This document shows, in pieces, positions 1 to 64,000 of a stretch of DNA of 64,000 nucleotides. The notes below the pieces were generated by a model that saw only the letters and a program-made list of their open reading frames with translations, was not told the DNA's origin and did no database searches. The DNA comes from Phoenix dactylifera (taxonomy: Eukaryota; Streptophyta; Magnoliopsida; Arecales; Arecaceae): positions 6,140,585-6,204,584 of the forward strand of contig NC_052399.1 of the NCBI RefSeq assembly GCF_009389715.1, in the 5' to 3' direction. Position 1 is the first letter of the stretch. Every line of letters begins with the position of its first letter. A program made the translations under genes and the position numbers.

Positions 1-9290
<9,290 letters not shown>

Positions 9291-9356
9291 CTTCTCTCCC
9301 TCTCCTCTTCCCGATCCAAACGCATGCGCTCAATTGCCCAGTCGATGGGCGAAACC

Positions 9357-9387
<31 letters not shown>

Positions 9388-9640
9388 AAAAATTTGAAAG
9401 GAAATCAACCAGTCTTTGTTCCCCGATCGCGATAAGGAATCGAAACCCTCGATCGGAGAGGAGATCGATGGGAGAATTAGGGTTTTTTTGAATGGGAATG
9501 GGGGTTTCGTAGGGTTTGACGAGGGGAGAAAAGAGGGGAAGAAGGGAGAAGAGAGGAGAACAGGGGAAGAGAGAGGCGGTGGGGGTACGTCTAGATTGAA
9601 GGTGGGCGGATGGGAAATTCTCAGGTGAATCAAGATTCGG
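9291..9640 (-). promoter_or_regulatory. VPS4 5' UTR and proximal promoter region
   Basis: Sequence upstream of the VPS4 start codon. Read on the minus strand it is pyrimidine-rich (CCTCTTC tracts at 9520-9580) and leads into the ATG at 9290. It contains a striking homopolymer pair, 23 C then 15 A on the plus strand (9355-9392), which becomes T15-G23 in the transcript if this is 5' UTR. I see no confident TATA box. The length and position of the transcript start are inferred. Confidence 0.5.
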
Positions 9641-9664
9641 TTACCGCGTTATGAAAGCCACGCG

Positions 9665-10980
9665 AGATATATTTACGCATAACATTTATATGCGGCCAGA
9701 AAAAATAAACGATACTGGGCTCACGTTGTACGTCACGTTCATATAGAAACAATATGCGGATGCCGGTACCAAAAAAATATGAAGATGAAAGCCAAATGAA
9801 AATCAGTCGGCGCATAAAATGCTTTTGCTGACATGCTTCTACAAAAACAATTATGCGGAATGGGCATCTGGAACCATAGGGTGCATAAAATTCTTATGCA
9901 AGGAGTATCTATATAGAAACATTATGCGGATGCCGGTACCAAAACCAATGACGCATAATATTCTTATGGGGCTAAAATAGGCGTAGACGATATAATATCG
10001 GAACACTCGAACCGGAAGCGATGTACGCAAAATGAGAATCATTGGGCGCATAAAACTTCTTATGCGAGGAACGTTGTCCACATAGAAAAAATATGCAGAC
10101 ACTAGGCGCTGAAACCAGGGACGCATGACATCACTACGAGATTTCGTCCGCATAGAACATTATATGGATACAGAACGTGGGATCCATAAATTCTTATGCG
10201 GGAGAAAAATCTGCATATAAAATATAATATGCGGACCCTTCGACCTGAGCCAACGTGCGCATAAAAGTTATATACGGTTTCCCGTGCGCACAGAAACTAA
10301 TATGCAGACATCACAACATAAAAACTTTATGCGGGCGAAATATGCATAGGAAAAAAAAAGAGGACACCGGGCAAAATATCAGTCGCGTGCATAAAATTCT
10401 TATGCTCCCTTACGTCCACATAGAAAGTGTATGCGGAGAGGTTCTTGGAATCCATTGGGCGCATAAACATTCTTATGCAAGGAAAAAATGTCCACATAGA
10501 CAAAATATGCAGACACAAGGAGCCTGAACCCATGGGACGCACAAAATGTTTATGTGAATCGTCCGCATAGAAATAGTATGAGGGTACGTGGCAGACGCCG
10601 ACTTGCGCATAAATGTTATATGCGGTGTATGTCTGCATAGAAAGAACTATGCGGACATAGAAGTATAACACTTTTACTCACATAAAATGCTTATGCTCCC
10701 TTAGATCCACATAGAAAAGGTAATGAAAAAATTTCCGCATAGAAAAATATACAGAGACTAAGGCAGCTGTAATGCGTGGGGTGCATAAAATCTTATGCGG
10801 ATTTCGTCCGCATAGAAACAAACATAAGGACATCCTTGGTAATTTTTCGCGTATAAAATTCTTATACGGACACAATCGGCATAGAATACGTAATATGCGG
10901 ACATCTGAACCCTGAAGTCCCGACGCGCGTAAAATTCCTATGCGGAAGCAAGTCCGCATAGTAACAATATGGGAACGTCC
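9665..10980. repeat. Array of about 73-bp units, each with two palindromes (hairpin array)
   Basis: About 15 diverged units in direct orientation. Each unit has palindrome A, close to GCGCATAAAATTCTTATGCG, and palindrome B, close to GTCCGCATAGAAACAATATGCGGAC's arms (GTCCGCATA and TATGCGGAC). The spacer often reads like CACCGGGAGCCTGAACCCAT. The CGCATAGAA landmark recurs near 10081, 10153, 10288, 10418, 10494, 10563, 10634, 10708, 10809, 10880 and 10957, mostly 69-77 bp apart. Units left of 10000 are more degraded. The array starts just beyond the VPS4 promoter and ends where GC-rich unique sequence starts. I do not recognise a named family; long-TIR Mutator-like or foldback elements and a minisatellite are candidates. 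Confidence 0.8.
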
Positions 10981-10984
10981 GGGT

Positions 10985-11280
10985 ATGAGGTTCACGATTG
11001 GGGATGAGGAGCTTCCACGGTTGCAGCGCCGGCAGCACCTCCGCCCACCACGCCACCATCCTAAACTCGGGCAGGCACTGCCGGGGATCTCAATGACAGA
11101 GAGCTCCTCATAGTCTTCCGCCGCCGCGGGTTCCTCGTATCCCCCATCCCTATATTTAGGTCGCCGGCGACCCCATCCAGAGATCTTTCTCTACAGCACC
11201 TTCTTCGGCTTCCTTCCTCCGACTCCAATGCAGCGGGCGGAATATGGTTCTGGTGCCCTAACGCTTTCAGTGAGCCAAAA
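10985..11280. other. GC-rich possible gene fragment beside the hairpin array
   Basis: A sharp change from AT-rich repeats to GC-rich, coding-like sequence. On the minus strand one frame reads LPEFRMVAWWAEVLPALQPW (about 11090-11010) and a second frame reads EEPAAAEDYEELSVIEIPG just upstream of it, as if one old exon had been split between frames. On the plus strand a short open stretch starts at ATG 11229 (MQRAEYGSGALTLS) and meets a donor-like CA/GTGAGC. I do not recognise the parent gene. It could be a captured fragment carried by the neighbouring repeat, or the 5' UTR and first exon of a small plus-strand gene. Confidence 0.3.
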
Positions 11281-12470
11281 ATCTGGTTAGGTTTCTAAAT
11301 ATTGAAATGCCGTAGATCATCCTGTTTATATTTAACGCCATGTGTTCTGCATTTGGAGGATGACGTATAGATATGTTGACACCAATGACAACTCATCATT
11401 CTTATTAAATATAACGAGAGGTCAACTACATAAATCTAGATCTGGTCTGCTGCTTCATAAATCTTTTTCTGATTACCGCTGTATCTTGAGAAAAACCTGG
11501 AACCTTAGGTTTCTTATAAAATATATTTTTTTCTTCTGATTTTGTGTGATATCGAAATTATCTAAAACTGTTAAAAACCTTTCCCAAACAGCAACTTTCA
11601 TAAAATTCTGCAGATATTTTGGAAAATATTTTTACTAAAACTACATGACCAAACAGTACTTTAAGGTTGCTGATAAAAGTACTGCTGATCAGTATGATCA
11701 TCTACTAGCCTCTCAACACTGCAAGTCGGTTGTAGGAGTTACCTATAGAGATGAGGCTTCAGATGTCACCATTGTAAATCAGCTGGAATCAAGAGTTCAA
11801 AGTTACTAGAAGGATCTTCTTCTCCAAATCTTGTCAATTAATCCATGTAGTGAGAATTTTGAATTGGAGATATAAATTATTTATCAATGAACCCATAATT
11901 TTCTATTCTAGTTAATATTTAACAACGTCAGTAACTTTGCTTCATCATATTGGACCAAAAAGATGTTTAATTATTTTATGTAATTGTAGATCTCTTAAAA
12001 GCTCTAATTACAATTGAAGTTTCTTGAGGAAAGAAAACTTTGTCCAGAATCTTAAGAAAAATAGTTCGGTGGCTTTATTTCCTAATATTAACTGGAGTAA
12101 AGTTCGCGCATAAACAATATGATCGGTTATAGAATCAAAGTTTTACACTATGAATCTTTGTTTTGCTAGTCATCTCATCTTAACCTTCTCAATCTTCTCA
12201 ATATCATTTTTGTGCTTTTGGAGCTAACTTCAATGAAGTTTTGTGCTTCTCTTTCAATCAGATCTAATAGTTTCAAAATCCACTGACTTGGCTTGGACCT
12301 GTATTTTAATTTGTCATCCATCAGCTCTTTGAATTCTAACACTCTAATAAGGATATGGTTGTATGCTGTATTTGTTTTATCACTTGGCTTTACCATATAT
12401 TAGAGTTTTACAGAACTATATTTTGTGTTTTTTACTGTCCAACTTGATTGAAGCCTATTTTATTTGCACA
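11281..12470. other. AT-rich non-coding stretch
   Basis: No gene, RNA or clear transposon is visible. Only short chance ORFs occur. If 11229 begins a gene, this would be its first intron. Confidence 0.4.
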
Positions 12471-12473
12471 GTT

Positions 12474-12852
12474 AGTGTTGGTTCTTGTTCAGACAATCCC
12501 GGTAATTTCGTGCTTAACTTCTTTAACTTGTGGAAATGGCAAAGGTTGCGAGCTTGATGTTATAGTAACTAAATCTTTACCTTTCATCATTAACCATTAT
12601 CACAGTAATACGTAATCAAATTCTACAACTTTCCATGCAGAAAATTTATACAAGATGATAATGAAGGAGATGGAAGATGTGTCTCTTGTATTTCATATAT
12701 CTCCTACTCAGCATGGGATTTGATCTTTCTTACAGAGATTGTAGCTTCACTCTTGAGATGGCTAAGACATATGGCAGTTTGGCTGCGGCGAAATGCTACT
12801 CCTCAGTCCTGTTTAACCTTTTCGGAACTCTGCAATATCTCTCAGTTAGGCT
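12474..12852 (+). CDS. Two weak candidate exons, unknown product
   Basis: After a pyrimidine/AG acceptor near 12471 an open frame reads SVGSCSDNPGNFVLNFFNLW and ends at a donor-like AG/GTTGCG near 12544. After a second acceptor (ATGCAG near 12640) the frame continues in phase as KFIQDDNEGDGRCVSCISYI, then a hydrophobic stretch (IFLTEIVASLLRWLRHMAVW), and stops at TAA about 12852. The in-phase join and the 65-codon open second segment are the only support, and a 1-in-3 phase match is weak. I recognise no family. An unassigned upstream exon or a decayed gene are alternatives. Confidence 0.25.
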
Positions 12853-12859
12853 AACCGCA

Positions 12860-13195
12860 AGCCTTCGGAACCAACCAGAATTGGATTTCTAGAGCATGCA
12901 CTACTTGTCGATTTTTGAGGTCGTCATGGGTTTAATTACTTGTTATTGAGATGCTTTATTGGCGTTCAGCTATATTGTTGAACTAGGGTTAGTATTTTCA
13001 GGTATGTGTTCCAGGTCCTAGATACCATATGTCATATTTTGTGTTCTGGTTTTTGGTTCATCTTATCTATTACTTAGATCTCGACATATATGATTTGATG
13101 TTTCGTGGAATGCTTATATACATTTGATATTACATATTTTAAATTATTGAATGATGCTTTTCTTTTTCAATTTTAGTCCTAAGCATGTTCGCCGT
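12860..13195. other. AT-rich intergenic sequence
   Basis: Nothing recognisable: AT-rich, no ORF of note, no terminal repeats seen. Confidence 0.4.
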
Positions 13196-13196
13196 A

Positions 13197-13372
13197 TTGG
13201 TCCGAATTGGGTGGTATGGAGTATACCGTACTATACCAGTTCGGTATCGGTACCCGGTACGGATGGCATACTGATATTTGGTATATCAAAAAAAATTCCG
13301 TACCATACCGTACTGACACCGTACTAGTGTAGCACCGGTAGAAGTCCGATATCGAGATAATGAACCTTGGTC
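13197..13372. repeat. (GTACCG)n foldback-like element, copy 2 (decayed)
   Basis: Begins with GTTCGCCGTATTGG and ends with ATGAACCTTGG, the same kind of ends as the other copies. The interior alternates GGTATGG, GTACCGTAC and ATACCGTACT, that is, the hexamer with many CG to TG/CA changes. Shorter and more AT-rich than copy 1, so probably older. Confidence 0.6.
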
Positions 13373-13563
13373 CTAAAAGTGCATATCCTATGTATCTAAG
13401 TTGGTTCTCTTTTTTAACCCATACATATTATATACTTGTGGAATCTCAAGTTGAAACTTTACAACTTCCCTGCTGCACACATTTTCTTAGGGGAAACCAA
13501 TCAGTGGTCCACTACTGATCACAGTATCAATAGTCTGGTCCACTACTTATCCAATAGAATTAA

Positions 13564-14461
13564 GGGCCCGTTTGGTCCTAGAAATATGATTCCTGGAAAG
13601 AAGATTCTTAGGGCTCGTTTAGTTCGCGGGAAGCATTTTCCCTCCTAGGAATACGATTCCTGGAAAACATATTCCTAGGAAGAGGATGCCTAGGAAAGTA
13701 CTTTTAGCATGTTTGGTTGACCATAGAAAAATGATAAATTTCCAAAATGCTTATATTTGGTTGACCATCCACTTTCCTGAGAAAGTTATGTATAATTCCT
13801 ATTATACCCTTAATAAAAATTAGGTCTTTAATGCATCTTTAATGCTGAAGGGCTTTTTTGGGAAAAAAAATTAAAAATGGAGTGATTCCTGCCTCATGGA
13901 AAAGAAATTTTCCCATGTTTCTCATGGAAAAGACTTTTCCATGAAATGTGGGAATCATATTCCCATGGGAATACAACTTTCCTATCTCTCTTCTTTGAAA
14001 ACTCTAACTAAATAAGAAGCATCTCATTACTTTCCCGTTGACCACACTTTCCTCCCTTCTTTTCCAGCGAACCAAACGAGCTCTTAGGAAGAGAATGCTT
14101 GGGAATGTACTTTTGGCATGTTTGGTTAAACATGGAAAAGTGACAGATTTCTAGAGAGCTTATGTTTGGTTGACCATCCACTTTTCTGAAAAATATATAT
14201 ATAATTCCTTTTATACCCTTAATAAAAATTAGGTCTTTAGTGTCTTTTTAATACTGAAAGGCTTTTTTGGAAAAAAATAAAGATGGAGTGATTCCCGCCT
14301 CATGGGAAAGACTTTCCTATAAAATGTGGGAATCATATTTCCATGAGAATACAACTTTTCCAACTCTCTCCTTTGAAAACTCCAACCAAACAAGAAGCAT
14401 CTCATTACTTTTCCGTTGACCACATTTTTTCCCCTTCTTTTTCCGTAAACCAAATGAGCCT
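13564..14461. mobile_element. Outer Tourist-like MITE, interrupted by a second copy
   Basis: The left end GGGCCCGTTTGGT and right end AACCAAATGAGCCT form terminal inverted repeats, with TAA at both flanks (13561-13563 and 14462-14464). The body (after removing the inner element) contains the same landmarks as the inner copy, including ACCCTTAATAAAAATTAGGT, a GGAGTGATTCC segment and a TCCGTTGACCACA block near the right end. No ORF; a non-autonomous PIF/Harbinger-type element. Confidence 0.75.
13611..14083. mobile_element. Inner Tourist-like MITE nested in a relative
   Basis: A 473-bp element with ends GGGCTCGTTTAGTTCGC and GCGAACCAAACGAGCTC, flanked by TTA on both sides (13608-13610 and 14084-14086). 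It sits about 45 bp inside the outer element. Its interior repeats the outer element's sequence in order and in the same orientation (GTTGACCATCCACTTT, CTTAATAAAAATTAGGTC, GGAGTGATTCC), so both belong to one family. It inserted after the outer copy. Confidence 0.8.
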
Positions 14462-14507
14462 TAAAGGATTTCGCCATGGCTTTTGCCATGAGTTGCATCT
14501 ATACTAG

Positions 14508-14660
14508 GGCCGTGTAATCTTCCTGGTTATTTTTGTTTGGTTGGTAGGGGAGACTGATAATTATTATTCTGTTAAAAATAAATGGCTGTAGGTCAGTCCA
14601 ACCAACCAAATAAGTTTATTGGATAATAAGATTCCTTATCTTGATAATACCTATTAGCAT
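14508..14660. mobile_element. Possible small MITE
   Basis: The arms around GTTATTTTTGTTTGGTTGG and its approximate inverse CCAACCAAATAAG..ATAAGATT give an imperfect inverted repeat of roughly 30 bp around a short AT-rich centre. The ends and target duplication are not clear, so this is tentative. Confidence 0.3.
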
Positions 14661-16240
14661 ATGACACTTCAGTTTCAGGTAGTGCAACAAGTTGACACAA
14701 TCGCCCATGAGGTCGAAAAACTTATGAGAGGAGAGTGGGGAGGTTATAGCTAAGAGCCTCTCTACCAAAGTCTGTTCTAAGTTGACATGATTGCCGGCAA
14801 ACTTTAACCTCCTTTCGCAGCCCCAAGTTCTTTAAATCAGTTTGATAGAACAACACCTTTACCATCCAATAGCAGCTGGATCAAACTTTTCTTGGTGCTA
14901 ACCATACACCCTCATGAATACTGCTTGTTCTTCTAGCATAAACATCAGGATCTTAGCCTTTCAACCTTGTATACAGGACCAGTATCCTGGAAAATTGCTG
15001 TTGCTGCGGCCATGGCCAAATCTATCCACATCTCTCCAGCGATTCCATGGAAATATTCATCACCTTGCTATTTCTCTTCTTGAATCCCCAACTGCATAGC
15101 AAAAGAAACCTTTGCCTTTTGTTGTGGGGTAGAACTGTAGAAAGAGAGGCCAAAAGGCTTGGAAGCTACACAATCTTGCAACACAAGCAGGCTGATATTA
15201 AAGGAGCTTAGCTCCCTTAAAGCAGACTAAATCCAACTCTTTCTATCTCAAGTTGATCAGATTACTTGTACATCCACTTACTGGAGGTTTGCAAGTTCTG
15301 CTAAAGCTTCTTACCGGTCGAAGATTCTTACAGTACTCTTTGAATAATTTTCCTGCACCGCCTTTGTTCGATATAGCAATTAAGCCGTCTGCTTCCAAAC
15401 TATTAATATAGTGTTGCATACTTGCATTAACTTCCCAGTCTTCAGCCGATGAAAATATTCAGGAGTTGAATCTTCTCTGATCCGTTTACATCTTGCCCCC
15501 AGTTCTGGTGCTTCCATGAGGTTCTGTCTTGCCATGTTAATGCATTTATTCTGATTGGTATTTCTAAGTTTTTTTTCCCCACATGAACTAGTTAAAATTA
15601 ATGAAAAATAAATGGAAAATTCACTCAAGAAGCACCATGGTCTAGTCTGGGTGGTGTAACCGTTAAATTATCAGCCTGCAGTTTATTAGGTCGCGCAGCA
15701 TATGACAATTAATCTCCATGTCTGACCCAAAGAAAACATTCATTACAGCAAGCATGAGTCCACAAAGATCCAATAACAAGATATCGTGAGACGAGGTCAA
15801 GAACCTTGACAGAGGAATTGTTAAACAAGGTTACAATGATTCTGGAACATTCATAAAGTAGACCAAATCATACAGCACTTGCAATGATATATAACCAGTT
15901 GACTGCTTTTTTCTTAACATTTTTTGCGCTGAATTTAAATTCACAAAGGGACATGAGAATTGATACCTAGTTAATGAGGTAGTGAAATATAAAGATTTTT
16001 CTTTGCAGGAAAACTTGACTTGAAGATTCAGCCTGATTTAACTGTTTTATTGTTATATGTGTTCTAGAAAAATAAGAGGACAGATTTTCTTTAAAATTGT
16101 GCAGAGCATGTAAAACTGGGTATTATAATATAGGTTCAAAAGTTCACATCTTTTATCAATTTTTGTTAACATGCAGAAATCATTCTGTGTTCCAGATAGG
16201 CACATTATGTGATTGAAGGATGTTGACTTGGTCACCCTGG
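14661..16240. other. Intergenic sequence and 3' flank of the ARM-like gene
   Basis: AT-rich, with only short ORFs and no recognisable family, RNA or terminal repeats. The part nearest 16322 is probably 3' UTR and termination region of the minus-strand ARM-like gene. Confidence 0.4.

Positions 16241-16244
<4 letters not shown>

Positions 16245-16320
<76 letters not shown>
16245..16320. repeat. Compound microsatellite (CT)n(AT)n
   Basis: A CT-dinucleotide run (16245-16274) passes directly into an AT-dinucleotide run (16275-16320). It lies immediately beyond the stop codon of the ARM-like gene, so it is probably transcribed within its 3' UTR. Confidence 0.95.
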
Positions 16321-16322
<2 letters not shown>

Positions 16323-19300
16323 TTATGAGCTGTCAACCTCCGAATCAATATCGTCTCTATCCTCTGCCTGAGAATTTTGGTTCATCATAAACCTCAAACA
16401 ATCACCCTCTTCAAGCTCCCATTGCTGCTTCAGTTCATCGATGGCTTTGGATGCAGCAGCTGCAACAGCAGGGTTGCTATCTTGGGCCAGTCTCTATGTA
16501 AAGAACCAAAAAACGTCATTAGTTTTTTTCCTTGATGTCGCATATAGAAATAATAAGCACTTACTTGTAATGCCCCCATGCCAGCATTTCCAAGAATCCA
16601 CATGGATGGGGCTGCTGCTAGTGCATTTGCTAGAGCTTGCCTACAAATAAATAACATGCACATGAATGTCAGTCATTGCAACTTATCCTCAAGAATTAAG
16701 GCTTTGGTTGCATCCTTTCTTTTTCTTTCATCAATGAAATGGTGGTGATTTTGTCACCTTCGATTAAACAAAAGGGAAGAAGAAAGCCAATGACACGTAT
16801 AGGTAAAAATTTTGTATTAAGAAGCAAATTTCTATCTAACAAGATCAAGGTAAACTGCAATGGTTGTAGTATAGTGATATTCTGTTTCTGCAAAACATGT
16901 ATTAAATTATTTTGAATAGTAATTTGGTCATATATTTGTCAACATATTTTATATTTATGGTTAGAATAAAATTCAGACAACCAAACTTTGCGAGGAACCT
17001 AAAGTTAATGAATATAGTGAGAGTTGAACTTTACTGTTATGTTACAAGGTATGAAAATCTTTATTGTTTGCATTTTATGTGCAATGAAATTGCTAATTGC
17101 ACCAATAGTTGCTCCTCATGTTTCATAGGTGAACTCCAAAGCAAACAAAGTAACAGATTGCTAATTATACTAATGCTATGGCAAGGAAAGACATTTACTA
17201 GAATACAATTGCACCTATCTTTTAATATTTTATAGCATTCATGATAAATAAGTAGCGAACTACTTGTTGTTCTCTGGCATCATTGAGGTAATACAGACAA
17301 ACTGACAGACACTGGATAAAATTTCACACATGGCTTTCATATGATTTGTAACTTACACATCAAATATTAAGATGTGCCTGTATAATTTCCAAGGCAAACT
17401 TTTCCAAAACCATTATATCAAGGCAAATTATTTATTATCTAACATTAAATCATCATAAAGAACTTTACCAGAATACAACTGTGCAGTAATCTATCTTTAG
17501 TATTTTAAAACATCTGCAAATTAAAATATGGTGAACTCTTTGCTCTTCTCTGGTCTGAACTCCAAACAGAATGTGAAATAACTGACCCTGGATAAAGTTT
17601 GGAGAGTTATTCTCATGGGGGTTTGAACTATCTTATGTATCTTGTATTTGGAAAGTACAAGTTGTAGTTCAGTATATATTTCCAGACTAAGGATATCATG
17701 GAAAAGTTGTTACGATGCGATATTAAATGAAAAGAAAGGACAATTAATCCTGTTGGCTGAGAAGTTTTAGAATTATGGATCTTTGTGTTTTCACATATCC
17801 AATTATTCAATCAAAACAGATGACAGGAGGATGACTTTTGATTGATTGATTGATTTAAGGATAATAGCCCCATAAAAGTAAAAAGCAACATACCTTGTAT
17901 TAACATCAGGAGAACTTGAACATTCAGCCAACAATGAGACACTACCCTTCCCATCCATTGCATCAAGATCAATAAGAGTTGCTACTAGCAATTCAAGCTT
18001 CCAGTATGAAAACCAAAATCGAGAAAATAAGCAAACGAAGAAACTACAAACAAAACATAAATATTGGCCATATTAGAAAAAATCACAGGAATGCACCTCC
18101 TCAGGATTGGTGTAGTCAATCCCATCTGCTTCAGACAAGGCAGATGCCATGCTCCAGTATGCTTCCTAAATATCAATGAGAGAAGCATGTTCACTGTGAA
18201 TTTAATATAATAAATCAAATAAACAATGAACACATTAAACTAGAAGACACCTCTATGGCAGTAATACGATCAGTAGAGACCTCCCTGGCAAAGAGATCAA
18301 GAGCTTTTCCATTCTTCTCGAGTGTAATAAAACCCATCATATCATTAACAGAGAAAGAACCTTGCTTTGGAGGCCTAGAAAATGTAATTTCATCTTTTAA
18401 GTAATAAATAGTATATACACAGCAGATATGCCAAGGAGAGCAAGGAGAGACTGCGAAACCTTTCATCACAAAGAAGTATAAATTCATTCCAAGTCATGAA
18501 TTAGAGTCTACTTGGCCTTGGAATATAATTTTTTAACACAGATAAAACCCAAGAAGTCAAAGAGCTTACCGCTGGTGTAACTTGTTCACCATCATGTCAT
18601 GGATGTTCCTAACAAACTGCAATGCCCCCGACCCCCCACGCCCCGAAAGAAAAGGTTAATGCATAATCTAAAGAAACTTACTATTTCTAAGTATTCAATA
18701 CAATATTTACTGAATGGGTTTTGATTTTGAAAAGTGCCTTAAGATTTTTGGGCATATGGATATCATAGACATCTTCCTCCTAAGCTTGGAACCAAAATTT
18801 GCTATTAATTATATGAAAATAATTGCAACTCTAAGGTTTCCAACTTAAAGGTTGAACAAATAATGCTGGTCTATGTGGACCATATCAAGTATATAATAAC
18901 GGCAATCAACAATAACAACAAATGAAGCACCAACAGTTAGAAAGTATTAGTAATATATATTAGATAACATCTCTGCTAAAACTTGAATGTTAAAGCCATC
19001 AGTTGATGCTAAATTGGGCATGATATGGACCATTGAATGCTAATAACTGACTCCAGCACTAAATCATCATATTGGATCTACTAGAATCAGACTGAGTATG
19101 TCTTCTACCTTCAGAGCCATAAATGCATCTTCCATGGCACGTCGCCTGACAACAAAGTCAGCTCGCCGCAAGTCAGCCTGGCAATAGATTAAAAATTGTT
19201 GAGCAATGCACACAAATCAAGTGCCAATGATTGTGAGCTCAGTTGCTTGGCACCTCTCCCCTAAGGGTTTGCCCTTGGAGGAGGTCCAAGGTTTAACTCC

Positions 19301-22300
19301 TGAGTACTGTTCAAAAAAAAAAAAAGAAGAAGAAAAGCACACAGATCAAAAAAAAAAAGAAAAGCACACTGATTAAATTATCATTAGTAAAAAAAGTTGA
19401 TGGTAGTTACTTACTTTGCAACAATATGAGCGCATACCAATACTTGGTATGCCAAACCAGGTACCATATTGGTCGTACTGATACTGTAATAGAATAATAC
19501 CGGTATAGGATCCAGTATCGAGACAGCGAACTTTGGTTAGGACTCTAGCTAAAAAGATTTGTATATGCATGCCAAGCTTATTAATGGTACTCCTGAATCG
19601 AGATGACATTCACTGAAGGTAAATTGACAGTCTTATAACCATGTTTGCTTTAATTCTGAAGGATGTTGTCAAATTTATTTCTCCAGTATACTGGTCCTGC
19701 ATTTGGTGTAGGTACTTGGGTCGTTCATTTAGGTCTTCAATATTATGCAGCATAATTTCGATTACTGTTCAAGATAATCACCATGTAGCACACTTCATTT
19801 GGGTCTAATCTACTTTCCTATACTGGTTAATCATATTTAAAATGATAAACAATTGGTTTTGCGGACCTTAAGTAATCATTTCATAGCAAGCACCTGCAGC
19901 AGGCAGGCCACAGTTTCCAAATGCAGTGCTTGACTGCCACCTTCTTGGAAGTTGGAACTACATTTGACATGAATGCTTGGCTGGGAACCTATTATATTTC
20001 ATCTATACTTTCCATTGTGACTACCAGCAACATTGGTGTATATATATTATTGATATCATTCCTTTGATTATTTGTATAGTGGTTTGCTGTAACAGCAATA
20101 TTAACTCCACCATTAATTATATTATTAGTATATATGGCTATTACTATTGTTAGTGGATTGATGTGAGTGGATCCATGTGTTAAATTGTACGTAGAGCATG
20201 GAGGAACACACACTCATATAGTGGGAGGTGTCTCACCATCCTGGTGATCTGATCACACATTTCAACTTTTGTGTTTGATTACACTTCCGAGTTATTGCCT
20301 AAAGAAAAGTGTGTCACATGATTGCTTCCTTCTGCAAGCTTTCCAAGTATCAAGGCATCAGAGCTTGTCCAAAACAACTTCTCTGTCTTTGACTTATATT
20401 GGGCATTTTGAGTAATCATCCAGTCTCTTGAACTTCCGATGTATCAAAGAGATCATACTGCCTGCCATTCATAATCTTCATCAGCCAATGTCAACCACTG
20501 GATTGCTGACATAACTGATTGTATGGTTAATAATCTTCTTGGTGCTTTGTTTTCTCCTCTTATAGCCAAACAGAAATGAGTTGTCATTGCTGACATAACT
20601 GATTGTATGGTTAATAATCTTTTTAGTGTTTTGTTTTCTCATCTAGTCAAACAGAACTGAGATTGTGCCCATATTTTCTGCAGAATCACTGGTGTTTTTT
20701 GTTGCATATACAGTAACCAGAAAGCTTGTCGGAGCCAGATTTCCCTAGTTTGCTGGCCTCCTGCTCTCAAATTGGAATGGAGGGTTTTCCTGTAAATCTC
20801 TCAGCCTTTTCTTCTCTTGTTTAGAAGATTATACAAGTAAATGAGATTTTTGATCTCTTTCCTTGCCACTTGAAATATTCCATGCTGCTTCTTTGTCAAA
20901 TTCCATATGTGCTTCTATCACATTTGAATAAGGGATTAGCAAGCAAAGCTATTTTGTAAGTTTGTATCAACATTTTACATATTCAAAGAAAATGTTTTTG
21001 ATCAAATATACCAAGATTTCCTTCATTTACCTGGAAAAATCTGTAATTGTAGTATTATAACTTTCACTACTAGTTCCCAGATGTGATGAGCATGTAATAA
21101 TATATCTTGATAGTACGTTTGCCACTCGCTATTTGTTGTTATTATTGGGGGAACATGCAGGTTGGATCATCTTGAGTCACCTGGTTCCAGATCATTTCCA
21201 GTTGAGATCATGAATTTTCATCTGTGGGCAAGTCTGTCGCTGGCAGTTGTTGGCTCCGGTCAGAGTCAAGACTATGGTGTGGTATAGGAGGCTGACTGTA
21301 CCCAATCTAATTCATTACTACCCCGAACTTAACACTTGGACAAAACTGAATGAAGAAAAGGATTCATATAGAAGCCCAAAATTGTGGAAACAAATCAATT
21401 TCACATGGAATGAGCCACTTTTCTTGCTGAATAATTTGACAAACTTCTCTTTGATGCTTTTAAGGAAAACTTACTTAACTAATGGAGCATTACAAGCAAT
21501 TATGTGTAAAAAAGAAATAGCTAAACTCATTTCACATGGTTGGAATCTTCTCATGCAGAAAATTGTCGGATACGGCACTTGGGATTACTTGTCTATACTG
21601 GGTTAGAATAACATATATTTGGAGGACCCATAATGCATTTTCCGTGTCAAGAGATTCGTCTAAATGTGTCGTAGAGAAGGCTCCTCACTAGCTTGCACAC
21701 CTATGAAGCGCCCACTTAGGCTTGCTAACCCAAATGTGTGAGCATATGGAGCAACTAATGATGTTACAAATATTTACTTCATAATTATAAAGTTTTATCT
21801 ACTTAAATGAATATTACAAGCACCTTTGAAGTAGAACATCAAGTCCAACATCTTCCACGAGAACAAGTAGTTAATGGATATCACCCTCTAGTAAACTTTA
21901 AATTTTATGAGCTCTTCAGTTTTTATTAACTAGCTTGACCAAGTTGAAATGTTTATCACCTAACTAACTAAAATGTATATCACCTAACTAACTTGGAATT
22001 ATGGTCCCCTCACTTTTGAATATATAATCTTTGATCATTAGAAAATGGTTTTCTTTTTCTCGTAAAAGCTACTCATTTGGATTTATAAGTAAATCCTAAC
22101 TTTGCAACTATATGAGTGATTGATATTCCCTTCAATTAACCAAGTGCCAGCTATACATACCTTGATCATTTTATCAGTTAACTCGTTCTGCAAAATGGTT
22201 GGACAGCAAACAGCATTAAAAAAACATAGCAAACTTTTTTCAACTTTTCCAGGCATTCATTAGAAAGAATATGGATTGTTTTTGTCCTTACATTGATGAC

Positions 22301-25300
22301 CATGCCCGATACAAACCCACATAGCCAATGACATGTTGTAAAGATCACCCTTCTCAGTTAACTTGGTTTCAGTTTATCAGTAAATAATGTAGGTTATCTA
22401 AGCATAAATTCTTAAACGAGTGACGTAACAAAATTGAGTCGCTTAGCAGGTAGTAAGGATTTGAATCATCAAAAAGAAACAAATGTAACATTTAAAATGG
22501 TACCTCTAGGGCCCCATCACTCCAATGCTGATCAGCTGCTCTCTTCAATTTAGACTGAGCTTTATCCTTTAAGATCTGCATGTGATATACGAAGGCAAAA
22601 GTTGCTTGCATGTAGACCATAAAAATTGTATTTAGTTCCAAATTTAGTACATACTGTGGCTATATGGTGCAAACGAGCAGCTTTTTTCTTCACATCATGG
22701 TCAATCTTCTCGGTATCCTCCCTTGCACGAGCTTCCAAGCATCATTCATATTTAAGATTTCAAACTAAATTTGTAACGAAAAACTCGAAGAAACTAAGGT
22801 CGAAAATCATAGCTAGGACTATTAACTGTAAACAGTTTGACTTTCAGAAATGTACCATCAAGCTTCAGAAATCCCAATCCAAGAACTGCAACATCCTGGC
22901 GTGCACGATTATTCAGCCTTGTTATCCCACTGGAAGCATGATCGTTGTTTAAATTTATGTACACATGCCAAATGTAAAGATGCATAACATTAAGAAAACA
23001 TGAAAGAACAATACTGAAAGCAACCTATAACATATCATTAGAAGATTCAGCATGTTCTGTGCACATGAATTAAGTTAATGTGCACCTATCTTATTTCAAG
23101 GTTGTAAGTACTGATTCATATGTTCAGGTGTACAATCCGGCCCCATATGACACCAGCACAACAAAGGCTCAATAAGCGCCCATATCAATACATGGTGGGG
23201 TGTTATCCCGACTCCAACAATACACCATGTGCATGAATGGGTCTGTACCATACTGCAACGGTCCCTACCAGTAAGGCACTAGTGTAGAGTCTAGTACCAA
23301 GACTTGAATCATTGTCTTACTTAACACAGCATCTAAAATGACCAAACTACTAATTCATGATTTGTGATATAATGAGTGAATAAAGAAAGGAACTAGTCAT
23401 GGAAACCTCTAGATTCACAAGGTCTTTTGGAAGATTATTATGTGTTTATTTTATTTTGGCAGAGAATTGGACGTAGAACCTAAGTTAAAGTTACTTGTTC
23501 AATGGAAGCTCTAGATAGAGATGCTAGAGCAAAGCTGCACAGTAGTTGGCATATTGTGGAGAAGACTATGATCTGAATTCCTATTCGAAAGGAAAATGAT
23601 TGATGAACAACAAATGAAGCTATTTTATTATAATTTTGAATAATACCGTGAAAGCAAGATAATGTCATTGCGTGCCCTTTCATTTACAAACTTTGCATCA
23701 TTGTAGACAAATTTACAAGCTTCAGCTAAGCCTCGAGAGGAGTATCTAGAAATGCTTCCAGGCATGACGTGATGATCACACGATTGAGGAGCATTCCCTC
23801 CAGCTTGCTCACCTTCAAGCTGACCGCTGCGACAAGAAAGAGATTGACTGTTTTTTAAACCAATATATAATCTTAAGAGCAATGACACATTTACCAATTA
23901 TATGGAAGGAATTAGATCTCCAATAGTTGTAGAGTGTGTCAAGCTAGGAGAAATATCTTTGCCAAACAATCCTTCAATTAAGTTCTCTTAGATGTGTTCA
24001 TAATGCAATGCATACACACGTAGGGTTGAAAAAGAGACTTTTGCATCCATCAGAAAATTCAAAAGAGGTTGCAAAATGAAAATCTAAGCCATCATATGTG
24101 ATCTACAAGGTCTAAAATGCCAAATAAGAAGTCATATTTTGGAGAACATTTGCCTCTATATCAAATTCTTCCATGCTAATAGTCCTAATGGCACCACACA
24201 ATTGTTTGATTTTGAGATGACTTGATGTCTAAACAAAGAGTCTGTACGAGTTACAACCGTTGATTAAAGCCATTTTAAACCACATGGAACATATAGAATA
24301 GTTTAAATTTTCATGGTGCAATCCCCATCTTTGAATTTAGCAGTCCGTCAAAAAACCCTCGCTTCCACCCTGTTCATGTGTATATGCAAACACAGTGCTT
24401 ATATGTAAATGCAATCATATTTATCCAAAGAAAGAAGGTTCTCCAATGAACAGATGATCAGTTTCATGATATTATTCATTCTCAATGGAACTTTTTTTTG
24501 GTGACTTTAAGTAAAACAAAAAATTCTGCATACATAGTGCTTAAGTGAATTTTAAGAGATAGTGTTTCTACACGACTTTCTTTGGTCCAGAATATCTTTA
24601 GTTAATGTGAATGTCTAAGTCAAATTGCTAAGAGGCTGTAATTTGTTAGTCAAGTTGGAACATACATGAAAGAAGTCCAGGATCCTTTGTAAACATGTAT
24701 TCAAGTTATTGTTTTCGTAACAACCTAGGATCTAACCCAAAAGAAATAGCCAGGAGGTGTTCTTTGGCCCTATATAAGTACCCAATATCTACTCAGTGCG
24801 TAGCTATTGTAAGACTAAACACACATTTGCACAAGTCCTCACATACTTGATACTCCTCCCATTTAAGACCTAGCGTTTCGCCAGGTTAAGGATCCAAATC
24901 TATTAAAATTCAATTACAAATATCACAAATCTAATCATAAATATCACGGTTAGCCCGTAGTCAATCCAAATGGGCCTGTGCCGCAATATCCCCTAGTCTA
25001 TATGAAACATGGGCCAAATTTGCTCTGATACCATTTATAATAATCTCAGGACCTCACCTAAAAAAAACTAGCTGGAACTCCCAGATTTGTTCTAGACCAA
25101 GATCCACCGTACCGACCGTACCAGTAGATACCGATACTGGTATGGTTCCGATTCGTATCGGTTTAAACGGGTACCGAACCAATACCTTTCCGCGCCACCC
25201 CCCCCCCCGGTTCGTACCGGCGTAAACCGGTACCGAACCGGTACCTTTCCGCGCATATGCGCCGCCCCTCTCCATTAAATGCCACTCTGTGGCATTAAAT

Positions 25301-27820
25301 ATCCCGCGAGGGCTCGCAGTTCCCGCGAACCAGGGAGCCACGCATGCTCACGGTTCCCAGCTTGCGGGCGCCGTTCCCTGTGCAGGGAACCGCGCACAAG
25401 CATGGTTCCCAGCGCGGGGGGCGCCCGGGCGTGCTGCTGCACTTGGGCCGGTGCGAACCGGCCTGGTTCGCACCGGTACACAGTGTAAATTAGCTAGTTC
25501 CGGCCCTATAGGGGCCGGAACCGTTTTTTCCAGCCGAACCGTACCAACTGGGGCCGGTACCAGTACGGTATACGTTGAACCCGCCTAAATCGGCCGGTTC
25601 AGCAGACCATGTTCTACACAAAGTTGAGAATGAGTAATCCAGTCTGCATAACAAGTTTGCATTGTGGGTTTACTGATTTCTGAAAACTGTTCTTATTCAA
25701 TGTATTAAGAGCATTTATCCTTGATCTCAGTGTTACCTAGAAATTTGGCACAAGCAGCATGTTAAGTGTTCCACAATTTCTGGACTTTGACCTCCAAAGC
25801 CCAAATAGAGACAACCGAGATAACTATATCTAAAATAATGTACATAATGTGTATATATACATATGCTTGGATTCGTAGATAGGAAAGTTGCTGCAGCAGA
25901 TGGGAGTACGGTTGTAAGGAAGTGAAACCCTTTAAAACTTAGAATAAGGTAGCACTTAAAGTGGTACAAGAGTGACTTCTTCAAGAGATTCCAAAGCAAC
26001 ACACTAGGTATATATTTCCATGTAGTACATGCATTTGTGTGTACATGTATATCACAAATAAGATTGCTTGACTAGTTCACAGTAGTTTATATAAAAAACT
26101 ATCTTTCACATATGTATTACTAAATAAAAAGATAAGAAGGGCCAGCCACTTTACAAGAAGTCAAGACGCTTCAAATAAGTATCATTCTTGCCCCTTTCGC
26201 ATGTTATAGAAATCACTAAGTGCCAAATTTCCTGCCAACACTATCTTTCTAACCTCTTTACAAACTTTTTTACTTTTAAGCTTCAATGGTATGGAGAGGG
26301 TGAGCCTGGCATAATGGAAAAGTTGCTTTATTGTGACCTGGAAGTCATGGGTTTGAAACACGGAAATAGCCTCTACAAGCAGGGGTAAGGCTGCATACAT
26401 CTAATCCTCTCCGGTCTCCAAAACGGTGGGAGCCTCATCCACTAGGCTACCTTTTTTGTGCTTCAGCAGAATGCCTTGTTATTTCCACCTTACAGCGAAG
26501 TTATCTTATTGATTGACCAGTGGACCTCCAAGTGAAGAAAACTATTTCCTTCAGACATCCCAAGAGGTAGAACCTCTACTTACAATATTGTAAGACATTC
26601 TGCCATTGGTAACAAGCCACCTTATGCTTGGAAGCTTTTAGCTCTCACTACTCTTGTTTAGTATACTTAATGCACACATTCATGATTGACCACTAGGCCT
26701 TTTGGATAATTTTATGGCTCTGAAGCTAATAAATCTGAAGACATGACCTTTACATCAGATCCAGATTGTTAAATCCAGTTCTACATAAATTCATGTTGAG
26801 TGTATGAAGGGATTAGTCAACTTTCAGTCAAACTGACGAAGACGGTAGATATTAAACAGTACACATCATTACTGTGTTAAAGAATAGTGATGAAGCTTTC
26901 TGTTGCAAAATCAAAAAGATTTTTGCAGAGATATAAATCAAATGTGAAATTTTCAAATAACCTGTGCTGTTGTCATGCTTTTTCATCATCAAAAATATGT
27001 ACCACTTTTGTTAGATCTGCCAAATCAAATATATTACTTTCTGGCGGTTGCCACATGACCAATCAACAGTTGTCTGAAATACTAGGATGCAATATCTTGA
27101 TTATTTTGTGAGCATTAAATATCTTTCTTTTCATTACTAGACAATTCAGATTAAAATCAAATTATCAGCTTTGTTGATGGATAACATTGAAAATAAAGAT
27201 TGCCAATAAAGAATTCTAATCCAGGTGAATACATAACAAGGTGGAATACCATGAGTCACAACTGCTGTTGCTTCAAAATTTAATTTGTTCTCCTAGGTTT
27301 ATTATGATGCCAGTCAATAAGCTTGACTAAGCTTTCATATATTATTAATTCTTTTACATATATAAGCTGTGTAAAGGAAACAACATGGACTTCAACATTT
27401 GTACTCTCATTACTTTCAGAATATGAAGTTACCTTGTACCATCCTAATGACAACAATAAATGGTTGATTAGTAGAGGAGGACAATAAGTCATACCTAGAA
27501 ACATCTGTGTAATCTTCAGAGTTCCTTAGACATTGTTCAGCTTCACTGCTACGAGTACCAGCAGAACAGCATAAAACTATATGTTTTCTGGAGAGCATGT
27601 AAGAATAGGGCTTTCCATCGATGTTCCAAAAACTTTCAGAAGAGACAAGTCTCGCACTGAAATAATGTCCTTTACTTGATTTCCTCAACTCAACTTTTTG
27701 GCTCATAGGATTGGATCCAATATGATGTATTGATTTTGAAAATGAACATAAAAATCCACATTGCTCAGTAAAACTGGCCCTATCAATAGCTACTGCACCA
27801 CCAGAAGTCTTGCTAGCCAT
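16323..27820 (-). CDS. Plant ARM-like protein, probably plastid-targeted, 13 coding exons
   Basis: Coding exons on the minus strand: 27820-27495, 23826-23647, 22929-22856, 22731-22655, 22575-22504, 22187-22161, 19177-19109, 18616-18570, 18374-18251, 18165-18097, 17997-17894, 16640-16565, 16493-16323. Every junction keeps frame, giving 471 residues. Residues 1-95 are Ser/Lys-rich and end in RKHIVLCCSAG, like a chloroplast transit peptide. The middle (about 190-290) is Lys/Arg-rich and helical (REDTEKIDHDVKKKAARLHH). The C-terminal third resembles armadillo/HEAT-type helical repeats (SSSPDVNTRQALANALAAAP, then RLAQDSNPAVAAAASKAIDE), followed by an acidic tail. I recall plant-specific ARM-fold proteins of this kind but cannot name an orthologue; the function is unknown. 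The start at 27820 (MASKTSGG) is chosen by its fit to a transit peptide; an in-frame ATG at 27853 is possible. Confidence 0.85.
19225..19333 (+). mobile_element. Probable tRNA-derived SINE
   Basis: A short segment with an A-box-like TGAGCTCAGTTGCTTGGC, a B-box-like GGTTTAACTCCTGAG about 50 bp downstream, and an A-rich tail with GAAGAA interruptions (19313-19337). It lies in an intron of the ARM-like gene. No clear target duplication was identified. Confidence 0.45.
19420..19535. repeat. (GTACCG)n foldback-like element, copy 3 (decayed)
   Basis: AT-rich relative of the GTACCG family in an intron of the ARM-like gene: GCATACCAATACTTGGTATG, CCAGGTACCATATTGG, AATACCGGTATAGG, ending in GCGAACTTTGG. 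The hexamer is mostly lost through CG to TG/CA change. Confidence 0.5.
19540..22160. other. Long intron of the ARM-like gene
   Basis: The intron between coding exons 6 and 7 (22160-19178 overall). Apart from the SINE, the decayed GTACCG copy and the short duplication listed separately, I see only AT-rich sequence and chance ORFs such as 21247-21606, which shows no recognisable motif. Confidence 0.5.
20502..20661. repeat. Tandem duplication, about 80 bp x 2
   Basis: Copies 20502-20580 and 20586-20661 both begin ATTGCTGACATAACTGATTG, continue through TATGGTTAATAATCTT and TTTTGTTTTCTC, and end in AAACAGAA.TGAG. They differ by a few substitutions and a small indel. Confidence 0.85.
23120..23312. 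repeat. (GTACCG)n-related element, copy 4 (strongly decayed)
   Basis: An intronic segment with GGGTCTGTACCATACTGCAA, GGTCCCTACCAGTAAGGC, a CACTAGTGTAGAG core shared in part with copy 2 (ACTAGTGTAGCACC), and the end AGTACCAAGACTTGAATC. The relationship to the family is by these shared landmarks only. Confidence 0.35.
25096..25612. repeat. (GTACCG)n foldback-like element, copy 5 (GC-rich)
   Basis: Left end CCAAGATCCACCGTACCG, right end CGGTTCAGCAGACCATG. The flanking blocks carry the hexamer (GTACCGGCGTAAACCGGTACC, shown in part near 25215-25235) around a GC-rich core (25300-25440) that repeats GTTCCC and GGGAACC in both orientations. ORFs on both strands are side-products of this composition. 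It lies in the first coding intron of the ARM-like gene. Confidence 0.65.
26292..26460 (+). mobile_element. Au-type SINE
   Basis: Matches the remembered plant Au SINE in order: GAGGGTGAGCCTGGCATAAT (A box region), GTTGC, TTGTGACCTGGAAGTCATGG, GGGTTTGAAAC (B box), AGCCTCTACAAGCAGGGGTA, AGGCTGCATACATCTAATCC, GGTGGGAGCCTCATCC, and a terminal T-run. Flanking GCTTCAA/GCTTCAG may be the target duplication. It inserted in the first coding intron of the ARM-like gene; substitutions indicate an old copy. Confidence 0.8.
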
Positions 27821-29788
27821 AAGTGCCACTAGTTGCATGCAGATAATACACAAATAAATAAATCAGGCATTTCCAATGTTTCAGAATAGAGTTTATGTCC
27901 AAGTTAATATTTGCAACCAGATTCTTTTTACTGCATTCAAACTTCATATTCCATGCTTAGCCTGAAAAAGACAAAAATCATTGGTCATATCTTTCAAGTT
28001 TTTCTGGAAAATGAAACAGATATGAACATATAACATATGTATAGAGTGCAAAAGCATAAAGGGCTTGTTAGTTCCGTCGTTAGTTTTAGGGAGACAGAAT
28101 TGTCAAAAACCCCTACTGCATTCACTATTTCCTTCAAAGAAGTGATTCTGTTGGAAGCTTGGTCTAGATGAAAGAGAAATCAGATAATCACCGAAGATGA
28201 TCGCCTTTACTATTACCTAATCTGTAAATAGTTCAGTTTTTTTTATACAGTTGTACATGCATCAAAAATCAAAACTATTGCATATAACATAATATTAAGC
28301 ATAAAAACTGCTGATATTTATGTGGGGTTTCCTTTAAAGAGTTAACACAATATATCGAAGCATTTAGATAGCATGTGTTTTGTAAAAATGTTGCATCTAC
28401 AAAAACAGCTACAAAGACATTTACATGTTTCAGCAATATAACATGAAGATATTAGATGCAACTGTTCATTTCTGAACACAGTATGATTTTTTTACCATAC
28501 ATGGAAAATCCTTTTTTCTTGCCACCTAATTGGCAGGAACAGCGCTCAAGGTAGCCCACTGTCTAGAAAGCATGTCATTATAGAAGTTCCTGGAAGCACC
28601 AGTCACCTTCTTCGATAGCAGAAAATGTAGATCAGGAGATATCAGCCTTCATGATTCCCACAATCTCTAAGTCAAGCCCAAACTAGCCTATGATTTCATG
28701 GGACAACTCGTTCAATCAAGTGAAGATGTGCACTATTAAGAATTACCTTGTATTCGAATAGTCTATGACACCAAACACAGAACCATCTCTGCATAACCAA
28801 CAAAGTTGGTTCACAGAGATTTCTCCAAAACTAGTTTCCTGAGACCTAAATAATTATAGCCTGAAGGGAAATCTTACTTTGCTCAAGCTTTTATCAAGAT
28901 CTGCTTCGAACTTTACTTCAATCATGACCTCTATTTGCAACTCTGGCCACTATCATCTAATGAGGACACATTATGAGCCATGACATGATATCTAATTCAA
29001 GAAATATGTTGTCAGGCTTATCTTTTCAAATACATGTTCGCCATCCAGATCGCTGCTTTGGAGGATGAAATCAAGCAAATAATGTGCTTGTACTTATGTT
29101 CAGACATGATCTGTCTCTTTGATCTCTCTAATAAGAGACTACACTCAATATAATAGTTCTTATTTGTATTACTTTGTGTTCTGTTATAGAGGATTCCTTG
29201 ATCCTGCTAGAAATATGCCCATTTTAGCAAATTTAAACCTCAAAAAAGTCATCTCAATTTTGAAAATCTATCGAATCGTTACCCTAAAAAAATTCTAGAA
29301 CAACAAAAATAAAGTCTTATAATAGTAGCGTGACCATGGACAATGTGAAGCCAGTTCCATAATTAGATGCATACAAAAGAGTCTTTCATGCAAAAGCTGC
29401 AATACATAGTAGTGAAGTAGAACAGTAAGAATCCAAAAAAATATAGAGAGAGTAACTCCAGACCTCAAAAACGAAAGATCTCCCTCGACAACAACAAAAA
29501 ATACGGAGCGAATTTGTGACGCCATCATCCTTCGAAGTTGTCAGTGTATCTACGGCTTCGCGTAAACTAAAATTAATTAATAAAGAAGGAAGCGTGGCTC
29601 ACTTATATTCATGACACAAATTCTAATTCCTATTCGACAAATTTTGCTGGATGGCCTTCAAACAGCCAGAATTTCCATCGCATTTTACGAACATGGTCGA
29701 ATTTAAAATATCTCGGCACTATTTAGCATGAGATTGACCAGGAGTGAGGACAGAATACGCATATATGGGCAGTGATTTTAGGATCTAC

Positions 29789-29950
29789 CTTCTTAGAGCA
29801 CGAGAAAGAGTTGAGGGAGAGGGAAAAGGGAGACGCCTGGCCGAAGTATAGGAAAGGGGAATGAATAGTGAGGCGTGGATGGAAAAGTTTTGGCGAGAGA
29901 GAGAGAGGGAGGGAGAGAGAGATTGGGAGGGAAGCAGGGCCACAAGTTCG
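29789..29950 (-). other. Probable 5' UTR exon of the ARM-like gene
   Basis: On the minus strand a pyrimidine-rich leader (CTCTCTCTCTCGCC; TTCCCTCTCCCTCAACTC) ends in a donor-like AAGAAG/GTAGATCC at 29789. It would splice to an acceptor just upstream of 27820, leaving a 5' UTR intron of about 2 kb. The upstream limit is not defined. The overlapping short ORFs on both strands have no family features. Confidence 0.45.
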
Positions 29951-30059
29951 GCATGCGGCCCCGCGCGTGCCACCGGTCTATGGGTTGCGACGGGCATCCG
30001 AATACCTCCCACTTTTCTCGCTGCCACGGTCCGGCATCCTCGGCCACTAATGCCACACG

Positions 30060-30590
30060 GCAGGACCGGTAGAATTTGGTTCACACAATTCTCTTGAACC
30101 GGACCTGAATCTATTTTTTGAGTCAGATTTCAATCTAGGCTCCCATTCCAATATTTTCATCAAGATCTGAGTCGATGAATTGGAAAATGGTTGTCAAATG
30201 TTCTTTCGTCCAATCAGAAGGAACTATTTTGGTGGGAATGAACCTCAAACTATTAGTAGGTCGGCAGCTATTAATATGATATTGCCTATCTGATTAGTAG
30301 CATCTATTTTTCGGTATAATGCAATCAAGCCTACCTACGTTTCCAAACAAAAGCTCCGTGCCATATCACAATGGGGGATAAATTCTCCGGCCAGCTTCTG
30401 TGACACATGTAGAACTTCTTCACCAAAATTGGCCCCTTTTTTTTTCCTTTTACGTTACTTTATTTTACATATTTATTTGCTTATTTTTGGATATGTAGGG
30501 TGGGGGTGGGAAACCGTTCTTTGAAGGTGGGGTGATGATGACACTACGGCTAATAGATAGGAATTTATAATTCGACCTATTAATTCAATT
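30060..30590. other. Promoter region of the ARM-like gene and intergenic sequence
   Basis: Non-coding sequence between the ARM-like leader (minus) and the first P450 (plus). The part 30100-30290 has a diverged relative at 35500-35640, described separately. No TATA box or other site could be assigned with confidence. Confidence 0.4.
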
Positions 30591-30592
30591 CG

Positions 30593-30990
30593 TGAATCAT
30601 CTGCTTTAAAAAGATTAGGGTTTAACATAAATGAGTTTGGGTCGTAAGTAGGTCAACTTGTTTAACATGTTTATTAAATGGGTTGAATTTAAGTTTAAAT
30701 CTTTGACTTGTTTAACTCATTTTGATTCGTTTAATAATTGGGTCAGATTTTGATCCGGTCTATTTAACCTGTTTAAAATCTGTTTAATCTGTTTAAAACC
30801 TGCTTAACCTGTTTCTGATCTGTTTAACTCAACCCGCTTAATCTGTTTATCCAGTTTAAATTCATCTAATCTGTTAAAAATCTGTCAAACTCGATTAACC
30901 TAACTTGACCTATTTAATACATGGGTTAGTGGGTTGGGTTGAGTTACATATTTAATAAACAGATCGGATACAAATTTAAAATTTTAATCC
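30593..30990. repeat. Degenerate TTTAACCTGTTTAA-type repeat region
   Basis: A 400-bp stretch built of irregular short repeats around CTGTTTAA, TTTAACCTG and GGGTTGGG/TTAAATGGGTT, present in both orientations. It looks like a decayed MITE or low-complexity element; no ends were identified. It adjoins the duplicated P450 upstream region (from 31018). Confidence 0.5.
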
Positions 30991-31286
30991 ATTTAATAAA
31001 TAGGTAGGATTTGGGATATCTTTCTTTTCCTCATTTTTCTCTGGATGAAGACCATTTGTCTTCTCCCTTTAGGTCTTTGGCGGATTCTTTTGATATTTGT
31101 TCTTTCTATAAGCTGTGGGCAAATAAAATCTCTCACTAGCCTCTCCATACCACATAAAAGGAAAGACGGGAAAAAATAAAGGAAAGCCGGAAGCCACAGC
31201 TTTTCTATCTCAAGACAGAAAATATCTCGTCCGTCGGTCGGCCCCAGCATGGAAGATTGGCACTCTCCCCCAGCGCAACGCTGTCC

Positions 31287-31319
31287 ACATATATTAGACG
31301 GAAAATAGGGAGTTAAATA
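31287..31319 (+). promoter_or_regulatory. Core promoter candidate of the first P450 gene
   Basis: ACATATATTAG (31287-31297) and TTAAATA (31313-31319), 92-124 bp before the start codon, lie in a block preserved almost unchanged before the second P450 gene (42320-42353). TTAAATA is the better-placed TATA-like element. No expression evidence is available. Confidence 0.45.
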
Positions 31320-31410
31320 CCCCGCAAACTCTCGAAGGCCAATTCTATTTCCTTCCCTAGTTCCAACCCACAACCACAAGCCACGACTCGAGAATTCCAG
31401 TTGCAGTGAA

Positions 31411-33079
31411 ATGATGCCTCTAGTTGTTTCATTGTTCCCTTGGTGTCACCAGCACTCCCTTTTGATCATCTCCTTCCTCCTCCCCCTGTTCTTCTTCTTC
31501 TTGCTGCCGTTCTTCTTAGGCCAAAACAAGGTTATGCAATCAGAAAGGAGAAAGCTGACCTCGCTTCCCACCCCGCCGAGGCTTCCTGTGCTCGGCAACC
31601 TCCACCAGCTCGGCTCCGCTGCGCATCGCTCCTTGCGATCACTCTCCGAGAAGTATGGCCCTGTGATGCTCATGTACTTTGGCTGCGTCCCCACCGTCAT
31701 CGTCTCCTCAGCTGAAGCAGCTCATGAGGTCATGAAGACGCGCGACCTCGCCTTTGCAAGCAGGCCAAAGTCGAGCATGGCCGACAGGCTTTTATACAAT
31801 TCCCACGATGTCGCCTTCTCACCCTATAGTGAGTATTGGCGGCAGGTGAGGCGAATTTGTGTCCTCCACCTTCTCAGCCTCAAGAGGGTGCAGTCATTTC
31901 GCTCTGTTAGAGAAGAGGAAGTGGTGCTAATGATCGATAACATTCGCTGCGCCGCCTCCAACATGCAACCTGTGAACCCTAGCAAGTTGATATCCACCTT
32001 AACCAGCGACATAGTCTGCAGAGTAGCTTTCGGGAGGAAGTACTCTAAGGAAGAAGATGGCGGTAATACGTTCCGAGAAATGCTTAGGGAGACGCTAGAA
32101 TTGCTTGGAACGTTTCCTGTGGGGGACTTCATTCCACGGTTGCGCTGGGTTGATTGGTTGAGAGGACTGGATGCAAGGGTGAGAAACACCGCCAAACAAA
32201 TAGATTGTTTCACTGAGAAAATAATAGAGGCCCATCTGCATGTTAAGAATGATGGAAGTGATGATCACAGGGACATCTGCGACTTCATCGATGTTCTGCT
32301 TTCCCTCGACAATGATAAGAATGACGGTTCCGGCATTTCCCTCGGCAGGGACAGTATCAAGGCTGTTACTTTGGTAAGCCCACTGTGTCTCCTCTTTGTT
32401 GCCCTGGCTAACGTATTTGAAAATTTTAGCAGTGGTAGTCCACAATTCAATATCTTTATGTTGACAGGATATGTTTGCTGGTGGCACTGACACGACATAC
32501 ACCGTGATCGAATGGGTGATGGCGGAGCTTGTCAGGCACCCGAAAGACATGAAAAGAGTGCAAGAGGAAGTGAGAAAGGTAGTTGGATTAAAAGAGAAGA
32601 TAGAAGAGGAATTGCTAGGTGAGATGCACTACTTGAAGGCAGTGATTAAAGAGGTTTTAAGGTTGGACACACCAGTTCCTTTACTGGTTCCCCGGGAATC
32701 AATCGAAGATACCAAGTTGCAGGGCTATGACATTCCAGCAGGGACTAGAGTCATGATCAATGCTTGGGCAATTGCAAGGGATCCCAGATCATGGGAGAGG
32801 GCCGAGGAATTTTGGCCTGATAGGTTTATGAACAGTTCCTTTGATTTCAGAGGGCAGGACTTCCAATTTATACCATTTGGTGCTGGCCGGAGAGGCTGTC
32901 CTGGCATTGCCTTTTCGATCCCCGTCGTCGAGCTCGCTCTCGCCAATTTGTTGCATCATTTTGATTGGGAGTTGCCTGATGGGATGAAAGAAGAGTCACT
33001 GGATATGAGTGAATCTGCTGGAATTACTTCACGTAAGAAAGTGAATCTGATTCTTGTGGCAAAACCTCGAATTATTTAA
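31411..33079 (+). CDS. CYP71-type cytochrome P450, gene A
   Basis: Two exons, 31411-32373 and 32468-33079, with a 94-bp phase-0 GT-AG intron, encode 524 residues, normal for the family. An N-terminal membrane anchor (about 16-36) is followed by the Pro-rich hinge PPRLPVLGN (55-63), the I-helix oxygen-binding motif AGGTDTT (325-331), the K-helix ExxR (E383, R386), the PDRF element (438-441) and the heme loop PFGAGRRGCPG (457-467, Cys465 as iron ligand). Such enzymes sit on the endoplasmic reticulum and hydroxylate specialised metabolites or hormones with NADPH-P450 reductase; the substrate cannot be told from sequence. The K-helix continuation reads LRLDTP rather than the usual LRLHPP. The gene is a tandem duplicate of 42432-44095; its frame and motifs look intact. 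Confidence 0.93.
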
Positions 33080-33139
33080 GTCAGTATAAACTACTCTACT
33101 TTACAGTACTGTACTTTCTTTTGGCAGTCTGCTAGGTAT

Positions 33140-33340
33140 GTTTGAAGTTCTATGTTTACGAAGACCCATGTCGCATTTATGGCAAAGACTAAATTATTAT
33201 CTATAAATATATCTGTTGTCCACATACACGATGCCGCTGAGATTCAGATTGGAAATTCTTTATTTGGGAACGGCGATCATGTTTTGTTTGGTAGGAGAAA
33301 TCTGATACCTATTTACAAAATAGACACAGACCTGAAATAG
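33140..33340. other. 3' flank of P450 gene A, part of the duplicated unit
   Basis: Recognisably similar to 44150-44400 downstream of gene B (shared ATTATCTATAAATAT / ATTATCTGTAAATAT, GATGCCGCTGAGATTCAGAT / GATGCTGTTGGGATTCAGAT). It marks the right side of the duplication. The short ORF here is not considered a gene. Confidence 0.55.
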
Positions 33341-33429
33341 GCTATGCTAACCATCTTATCCGTACTTTTTTTTCAGGCATAAGCAAGTTCATATCTATGC
33401 TAGAATAACCATATGGCCATTCTTTACAT

Positions 33430-34075
33430 CATTTTTTTTTTGCTCGTTCTAGATTGTACTCATAATTTTAATTTTATATTATTAATTATATTATAAAAAT
33501 ATCTAATATAATATGATAATCAATATTGTGATTGTATATCTGAATATATTGTGTATGTACTTGACAATAAGTAAATAACCACTACATATTCATAATTTTC
33601 CTTATGTATACAAATACTAAATAATATGATAATCCATACTATACATATTTAAGAATAAACAAAATATTAATATCATTAAACATGAGAATAAAATAGTATA
33701 ATATTATCGATGGTGTTAATAATAACTACTACATAATTATCATAGTAATATTTAAGAGAGTATTATTATAGTATATATATTTATAGTTTATATATATATA
33801 GTATTTATTATGACATAATATTAACATAATATATTTAATATTATCGTTATGTTCAAATAATTATATTACAAAACAAAATACCATAAAGGAATATTAATAT
33901 TACAATAACATAATATTTATATCATATTTTTTAATGGTGTAATATATTCTACTACAACACTATAAAATATTATTATTTGATATTAATATTGTATACAAGA
34001 TATTATTATAATAAAATTATTATATAATAATATTATACTCAAATACTAATATTTACTATTGATGTTATCTCTATA
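33430..34075. repeat. Extremely AT-rich low-complexity block
   Basis: About 640 bp composed almost entirely of TAATAT, ATAATAT and ATTATTA words, sharply bounded on the right by CTTGGCCCTTCTCCCTC. No unit repeats exactly and no ORF of note occurs. Such blocks can be matrix-attachment-like or decayed transposon sequence; neither can be decided here. Confidence 0.75.
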
Positions 34076-34079
34076 TTCT

Positions 34080-35280
34080 TGGCCCTTCTCCCTCTTAAAG
34101 ATTGGTTGAAAAAAGAGGAAGGGGGAAGGGGACTTTCCTATCTTACTTCTCTTTACAATTTTTTGCTTTTTTACCTTTTTGATGTCCAACATCTCTCTCG
34201 GTTTCGAGTATTTACAATAGAGTATTACGTCAAGGGATTTGACCCGTTTCTTTCTATCACATGCAAATTGATATGCATTACAAAGAATGAGACTACATAT
34301 GTTTTTTAAATCTTTGGCAATTATAATTGCGGCAATAAATAATTATGTACTATCTTCTATCAAGAAAAAAGAAATCGCTTGTCATACATGTGTGACATGT
34401 TATATCAAGATTCAAGAGATATACTCGGTCAAAAAAATTTTCTAAAATATAAATTTTCATTTTGACCGGTCTAGTTGCAGGCTCAAGTATTGTTATATCG
34501 CCTCAATTGGTGTATGAATCAAATCCTTTAGAGCTAGACAGGTCATTATAGAACTCGAAAAGTTACTCGATTCAAAAGAAAATATCCAAATTGGATGGCC
34601 TACAATGTAGTTATAACTTTCGGATATTTAAATAAGCAATGTAGCTTCTGATGCAATGGATATTGCTCTTGGATGCTAACCTACTCGAGGTGGCTTGGTA
34701 TGTAGTGGGTCTATTAATGATTCTTCTAGGTCATATAAGTTGGGGCCTCAGAGATGAAAAGAGATCTTTCAACAACCAAAATGTGGTGTCACGATGCAGA
34801 TCAATTGAAGTCATCAAATCTTGTTCCTTGTAAGTTGCAAGGCCAATTTCCTAGCCAATTGTGTTGAAATGGATCACACAACTCCATGTAAACTAAAACA
34901 AGGAGCATTAGTTATATGAGAAAGTAACAACAGCGATGGTTGTGTGGTGGAGGTTTGATGGTAGTGGAGACATTTTAGTGAAGACGGTCAGAGCATTAAG
35001 GGTGGTAGTTGTGGTCGCGACAATGACAATGATGATAAAAATAGTGTTTATGATGATGGTAAAAAATAATTTTTTTATTCTTCAAAATCATGAAAGCAAG
35101 AATTTCTTATTGTTATTTTTCAAAAAATAATAAGAATGATCTTAAAAATAAAAATAAAAACAATAGCATGACATATTTTTCTCCTGTGTTCTTTGTGATC
35201 TTATTTTTGAAAATAAAAATAGCAAATAAAAATACACTTTTTAAGTTTCGAAAGAATTAGTAGAGAGAAGGGAAGGCAGG
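34080..35280. other. Intergenic sequence, nothing recognised
   Basis: AT-rich with short unconvincing ORFs; I see no conserved domain, RNA gene or paired terminal repeats. Confidence 0.4.
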
Positions 35281-35309
35281 GGGTGGGGTTGGTTAGCGGG
35301 GCCATGAGA

Positions 35310-35640
35310 AGTTGGGAGCGAAGTTGGGCCGCAAGTTCAAAAGTGCCACCAGAATTCAATTGGGTGGCGAGGTTCCGGTTATGGGAGCACAAAACGAACC
35401 AACCAGCGGTGGACAATTGGAAACAGAGGGAACCAACTCGCTCACGTTGGTTTGGTCCGGAAAATTCTCTCGACTCGGATGTTGAAGCCAAACTCCAGTC
35501 TTGGCTGGCATTTCAATATTTAGGTGGAGATCCATGCTGGTGAATTGAAATTAACAGTCAAATATTGTTCTTTATTCGAATTAAAAAAAAGTCTTAGTAG
35601 AGATAAATCTCAATTTATTAGTAGCTCACGGAGATGATCC
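35310..35640. repeat. Diverged copy of the region at 29930-30290
   Basis: Shares ordered landmarks with sequence near the ARM-like gene's 5' end: GGGCCGCAAGTTC / GGGCCACAAGTTC, CATTTCAATATTT / CATTCCAATATTT, AGATCCATG / AGATCTGAG, GTGAATTGAAA / GATGAATTGGAAA, GTCAAATATTGTTCTTT / GTCAAATGTTCTTT, TTATTAGTAG / CTATTAGTAG. Similarity is moderate by eye. It suggests that the duplication producing the second P450 began here. Confidence 0.45.
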
Positions 35641-36570
35641 ATGTTTAAGATTGGTCACCGATACCGTCCTCCACAAGGCTGTGAGTTCAATAGTTCCACA
35701 TGTGCATGCAGTATACTGTGGTCTTTAGGGATTTGACCACATTGCATGGACGGTATGCAATCGAGCCCATCGCGTTACTAAGAGTGAGGCTTCAAATAAG
35801 TTCTCAAAGAAGAATGAGCTAATTTCTCCAACAAATGATTATGTGTGGTGTGTGCATGTAAGGTTGATTAGTAGTGGTTTTAACAAGGCGAGATATATAC
35901 GTTCGAATAAGGATCTTCTGTTGTGACCATAAAGAGATGGATGGCCGCCAAATACCTAAAGACGTGTGTTGTTTGATCGCCGTTCATCTTAGCACAGACT
36001 ACACCATATAGGATACTGATTGTATATATTCTGCTTCTTTAGATTTTGCAGCCTACATCTTGAGATTAATAGCACATGATGCTTCTATTTTCGTGCTGTA
36101 TGTGAAAATTCGCATGGACGTGTGTTTAGTTTCACATAAGATAGATGTTACTTACTCATACGTAATTCCTCTTGAATGATATCATGGCCATCCATTCTTA
36201 TGTGTTTTATCATCACGCATCTACATCACCAATGTAAGTTTTTTCCTTGGAGATACCATTGCTGAAATACGTGTGTTCCGAGGGAGATTTCTTGGCAGGC
36301 TGGCTAAAATTTTGTAGCTGGTAGCTGTTTACACCATTATGTATGGTGGAAACTTTACTTCCCGGGGCGTCTTGCACGGTGACTTTGGGCCATCGAATTC
36401 GAATTCTTTGCGGCAGGGAGGGCGCGGAAGCTACCGTTTAACGAATGCAATGCAGGCAAGGTGGCTTGCTTGCTCTCCGCCTACCGCGGCGTTGGGCGGC
36501 AAGGAAGGAGGCATTGACTAGACCATGCACAAAGTACAAGAGGCATTCGGGAAGCGCATGTTTATCAGAC
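35641..36570. other. Intergenic sequence, nothing recognised
   Basis: No convincing gene or element. The segment 36340-36560 is more GC-rich with short ORFs on both strands, but no family motif is seen. Confidence 0.4.
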
Positions 36571-36572
36571 TC

Positions 36573-37254
36573 CACCCCAGTTTTATTTTCTACCCAAAAT
36601 GTGTCTGCAGGATTTGGAGACACCTGCCTCATATGCCTAGGCTCTAAAACAAGCATGTGCGCATACGCGCCGCTCAGACCCCTCCTCGATTTTGTTTTTT
36701 TATTCAAAATACGTCCGCAGGATTTAGAGACATCTGCCTCATATGCCTAGGCTCTAGACGAATCTAGCCAATGTGAAATCTTTCATTTACCCATCCTCGG
36801 ACAAGAGCCGTCCTCGGCTCTGATACCAAAATGTTACGCCTCAGCCTGCGCGGGGCACGTGAGGCACTCAGTGCCCACGTGGGGACCATATGAGGGAGGA
36901 ACATGTGGCTCCCCTGCCAGATCTTGTTCGGTTCCAGAGCCCACACGCGCCGCTCAGACCCCTACTCGGTTTTGTTTTTTTATCCAAAATGTGTCTGCAG
37001 GATTTGGAGACACCCGCCTCATATGCCTAGGCTCTGGACGAGTCTAGCCAATGTGAAATCTTTCATTTACCCACCCTCGAACTAGAGCCGTCCTCGGCTC
37101 TGATACCAAAATGTCACGCCTCAGCCTGCGCGGGGCACGTGAGGCACCCAGTGCCCACGTGGGGACCATATGAGGGAGGAACATGAGGCTCCCCTGCTAG
37201 ATATTGTCCGGTTCTAGGGCCCGCATGCGCCGCTCAGACCCCTCCCTGGTTTTG
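36573..37254. repeat. 280-bp tandem repeat with paired G-boxes
   Basis: Landmark CAGGATTTGGAGACACC..GCCTCATATGCCTAGGCTCT recurs at 36609, 36719 and 36999; GATACCAAAATGT.ACGCCT recurs exactly 280 bp apart (36821-36840 and 37101-37120). The first unit is shortened to about 110 bp. Each full unit holds GGGCACGTGAGGCAC and GCCCACGTGGGG, two CACGTG/CACGTGG G-box-like cores that can pair with one another. The array is interrupted at 37254 by an LTR element and resumes at 41982. Confidence 0.85.
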
Positions 37255-37692
37255 TGATGGGGACATCAGAGCCCTTCATCCAGATGATCCTGAGCCCCCG
37301 GATTGAGTCAGACCCGTTTATTTGCATATTTATTTTATTATTTTATTTCTGGGCTTATTTGCATTTTAGGGTTTATTTGTGGATGATTTTATTTCTGGGC
37401 TTATTTGCATTTTAGGGCTTAGTTGTGGTTTATTTGTGTTATTTGTGGGTTTATTAGGATTTATTTCTGTGTAAGGGGGTTTATGCAAATTGTGTATTCG
37501 GGTCCTATATATAGGAAACTATTTTCATGATTAGGGTTTAATGAAGAATTAAGAAATTTTCTCCCCACCTATTCTCCTCCTCTCTTCTTCTCTTCTCCCT
37601 CTTCTCCTCCTCCTCCTCTTTCTCTTCTCCTTCTTCTTCTGTTCTGATTTAAAATCCCATGGAAGTTTTCCTCCAGATTTGGTGCGGCATCA
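37255..37692 (+). repeat. 5' LTR
   Basis: A 438-bp repeat starting TGATGGGG and ending GGCATCA, with TGATG/CATCA inverted tips. It contains CTATATATAGG as a likely TATA box (near 37505) and a long CT-rich tract before the primer-binding site. Confidence 0.95.
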
Positions 37693-38677
37693 ACTTGGTA
37701 TCAGAGCAAAGGCTTTGCCTCTGCTGCCAAAGCCACGATCTAGCATCGTCTTCCATCTTTCACACCACAACCAGTTCCCTCCCCGACACCACCGCCGAGT
37801 CTGTGAAGGCCCAGATCGCCGCCCATCCGCATCCGACCCTCTCTCTCTCTCGGTCTGTGTTTTCACCAGAGCAAAAAAAAAAAAAAAAAACCCTTTGCAG
37901 TACCCCGTTCCCGTGGCCACCCGTCACCACGCTCGCGGCCACCGCTTCTACCCCTCGCCGCCGACAACACCAGCACCGCCGCTTTGATTCGCTGCCGGAG
38001 GTCACCGTGACCCCACGGAAACCCGCCGTCCTGGTGTCAACCGTGCGGCAACCGTCCTGACGGAGGAAGTTTTCGGCCGCGACCCCTGTGGCCACCGTCC
38101 GTGGCCAGATCCGGGAGTGGGACACCGCTCTCCCTCTCCGTCGCCGCCCTAACGCCTCCCTCCGCCGCTACAACCCGAGCCGCCCACGTCTGCCGCCAAC
38201 CGCCTGCATCGGGCCCACAGAGGAGACCGCCGCCGGGAAACCCGAGATCGGCTGCCACCGTCGCCGCCGAGCCGCGGCCGCGACCTTCGCCCCGCCTGCA
38301 ACCGCCGATTCGCCCTCCGTTCCGGCCGCAATCGCCGCTGTGTCTTCCTTCACGACTGCAGCCGCCGCCGATCAAAGCCCCGTGGCTATTGGCTGCGCCG
38401 CCGGTCCCCTCGGTCGTTCCGCAACGACCGCCGAGCAGCCCGGGTCATCCTCCCGTTTCGGTCGGGAGGTTCGGGAGGTTGAAGACGGGTGGTAACGGGT
38501 AAGTTCTAAACCCGTTACCCCAAAACCCGATAGCCCGGGTCCACATCCAGTAAGTTAAAAAAAAAAAAAAAATGGCACGTGACCCGCACGTGCTGAGTTT
38601 CACAGTTATCGGAGCGGGTCTCATTCGAAACCCGAATCCGATAACCCAAGCCCGTCAAGGTCCAAAAAAAAAAAAGA

Positions 38678-38708
<31 letters not shown>

Positions 38709-39982
38709 GGGTACCTGTTATCTTCCCCGATCGTCTGCCCGCCGCTGTTGTCGTCGCCCCACCGCCGCTGCCGTCGTCGTGGCTCCTCCGCCGCCGTCTT
38801 CGCCAAACCGCCGAGGTGCCGCCGCTCCCTCACGGTGCTTCCCCGTCGCCGAGCGCCGTCGCCTCCGAGCCCCTCTTTCTCCTCCATCGTCCACCGCCCG
38901 AGCCGCCGGTGCCCGAGCCGACGCCACCATCCCGCCGGGGCCCGAGCCGACGCCACCATCCCGCCGGGGCCCGAGCTGACGCCGACGGCCTCATCGTACA
39001 TCCCCTCCTATTTTCCTCACCACCGGCCGACTCCACAGGCCGCCCGCCGCCCTCCTTCCGCCGCCCTCCTTCCGCCGCACGGTCCGACTGCCCCGCCGTG
39101 TTCCTCTCCCCATCTTTTGCACCACTGCCGCACCCCTCCACCACTCACCACCGCTTCCTCACCCACAGCTCGCCGCCCTCCCTTTCCCCTGGCCCTCATC
39201 CCTTTCTTCTTCGCCCATTGCAACTCACCCGAGCACCTCTCCATCGACCCCAGATAGGCCCCTTTTGGGCCGGGCCACCCACTGCCTCCTCACAGGCCCA
39301 AGCCAGCAGGCCCTCACTACTGAGGCCTGATCCCATCTCACGAACTCAGCAGGTCCACTCTCCTCCATTTTACAAGCCCAGCAGACTAGCCAAGGTGCTG
39401 TGATCAGATCCAAATAGAAGCCAATTGAAAAGGTCCATCAGCTACAACCGCGCACCGATCGTCGCCTAGCCCACAAGCACACATCCTGGTCGCCTACGTC
39501 ACGACAGGTAATAAGGTTTCTACTTTTCTTGGGCTTGTTCATTTAATTATGTTCTAGTTCTCTTGCATGGTAGCCACATTTTGAAAACTTACTTTTGCTG
39601 TCAAAATTCAGAACATAGAACCCCTACTTTCAAACCCATCCTATTTGCCCTTTTAAAATCTAAATATTAAATTAGCACACCCTAACAACTGGATGCTTCT
39701 CAACATTCTTCGATCAGATTGATTTAGGATCAGAACAACTGTACTACTTGATTGCAATCTAATTTCTTAAATTGAATAATCTTAATCCTTAATTCTGAAT
39801 AACCGAAGTAAAAATCAGCAACATTTAAATTTTAAGTTATTTTTGTGAAGACTTGCTGATTTCTGAAATCATAATAGATTGCATTAGTAGGTTGTCCTGC
39901 ATCAAATTTGGTCTTACATCATAGTTATTAGGATTTCATTAGTGACACTGCATTTCATATCATCACCCAGTGTCATCATTGC

Positions 39983-41587
39983 ATGCCAACCTGTAGTGAT
40001 ATGGAGTACTATCTCAGTCAACCTAAAACCCCTGTAGCTACCATGAATTCCGACATTTTGAGGTCTATCAAGGAACAGATTGTTGCCATGCGGGCTGGAT
40101 ACAAGAAATTCAAACAAGAGATCCGTGAGCTCGTGCAAAATTCTAAGACCCCTAAATCGCCAGCCCCTGTTACAGCCCAACCTAAAATCGGTTTGGTCGC
40201 ACCACCTGTAGTCCTTCCCCACTCTCCTAGGTACCAAACTCAATACTCTAGGTGTCAACTTTTCGGCCACATAGCGCCCCAATGTTCCACTAAGATCTAC
40301 CCGATTACTGAACCAGAAGTTAGGAACCAAGAGGCCGAATATGTCGAAAAAGTCTATGAACCAAATATAGAAGACTACGAAGAAGACTTTGAAGACGAAC
40401 CTACAGAATTGGACTTTGTCCAAAATGATTTCCAAAGGGAGACTATTGATCTAAGTACAACCAAGCCACTTCACATCACTACTGTGGAAGAGGTAGTGAC
40501 AGATATTGAGAGCCAGTCACCAGAATTGGCACTTGTAGCTAAAGATACCCATGTGGAATCCAATCTTGAACATTCCTCTATAGTAGTTTCCCTTATAGAG
40601 GAGTTTAATGTTATAGTCCCCGATGATCTTCCAGATGCACTCTCTCCGATGCGTGATATCCAACATGCAATTGATCTAGTTCCCGGAGTATTTCTACCCA
40701 ACCTTCCACATCATAGGCTCAACCCAAATGCATACGCTAGGACCTGGGATTTAATATTACCGACAGTTGAGTTTGCATATAATAGTTCGGTTCATAAGTC
40801 CATAGGCATAAATTCGTTTGAAGTGGTGCATGATTACAAACCTAGGCAACCCATAGACCTGTTTTTCATTTCTCATCAGTATAGAGTCTTTGAGTCTGCA
40901 CAATCAATTGCATCACATCCACATTCATTGCATCAAGAAATCAGCAATTGTAGTCATTTTAATAACTTAAAATATAAATTTCTTGCTGATTTACATAGAC
41001 GTTATAAAGAGTTAAGTGAAAAAGATTACGTCATGATAAGAACTAGGCTTGAACGATTTTCTTCAGATACGTTTAAGAAATTGCAAACTTGTAGTGCAGA
41101 ACCGTTCAAAATCTTAAAGAAAATCAGTTCGAATGCATATGTTGTGGATCTTCCTGATGATTATGGGATTAGTGCGACATTTAATATTGAAGATTTGGTC
41201 CCATACAAAAAGATAATATTCATGCCTTCTGACCCCTTTATTGATATACCTGCCCATGTTGGACACCCTGACCAATTACCTGCTGTTGAGCCACCACTTC
41301 CCAAAGTTCATGCACGCAGAGAACAAATAGAACATATATTGGATGAGCAGGTTATTTCAACCAGGAACGGTGGTTACCAACGTTACCTTGTTCGGTGGAA
41401 AGGTCGACCAAAGTCTGATGTGACGTGGATTTCCAGAGCACAGTTGCAGCGCCTTGACCCCGATCTTCTGGAGCAGTATGACAGCCGGCCAGACCTGTAC
41501 TCGACGGGGTCGAGTTTTTCTCACCCGGGAGGAGTTGATGGGGACATCAGAGCCCTTCATCCAGATGATCCTGAGCCCCCGGATTGA
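39983..41587 (+). pseudogene. Fossil gag/pol remnant with chromodomain inside the LTR element
   Basis: Coding remnant of the Ty3/Gypsy element: a CCHC-like stretch, an integrase C-terminal region and a C-terminal chromodomain (YLVRWKGRPKSDVTWISRAQ). It reads into the 3' LTR, as known for some plant chromoviruses. The chromodomain family steers integration towards particular chromatin. It is treated as a broken fossil; no host function is inferred. Confidence 0.85.
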
Positions 41588-41976
41588 GTCAGACCCGTTT
41601 ATTTGCATATTTATTTTATTATTTTATTTCTGGGCTTATTTGCATTTTAGGGTTTATTTGTGGATGATTTTATTTCTGGGCTTATTTGCATTTTAGGGCT
41701 TAGTTGTGGTTTATTTGTGTTATTTGTGGGTTTATTAGGATTTATTTCTGTGTAAGGGGGTTTATGCAAATTGTGTATTCGGGCCCTATATATAGGAAAC
41801 TATTTTCATGATTGGGGTTTAATGAAGAATTAAGAAATTTTCTCCCCACCTATTCTCCTCCTCCTCTCTTCTTCTCTTCTCCCTCTTCTCCTCCTCCTCC
41901 TCTTTCTCTTCTCCCTCTTCTTCTGTTCTGATTTAAAATCCCACGGAAGTTTTCCTCCAGATTTGGTGCGGCATCA
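41536..41976 (+). repeat. 3' LTR
   Basis: A 441-bp near-identical partner of 37255-37692, preceded by a short purine-rich tract (GGGAGGAG) and followed by the TTTTG target duplication. Confidence 0.95.
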
Positions 41977-41981
41977 TTTTG

Positions 41982-42080
41982 TTTTCTGCCAAAAACGGGT
42001 CTATAGGATTTGGAGACACTCGCCTCATATGCCCAGACTCTGGAACGAGTCTAGCCGATGTGGGATCTTTCACTTCCTTT
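41982..42080. repeat. Resumed 280-bp tandem repeat (right of the LTR element)
   Basis: Continues the interrupted unit: TTTTGTTTTCTGCC then AGGATTTGGAGACACTCGCC, TCATATGCCCAGACTCTGG and GAGTCTAGCCGATGTG. It ends where similarity to the upstream region of P450 gene A starts. Confidence 0.75.
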
Positions 42081-42320
42081 CTTCTTATTTTATTTTGGAT
42101 AAAAGCCTATTTGTCGTCTCTTTGGATCTTTACCTGATTCTTTTCATATTTGTTCATTCTATAAACTTTCGGGTCAAATGAAATCTCTCACTAGCGTCTC
42201 CATACGGCAAAGAAGGAAAGATGGAAAATTCAGGCACGGCTTGCCTATCCCAAGTGAGAAAAAATCCAGAAGCTTTAGGCGTAGGGAAGCTTGGCATTCT
42301 CCACCAGCGCAGCGCCGTTC

Positions 42321-42353
42321 ACATATATTAGACGGAAAATAGGGAGTTAAATA
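42321..42353 (+). promoter_or_regulatory. Core promoter candidate of the second P450 gene
   Basis: ACATATATTA (42321-42330) and TTAAATA (42347-42353) match the block upstream of gene A base for base. The leader down to the ATG (ACGACTCGAGA..TTGCAGTGAAATG) is also shared. The LTR element ends only about 345 bp upstream. Confidence 0.45.
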
Positions 42354-42431
42354 GCCCGCTAACTCGAAGGCCAATTCCATTTCCTAGTTCCAACCCACAA
42401 GCCACGACTCGAGACTTCCCGTTGCAGTGAA

Positions 42432-44095
42432 ATGATGCCTCTAGTTGTTTCATTGTTCCCTTGGTTTCACCAGTACGCCCTTTTGATCATCCCCTTCCTC
42501 CTCCCCTTGTTGGTGTTCTGTTTTTTCTTCTACGGCCAAAAGAAGGCTCTGCAATCAAAGAGAAGAAAGCTTACATCGCTTCCCTCCCCGCCAAGGCTTC
42601 CCGCCTTGGGCAACCTCCATCAGCTCGGCTCCCTCGCGCATCGCTCCTTGCAATCGCTCTCCGAGAAGTATGGCCCTCTGATGCTCTTCCACTTCGGCCG
42701 CATCCCCACCGTCATCGTCTCCTCACCTCAAGCAGCTCAGGAAGTCATGAAGGCCCAAGACCTTGTCTTTGCGAGTAGGCCAAAGTCGAGCATGGCTGAC
42801 AGGCTTTTATACCATTCTCATGACGTTGCCTTCTCACCCTACGGCGACTACTGGCGGCAGGTGAGGCGAATCTGCGTCGTCCACCTACTCAGCCTCAGGA
42901 GGGTGCAATCATTTCAGTTGGTTAGAGAAGAAGAGGTAGCGGTAATGATTGATAGCATTCGTCGCGCCGCCTCTAGCACGCAACCTGTGAATCTTAGCAA
43001 GTTGATATCTAGCCTCACCTACGACGTAATCTGCAGAGTGGCATTTGGGAGGAAGTACTCCGAGAAGGAGGGTGGTGAGAACGGCGTCCGGGAAATGCTT
43101 AGAGAGTTCACGGCGCTGCTGGGAACGTTCCCTACGAGGGACTTCATTCCATGGCTGGGTTGGGTTGATTGGTTGAGAGGCTTGGATGCAAGGGTAAGGA
43201 ACACCTCCAAACAGATAGACTGTTTGATCGAGAAAGTAATAGAGGACCATCTCCATGTTAAGAATGATGGAAGGGATGTTTATAAGGACAGCGGCGACTT
43301 CGTCGATGTTCTGCTCTCCCTCGACAATGACAAGGATGACAGCATCGGCAGTTCTCTCGGCAAGGACAGCATCAAGGCTCTTATTATGGTAAGCCCACTC
43401 TGCCTTACTTTGTCCATAATTCCTCAAGAAAAGAAGAAAAATTAGTAGTAGGAGTTCATAATCCAACATTTTTATTTTGACAGGATATGTTTGCTGCTGG
43501 TACTGACACGACATACACGGTGATAGAATGGGTGATGGCAGAGCTTGTCAGACACCCGAAAGACATGAAAAGAGTGCAAGAGGAAGTAGGAAAGGTGGTT
43601 GGATTAAAAGAGAAGATAGAAGAGGAATTACTAGATGAGATGAACTACCTGAAGGCAGTGATTAAAGAGTCTCTGAGGTTGCACCCGCCAATTTCTTTAC
43701 TAGTTCCCCGGGAATCCATCGAAGATACCCAGCTGCAAGGCTATGACATCCCAGGAGGGACTAGAGTCATGATCAATGCTTGGGCAATTGCGAGGGATCC
43801 CAGATCATGGGAGAGGGCCGAGGAATTTTGGCCTGATAGGTTTTTGAACAGTTCTGTGGATTTCAAAGGGCAGGACTTCCAATTTATACCATTTGGTGCT
43901 GGCCGGAGAGGCTGCCCTGGCATTGGTTTTGCGATCTCCACCATCGAGCTTGCTCTTGCCAATTTACTGCATCATTTTGATTGGGAGTTGCCCAATGGGA
44001 TGATAGAGGAGTCACTGGATATGACTGAATCAGCTGGACTTACTGCACACAAGAAATTGAATCTGATTCTTGTGGCAAAACCTCGAATCCTTTAA
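42432..44095 (+). CDS. CYP71-type cytochrome P450, gene B
   Basis: Two exons, 42432-43388 and 43484-44095, with a 95-bp phase-0 intron at the same position as in gene A, encode 522 residues. It has the same architecture: N-terminal anchor, PPRLPALGN hinge, I-helix AAGTDTT, ExxR in KESLRLHPP (the usual sequence, unlike gene A), PDRF and heme loop PFGAGRRGCPG with Cys463. The two proteins are very similar, especially in exon 2, so they are recent paralogues. The predicted role is an endoplasmic-reticulum monooxygenase of specialised metabolism; the substrate is unknown. Differences cluster in exon 1 (residues about 170-240), which holds substrate-recognition regions in this family, so the pair may differ in substrate. 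All motifs look intact. Confidence 0.93.
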
Positions 44096-44354
44096 GTCAG
44101 TTAAACTGTATTTCTCTATGCTGTATTTTCATTTGGCATTTTATTGATTACATTTCGATCATGGGTTCCATGTTTAACATTGTATAGCAAAGAACGACTA
44201 AACGTTGCATGAAGCATGGCTATGGTATATAATGGACTTGTTATCTATTATTAGAGAGAAAATGCTGAACTTATTATCTGTAAATATTTTTTAGATCCGG
44301 TGCTTGTGGATACATGATGCTGTTGGGATTCAGATCCGAAAACTTTTTCAGAGA

Positions 44355-44438
44355 AATATTGGTATTGTTTAGATTGGAAAATTATAGGTGCTTATTTGTA
44401 TAAATATTGGTATTGTTTAGATTGGAAAATTATAGGTA
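44355..44438. repeat. Short tandem duplication, 47-bp period
   Basis: AAATATTGGTATTGTTTAGA..AATTATAGGT is present at 44355 and again at 44402 with no visible change in the shared 36 bp, so this is a very recent duplication. Confidence 0.9.
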
Positions 44439-44679
44439 CCTTTATGTTTGATTTTATATATTTTAAATTTATCTAGTCCGTATGTAGGATGCCGTAAAGC
44501 CTTCTCTATTCGAACCTATCGAAAGTTTAATTACACTAGTCCTTATATGCACAAATGTTTGAAGAAATGGATGTTGCTACATTTACTCAATAATCTCCAC
44601 ATAGGTATCACGCATGGCTTATAGGTAGTTTACTATAGGCTGAAATGACGGCTTTACATTTAACACTTTAGAAAAATGT

Positions 44680-45650
44680 GATTTCAACAATTTTCGGTGA
44701 GAATTTGGTGGAGAAGAAGCATTTTCCTAAAGAAATACTTAAATTTCTGGAAAAGGTAGTACTGGTAAAAAGATTTACATGAGCTAATTACTAGGTTATA
44801 GTATTAAATGAAGTTGGAAAATAAATTTAGGAAGAGATAGAAAAACCAACAAATTGCGAGATCTACAAAATAGTTACATGAGTTATGGTGCATCCTCGAT
44901 CTAATTTTTGTCATCATTTCTCTAATATTTTTAAAAAGTTCAACAACAATGTCAGTACTCTATAATCTCACAAATCTCATAGCACAATAAGGATGATGCT
45001 TAAGTGCATGGTCGGTTAATTTATCACATGCTCCTCTCATGTAGTCCCTCTCCTCTTCGTTGCAATGAGCATATCTCCTCTCTCAAACATCTTACAATAC
45101 TGCCTTCTCTTCTATGCCTTTACCAAACCTCCTTTTTGCCAACTTTGATGGTTTAGAAAAAACATGATTGAACAAATTTCAATGAGATTTTAAGAGAGCC
45201 AAAGAAGTTTCCTAAAGAAATATTTATTATCCAAAAAAGAAATACTTGTAAAAAGATTTACATAAGATAATTACTAGCTGATGTCATGAAATGAAGTTGG
45301 AAAATAAACTTATGAAAGATAGGGACAAAACAACATATTGTGAGATCTATAAAATGCTTACATAACTTCTAGGACATTATCAAATCCAATGTTTGTCACT
45401 AATTCTCTATTGTTTCGAAAAGGACAATGACATGGTAAGTACCATATAATCTCATGAATCTTACATGCATAGTAAAGGTAGTGGTTAAGTGGATAGTCCA
45501 TTAATTCATCACCTACCACTCCCTCCCATCTAGTCCCTTTCCTTTGCTATGCACTGCCATACCTCCTCTCCCATGCATTGTCAAACCTCCTATCGTATGC
45601 CTTGTCATACCTTCTCCTTGTCGACTTTAAGATTATTTTTGGCTAGCTAA
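44680..45650. repeat. Imperfect tandem duplication, about 485-bp period
   Basis: Two consecutive diverged copies. Ordered shared landmarks are TTTCCTAAAGAAATA (44722 / 45210 region), GTAAAAAGATTTACAT (44765 / 45249), AAATGAAGTTGGAAAATAAA, GAGATCTA.AAAAT, CATATAATCTCA-type segments, and TAGTCCCT near 45042 / 45531. No ORF is conserved between the copies. Confidence 0.75.
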
Positions 45651-46670
45651 ATCCCTATTCTATTCTGGTTTCTTTTTTATCTTCACACGTCCCTCGTATT
45701 TATACTCTTCTCATTTAGAAACTTTTGTTTGTTGAAGTTTTTCTTTATTTATATAAATCGTTTATATGTATCAACTTACAAAAATTGATGTTACGAGTAA
45801 TGGTAATCAATTGATGCTATTTTTTTTTTCTTTATTTTCATCATATATGATGGCTTATAATTACTATATACCATAACTATCATTATCTATATAAGGAAAA
45901 AAATTTAACCTAAGGCTTGATCAGACAAATAAGAAATTTTTTTGTTATCAATGATTAAATAGTGTCCTTGAAGTGAACCATGTATTTTTACTTAAACCAG
46001 CTAGGATTTGTAGTTAAATAATGAAGGCATACTTGGATCAATCATGATTCACTTGAATTTCATGATTTTCTCGACCCTCCGGTTAGAAAATGAGAAGAAA
46101 ATTATATTGGATGCTTGGATCATGGTTACTAGTACATTTGCTTTGTGTCTAGGTTTATAATTCATATATTATTTGGTTAGGACTTTACAAACATAGAGGG
46201 TCATATTTTTGTCTTCTTGATATATAGATTAAATCCCATCACAATACATGATTTTTTAATTATAGATATTTTTAATTATGTAAATCATCATAAATAGTAT
46301 GGATGTCTAATTTAAATGATTAGTTATTAATTTCGGAGCTCAGAGGAATAGATATTTTTTTCTCTTAAAAGAGCCGTCCATCTTAATAGAAAAAAAATCC
46401 AATTTTATTAAATTTAAATTAATCATTAATTATAATTTATATCACTGAGAGCCTATTTGATTGTTTTTATTGGATTAGGCTGGAAATCCTATATAATTTA
46501 TAGATTGGCCATTCGTTTAAGTATAGCCAAGCAAATTCCATCCAATCCAAAGTGCAAAGGAAGATTTTTTTAAAAAATATTTTTTTTTTAAGTTCAAAAA
46601 TTAAAACCTGGATAGGTTTTTAGGAAATAAAAATTAGGTAAGCCAATAAATCTGATGAATTTTCAGCTCA
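45651..46670. other. Intergenic AT-rich sequence
   Basis: No gene or element recognised between the tandem duplication and the TA microsatellite before the small membrane-protein gene. Confidence 0.4.
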
Positions 46671-46673
46671 ACC

Positions 46674-46674
<1 letters not shown>

Positions 46675-46732
<58 letters not shown>
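46675..46732. repeat. (TA)n microsatellite
   Basis: An uninterrupted TA run of about 58 bp, ending 73 bp before the start codon of the small membrane-protein gene, so it lies in that gene's proximal promoter. Confidence 0.95.
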
Positions 46733-46736
<4 letters not shown>

Positions 46737-46804
46737 AGTAGCTATTTTGTACCTCGGAGGTTCTGCAGCCAGGCCAGTGAGAGAGGCTGAAAGGGGAAGC
46801 AGAG

Positions 46805-47134
46805 ATGGCGTCGCGTCGGTGGGCTTACTTCCGAATAATGACAGGCACCGTCCTTGGTGGAATCCTCGGCTTCTACGTCATGCACCGCGTCGAGACCAGC
46901 TACAAGGCAGCCCTTCTCTTTCTCGCTTTCCTTTCAGTCCTTCCTAAATTGATGGCTTTCTTGGATTTCTATACAGAGAGAAATAGACTTCTTCATTAAC
47001 CTTCTTAAATATCGTGGGTTCTTCTGGTCCAGGAGAAGATGAAGGAGAGATTGATCAAGTACGAGAACGAAATGAAGAAGAGGGGACAGCTTGAACAACA
47101 AAAGGATCAGTCAGAGCTCTTATCGGACTCTTAA
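46805..47134 (+). CDS. Small single-pass membrane protein, 67 aa, conserved plant type
   Basis: Exon 1 46805-46906 (34 codons) and exon 2 47033-47134 (33 codons plus TAA). Residues about 10-27 form one hydrophobic segment (IMTGTVLGGILGFYVMHR); the C-terminal half is a charged helix (EKMKERLIKYENEMKKRGQL), probably coiled. I recall similar short plant proteins of unknown function starting MASRW.YFRI. The junction SYK/EKMKER fits that family, but the intron then starts with GC, not GT (AAG/GCAGCC..GGTCCAG/GAG), an apparent GC-AG intron. Without splicing the frame would read to a stop at 46999. The start is chosen because MASRRWAYFRI matches the remembered family start. Confidence 0.75.
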
Positions 47135-50100
47135 ACCTTTCCCAACGCTCAAATTCCTATGTCTCTTTCAATTTTAAGCATGCCTAATTTTCCCCCATAA
47201 GTTTTGGGGGATTTCAGGATCCAGCGGTATCAAGATTTAAGGTAACTTCTGCTTGTAAGCCCGTGTATTTGGCATGGGGCAGGAAATTTAAATATTTGAG
47301 TATTTGCTTTTGATTTCTTTTTGTTTTGTTTTCATGGTTTGGTTTACTTGGTTGTATGTGCCGCCCAGAGGATTAAGTGGAGTAGGAGCCGATTTTTTGG
47401 GCCTTCAGACCTAGTGACAAACATGTGGTGGGTGCTTCAAGTTACTTCTCGATCAGAGCTATCGATAGGAAATAAAATGTTGTTGTAAAAATTTGAGAAC
47501 TGTTGAATCTGGGGTTGATGGTTTCTGTTTCTGTTTATAGGAAGCCGTATTGACATGGGGAGCATTTTCTGCTTATGTTGGAATAAATCCTCTTGCCTGC
47601 AGTGACTCATACTTGGCAGGTTCGTGACATTGTGCACCTACTGAAACCACTTAGAGATTTAGGCTTGCAAATATTTCTTGCAGCCAACCCTCAACTCGTA
47701 GACCACTTGTTTGAGGTTATGTCTTCAAGTCCCTCCATTTCCCTCCTTAGTAGGAAAATGAGATCATCTATAGTGTTAGTTTAACAAGGAAAAAACAAAA
47801 GAAGTAAGGTGTAGAGGGGACAAGGAAGGGGCTGCATATGGCGATCTTAAATCCGTGCCATAAGTTTTGTGGATTTATTCTTAGCTAACGTAAATGTGGA
47901 GCAACAGAATGACTGGAATCCCATTGACGTTTAATTTTCCCTTAAAAAAATAAAATAAGCTATGATAAGCCTTAGGAGCTTCACTATTAAAGTATGTTGC
48001 ATAATGCCGTAATCTGATTCAATCTACATTATCTAATCAGATCCAAAATATAGAAGAATCTTTACTTTCTCTTCAATCTTATGTCAATGTTCCTCATGCA
48101 CAACTTGGAAAAGTTCAACTGAATTTGATGACAACCAAAACAAGACTTTTCAGTTGATTTTCATATTTCATGCATGGAGATATACTTTTCTTTCTTACAG
48201 TTACATCTAAAATAAAATAATAATTAAACTTTACATTTTTGCCTCGTAAAAGAAGAAGGATAAAAAGCAATATCAGTAATTGCCTGGTTTTCATAATTCA
48301 TGGCCATTAATTTATCAAACCTGAAATACCATCTATTCCATAGCATTGTGCCATAATCGCTTATTCCATCAGAACCTTTACCTTGTTTTCAATCTTATAA
48401 CTACATCTGCCCCCCATGTTCCCTATTTTCACTCCTATAAGTGATTAAACTACCTTCAACAAATGAACAAGAATTTTCTAGTTGATCTTACATATGAAGG
48501 TCTTATTCAACATGGATTAATTCTTGATGTTATGAGGACAAGTCACCTAGATACGATATTAGTGCACCTTTAAGGTGACTTGGAATTCAACAAATTGCAT
48601 CCCAATGTGGAGCTTCGAGAGTATGAGAATTCAGTAAACTAACCATAAGAGCTTTATTTGGTTGAGTGGTCATTAGGTAGATGACTGTAAGTTTCATCAG
48701 TTGAAGCTGGTTGGTTTTATTGATAATGTCCAAGTATGGTGGAATATTCATAACTAGTGTCTAGATTACCATTTGAATAATTAAATTCAGCAGAAGATTC
48801 AGGCTCATCTTGATATCAAGAGCATTTCTATATTCAGCCAGGGGAAGGTCATAGTCTATTGACAAGGATCTATTTTTGTATACATGTATTTGTAGGAGCA
48901 TCTCTGGTTGGTCTTCAGATGTGCTAATGGTCCAAAACGGATTATCCTTTATGTACTTCCCAGTTCTCATGAAGACGAGATTCCTGCGGTATAACATATT
49001 TAGAGATAGGTTTTCTAAGGTGAAGATTTTAGAGATTTGTCTATCATGTCAGTTGCATACAAGATGAGCCTGAAGATGTTGGAGTTAGCATTAGAAGCTT
49101 TAGAGATGGTAGTTATGTATATTTGGAAATGTCTGGACATTGTGGGATTGGTAAATGTATTTGACTGTCTCAGCTACAGGTTTTTCCACTAATATATCAA
49201 ACTTTGTTATACAAGTGCCCGTAGAGATCATGAGTTCTGGGAACCATTTGTGGGTTGTGCTGGAAGACAATCTGGTTTCATTGAAGGTGAATTTGTTTCT
49301 TGGAGATAATGACCCCCAAATTTTAGGTTAGTAACACCTTTGTTTTTGGAAAGATCTTAAGAAAGCAATATTCTCTTAGGCATTATTGAATACCACTAAG
49401 ATGTTTCTAGGTAATGATTTGACTCCACCTCATTTTGGAAGCTAATCTAATAGTTGTCTACATGTAACATCCAGGAGGACCTGCTCTCAGTTTTGGTATC
49501 TTTGAGACTGCTTCAATAATAATGACTGCTGATAGAAGATTTGAACAGCATAGGGCACCCGTGTCAGTGAATTTTGTGGCTGACAATATGGTGGATTGAT
49601 TGGAGGTTGCTGCTCATGGTAAATAAGTGAATCATTACTGTGCTGCTCATGGTAAATAAGTGATAAATATTAAATATTGATTCAACTTGATCCATACTTT
49701 TCTTTTTATGCGCTCATGGAAATTGTAGGATGAGTCTTTTTTGACTGGGTTAACCTTGGGGTGATGTAGAGCAGAACTACAGTTTTAGGACGAGGCATCA
49801 CATGCCAACCATGAATCAAAAGAATTTTGAGGTTTATGCATAATGGACTAAAGGCTTACTTGAGAGCTTGGTGGTAGAGGTCTTTCTTGGTAGAGATTTA
49901 ATCTTTGTGCTCGTTTCTTGGATACATATTTTCACTGCAAACCTATCTGAAAGATATCTGATTTAATCTCTGTTTTGGATGCCTTTTTCATTTTTTTTCC
50001 TGGTTGTCTTGAAATGGAGCTCCTGTGGCAAGTTAAAGATGTCGGTGAGGGCGGATCTATTCGTTTTTGCCTGATGTATGATATTTCTGTGTTTCACCTT

Positions 50101-51430
50101 CTAAAACCAGGGAAATGAACTTCAGGACATCCATTGAACCTTAAATTGTACTGGTCATATGGAAATTCTTGAAAGACAAACGTGTCTTAATTTGCTTTTG
50201 TTTTTAACATTGTTTGATACCACAAGGAAAAGTTTGTCCAGATATTGATGCGAATAAGTTAGATATTCTATCTGTATCTTATTTGAAATGTATAAATTTG
50301 TTTGCAGACTTGGATTCATTTCTATATAGTTTCCAATACATGTCATTCCTTTCTACCACGAGCAAATGTTGGCAGAGAAACACTTGTATTTTTCCTGAAG
50401 AGAATCACAAAGTTTGGCTTTTTACTCGTGAGGAATAAGAACAAACTCTGGGTTTTTTGCTTCTCTTCAAGCCACCAGAGCTTCAATAACAATACAGTCA
50501 GGACATTGTAAGACCTACAACTTAATGTTCTAGATTTAAATGGCATCAGGTCTCAAACATAAATCTTGATGTATCATCATAATAGCATTTGGCTATGCAA
50601 CTCCAATTGGCATGATTCTGGATGCTCTAAAAAGCACTTTTCAAGGGCGTTTTTTTGCAATTTATTGATAACCTCAAAGTTATCCGCTTGTAGCTTCTGC
50701 ACCCTTGCATGCCAAATGGTCCCAATCTTGCTGGTTTGCACCTGCACTAGAGATCTTAAGCAGTATCAGTCTTGACAGACGATTACAACATTTGATGGAA
50801 TTAAATTTGGGAACTCCAAACCGTAAGTTGTGCAGGACCTTACTTGATGGAATTATCAAACTTGGAAGCTATGATTAAAAAAGATCATCAGGGAAAGCCT
50901 GGAATTCATTATTAATATCCTGCAAATCATCATGGAAATGACTATGGATCGGTACATCAATCAAACTATGCCACATACTTGCATGCCCCTCAATCAATCA
51001 ATTTGAAAACATACTTAAAAGAGCTCCAAACAATTTAAAAACGAGAAGTAGGGAAATGGTCAAAGACTTTGGGTGAGACATCGGCATTGTTAGGGTGTGA
51101 TCTCCCAACCACTACCTCTCTACCTCGTCGCCTTCGCCACACCATCCAAACCTTGCTGCCTGCCCCATACCATCACTGCCTTCAATATTGCCCATGCTAT
51201 ATTGCTGGTGCCGCCATCACCGCTGCACTGTTGTAGCCATTGTCGCCACTTTTATCATATTATTGCCATCCTGGCTGCCTCCATCATGTCACAGCTGCTA
51301 CTACCTCTTTCGCAACCATCAATATATTTATATTTTAAAATAATTAACTATATCAAATATATTTATATTTAAAAGTTAAATAAAAAATATAATTTTATTT
51401 TTTTATATTTTAAAAATAGAAAAAATGGAA
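47135..51430. other. Long intergenic stretch, little recognised
   Basis: AT-rich with only short ORFs. 48790-49075 carries a short inverted pair (CAGGCTCATCTTG and CAAGATGAGCCTG). On the minus strand at about 50755-50600 an open frame reads SKIGTIWHARVQKLQADNFE and on to a stop, after an AG acceptor-like site; this might be an exon or a transposon remnant. 51090-51310 is pyrimidine-rich, CCATC/GCC-rich, with no recognised product. No RNA gene was identified. Confidence 0.4.
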
Positions 51431-52400
51431 GTGTTGCTGTTGGGAATCGGTCTGTCTTAGACGTCGAGCAAGTGTTGTGACGGTGCTGGAGGACTCAGTG
51501 ATTGGCTGCTTTGATTGTATTCGGTTGAGACTTGAGGCAGATGACTGTTGTTGGAATTTTGGTCCGGTAGCCGTGCTCCGTCTTGAAACAGCAAAAACGA
51601 AGAAGTTCTCTTGGCGGAGGGTATCCGGTGGAGATCCTCTGATGCCTAAGTCAGAATGATGCTTAGAGAACAGAATAAAATTTTTTGGGGTCTGTCAGGG
51701 CGTCCGAGTGCTTACTTGGAAGATCTCCCAAGAAGTTGGTTGTATAGGCGAAGATGAGAACCTATCACTTTGGAATTCAGGCACGTGGGTCGGACGGAAT
51801 GGGCTAGTCTCTGCACATTCCAGGGGCGTAAAGGTTTCGCATTTGGATCGCGCTTGTATGTTAAGTCGGAGGGATTTCATAGATCGTCTAGGATCTCGGC
51901 TAGGATATCGCAGCTATAAAGAGTTTTCAAAATTCGAACCTGCACTTTTGGGCGCACTACATGGCTGCACCGGTTGATGGTGTGCCGGCTTCACGGCGAA
52001 TTTTGGTTGGACGGCCTTCTGAGAGCTGTGACCGTTCCCATGCACATCACAAAATAATTCCAAACTTCTTGCAGTCGATCTTCGACAATGCATGAAATAG
52101 GCAGATCGCCTAGCTCGCGATAGCGATTTTAGACGGTCTTCTTCGTTGGTCCCTTTGTTTCTCTAGTACAAGACAAGTATCCGGCGGACAAAAGCCAGCA
52201 CTGATGGTTTTCGCGACACCGACGGTGGCCCCACGACCATTTCGGGGGGTGGGACCCACAAGCGTCTACCTCTGCGATGGGATTGGATCGCGGATCGCCT
52301 GCGGATAAGGGGCGAGCCACCAGATTCGCGGTCCCTTTCCTTCTTGCGGTCTCGTGGCACTCTTTTAGCCCAACCACTACTTTCTTTCCGAAGAAAGAAA
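51431..52400. other. Upstream region of the rhomboid-like gene, possible transposon-derived
   Basis: More GC-rich than its surroundings. The part 51600-51730 (GGTGGAGATCCTCTGATGCC, TAAGTCAGAATGATG) resembles sequence often seen in plant LTRs, but I found no paired ends. The minus-strand ORF 52129-52377 shows no family features. The stretch next to 52400 is probably promoter. Confidence 0.35.
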
Positions 52401-52497
52401 AGAAACGAGCGGTCGAAGCAAGTACGAGATGGTCATTCTCGCTAAAACCCAGTTAAAAGCTTCTGCTGCTAATTATTAGTTCTTAGCAAGTGAATTG

Positions 52498-53402
52498 GTG
52501 AGCCAAGCTGGTCTGGTTAATTTTGTTGTATTCCATGTTTTTCCCCCGCTTTTTGTATTTATTTGTAGTTTATCTCCATATTTTGCAAGTGGTGACTCTC
52601 TCTCTTGTTGTTCTGATGATCAGCCAGTTGTTCTTCCTTGCACCTTCTCTGTGTTTAGGTTGATTTGGTATGTTTAGGTGAGTGGCCAGGACTGCCGGAG
52701 AACCTTGATGGGGTACTGCTCCTACTCGTGAATTCAAGTCTCTAAAGAGACTTATGAATCGGTAAATTAAGTTTATGATCCATTAGAATGCAGAACATAT
52801 GCTGTAAGGACACAAGCACAGACATAAGGTAGACCAGGGCTTTTATTACGACTATTTCAGGTTGTAATGAAACTTGGTGGTTTGGAGTATGATCATGCCT
52901 GGAGTGGATTGATGATTTGAACGTGTGGTTCCTTAAGATAATCCACCAAGCATAATAATACAAAGGAAGGAAAAGAATCGGGTAAATAAAAGAAGCTTTT
53001 TGTAAGTGATTGGGGGAAATCCTGTAGCTTAAACTGAAAAGGAAAGGCATGTGCTGAATCTTTCTTTCAGTATGCGTCAAAAATTGTTGAATATTATACA
53101 TGGACATTTAGAATGATCTGTTATCCTCAAAACTTATAAATTTGTTGAAAAAGGTTGTCTTTTATTATAAAGAAGAAGGTCATTCAATTGTATAGAGTTG
53201 TCAAGATTGGTTCAGACTGATTAATTTTAGCGAGTAATATTCCACTTTATGCTATATTGTTATAAACTATGAAAATGTGGATGTTTGCATGTAATGAAAG
53301 ATGAATAAACTATCCGTTTGTTACCATGATTTTAAGAAGGCACAGCAAAGCAGTTATGGCTTACATAAAACCTTTCATTCTCCTTGTAAATTATGTATGC
53401 AG
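52498..53402 (+). other. Probable 5' UTR intron of the rhomboid-like gene
   Basis: A donor-like GAATTG/GTGAGCC at 52498 and an acceptor TATGCAG at 53402 would remove 905 bp from the leader, leaving a short exon ending at 52497 and joining it to the exon that contains ATG 53509. The evidence is splice-site shape and a CG-rich leader only. Confidence 0.4.
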
Positions 53403-53508
53403 ATCTGGGTAGATTCTGTGGCTTCAGTGCAAACTTAGATAGACCACAAACATTCATGGAGATCTTGGTTACTGATATCATCATCATGTTGGCTATTTCA
53501 GATACATA

Positions 53509-56500
53509 ATGGCTATGCTTTCCATATGTTCAATAATGTCCTGTAAAGACCAGGTTTATCCTACTGGGAAAGTGATGGGACAGAATGAAAGAGGATTGGC
53601 AGACCATCATCTTTCTGTTCATATGGCATGCAAATGTTTTTCACCTTCTCTAGTTAATGAGACCGGCAGAAGATGGAATGTCTTACACCATGCTTCTGAG
53701 TTAACTTTGAAAGGAAAGAAACAACAAAGAGTTGGTGCATATTGCCTGTTTCATAATTGGTCTGTTCCATTTCAGAATTCTCTAGAAATACCTTTTCCCA
53801 AGGTCTATAATACAAACAGCCATGAGAACAAATCTAGTTCAGGACACGTATATCAGAGAGACCAATCCTGTTATGATTCTTCTGCATTAGAAGCATGTAA
53901 TACTGAGAGGCAACTGAAGGCACTGGATTCTTATTTTAGCAAGCTCGGTGATGACATGGTTGAGCAGCTTAGCTCTTGCATGTCTACAAGCAACCCTGAC
54001 ACTCTGTCTGATGAAAAGGAATATAGGAAGGTGTCTTCTTCTCAATGTGAAGGCAAAATGACAGACGTGATTGAAGCAAGTGGTGGTTACAAAACAAGGA
54101 TTGGATTGAGTTTGTTAAAGAACTACTTTTCCAAACTAAACACTGGTAATTTTTTGTGCAATTTGTCATGTACTTATGGACATCTTATAGAGCAATTATT
54201 AAGAACTTGGAAATTGAAGCACATATTTATGATATGCTGCTAATGCATACTTTCATCTTTTTAACTGACTTAGTTATTCATCATGTCATGGTTGACTTTA
54301 TAAATCCTTCATTATCACTTTTCCTACTAAAAAATAAATCCTTGGTGTAGTTCTCACGTTTCCTTTCTTAATACCATCATCTACTTCACAAGGATTCTTT
54401 CTTCTGAAGATGGAACCTTCCTCACATGTTCATGCTCTTCTCCTAATTAAGCTTAGCTATTGTTCTTAATCATTATTTTATTACTGTACGTTCTACTAGC
54501 GCTATTCTATTTTTCAAATTTACTCAATTCTTAACTTACTGCTTCCTATTTAACCACATTCTGTTTGTGTAGGAATTTTTTTCTTCTTCTACTAGGTAAT
54601 CTTGAGATAGGCTGCACTATGTGTGCAGTCATATTTGCATGTATGTATGAACTTTAATTCCTTGTGGGATGTGTGGAATCTGTCATAAGGCATCTTAAGT
54701 AAACAGGTTCTTGTTTTAAAATTTACTGCTAGAAAAATGTTCAATATCTCATAACTATCCATATGGTTTTGGAAGGCAATGATTTGCTAAAAAGATTTGT
54801 CCTTGCTTATATGAAATAGATAACCAAGAGTAATGCTATGGGGACCTGCTTTGCACACATAAAAAGTTCTTCCTTCCATATTGCACGAGGGGACCGCTGT
54901 GTCTCGCAGAATTTGTTTCAATACACTGCAGTGGATGAATGATGAAATGCCAAGCCAGCATTATGTGGGCCTGAGAAAATTTTTATGTGCTTTATAGCAA
55001 ACATCATAACAAACTCCAAGATTATAGGGAGACAAATTTTATCCGAATTTACTAATCCCCTACCCCATTTTCACTGAACATAAACATGAAGGGGAAATGT
55101 ATATACTGAGCCAAATCTAGAAGTTTATTTATTTATTTTTATCCGGGGTGTTGGGTGTTTCAATTGCATAACCCATGAAACATCTGACAGTTCTCTTCAT
55201 AAATCATCATGATTGAGAATTATTTGAACCCTGCAGATACAGAGAAGAAATTTGATCTAATATATTTACAATCTTTAATGAACCGATTATGCTAAACCAA
55301 ATCCTAGTTTTAAGAGGAACGAGGTGTTCACAACGGAAGGATGTGAGTTCATACTAATAGAAATGCCACTGTGTTCTTCATGCTATCCAGTGTGATTCAT
55401 CTATAGATCTTTGTTATCCCTTAGTGTATGTCGTGCCAAGGCTTCTGCAATTTCTTTTTGTTGTTATTAATCAGATGTTTGCCTGATATATGTATCTTAA
55501 TTTTTTTCTCGTCCAGTAATTATTTTGATAAAAATAACTGACTCATAATACTTTCTCTTCTAACAGAAATTGACACAAGGAAAAGTACTTCTATTTCTGA
55601 TGAAGAAGCATCAGCAGGAAATTCTATGAGACCGCCAGACTCCAGTATTGGGGAATATAATGAAAAGAAAAGCATGATTGAAAAACCAGATGTTTATAAG
55701 CATTATGAGAGTATGGACAATCGAACTGATCCAGGGATGTTTGGCAACGAGAATATCGAAGGCCTACAGACAAATGACGAAGCTTCTGACTTGTATCTAA
55801 TGTGTGTCCTTTTGCCAAATTTTTGCTTATATTTGATGCTAGTTTTCTTCTGAAGATTTAATTCAGCTTTGAGATGTATATTATAGAATAAACGAACTGA
55901 GGTAACACAGCTCTTGCACATAATAAATATGGTAGATAGCAATGTTTCAAATACTGCCAGAATGGGACGGTATGAATGGTACTGTAATGTTCCAGCAGCT
56001 TTCTGGCACCGGCATACAGTGTGTTACTGTGTCGGAATGGGACTATGTCAATACCTGGTACCATAACATTCTAGTAAAAAACTGGTACAGGATCCGGTGC
56101 TGGTATCTGAAACCTTAGTGTACTTTGCTTGTTCCATCATGAAGATTGTCCTAGATTATAGATTCTAGGGTTACTTCAATTGTAACATCCATGGTCCATC
56201 TCAACTTCGTAAACTAGGCTCAAGTAAAAGATTGTTAAGGAACCTATGAATTGTTCAAGGTTTTCCACTGGCAGTGTTTCTGGTCTGATGTATTTTGTTT
56301 TTCTTTTTCCCCCACCTCATTCCACTAGCATTCTTCCTAAACTTTCTTTCATTGTGGTTCTATATATAGATGATGGCAGAACATATTCAGATAGTTTTCA
56401 ATTTACTGGCTGACAAAGATTTGTTCGATGAATGCAGAAGTTTATTGGCTGGAATAAATATTGCAGTTTTCTTATTTGAGATAGCAAGTCCAATTAGGAA

Positions 56501-59500
56501 CTCGGATGTAGAGCAGTTGTCACTCCCTCTGATCTATGGGGCAAAGATAAATAAATTAATCCTTCTCGGGGAGTGGTGGAGACTACTGACACCAATGTTT
56601 CTGGTACAATTTTGAATTGGCTCATGCTCCTTAATCTGCGTCATGAACTTTTATACTTAACATACTGCTTTTATGTTTTATGTATTTGATTGTGTCTTTG
56701 TTATTGCTGCAAGGCTGTATTCGTGACAAAATTTTCCCATGGATATCTTAGTAATATTTATTATCTAGCTAGGTTTCCTGCAAATTTTAACGGATATGAT
56801 GGAGTTCCATTGACCTAATATGATTTTTTGAATTAAAATGCCCGGTTGCAATGAAACAAGGACGAAGATTCGCACTGCAGTAACAGTTCTTGTTTATTTT
56901 AGATTGAATGCAAACATTTTTGCAGCTTTCAGCGAGTTGGGATAATAACTAAATATAGGTAATGAGATTTGTTGAGGAAGGAGAGTTTTCATATGGTGTG
57001 AACTGTGAAACCTTGTGAAGTAGCCAGAGAGCTGGTTGGATTTTAAAATTTTTAGCAAGATGATGATATCAACTTAAGAAAAGATCGTTATATGCTTATT
57101 ATGCTTGTGAAATGTCAACATTTTCATAGTTTAGACATCAGCTCAGTTCTTGCAATTATGGAAGTTATACCTACAGTGTTCCTATGTTAGTCAGAACTTC
57201 TGAAAAAACAACCCTGAAAAAAGTTAAACCATGGTGCTTCAGCATAAATTATAGGCCCATTAGAGCCTTTCCAGGCCATGCAAATGGCAAACGTGTATCC
57301 CTCACAAGTCATCAGTCCAATGGCACTGCAGGTTGGGCTGCAAGTACTGCAGCTGATCATGGGGAAGAATGCAATTGGATGTTCTCGTTCCCATCGAACT
57401 TCTGGACCTTGTTCTAGCTAATAGTGGCAGTTTAATTTTTCAAAGAGTAATGTAGCACCTCTTATGTAACCCAAAAAAAAAGAAAGAGCCTTCATCATTT
57501 TTTTTTTTGTGGGTCAGACTGAACTCACAAATATTAATAAGTCACTGAGAGACCTATAGAGGTAGCCTTATCTTAATAAGATCTACTAGTGTTTTATATA
57601 ATGTTCACCATCTAGAATTTCCAGTATTACTTGCTAAAGGTATGTATAGTGGACACCTGTCCAGCATCCTAGTGTGGCAGGATGGCATTTCACTTCTTTC
57701 TGAGGGTGAATCTCAAGCACTAATCTTGACTTCAACTCTTACACAAGATCGGATTACCAAACTTGACTTTCATGTGGAAGAGGAAGTGAGTTTGGCATCC
57801 CTATCTGTCTCACTGCAGGATAGGTAGGCAAGGTACCCTGCAATATTGTTTGGTGGGACAGACAATTAGCTAATAAAAAATCTATGTCTTGAATTACATA
57901 CAACTGTTATTAAATTTTAATAAACTTGTATTTTTTTGTGGCCTAGTGATCAATAAAAATCTTGTTAAAGGGGGAATTGTCTGAAATTGGGCACAGTAAC
58001 TCCTAGATCCTAATCACTTCTAGGTTTGTTCTAGACTTCAACTCAGAGAGAGAGTGAGATTGCTCAGACTGTTAATTTAACATGCTTTGGGAACTGGACT
58101 TGCCTCAAGTATACTTCAAATAGCTCTAGAAACCACTAGAATCCAAAATACACAAGAATAGAGATAAACAGTACTAGGATTGACATAGGTCCTCCGAAAG
58201 AGCCTCTGGTTTGCTGCGGTTTCTACTTAAAATATGAGTTGGTGAGTGACACAGGAGTCTTTACAACGTTACCATAACCACCATTGGCCATAAAAATATC
58301 CAAGTTTGAGTTTTCCATGAGCCATACTTGCTCTAGAGGGACTAATCATAGTTTTTGGGAGTGTATGAGTCAATTAGCTGTGCTTTATATTAAAGTTGTT
58401 CAAATTGAGGACATAGTGGTGAAGGACTAACTTAGATGGTAAGGGTTAGTATAATAGTCATTTGAGGAGAACCCATCAAGTAGAGGAACTCAAATTTCTT
58501 TTGGAAAAGCAAGAAAGAGATGCAAGGATGCACTTAATGTCAACAGGAATTGCCAGGAAGAATCTAAAAAAGAAAACTTGCAATTTCAGTGGGTATAGCT
58601 CACTAGAAATGATTGATGAAGATATATCTATATAATCCACACTAAATATTTGGATAGGCCTAATCAAGGTCCGCCGTACCGGTACCGGTCGGCGTACCGG
58701 TCCGAACCGGTCCCGTACCGGTTCTTCAACAATAAATTACCGGTACCGGATTTCACGCTGATCCGGTACCAGTCCCAGGCCGGACCGGTACGTACCGGCC
58801 CATACCGGCCGGTACGGACCGGTACGGCAGACCATGGGCCTAATCACTATGTTTATGGCTTACCTTGCCAGGAGTCCAATGGCTGTGATATTGACTAGCT
58901 TTGCCAAGTTATCATATTCGCTGTAATCATATATTTCTTGATCTCACCATCTAATTAAAATTTGTCTACCCATTCTGATGTATTTTTAATATTCATTAGT
59001 TTTGAATTTCATTTTTCTGTTACCCAACACCAGTATCATATGGATTACAGTAATATCCACAATGGATCATTTTTTTTTTTTTTGGCAGCATTCAGGATTT
59101 CTTCATGTTGCTCTTGGTTGTTGGGTGCTTCTTACTTTTGGGCCTGAAGTTTGTCGAGCGTATGGCCCATGTACCTTTCTCCTGATATATATACTTGGAG
59201 GAATTTGTGGCAATTTTACGAGTTTTATCCACACTCCAGAGCTAACTGTTTGTGGGACAGTAAGTTCAACAATACCTTACCTCACTATTGCGCTATGATT
59301 ATGTTAAAGTGAATTTGACACCTCTTTGCCAATATCTACTGTCTATATCTCATATGCAAGCTCTAATTGCAAAGACTCCTGTAAGTAATCCCCTTCCTTT
59401 TGTGATAAAATAATTAGTTATGTATCTTAAGAACAAATAATAGTTTGCAAACCTCCTCCTCCTCCTCCTCCTCTGCCTTTGTGATGAAACAATTACTCAT

Positions 59501-61319
59501 GTATCTTAAGCACAAAAGTTAGCTACCAAACCACCTACTCCTTTTGTGATAAAACAATTACTCATTAGTCATGTATCTTAAGCACAAACAATAGTTTGCA
59601 ATCATGAGAGAAAAAAAGGGGGCTTTGAGGTACTGTTGACAATTGCCCTCATCCTCTTGTCATAAAACAATTAGTCATGCATCCTAAGAACAAATAATAA
59701 TCTGCAAGCATGAGAGAGGAAACTGGCATTTGAAGTTCATTGTTGACAAATGATTCTTTTTGTGAGCTTCTATGAAAAATCATATTGCAATTGGATTTTC
59801 ATTACTGAATTTTGGACCCATCTAAAAAAATTAAAGAGGCATTGCGGACTGGTTACTTTGGCAGGGTCCAAATGGTCATTCACCCACTTAAAATATTCAC
59901 TTACTGATTTGACTCTATTGTTAGAACATGTCTTGTGAAGTTTTCACTCAAGATCTGATTTGCTTGCCACATCAGACTTCACATTCAAAAGGCATACCTT
60001 TATTTTTTTTAATTGATATGATCAGCAGAAGATATAAACCATATCATATGGCTCTACATTTTGAATAAACATAAAATTAATTCTGTAAGATCTCTAGTCC
60101 GATTCTAGCTCTACACCTAAAATAAGGTTTGTTAATCCTGCTACCATATGAAGGGTTTGACATTGGCTTGCAGAGCACCACCTTTTCAAGTCAAATAAGC
60201 CATTATATATGTAGAGATTATATTCTGGAACTGACCAGCTGTAATATGAATTTCTATCCATGCATATTCTGACATATGATTCTGTACGGGAAATGCCGAT
60301 ATAAAATGTTACATTATCAATTTCTATTGAATTGGTATCCATTTCAAGGAAGTTTTGCTGATAGACTTAATTGAATGATGTTTTTCCCATCATCGGTTGC
60401 CCAACCAGTTAGGCATAATGTGCAAGGTCCTGCGAGGTGCATTAAGATATGTAACACGGGGAAAAGTGGAGTAGAAAGGAAGGGAAAGGTTAATTATGTC
60501 AAGCTAGAGCGAAGTGCAGTGTGATCACTCACTCTGTCTGGTTTTGTTAAAATGAGATGTGTAGTGATGAAGTATCCTAGATGTAATGTGTTGCTATTTG
60601 TTTTAAAGCAATTATGGTGCGGGCGGGTCTCTCTCTCTCTCTCTGGAAAAAAAAAAATCACTCCTCTGCAGGCAAGTTTGTTTGTGCGATACTGTGGTGG
60701 GCGAGGTTCAATAGCATTTTTCCTCAGGAGTGCAGTTGCTATTTCTTTCAGAACACCAAATGAATATTTATTAAATTCAAACTATGGTGTTGTTCATATA
60801 ACCAATTTTGCTGATGCCAGGGTCCGGTATTTGCCGTAATTGGAGCTTGGCTTGTCTATCAAACCCAAAATAAAGAAGCAACTGACAAGGAGGTTTCAGA
60901 AAGTATGTTCTGGAAGGCAGTGATTGCCACAGCTCTGAGCTTTGTCTTGAGCAGCTTTGGGAGAATTGACGACTGGTTAGCTGCTATCCCTTTTGCATTA
61001 TACTTCGCATCCAGTTTTCTTTTTGATTGCATTTGTTATGGTTAAACCAATTACCTATGGTGATTATAAATCCTTCTGCAGGACACATCTTGGGGCTGTC
61101 ATTTCAGGCGTTGTTTTTGGCTGTTTCACATGTCCAGGCTTGGAATTGGATGATTCATCTTCGAAAAATGGGCAGAAGGAGGGAATTGCTCTTGTGCAAA
61201 GAAAGTCTGATCCGTGCAAATCACTGATTACTTTCACCATTTTTGTACTTGTATTAGCTTCCTTGGTTTTCTTTTATGAACCAGAGCTTGAGATGCTGGA
61301 AGTTGATGGCATCGTGTAG
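53509..61319 (+). CDS. Rhomboid-like membrane protein, probable inactive protease (533 aa)
   Basis: Exons 53509-54145, 55567-55801, 56438-56603, 59089-59259, 60821-60975, 61082-61319; all join in frame. Residues 1-285 are a hydrophilic, poorly conserved N-terminal region. The membrane part starts with DLYLISLLAGINIAVFLFEI and continues with HSGFLHVALGCWVLLTFGP, TFLLIYILGGICGNFTSF, GPVFAVIGAWLVYQ, MFWKAVIATALSFVLSSFG, DDWTHLGAVISGVVFG and a last C-terminal segment near FTIFVLVLASLVFF. The active-site GxSG region reads TVCGTGPVFAVIG, so threonine (about 403) sits where the catalytic serine is expected, while the later His (WTHLG, about 457) is kept. This resembles plant rhomboid-like proteins thought to be non-proteolytic. 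An organellar location is possible but not shown. Exon 3 starts at 56438 because that gives the family's DLYLI..INIAVFLFE continuity. Confidence 0.9.
55950..56122. repeat. (GTACCG)n-related element, copy 6 (decayed)
   Basis: In intron 2 of the rhomboid-like gene: GGGACGGTATGAATGGTACTG, part of an alternating GGTAC/GTACC pattern, then ATACCTGGTACCATAAC and GGTACAGGATCCGGTGC, ending GAAACCTTAG. Few CpG remain. Confidence 0.45.
56604..59088. other. Intron 3 of the rhomboid-like gene
   Basis: A 2.5-kb intron holding GTACCG copy 7 and two short plus-strand ORFs (57184-57417, 57642-57827). The second reads like real protein in places (SSILVWQDGISLLSEGESQA) but has no recognised family and no clear splice signals; either could be decayed exon or chance. 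Confidence 0.45.
58664..58842. repeat. (GTACCG)n foldback-like element, copy 7 (GC-rich)
   Basis: The clearest copy: left end CAAGGTCCGCCGTACCGG, right end CCGGTACGGCAGACCATGG, that is, near-perfect inverted ends around about 140 bp of GTACCGGTACCGG-type sequence. A short AATAAATTACC segment sits near the left part. Intact CpG suggests a recent insertion. It lies in intron 3 of the rhomboid-like gene. Confidence 0.75.
59391..59745. repeat. Imperfect tandem repeats in rhomboid intron 4
   Basis: Four irregular copies of a 70-110-bp unit with TTTTGTGATAAAA.AATTA, TCATGTATCTTAAG.ACAAA and AATAGTTTGCAA landmarks (about 59397, 59475, 59540, 59655). One copy carries a (CTC)n run (59455-59474). The later two add CATGAGAGA and TGTTGACAA segments. 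Confidence 0.75.
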
Positions 61320-62535
61320 GAGTGTGCTGGTTTGGATGGTTGTATTGATACACAGGCGGGTGATTTTTAGGTGGTCATTGTCATAATGCAGCATTAGTCC
61401 TCTTAATAGTCTTATGAGGTCGTATCAGTGTTCTCCAAAGAACGGAGTACAGTGAACTTAAATCTCTTTTTGAGCAAAAGAATGAACTTATTTCGGTTTG
61501 AAGCATTGCATGGTAATGGTTTAAGAATGAACAAAAAGTGGATCCAGGGTAACTAAGTACTATAAGATATGTATCAAGAATCCTAAGTGATACAGGGCAT
61601 AAAGGAGGTGGGGGTTAGGTTTAATTAGTTGAATCAGTTCGGGCTGACTTGCTTGTCATGTGAGAGTTGCATGGGCATGGCACCGAGTGATAGCTTTGAG
61701 TGGTGTTATCGGTCGACTAACCTATGATTCATGCGGGCTAAAAGATTCTGCAACATAATTCTTTTTGAGACTTTAGCCATGAGCCATCCATAATGTTTAT
61801 GATTATAATTATGATTGAAATTTTTATCCTACTCAGAATGTTTTGATTTAAACAAGGAAGAGTATGTTAGGATTCGTGTGCATGTGTGTTTGAGTTCCAT
61901 ACTAGTTGTGCGTCGATAAGGTCCGATGATCTCAATTAACAACTTTTGAGTAGATTTTTTTTTTGATGAAGTTTTGAACCGTTATTAATGGTATTAAAGA
62001 TGACTCGGCCTATATCCATGCATAACTAGAGAAAACAAAATCATTACAAATGGTGTCATGATTAACCCGACTAATGATCCATTTATGACGAGGACTTTGC
62101 AATATGGACCCTTCTAGGATGGTGCATGAATCAATCATGGTAATTGTGATTTCAGCCCCATATTGACCTATTATGATGATTGTGGTTTCGGTCCCACATG
62201 GACTGTGCTGCCGAATTCATAATTCCTCTAATCACAAATATGTCCCACAATGCAATCAATTGCTGTTGTCTATATATTAATTATTACATTAATATTATTT
62301 TTTAGTAATACTATGATAATCATCATATTAATGTCAATTAGAGTCAAATGATTAATGCGATTCATCGACCATCGTTTCTTTACGTTCAACAAAACAACAC
62401 CACAGGTTGATTCATTACATGCTCGATAAGATTACTTAAAATAACAAAAATATGTATCATCTATTGCTTCGTATTATTTACAACTGCTGCAAATAAACTT
62501 GTACTTTCCAGAAGTGTTTTGAGGTCCAAATCAGT
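61320..62535. other. Intergenic: two converging 3' ends
   Basis: 3' UTR and termination region of the rhomboid-like gene (plus), followed by AT-rich sequence with no recognised feature, up to the stop codon of the minus-strand phosphohexomutase-type gene. Confidence 0.45.
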
Positions 62536-63436
62536 CTAAGTCCCCTTCTCAACATAATCGTCAATTTGAGTGATGTCAAGAATTATTTCCAATCCGCTTG
62601 CTCGCAAAAACCTGCGACAGTTTAAGGAAACATCAGTCAACTAGGAGATCTTTGGACGCAAACTCTGACTTTGAAATCATAAAAGGCAACGAACCTGTCT
62701 CGAAAAACTTTTGCCATGGCTCGACAGCCACCTATAACCGAAGATTGCATATTTATCGCAATGTCTGGGTTATGAACACTCTGACGAAGGTGTATCCAAC
62801 CATGCTGCCCGTGCACCTCATCTGAAACTCTTGCCCTGCCATTGACATGTTCGACAATATTGGAGGACTTAATTGAAAAAAGAACAGGTAAAATGTAATT
62901 AAAGTCTCTGTTTGTTATAATTTTTTATGAACCTTTTCAGTTTTCCTGTAATAACTAGTTGAAGAACTAGTGATGAAGTGATACCTGTACATATGTGCAT
63001 CAATGGCAGCCGGTATATCATTAGAATCAGCAAGGCATCCCTCGCTCACCCAACAATCTCCACAGGTATCAAGCTCCCATCCTTGAAGGTGGCCCCACTA
63101 CAACCCATAGAAAGATTTCTTTCAGAAAAAGAGTGGTGAACTTGTACTCTGTTGCAGATTGCACTGATTTTGCATTGAGAGATTATTTGAACTTGTACTC
63201 TGTTGGAAGGAGCAAAGAGAAGGGGTAGGGTTGCACCTCAATGTACTTCCTGAAGGTCTCGACTGCTTCGGCGCCCTTCTCCTTGGCATACTTGGGTTGG
63301 GCCAGAATGTTCATCCTAAGCTCCACCGACTCCTCGGGTTCTTCAAGTTCTTTGAGGAGACTGCCGATTCCTTCATCCAATCCGGCCAATTTCATACGGA
63401 CCATCTCAATTATAATTTTTACCACCAAGTATGCCC
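62536..63436 (-). CDS. Phosphoglucomutase/phosphomannomutase-family protein, C-terminal exons
   Basis: Four minus-strand exons, 63436-63237, 63097-62985, 62835-62695 and 62611-62536, join in phase (2, 0, 2, stop) and encode about 175 C-terminal residues; upstream exons lie beyond the right edge. Landmarks match the plant plastid-type phosphoglucosamine/phosphomannomutase-like proteins as I remember them: KLAGLDEGIGSLLKELEEP, GWELDTCGDCWVSEGCL, IDAHMYRARVSDEV, and HGWIHLRQSVHNPDIAINMQ, then FRDRFLRASGLEIILDITQI. The HGWIHLRQSVHNP segment corresponds to the C-terminal phosphate-binding loop of alpha-D-phosphohexomutases (RPSGTEP in typical enzymes). Here the loop is altered, so catalysis on hexose phosphates is uncertain. 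The active-site Ser and metal-binding regions are not in the window. Confidence 0.8.
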
Positions 63437-64000
63437 CTGCAAATGATTAAAACCTCATCGATATAATTACAAAAAATCACAATAACCTATACCGTTCATA
63501 ATATTTTTTTATTATTATAATTATATATTAAGCTATATTATTTTTTTATTAGCATGATCTTGTTAGAGCGATTCTAAGAATCACATAACAATTTATATCA
63601 ATTAGTAATATTTTTTACTATTAATGTGGTCCTATATCAGCCTATACTATATTTTTTGTATAGGATCTGTGTGCAAATACACGCACATGACGGAATAGAG
63701 TAATAAAATTATTTTTTTATTTTTTTATTTTTTTATTTTTCATTTTTTCTGCAAATATTTTAGCTGTTTTTTAAAACGGGGTTAGGTAATAATTAGATAA
63801 TAAGACTCCCGGTGAAAACAAAAATTACTGCGGGCGATCTAGATATGCAAAGGCAGAGGAAGGTTTAATTTGTGCAGTACACGAAATACTTTAAGTGTCG
63901 TTGTATGATAAGGTATCCAGCAGTGGCCAATTCGTATGATATCTTGATATTCGTGCACGGCAAGCCTGCAGTAATTGGAGCAATGGCAGTACGAATCTCA
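63437..64000 (-). other. Intron of the phosphohexomutase-type gene (partial)
   Basis: AT-rich sequence upstream of the first visible exon, with a TTTTTTTA-rich tract near 63710-63750. No further exon of the family was recognised before the right edge. Confidence 0.5.

Follow-up and report, generated by a model that had tools for sequence, protein, structure and literature searches.

The 64 000-nucleotide stretch of the Phoenix dactylifera genome analyzed here (C8:6140585-6204584, henceforth the window) carries, just upstream of a VPS4 gene, an array of about 17 directly repeated units on the plus strand (9665..10980), each composed of two short palindromes, A and B. The reading that we favor, and to which we give an even chance, sees in the array the decayed remnant of a block of putative DNA-binding sites that is dispersed in the genome and derives from a mobile element. 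Among the observations behind this reading are half-sites that combine a GC-rich and an AT-rich part and are arranged in inverted pairs. Most likely, the array represents a repeat family that is new but of a generally known type.

The array was delineated using a local HMM profile of the unit together with palindrome searches. The profile identifies 17 plus-strand units, spanning 9676 to 10982 and mostly spaced 70-80 bp from start to start. The A hairpin (CGCATAA..TTATGCG) is followed by a short spacer, the B hairpin (TCCGCATA..TATGCGGA) and a longer spacer. Both palindromes are present in each unit, worn to a variable degree, so that there are up to ~34 of them, one per ~39 bp. A preliminary description of this DNA had placed about 15 directly oriented units here, each with two palindromes; the place, the orientation and the two palindromes hold, while the profile raises the count to about 17. 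The array is far beyond chance. On the plus strand, TATGCGG occurs 13 times within it and 0 times elsewhere in the window. The array contains 13 short hairpins with a score of at least 6; 50 dinucleotide shuffles gave 4.3 on average and never more than 10. With at most 3 mismatches, the A consensus is matched 6 times and the B consensus 4 times, where none are expected. The identity between units is only ~63%. Tandem-repeat detection, earlier proposed as a check, did not recover the array: none of the 40 Tandem Repeats Finder rows for the window lies inside 9665-10980, probably owing to the strong divergence of the units. One further word resembling a unit, at 12105, was rejected, since its match is at chance level only (E 6).

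For a first test of the stems, we used 65 plus-strand profile matches of at least 10 bits from 7 arrays in the genome. They were taken from 147 matches on both strands, the minus-strand ones being regarded as shadows of the palindromes and left out. Mean identity is 77% for the arms and 46% for loops and spacers, so the palindromes are indeed better kept than the spacers, as had been noted from the window alone. The accompanying suggestion that compensating changes or selection for pairing were responsible fared differently. Double changes that keep a pair number 2 against 3.4 expected for A (45 complete units) and 4 against 4.5 expected for B (52 complete units), the expectation being derived from 5000 permutations in which right arms were reshuffled within arrays. 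A second alignment, made with MAFFT, includes 38 of the 44 longer units (six were omitted by eye: L004:5255, L013:4598, L017:4710, L017:4563, window:9676 and window:10317). It gave 5 such cells against 6.4 expected and a covariation score of 0.084, the same as in shuffles (0.084). Thus, the arms change more slowly than the spacers, and compensation is seen in neither alignment. Arms kept in the absence of covariation argue that the sequence of the arms itself was conserved, not the pairing. They would have been kept as sequence motifs, as expected of a protein-binding half-site and not of paired RNA.

These results bear on the possibility that the array is a non-coding RNA or a small-RNA precursor, with hairpins selected as structure. 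The region 10000-10985 does fold better than its shuffled versions (z -7.25, 20 shuffles). However, in the best fold many units are paired with others far away, and a good fold of this kind would be expected from any array of related palindromes. With both covariation tests negative, we rejected the RNA-structure reading as very unlikely. The arms also show a base-specific pattern of decay. Their CpG columns are changed in 111 of 468 cells, compared with 37 of 363 in the remaining G/C columns of the arms and 97 of 969 in their A/T columns. This more than twofold excess fits past methylation, as in methylated repeats.

The array has relatives elsewhere in the genome. A DNA search with the window array detected one further place. 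A pattern made of the two arms gave 8 matches at 7 places (control 0), and a shorter two-arm pattern gave 37 matches at 27 places (reversed control 0), the window being included in both cases. The search of the genome proposed in the preliminary description has therefore turned up a dispersed set. A query consisting of the array at one of these places (L016) and its flank yielded 16 matches at 10 places, L016 included, on C77, C15, C8, C9 and C4. We read 15 loci (the window, L004, L013-L017, L034-L039, L044 and L045). They cover 9 of the 27 places of the shorter pattern; one place found with the L016 query, C15:4662987, was left out. The number of profile units per locus is 18 in L004, 17 in the window, 9 in L017, 8 in L013 and 7 in L016, with 1-4 each in L014, L015 and L035-L039. 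The C77 locus (L034) has no profile unit, only the GC-rich block described below. No published description of this layout or motif was found among the matches listed in a search of the open literature.

Several other repeats were observed along the way. The window contains a dispersed repeat in two adjacent copies (13611-14463), which matches L035 3772-4244 (82% and 78%) and L045, and a directly duplicated 280-bp unit (36665-37255, 91% matches). The same 46-bp repeat unit followed by a CT-rich tract is present at 37340-37645 and 41621-41929, ~4.28 kb apart, an arrangement as expected of the long terminal repeats of one element.

On its left side, the array adjoins the 5' part and promoter of VPS4 (8808..9650, minus strand, 83% identical to C9; ATG at 9290-9288) and begins ~375 bp upstream of this ATG. 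The assignment of the neighboring gene to VPS4, made earlier from the window, is borne out by the MIT domain of its C9 paralogue. In the 5' leader region of VPS4 (9355-9392), a run of 23 C passes straight into 15 A, which may mark a site of slippage or an assembly problem. On the other side lies a GC-rich block (10999..11141, plus strand) that recurs at other loci. It directly matches L016 and L038 and, via L016, also L017, L035, L036, L037, L039 and C77, so that it is common to 9 of the 15 loci read. In C9, the block is located ~0.5 kb upstream of the start codon of a gene whose first exon peptide, starting at c9r 13340, we take to be VPS26C. A later exon matches VPS26C in the PDB (8p0x, E 1.4e-6) and, weakly, Vps26 in Pfam (E 0.11). 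Among the other exon peptides of this gene, three had no Pfam match and one had an unrelated weak match, and a PDB search with a 21-residue exon gave nothing useful. Longer pieces of the VPS26C gene region accompany the block in L016 and L037, and a short piece is present in C77; in the window, blastn and tblastx searches with the gene pieces and the C9 segment as queries found no VPS26C exons. We considered whether the block is coding and rejected this, because its copies differ by single-base indels that break the frame, which speaks for a non-coding nature. Of the frames submitted to Pfam, those from the window and C9 had no match, and one from L016 had a weak sub-threshold match (E 0.22). 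What had been described as a GC-rich possible gene fragment corresponds to the 5' flank of the VPS26C gene in the duplicated C9 segment.

Two further features were seen. A second GC-rich block lies to the left of three arrays (L036 2340-2465; L037, reverse, 1440-1580; L017, reverse, 4110-4250). L037 and L017, within C15:4.62-4.68 Mb, are local duplicates, both with an L-type-lectin receptor-kinase-like frame (recognized by eye), pieces of VPS26C and array remnants.

The C9 segment also bears on the age of the array. It is colinear with positions 1-9650 of the window, which comprise VPS4 and what lies beyond (68-85% identity in ten blastn pieces), and has a further match at 50431-51032. In C9, VPS4 and VPS26C are arranged head-to-head, and the segment carries the GC block as well as the remnant of an array (2 units by profile, ~4 by eye). 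The homology around VPS4 stops 15 bp short of the array in the window, whereas the C9 remnant begins ~1.2 kb beyond the end of this homology. Alignment of the two arrays is poor apart from the region of the last unit (10924..10982, plus strand), the counterpart of which is recognizable beside the GC block in C9. Although these two points call for caution, VPS4, array and block keep the same order in the duplicated segment, and judging from this order the array is probably older than the C8/C9 pair. Palms share a genome doubling dated to ~75 million years ago, with syntenic homologues near 86% similarity (PMC10787024). We infer that the C8/C9 pair stems from this doubling.

Such copying with genome segments raises the question of whether any transposon is needed. 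It might be argued that the array is a host satellite or minisatellite that was born near VPS26C and spread through genome doubling, tandem duplication on C15 and pseudogene formation. The VPS26C-flank GC block shared by 9 of the 15 loci read, the colinearity of C9 with the window and the local duplication of L037 and L017 all speak for this. Tandem units with a fairly regular period are a feature that the array shares with plant satellites and minisatellites. However, units are only slightly more alike within arrays (63.4% identity, 163 pairs) than between arrays (62.2%, 540 pairs), an excess reached in 46 of 1000 label shuffles. Satellite-type homogenization within arrays is thus not apparent. 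Such a small difference argues against local satellite growth, and the array was probably diverse before spreading. The palm arrays further differ from plant satellites in being short and dispersed and in having kept their arms but not their spacers. Moreover, the GC block has no match at L004, L013, L014, L015 and two C16 loci. We consider this explanation unlikely.

The head-to-head position on C9 and the kept arms would also agree with a selected host regulatory array, made of clustered plant transcription-factor sites in the promoter region between VPS4 and VPS26C. Yet the C9 segment, which has the VPS26C exons, retains 2 profile units (~4 by eye), whereas the window, which shows none of the exons, retains 17. 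In addition, many arrays are found elsewhere, one of them inside a broken gene (see below), making a regulatory origin quite improbable.

If the array derives from a mobile element, the element might be recognized by its ends. The preliminary description had suggested the subterminal array of a Mutator-like or foldback transposon. In general terms, a subterminal array of some transposon remains supported, but neither of the two specific types found support. Mutator-like elements are marked by long terminal inverted repeats and a 9-bp target duplication. Around 11 arrays, exact inverted 11-mers were either of low complexity or isolated, leaving no Mutator-type terminal repeats (500 bp to the left compared with 3 kb to the right, L017 being covered among the matches listed). 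Foldback elements, such as Drosophila FB and Arabidopsis FARE, have tandem subrepeats and a variable length, features that they share with the palm arrays. What the palm sequences scanned lack is the inverted pair of arrays around a loop: no inverted second array was present in any of 14 array-bearing sequences. Minus-strand matches in these sequences lie at most 60 bp from a plus-strand match of the same array, with the sole exception of L036 2551-2605 (12.5 bits). The summed score is higher for the plus strand in 13 of the 14, the exception being L035 (15 versus 16) and the difference being narrow in L014 and C16a.

The closest resemblance is to the subterminal regions of CACTA transposons, the autonomous members of which encode a TNP2-type transposase and a TNPA-like protein. 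A motif of the CACTA type, partly GC-rich, partly AT-rich and present in both orientations, is seen in the 65 aligned units of 7 arrays, while the element ends were not found. No pair of CACTA..TAGTG ends scoring at least 9/13 and flanked by a matching 3-bp duplication occurs around 11 arrays, within 1.5 kb to the left and up to 12 kb to the right, and no credible inverted repeat surrounds them. This may be explained by old age and decay. In the closest published layout found, that of the soybean CACTA element Tgmt* (PMC2613891), 12 stem-loops are formed by 24 repeats within 732 bp, and the motif likewise combines a GC-rich part and an AT-rich one. Tgmt* and the palm array share many short motifs in direct and inverted orientation and a series of stem-loops, spaced ~61 bp per stem-loop in the former and ~39 bp per palindrome in the latter. 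Unlike Tgmt*, the palm array has a regular A-B double unit and more numerous palindromes. According to the same paper, CACTA subterminal repeats are bound by TNPA-type proteins, and En-1 has a GC-rich stretch beside its repeats, exon 1 with 82% GC. The GC-rich neighbor is thus a transposon exon in En-1 but the 5' flank of VPS26C in the palm. We do not claim CACTA membership; given a layout and a motif type as in CACTA subterminal regions, we hold by analogy that the array would have worked likewise.

Other mobile elements offer looser parallels. Helitrons begin with 5' TC, end with a 3' hairpin and CTRR, and insert between A and T. Helentron/DINE-1 elements have internal tandem repeats, and we know of none with a double-palindrome unit. 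Like the palm arrays, they are short, dispersed and linked to gene duplication (PMC4067079).

A junction on C16 would be the best indication that the arrays can insert, either as elements in their own right or as parts of such elements. The two C16 arrays are simpler, having only B palindromes with a 29-bp period, and may represent a separate subfamily. One locus (L044, G000:C16:10546800-10551300) contains a gene for an SDR-type reductase (L044:1300-1991), in the last codons of which the frame is interrupted by B-type palindromes forming a 598-bp array. Its three best relatives in the PDB (the best 60 of 315 being considered) align up to residues 185-187 of the 202-residue query, and the array starts where this alignment ends. 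It both begins and ends on palindrome arms. When its flanks are joined, 2 of 16 junction choices produce a plausible SDR end, VIRVAGYNP-stop. The gene also has a frame shift between its start and the residue block VRADVSD.

The same junction introduces the closest rival to our preferred reading, namely that the array alone is mobile, as a foldback- or MITE-like element consisting solely of palindromes, with the arms CCGCATAG..CTATGCGG as its ends and a length that varies by gain and loss of units. An array bounded by palindrome arms and flanked by the SDR frame and, across the array, by a plausible end of this frame is what this rival would produce, and no larger element was recognized around the other arrays. 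On the other hand, this is the single such junction read and its target duplication is not definable, the two inverted arms of foldback elements are missing, and the set to which the window belongs has a common GC block on one side. We regard this rival as possible, if doubtful. Also doubtful, and rather unlikely, is an unnamed family of plant mobile elements with an array of palindromic putative binding sites as its body, CCGCATAG/CTATGCGG serving both as ends and as internal sites. Such a family would have been active before the palm doubling and again later (C16 subfamily), inserting into genes and carrying along promoter and gene pieces, for instance of VPS26C.

Under the preferred reading of a decayed binding-site block, each half-site (consensus CCGCATAG or CGCATAA) would have served as the binding site of a protein encoded by the element, comparable to the TNPA-type proteins of CACTA. 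Acting jointly, the many sites would have brought the element ends together for transposition and silenced or driven the element. The array would have been already diverse when spreading and older than the C8/C9 duplication, with the VPS26C 5' flank and parts of the gene copied along with it to other places. The window copy, its ends lost, would be a relic between VPS4 and a former VPS26C promoter. Against this reading count the missing CACTA ends and credible inverted repeats around the 11 arrays, the lack of a second array of opposite orientation in the sequences scanned, array sizes ranging from 1 to 18 profile units, and the slightly greater likeness of units within arrays. Some of the 9 GC-block loci may also be ordinary segmental duplicates and not transpositions.

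If the preferred reading is right, it would account for both the odd sequence beside VPS4 and the cut SDR gene. Chains of hairpins in plant intergenic DNA would not necessarily be RNA structures, and the array would be a case, open to dating, in which the binding sites of a transposon have been preserved at the level of motifs and not of stems. Palms would then possess an old dispersed repeat family, made up of binding sites in clusters and not reported by Tandem Repeats Finder in the window, and this family would help to track down the partner protein and the element in palms.
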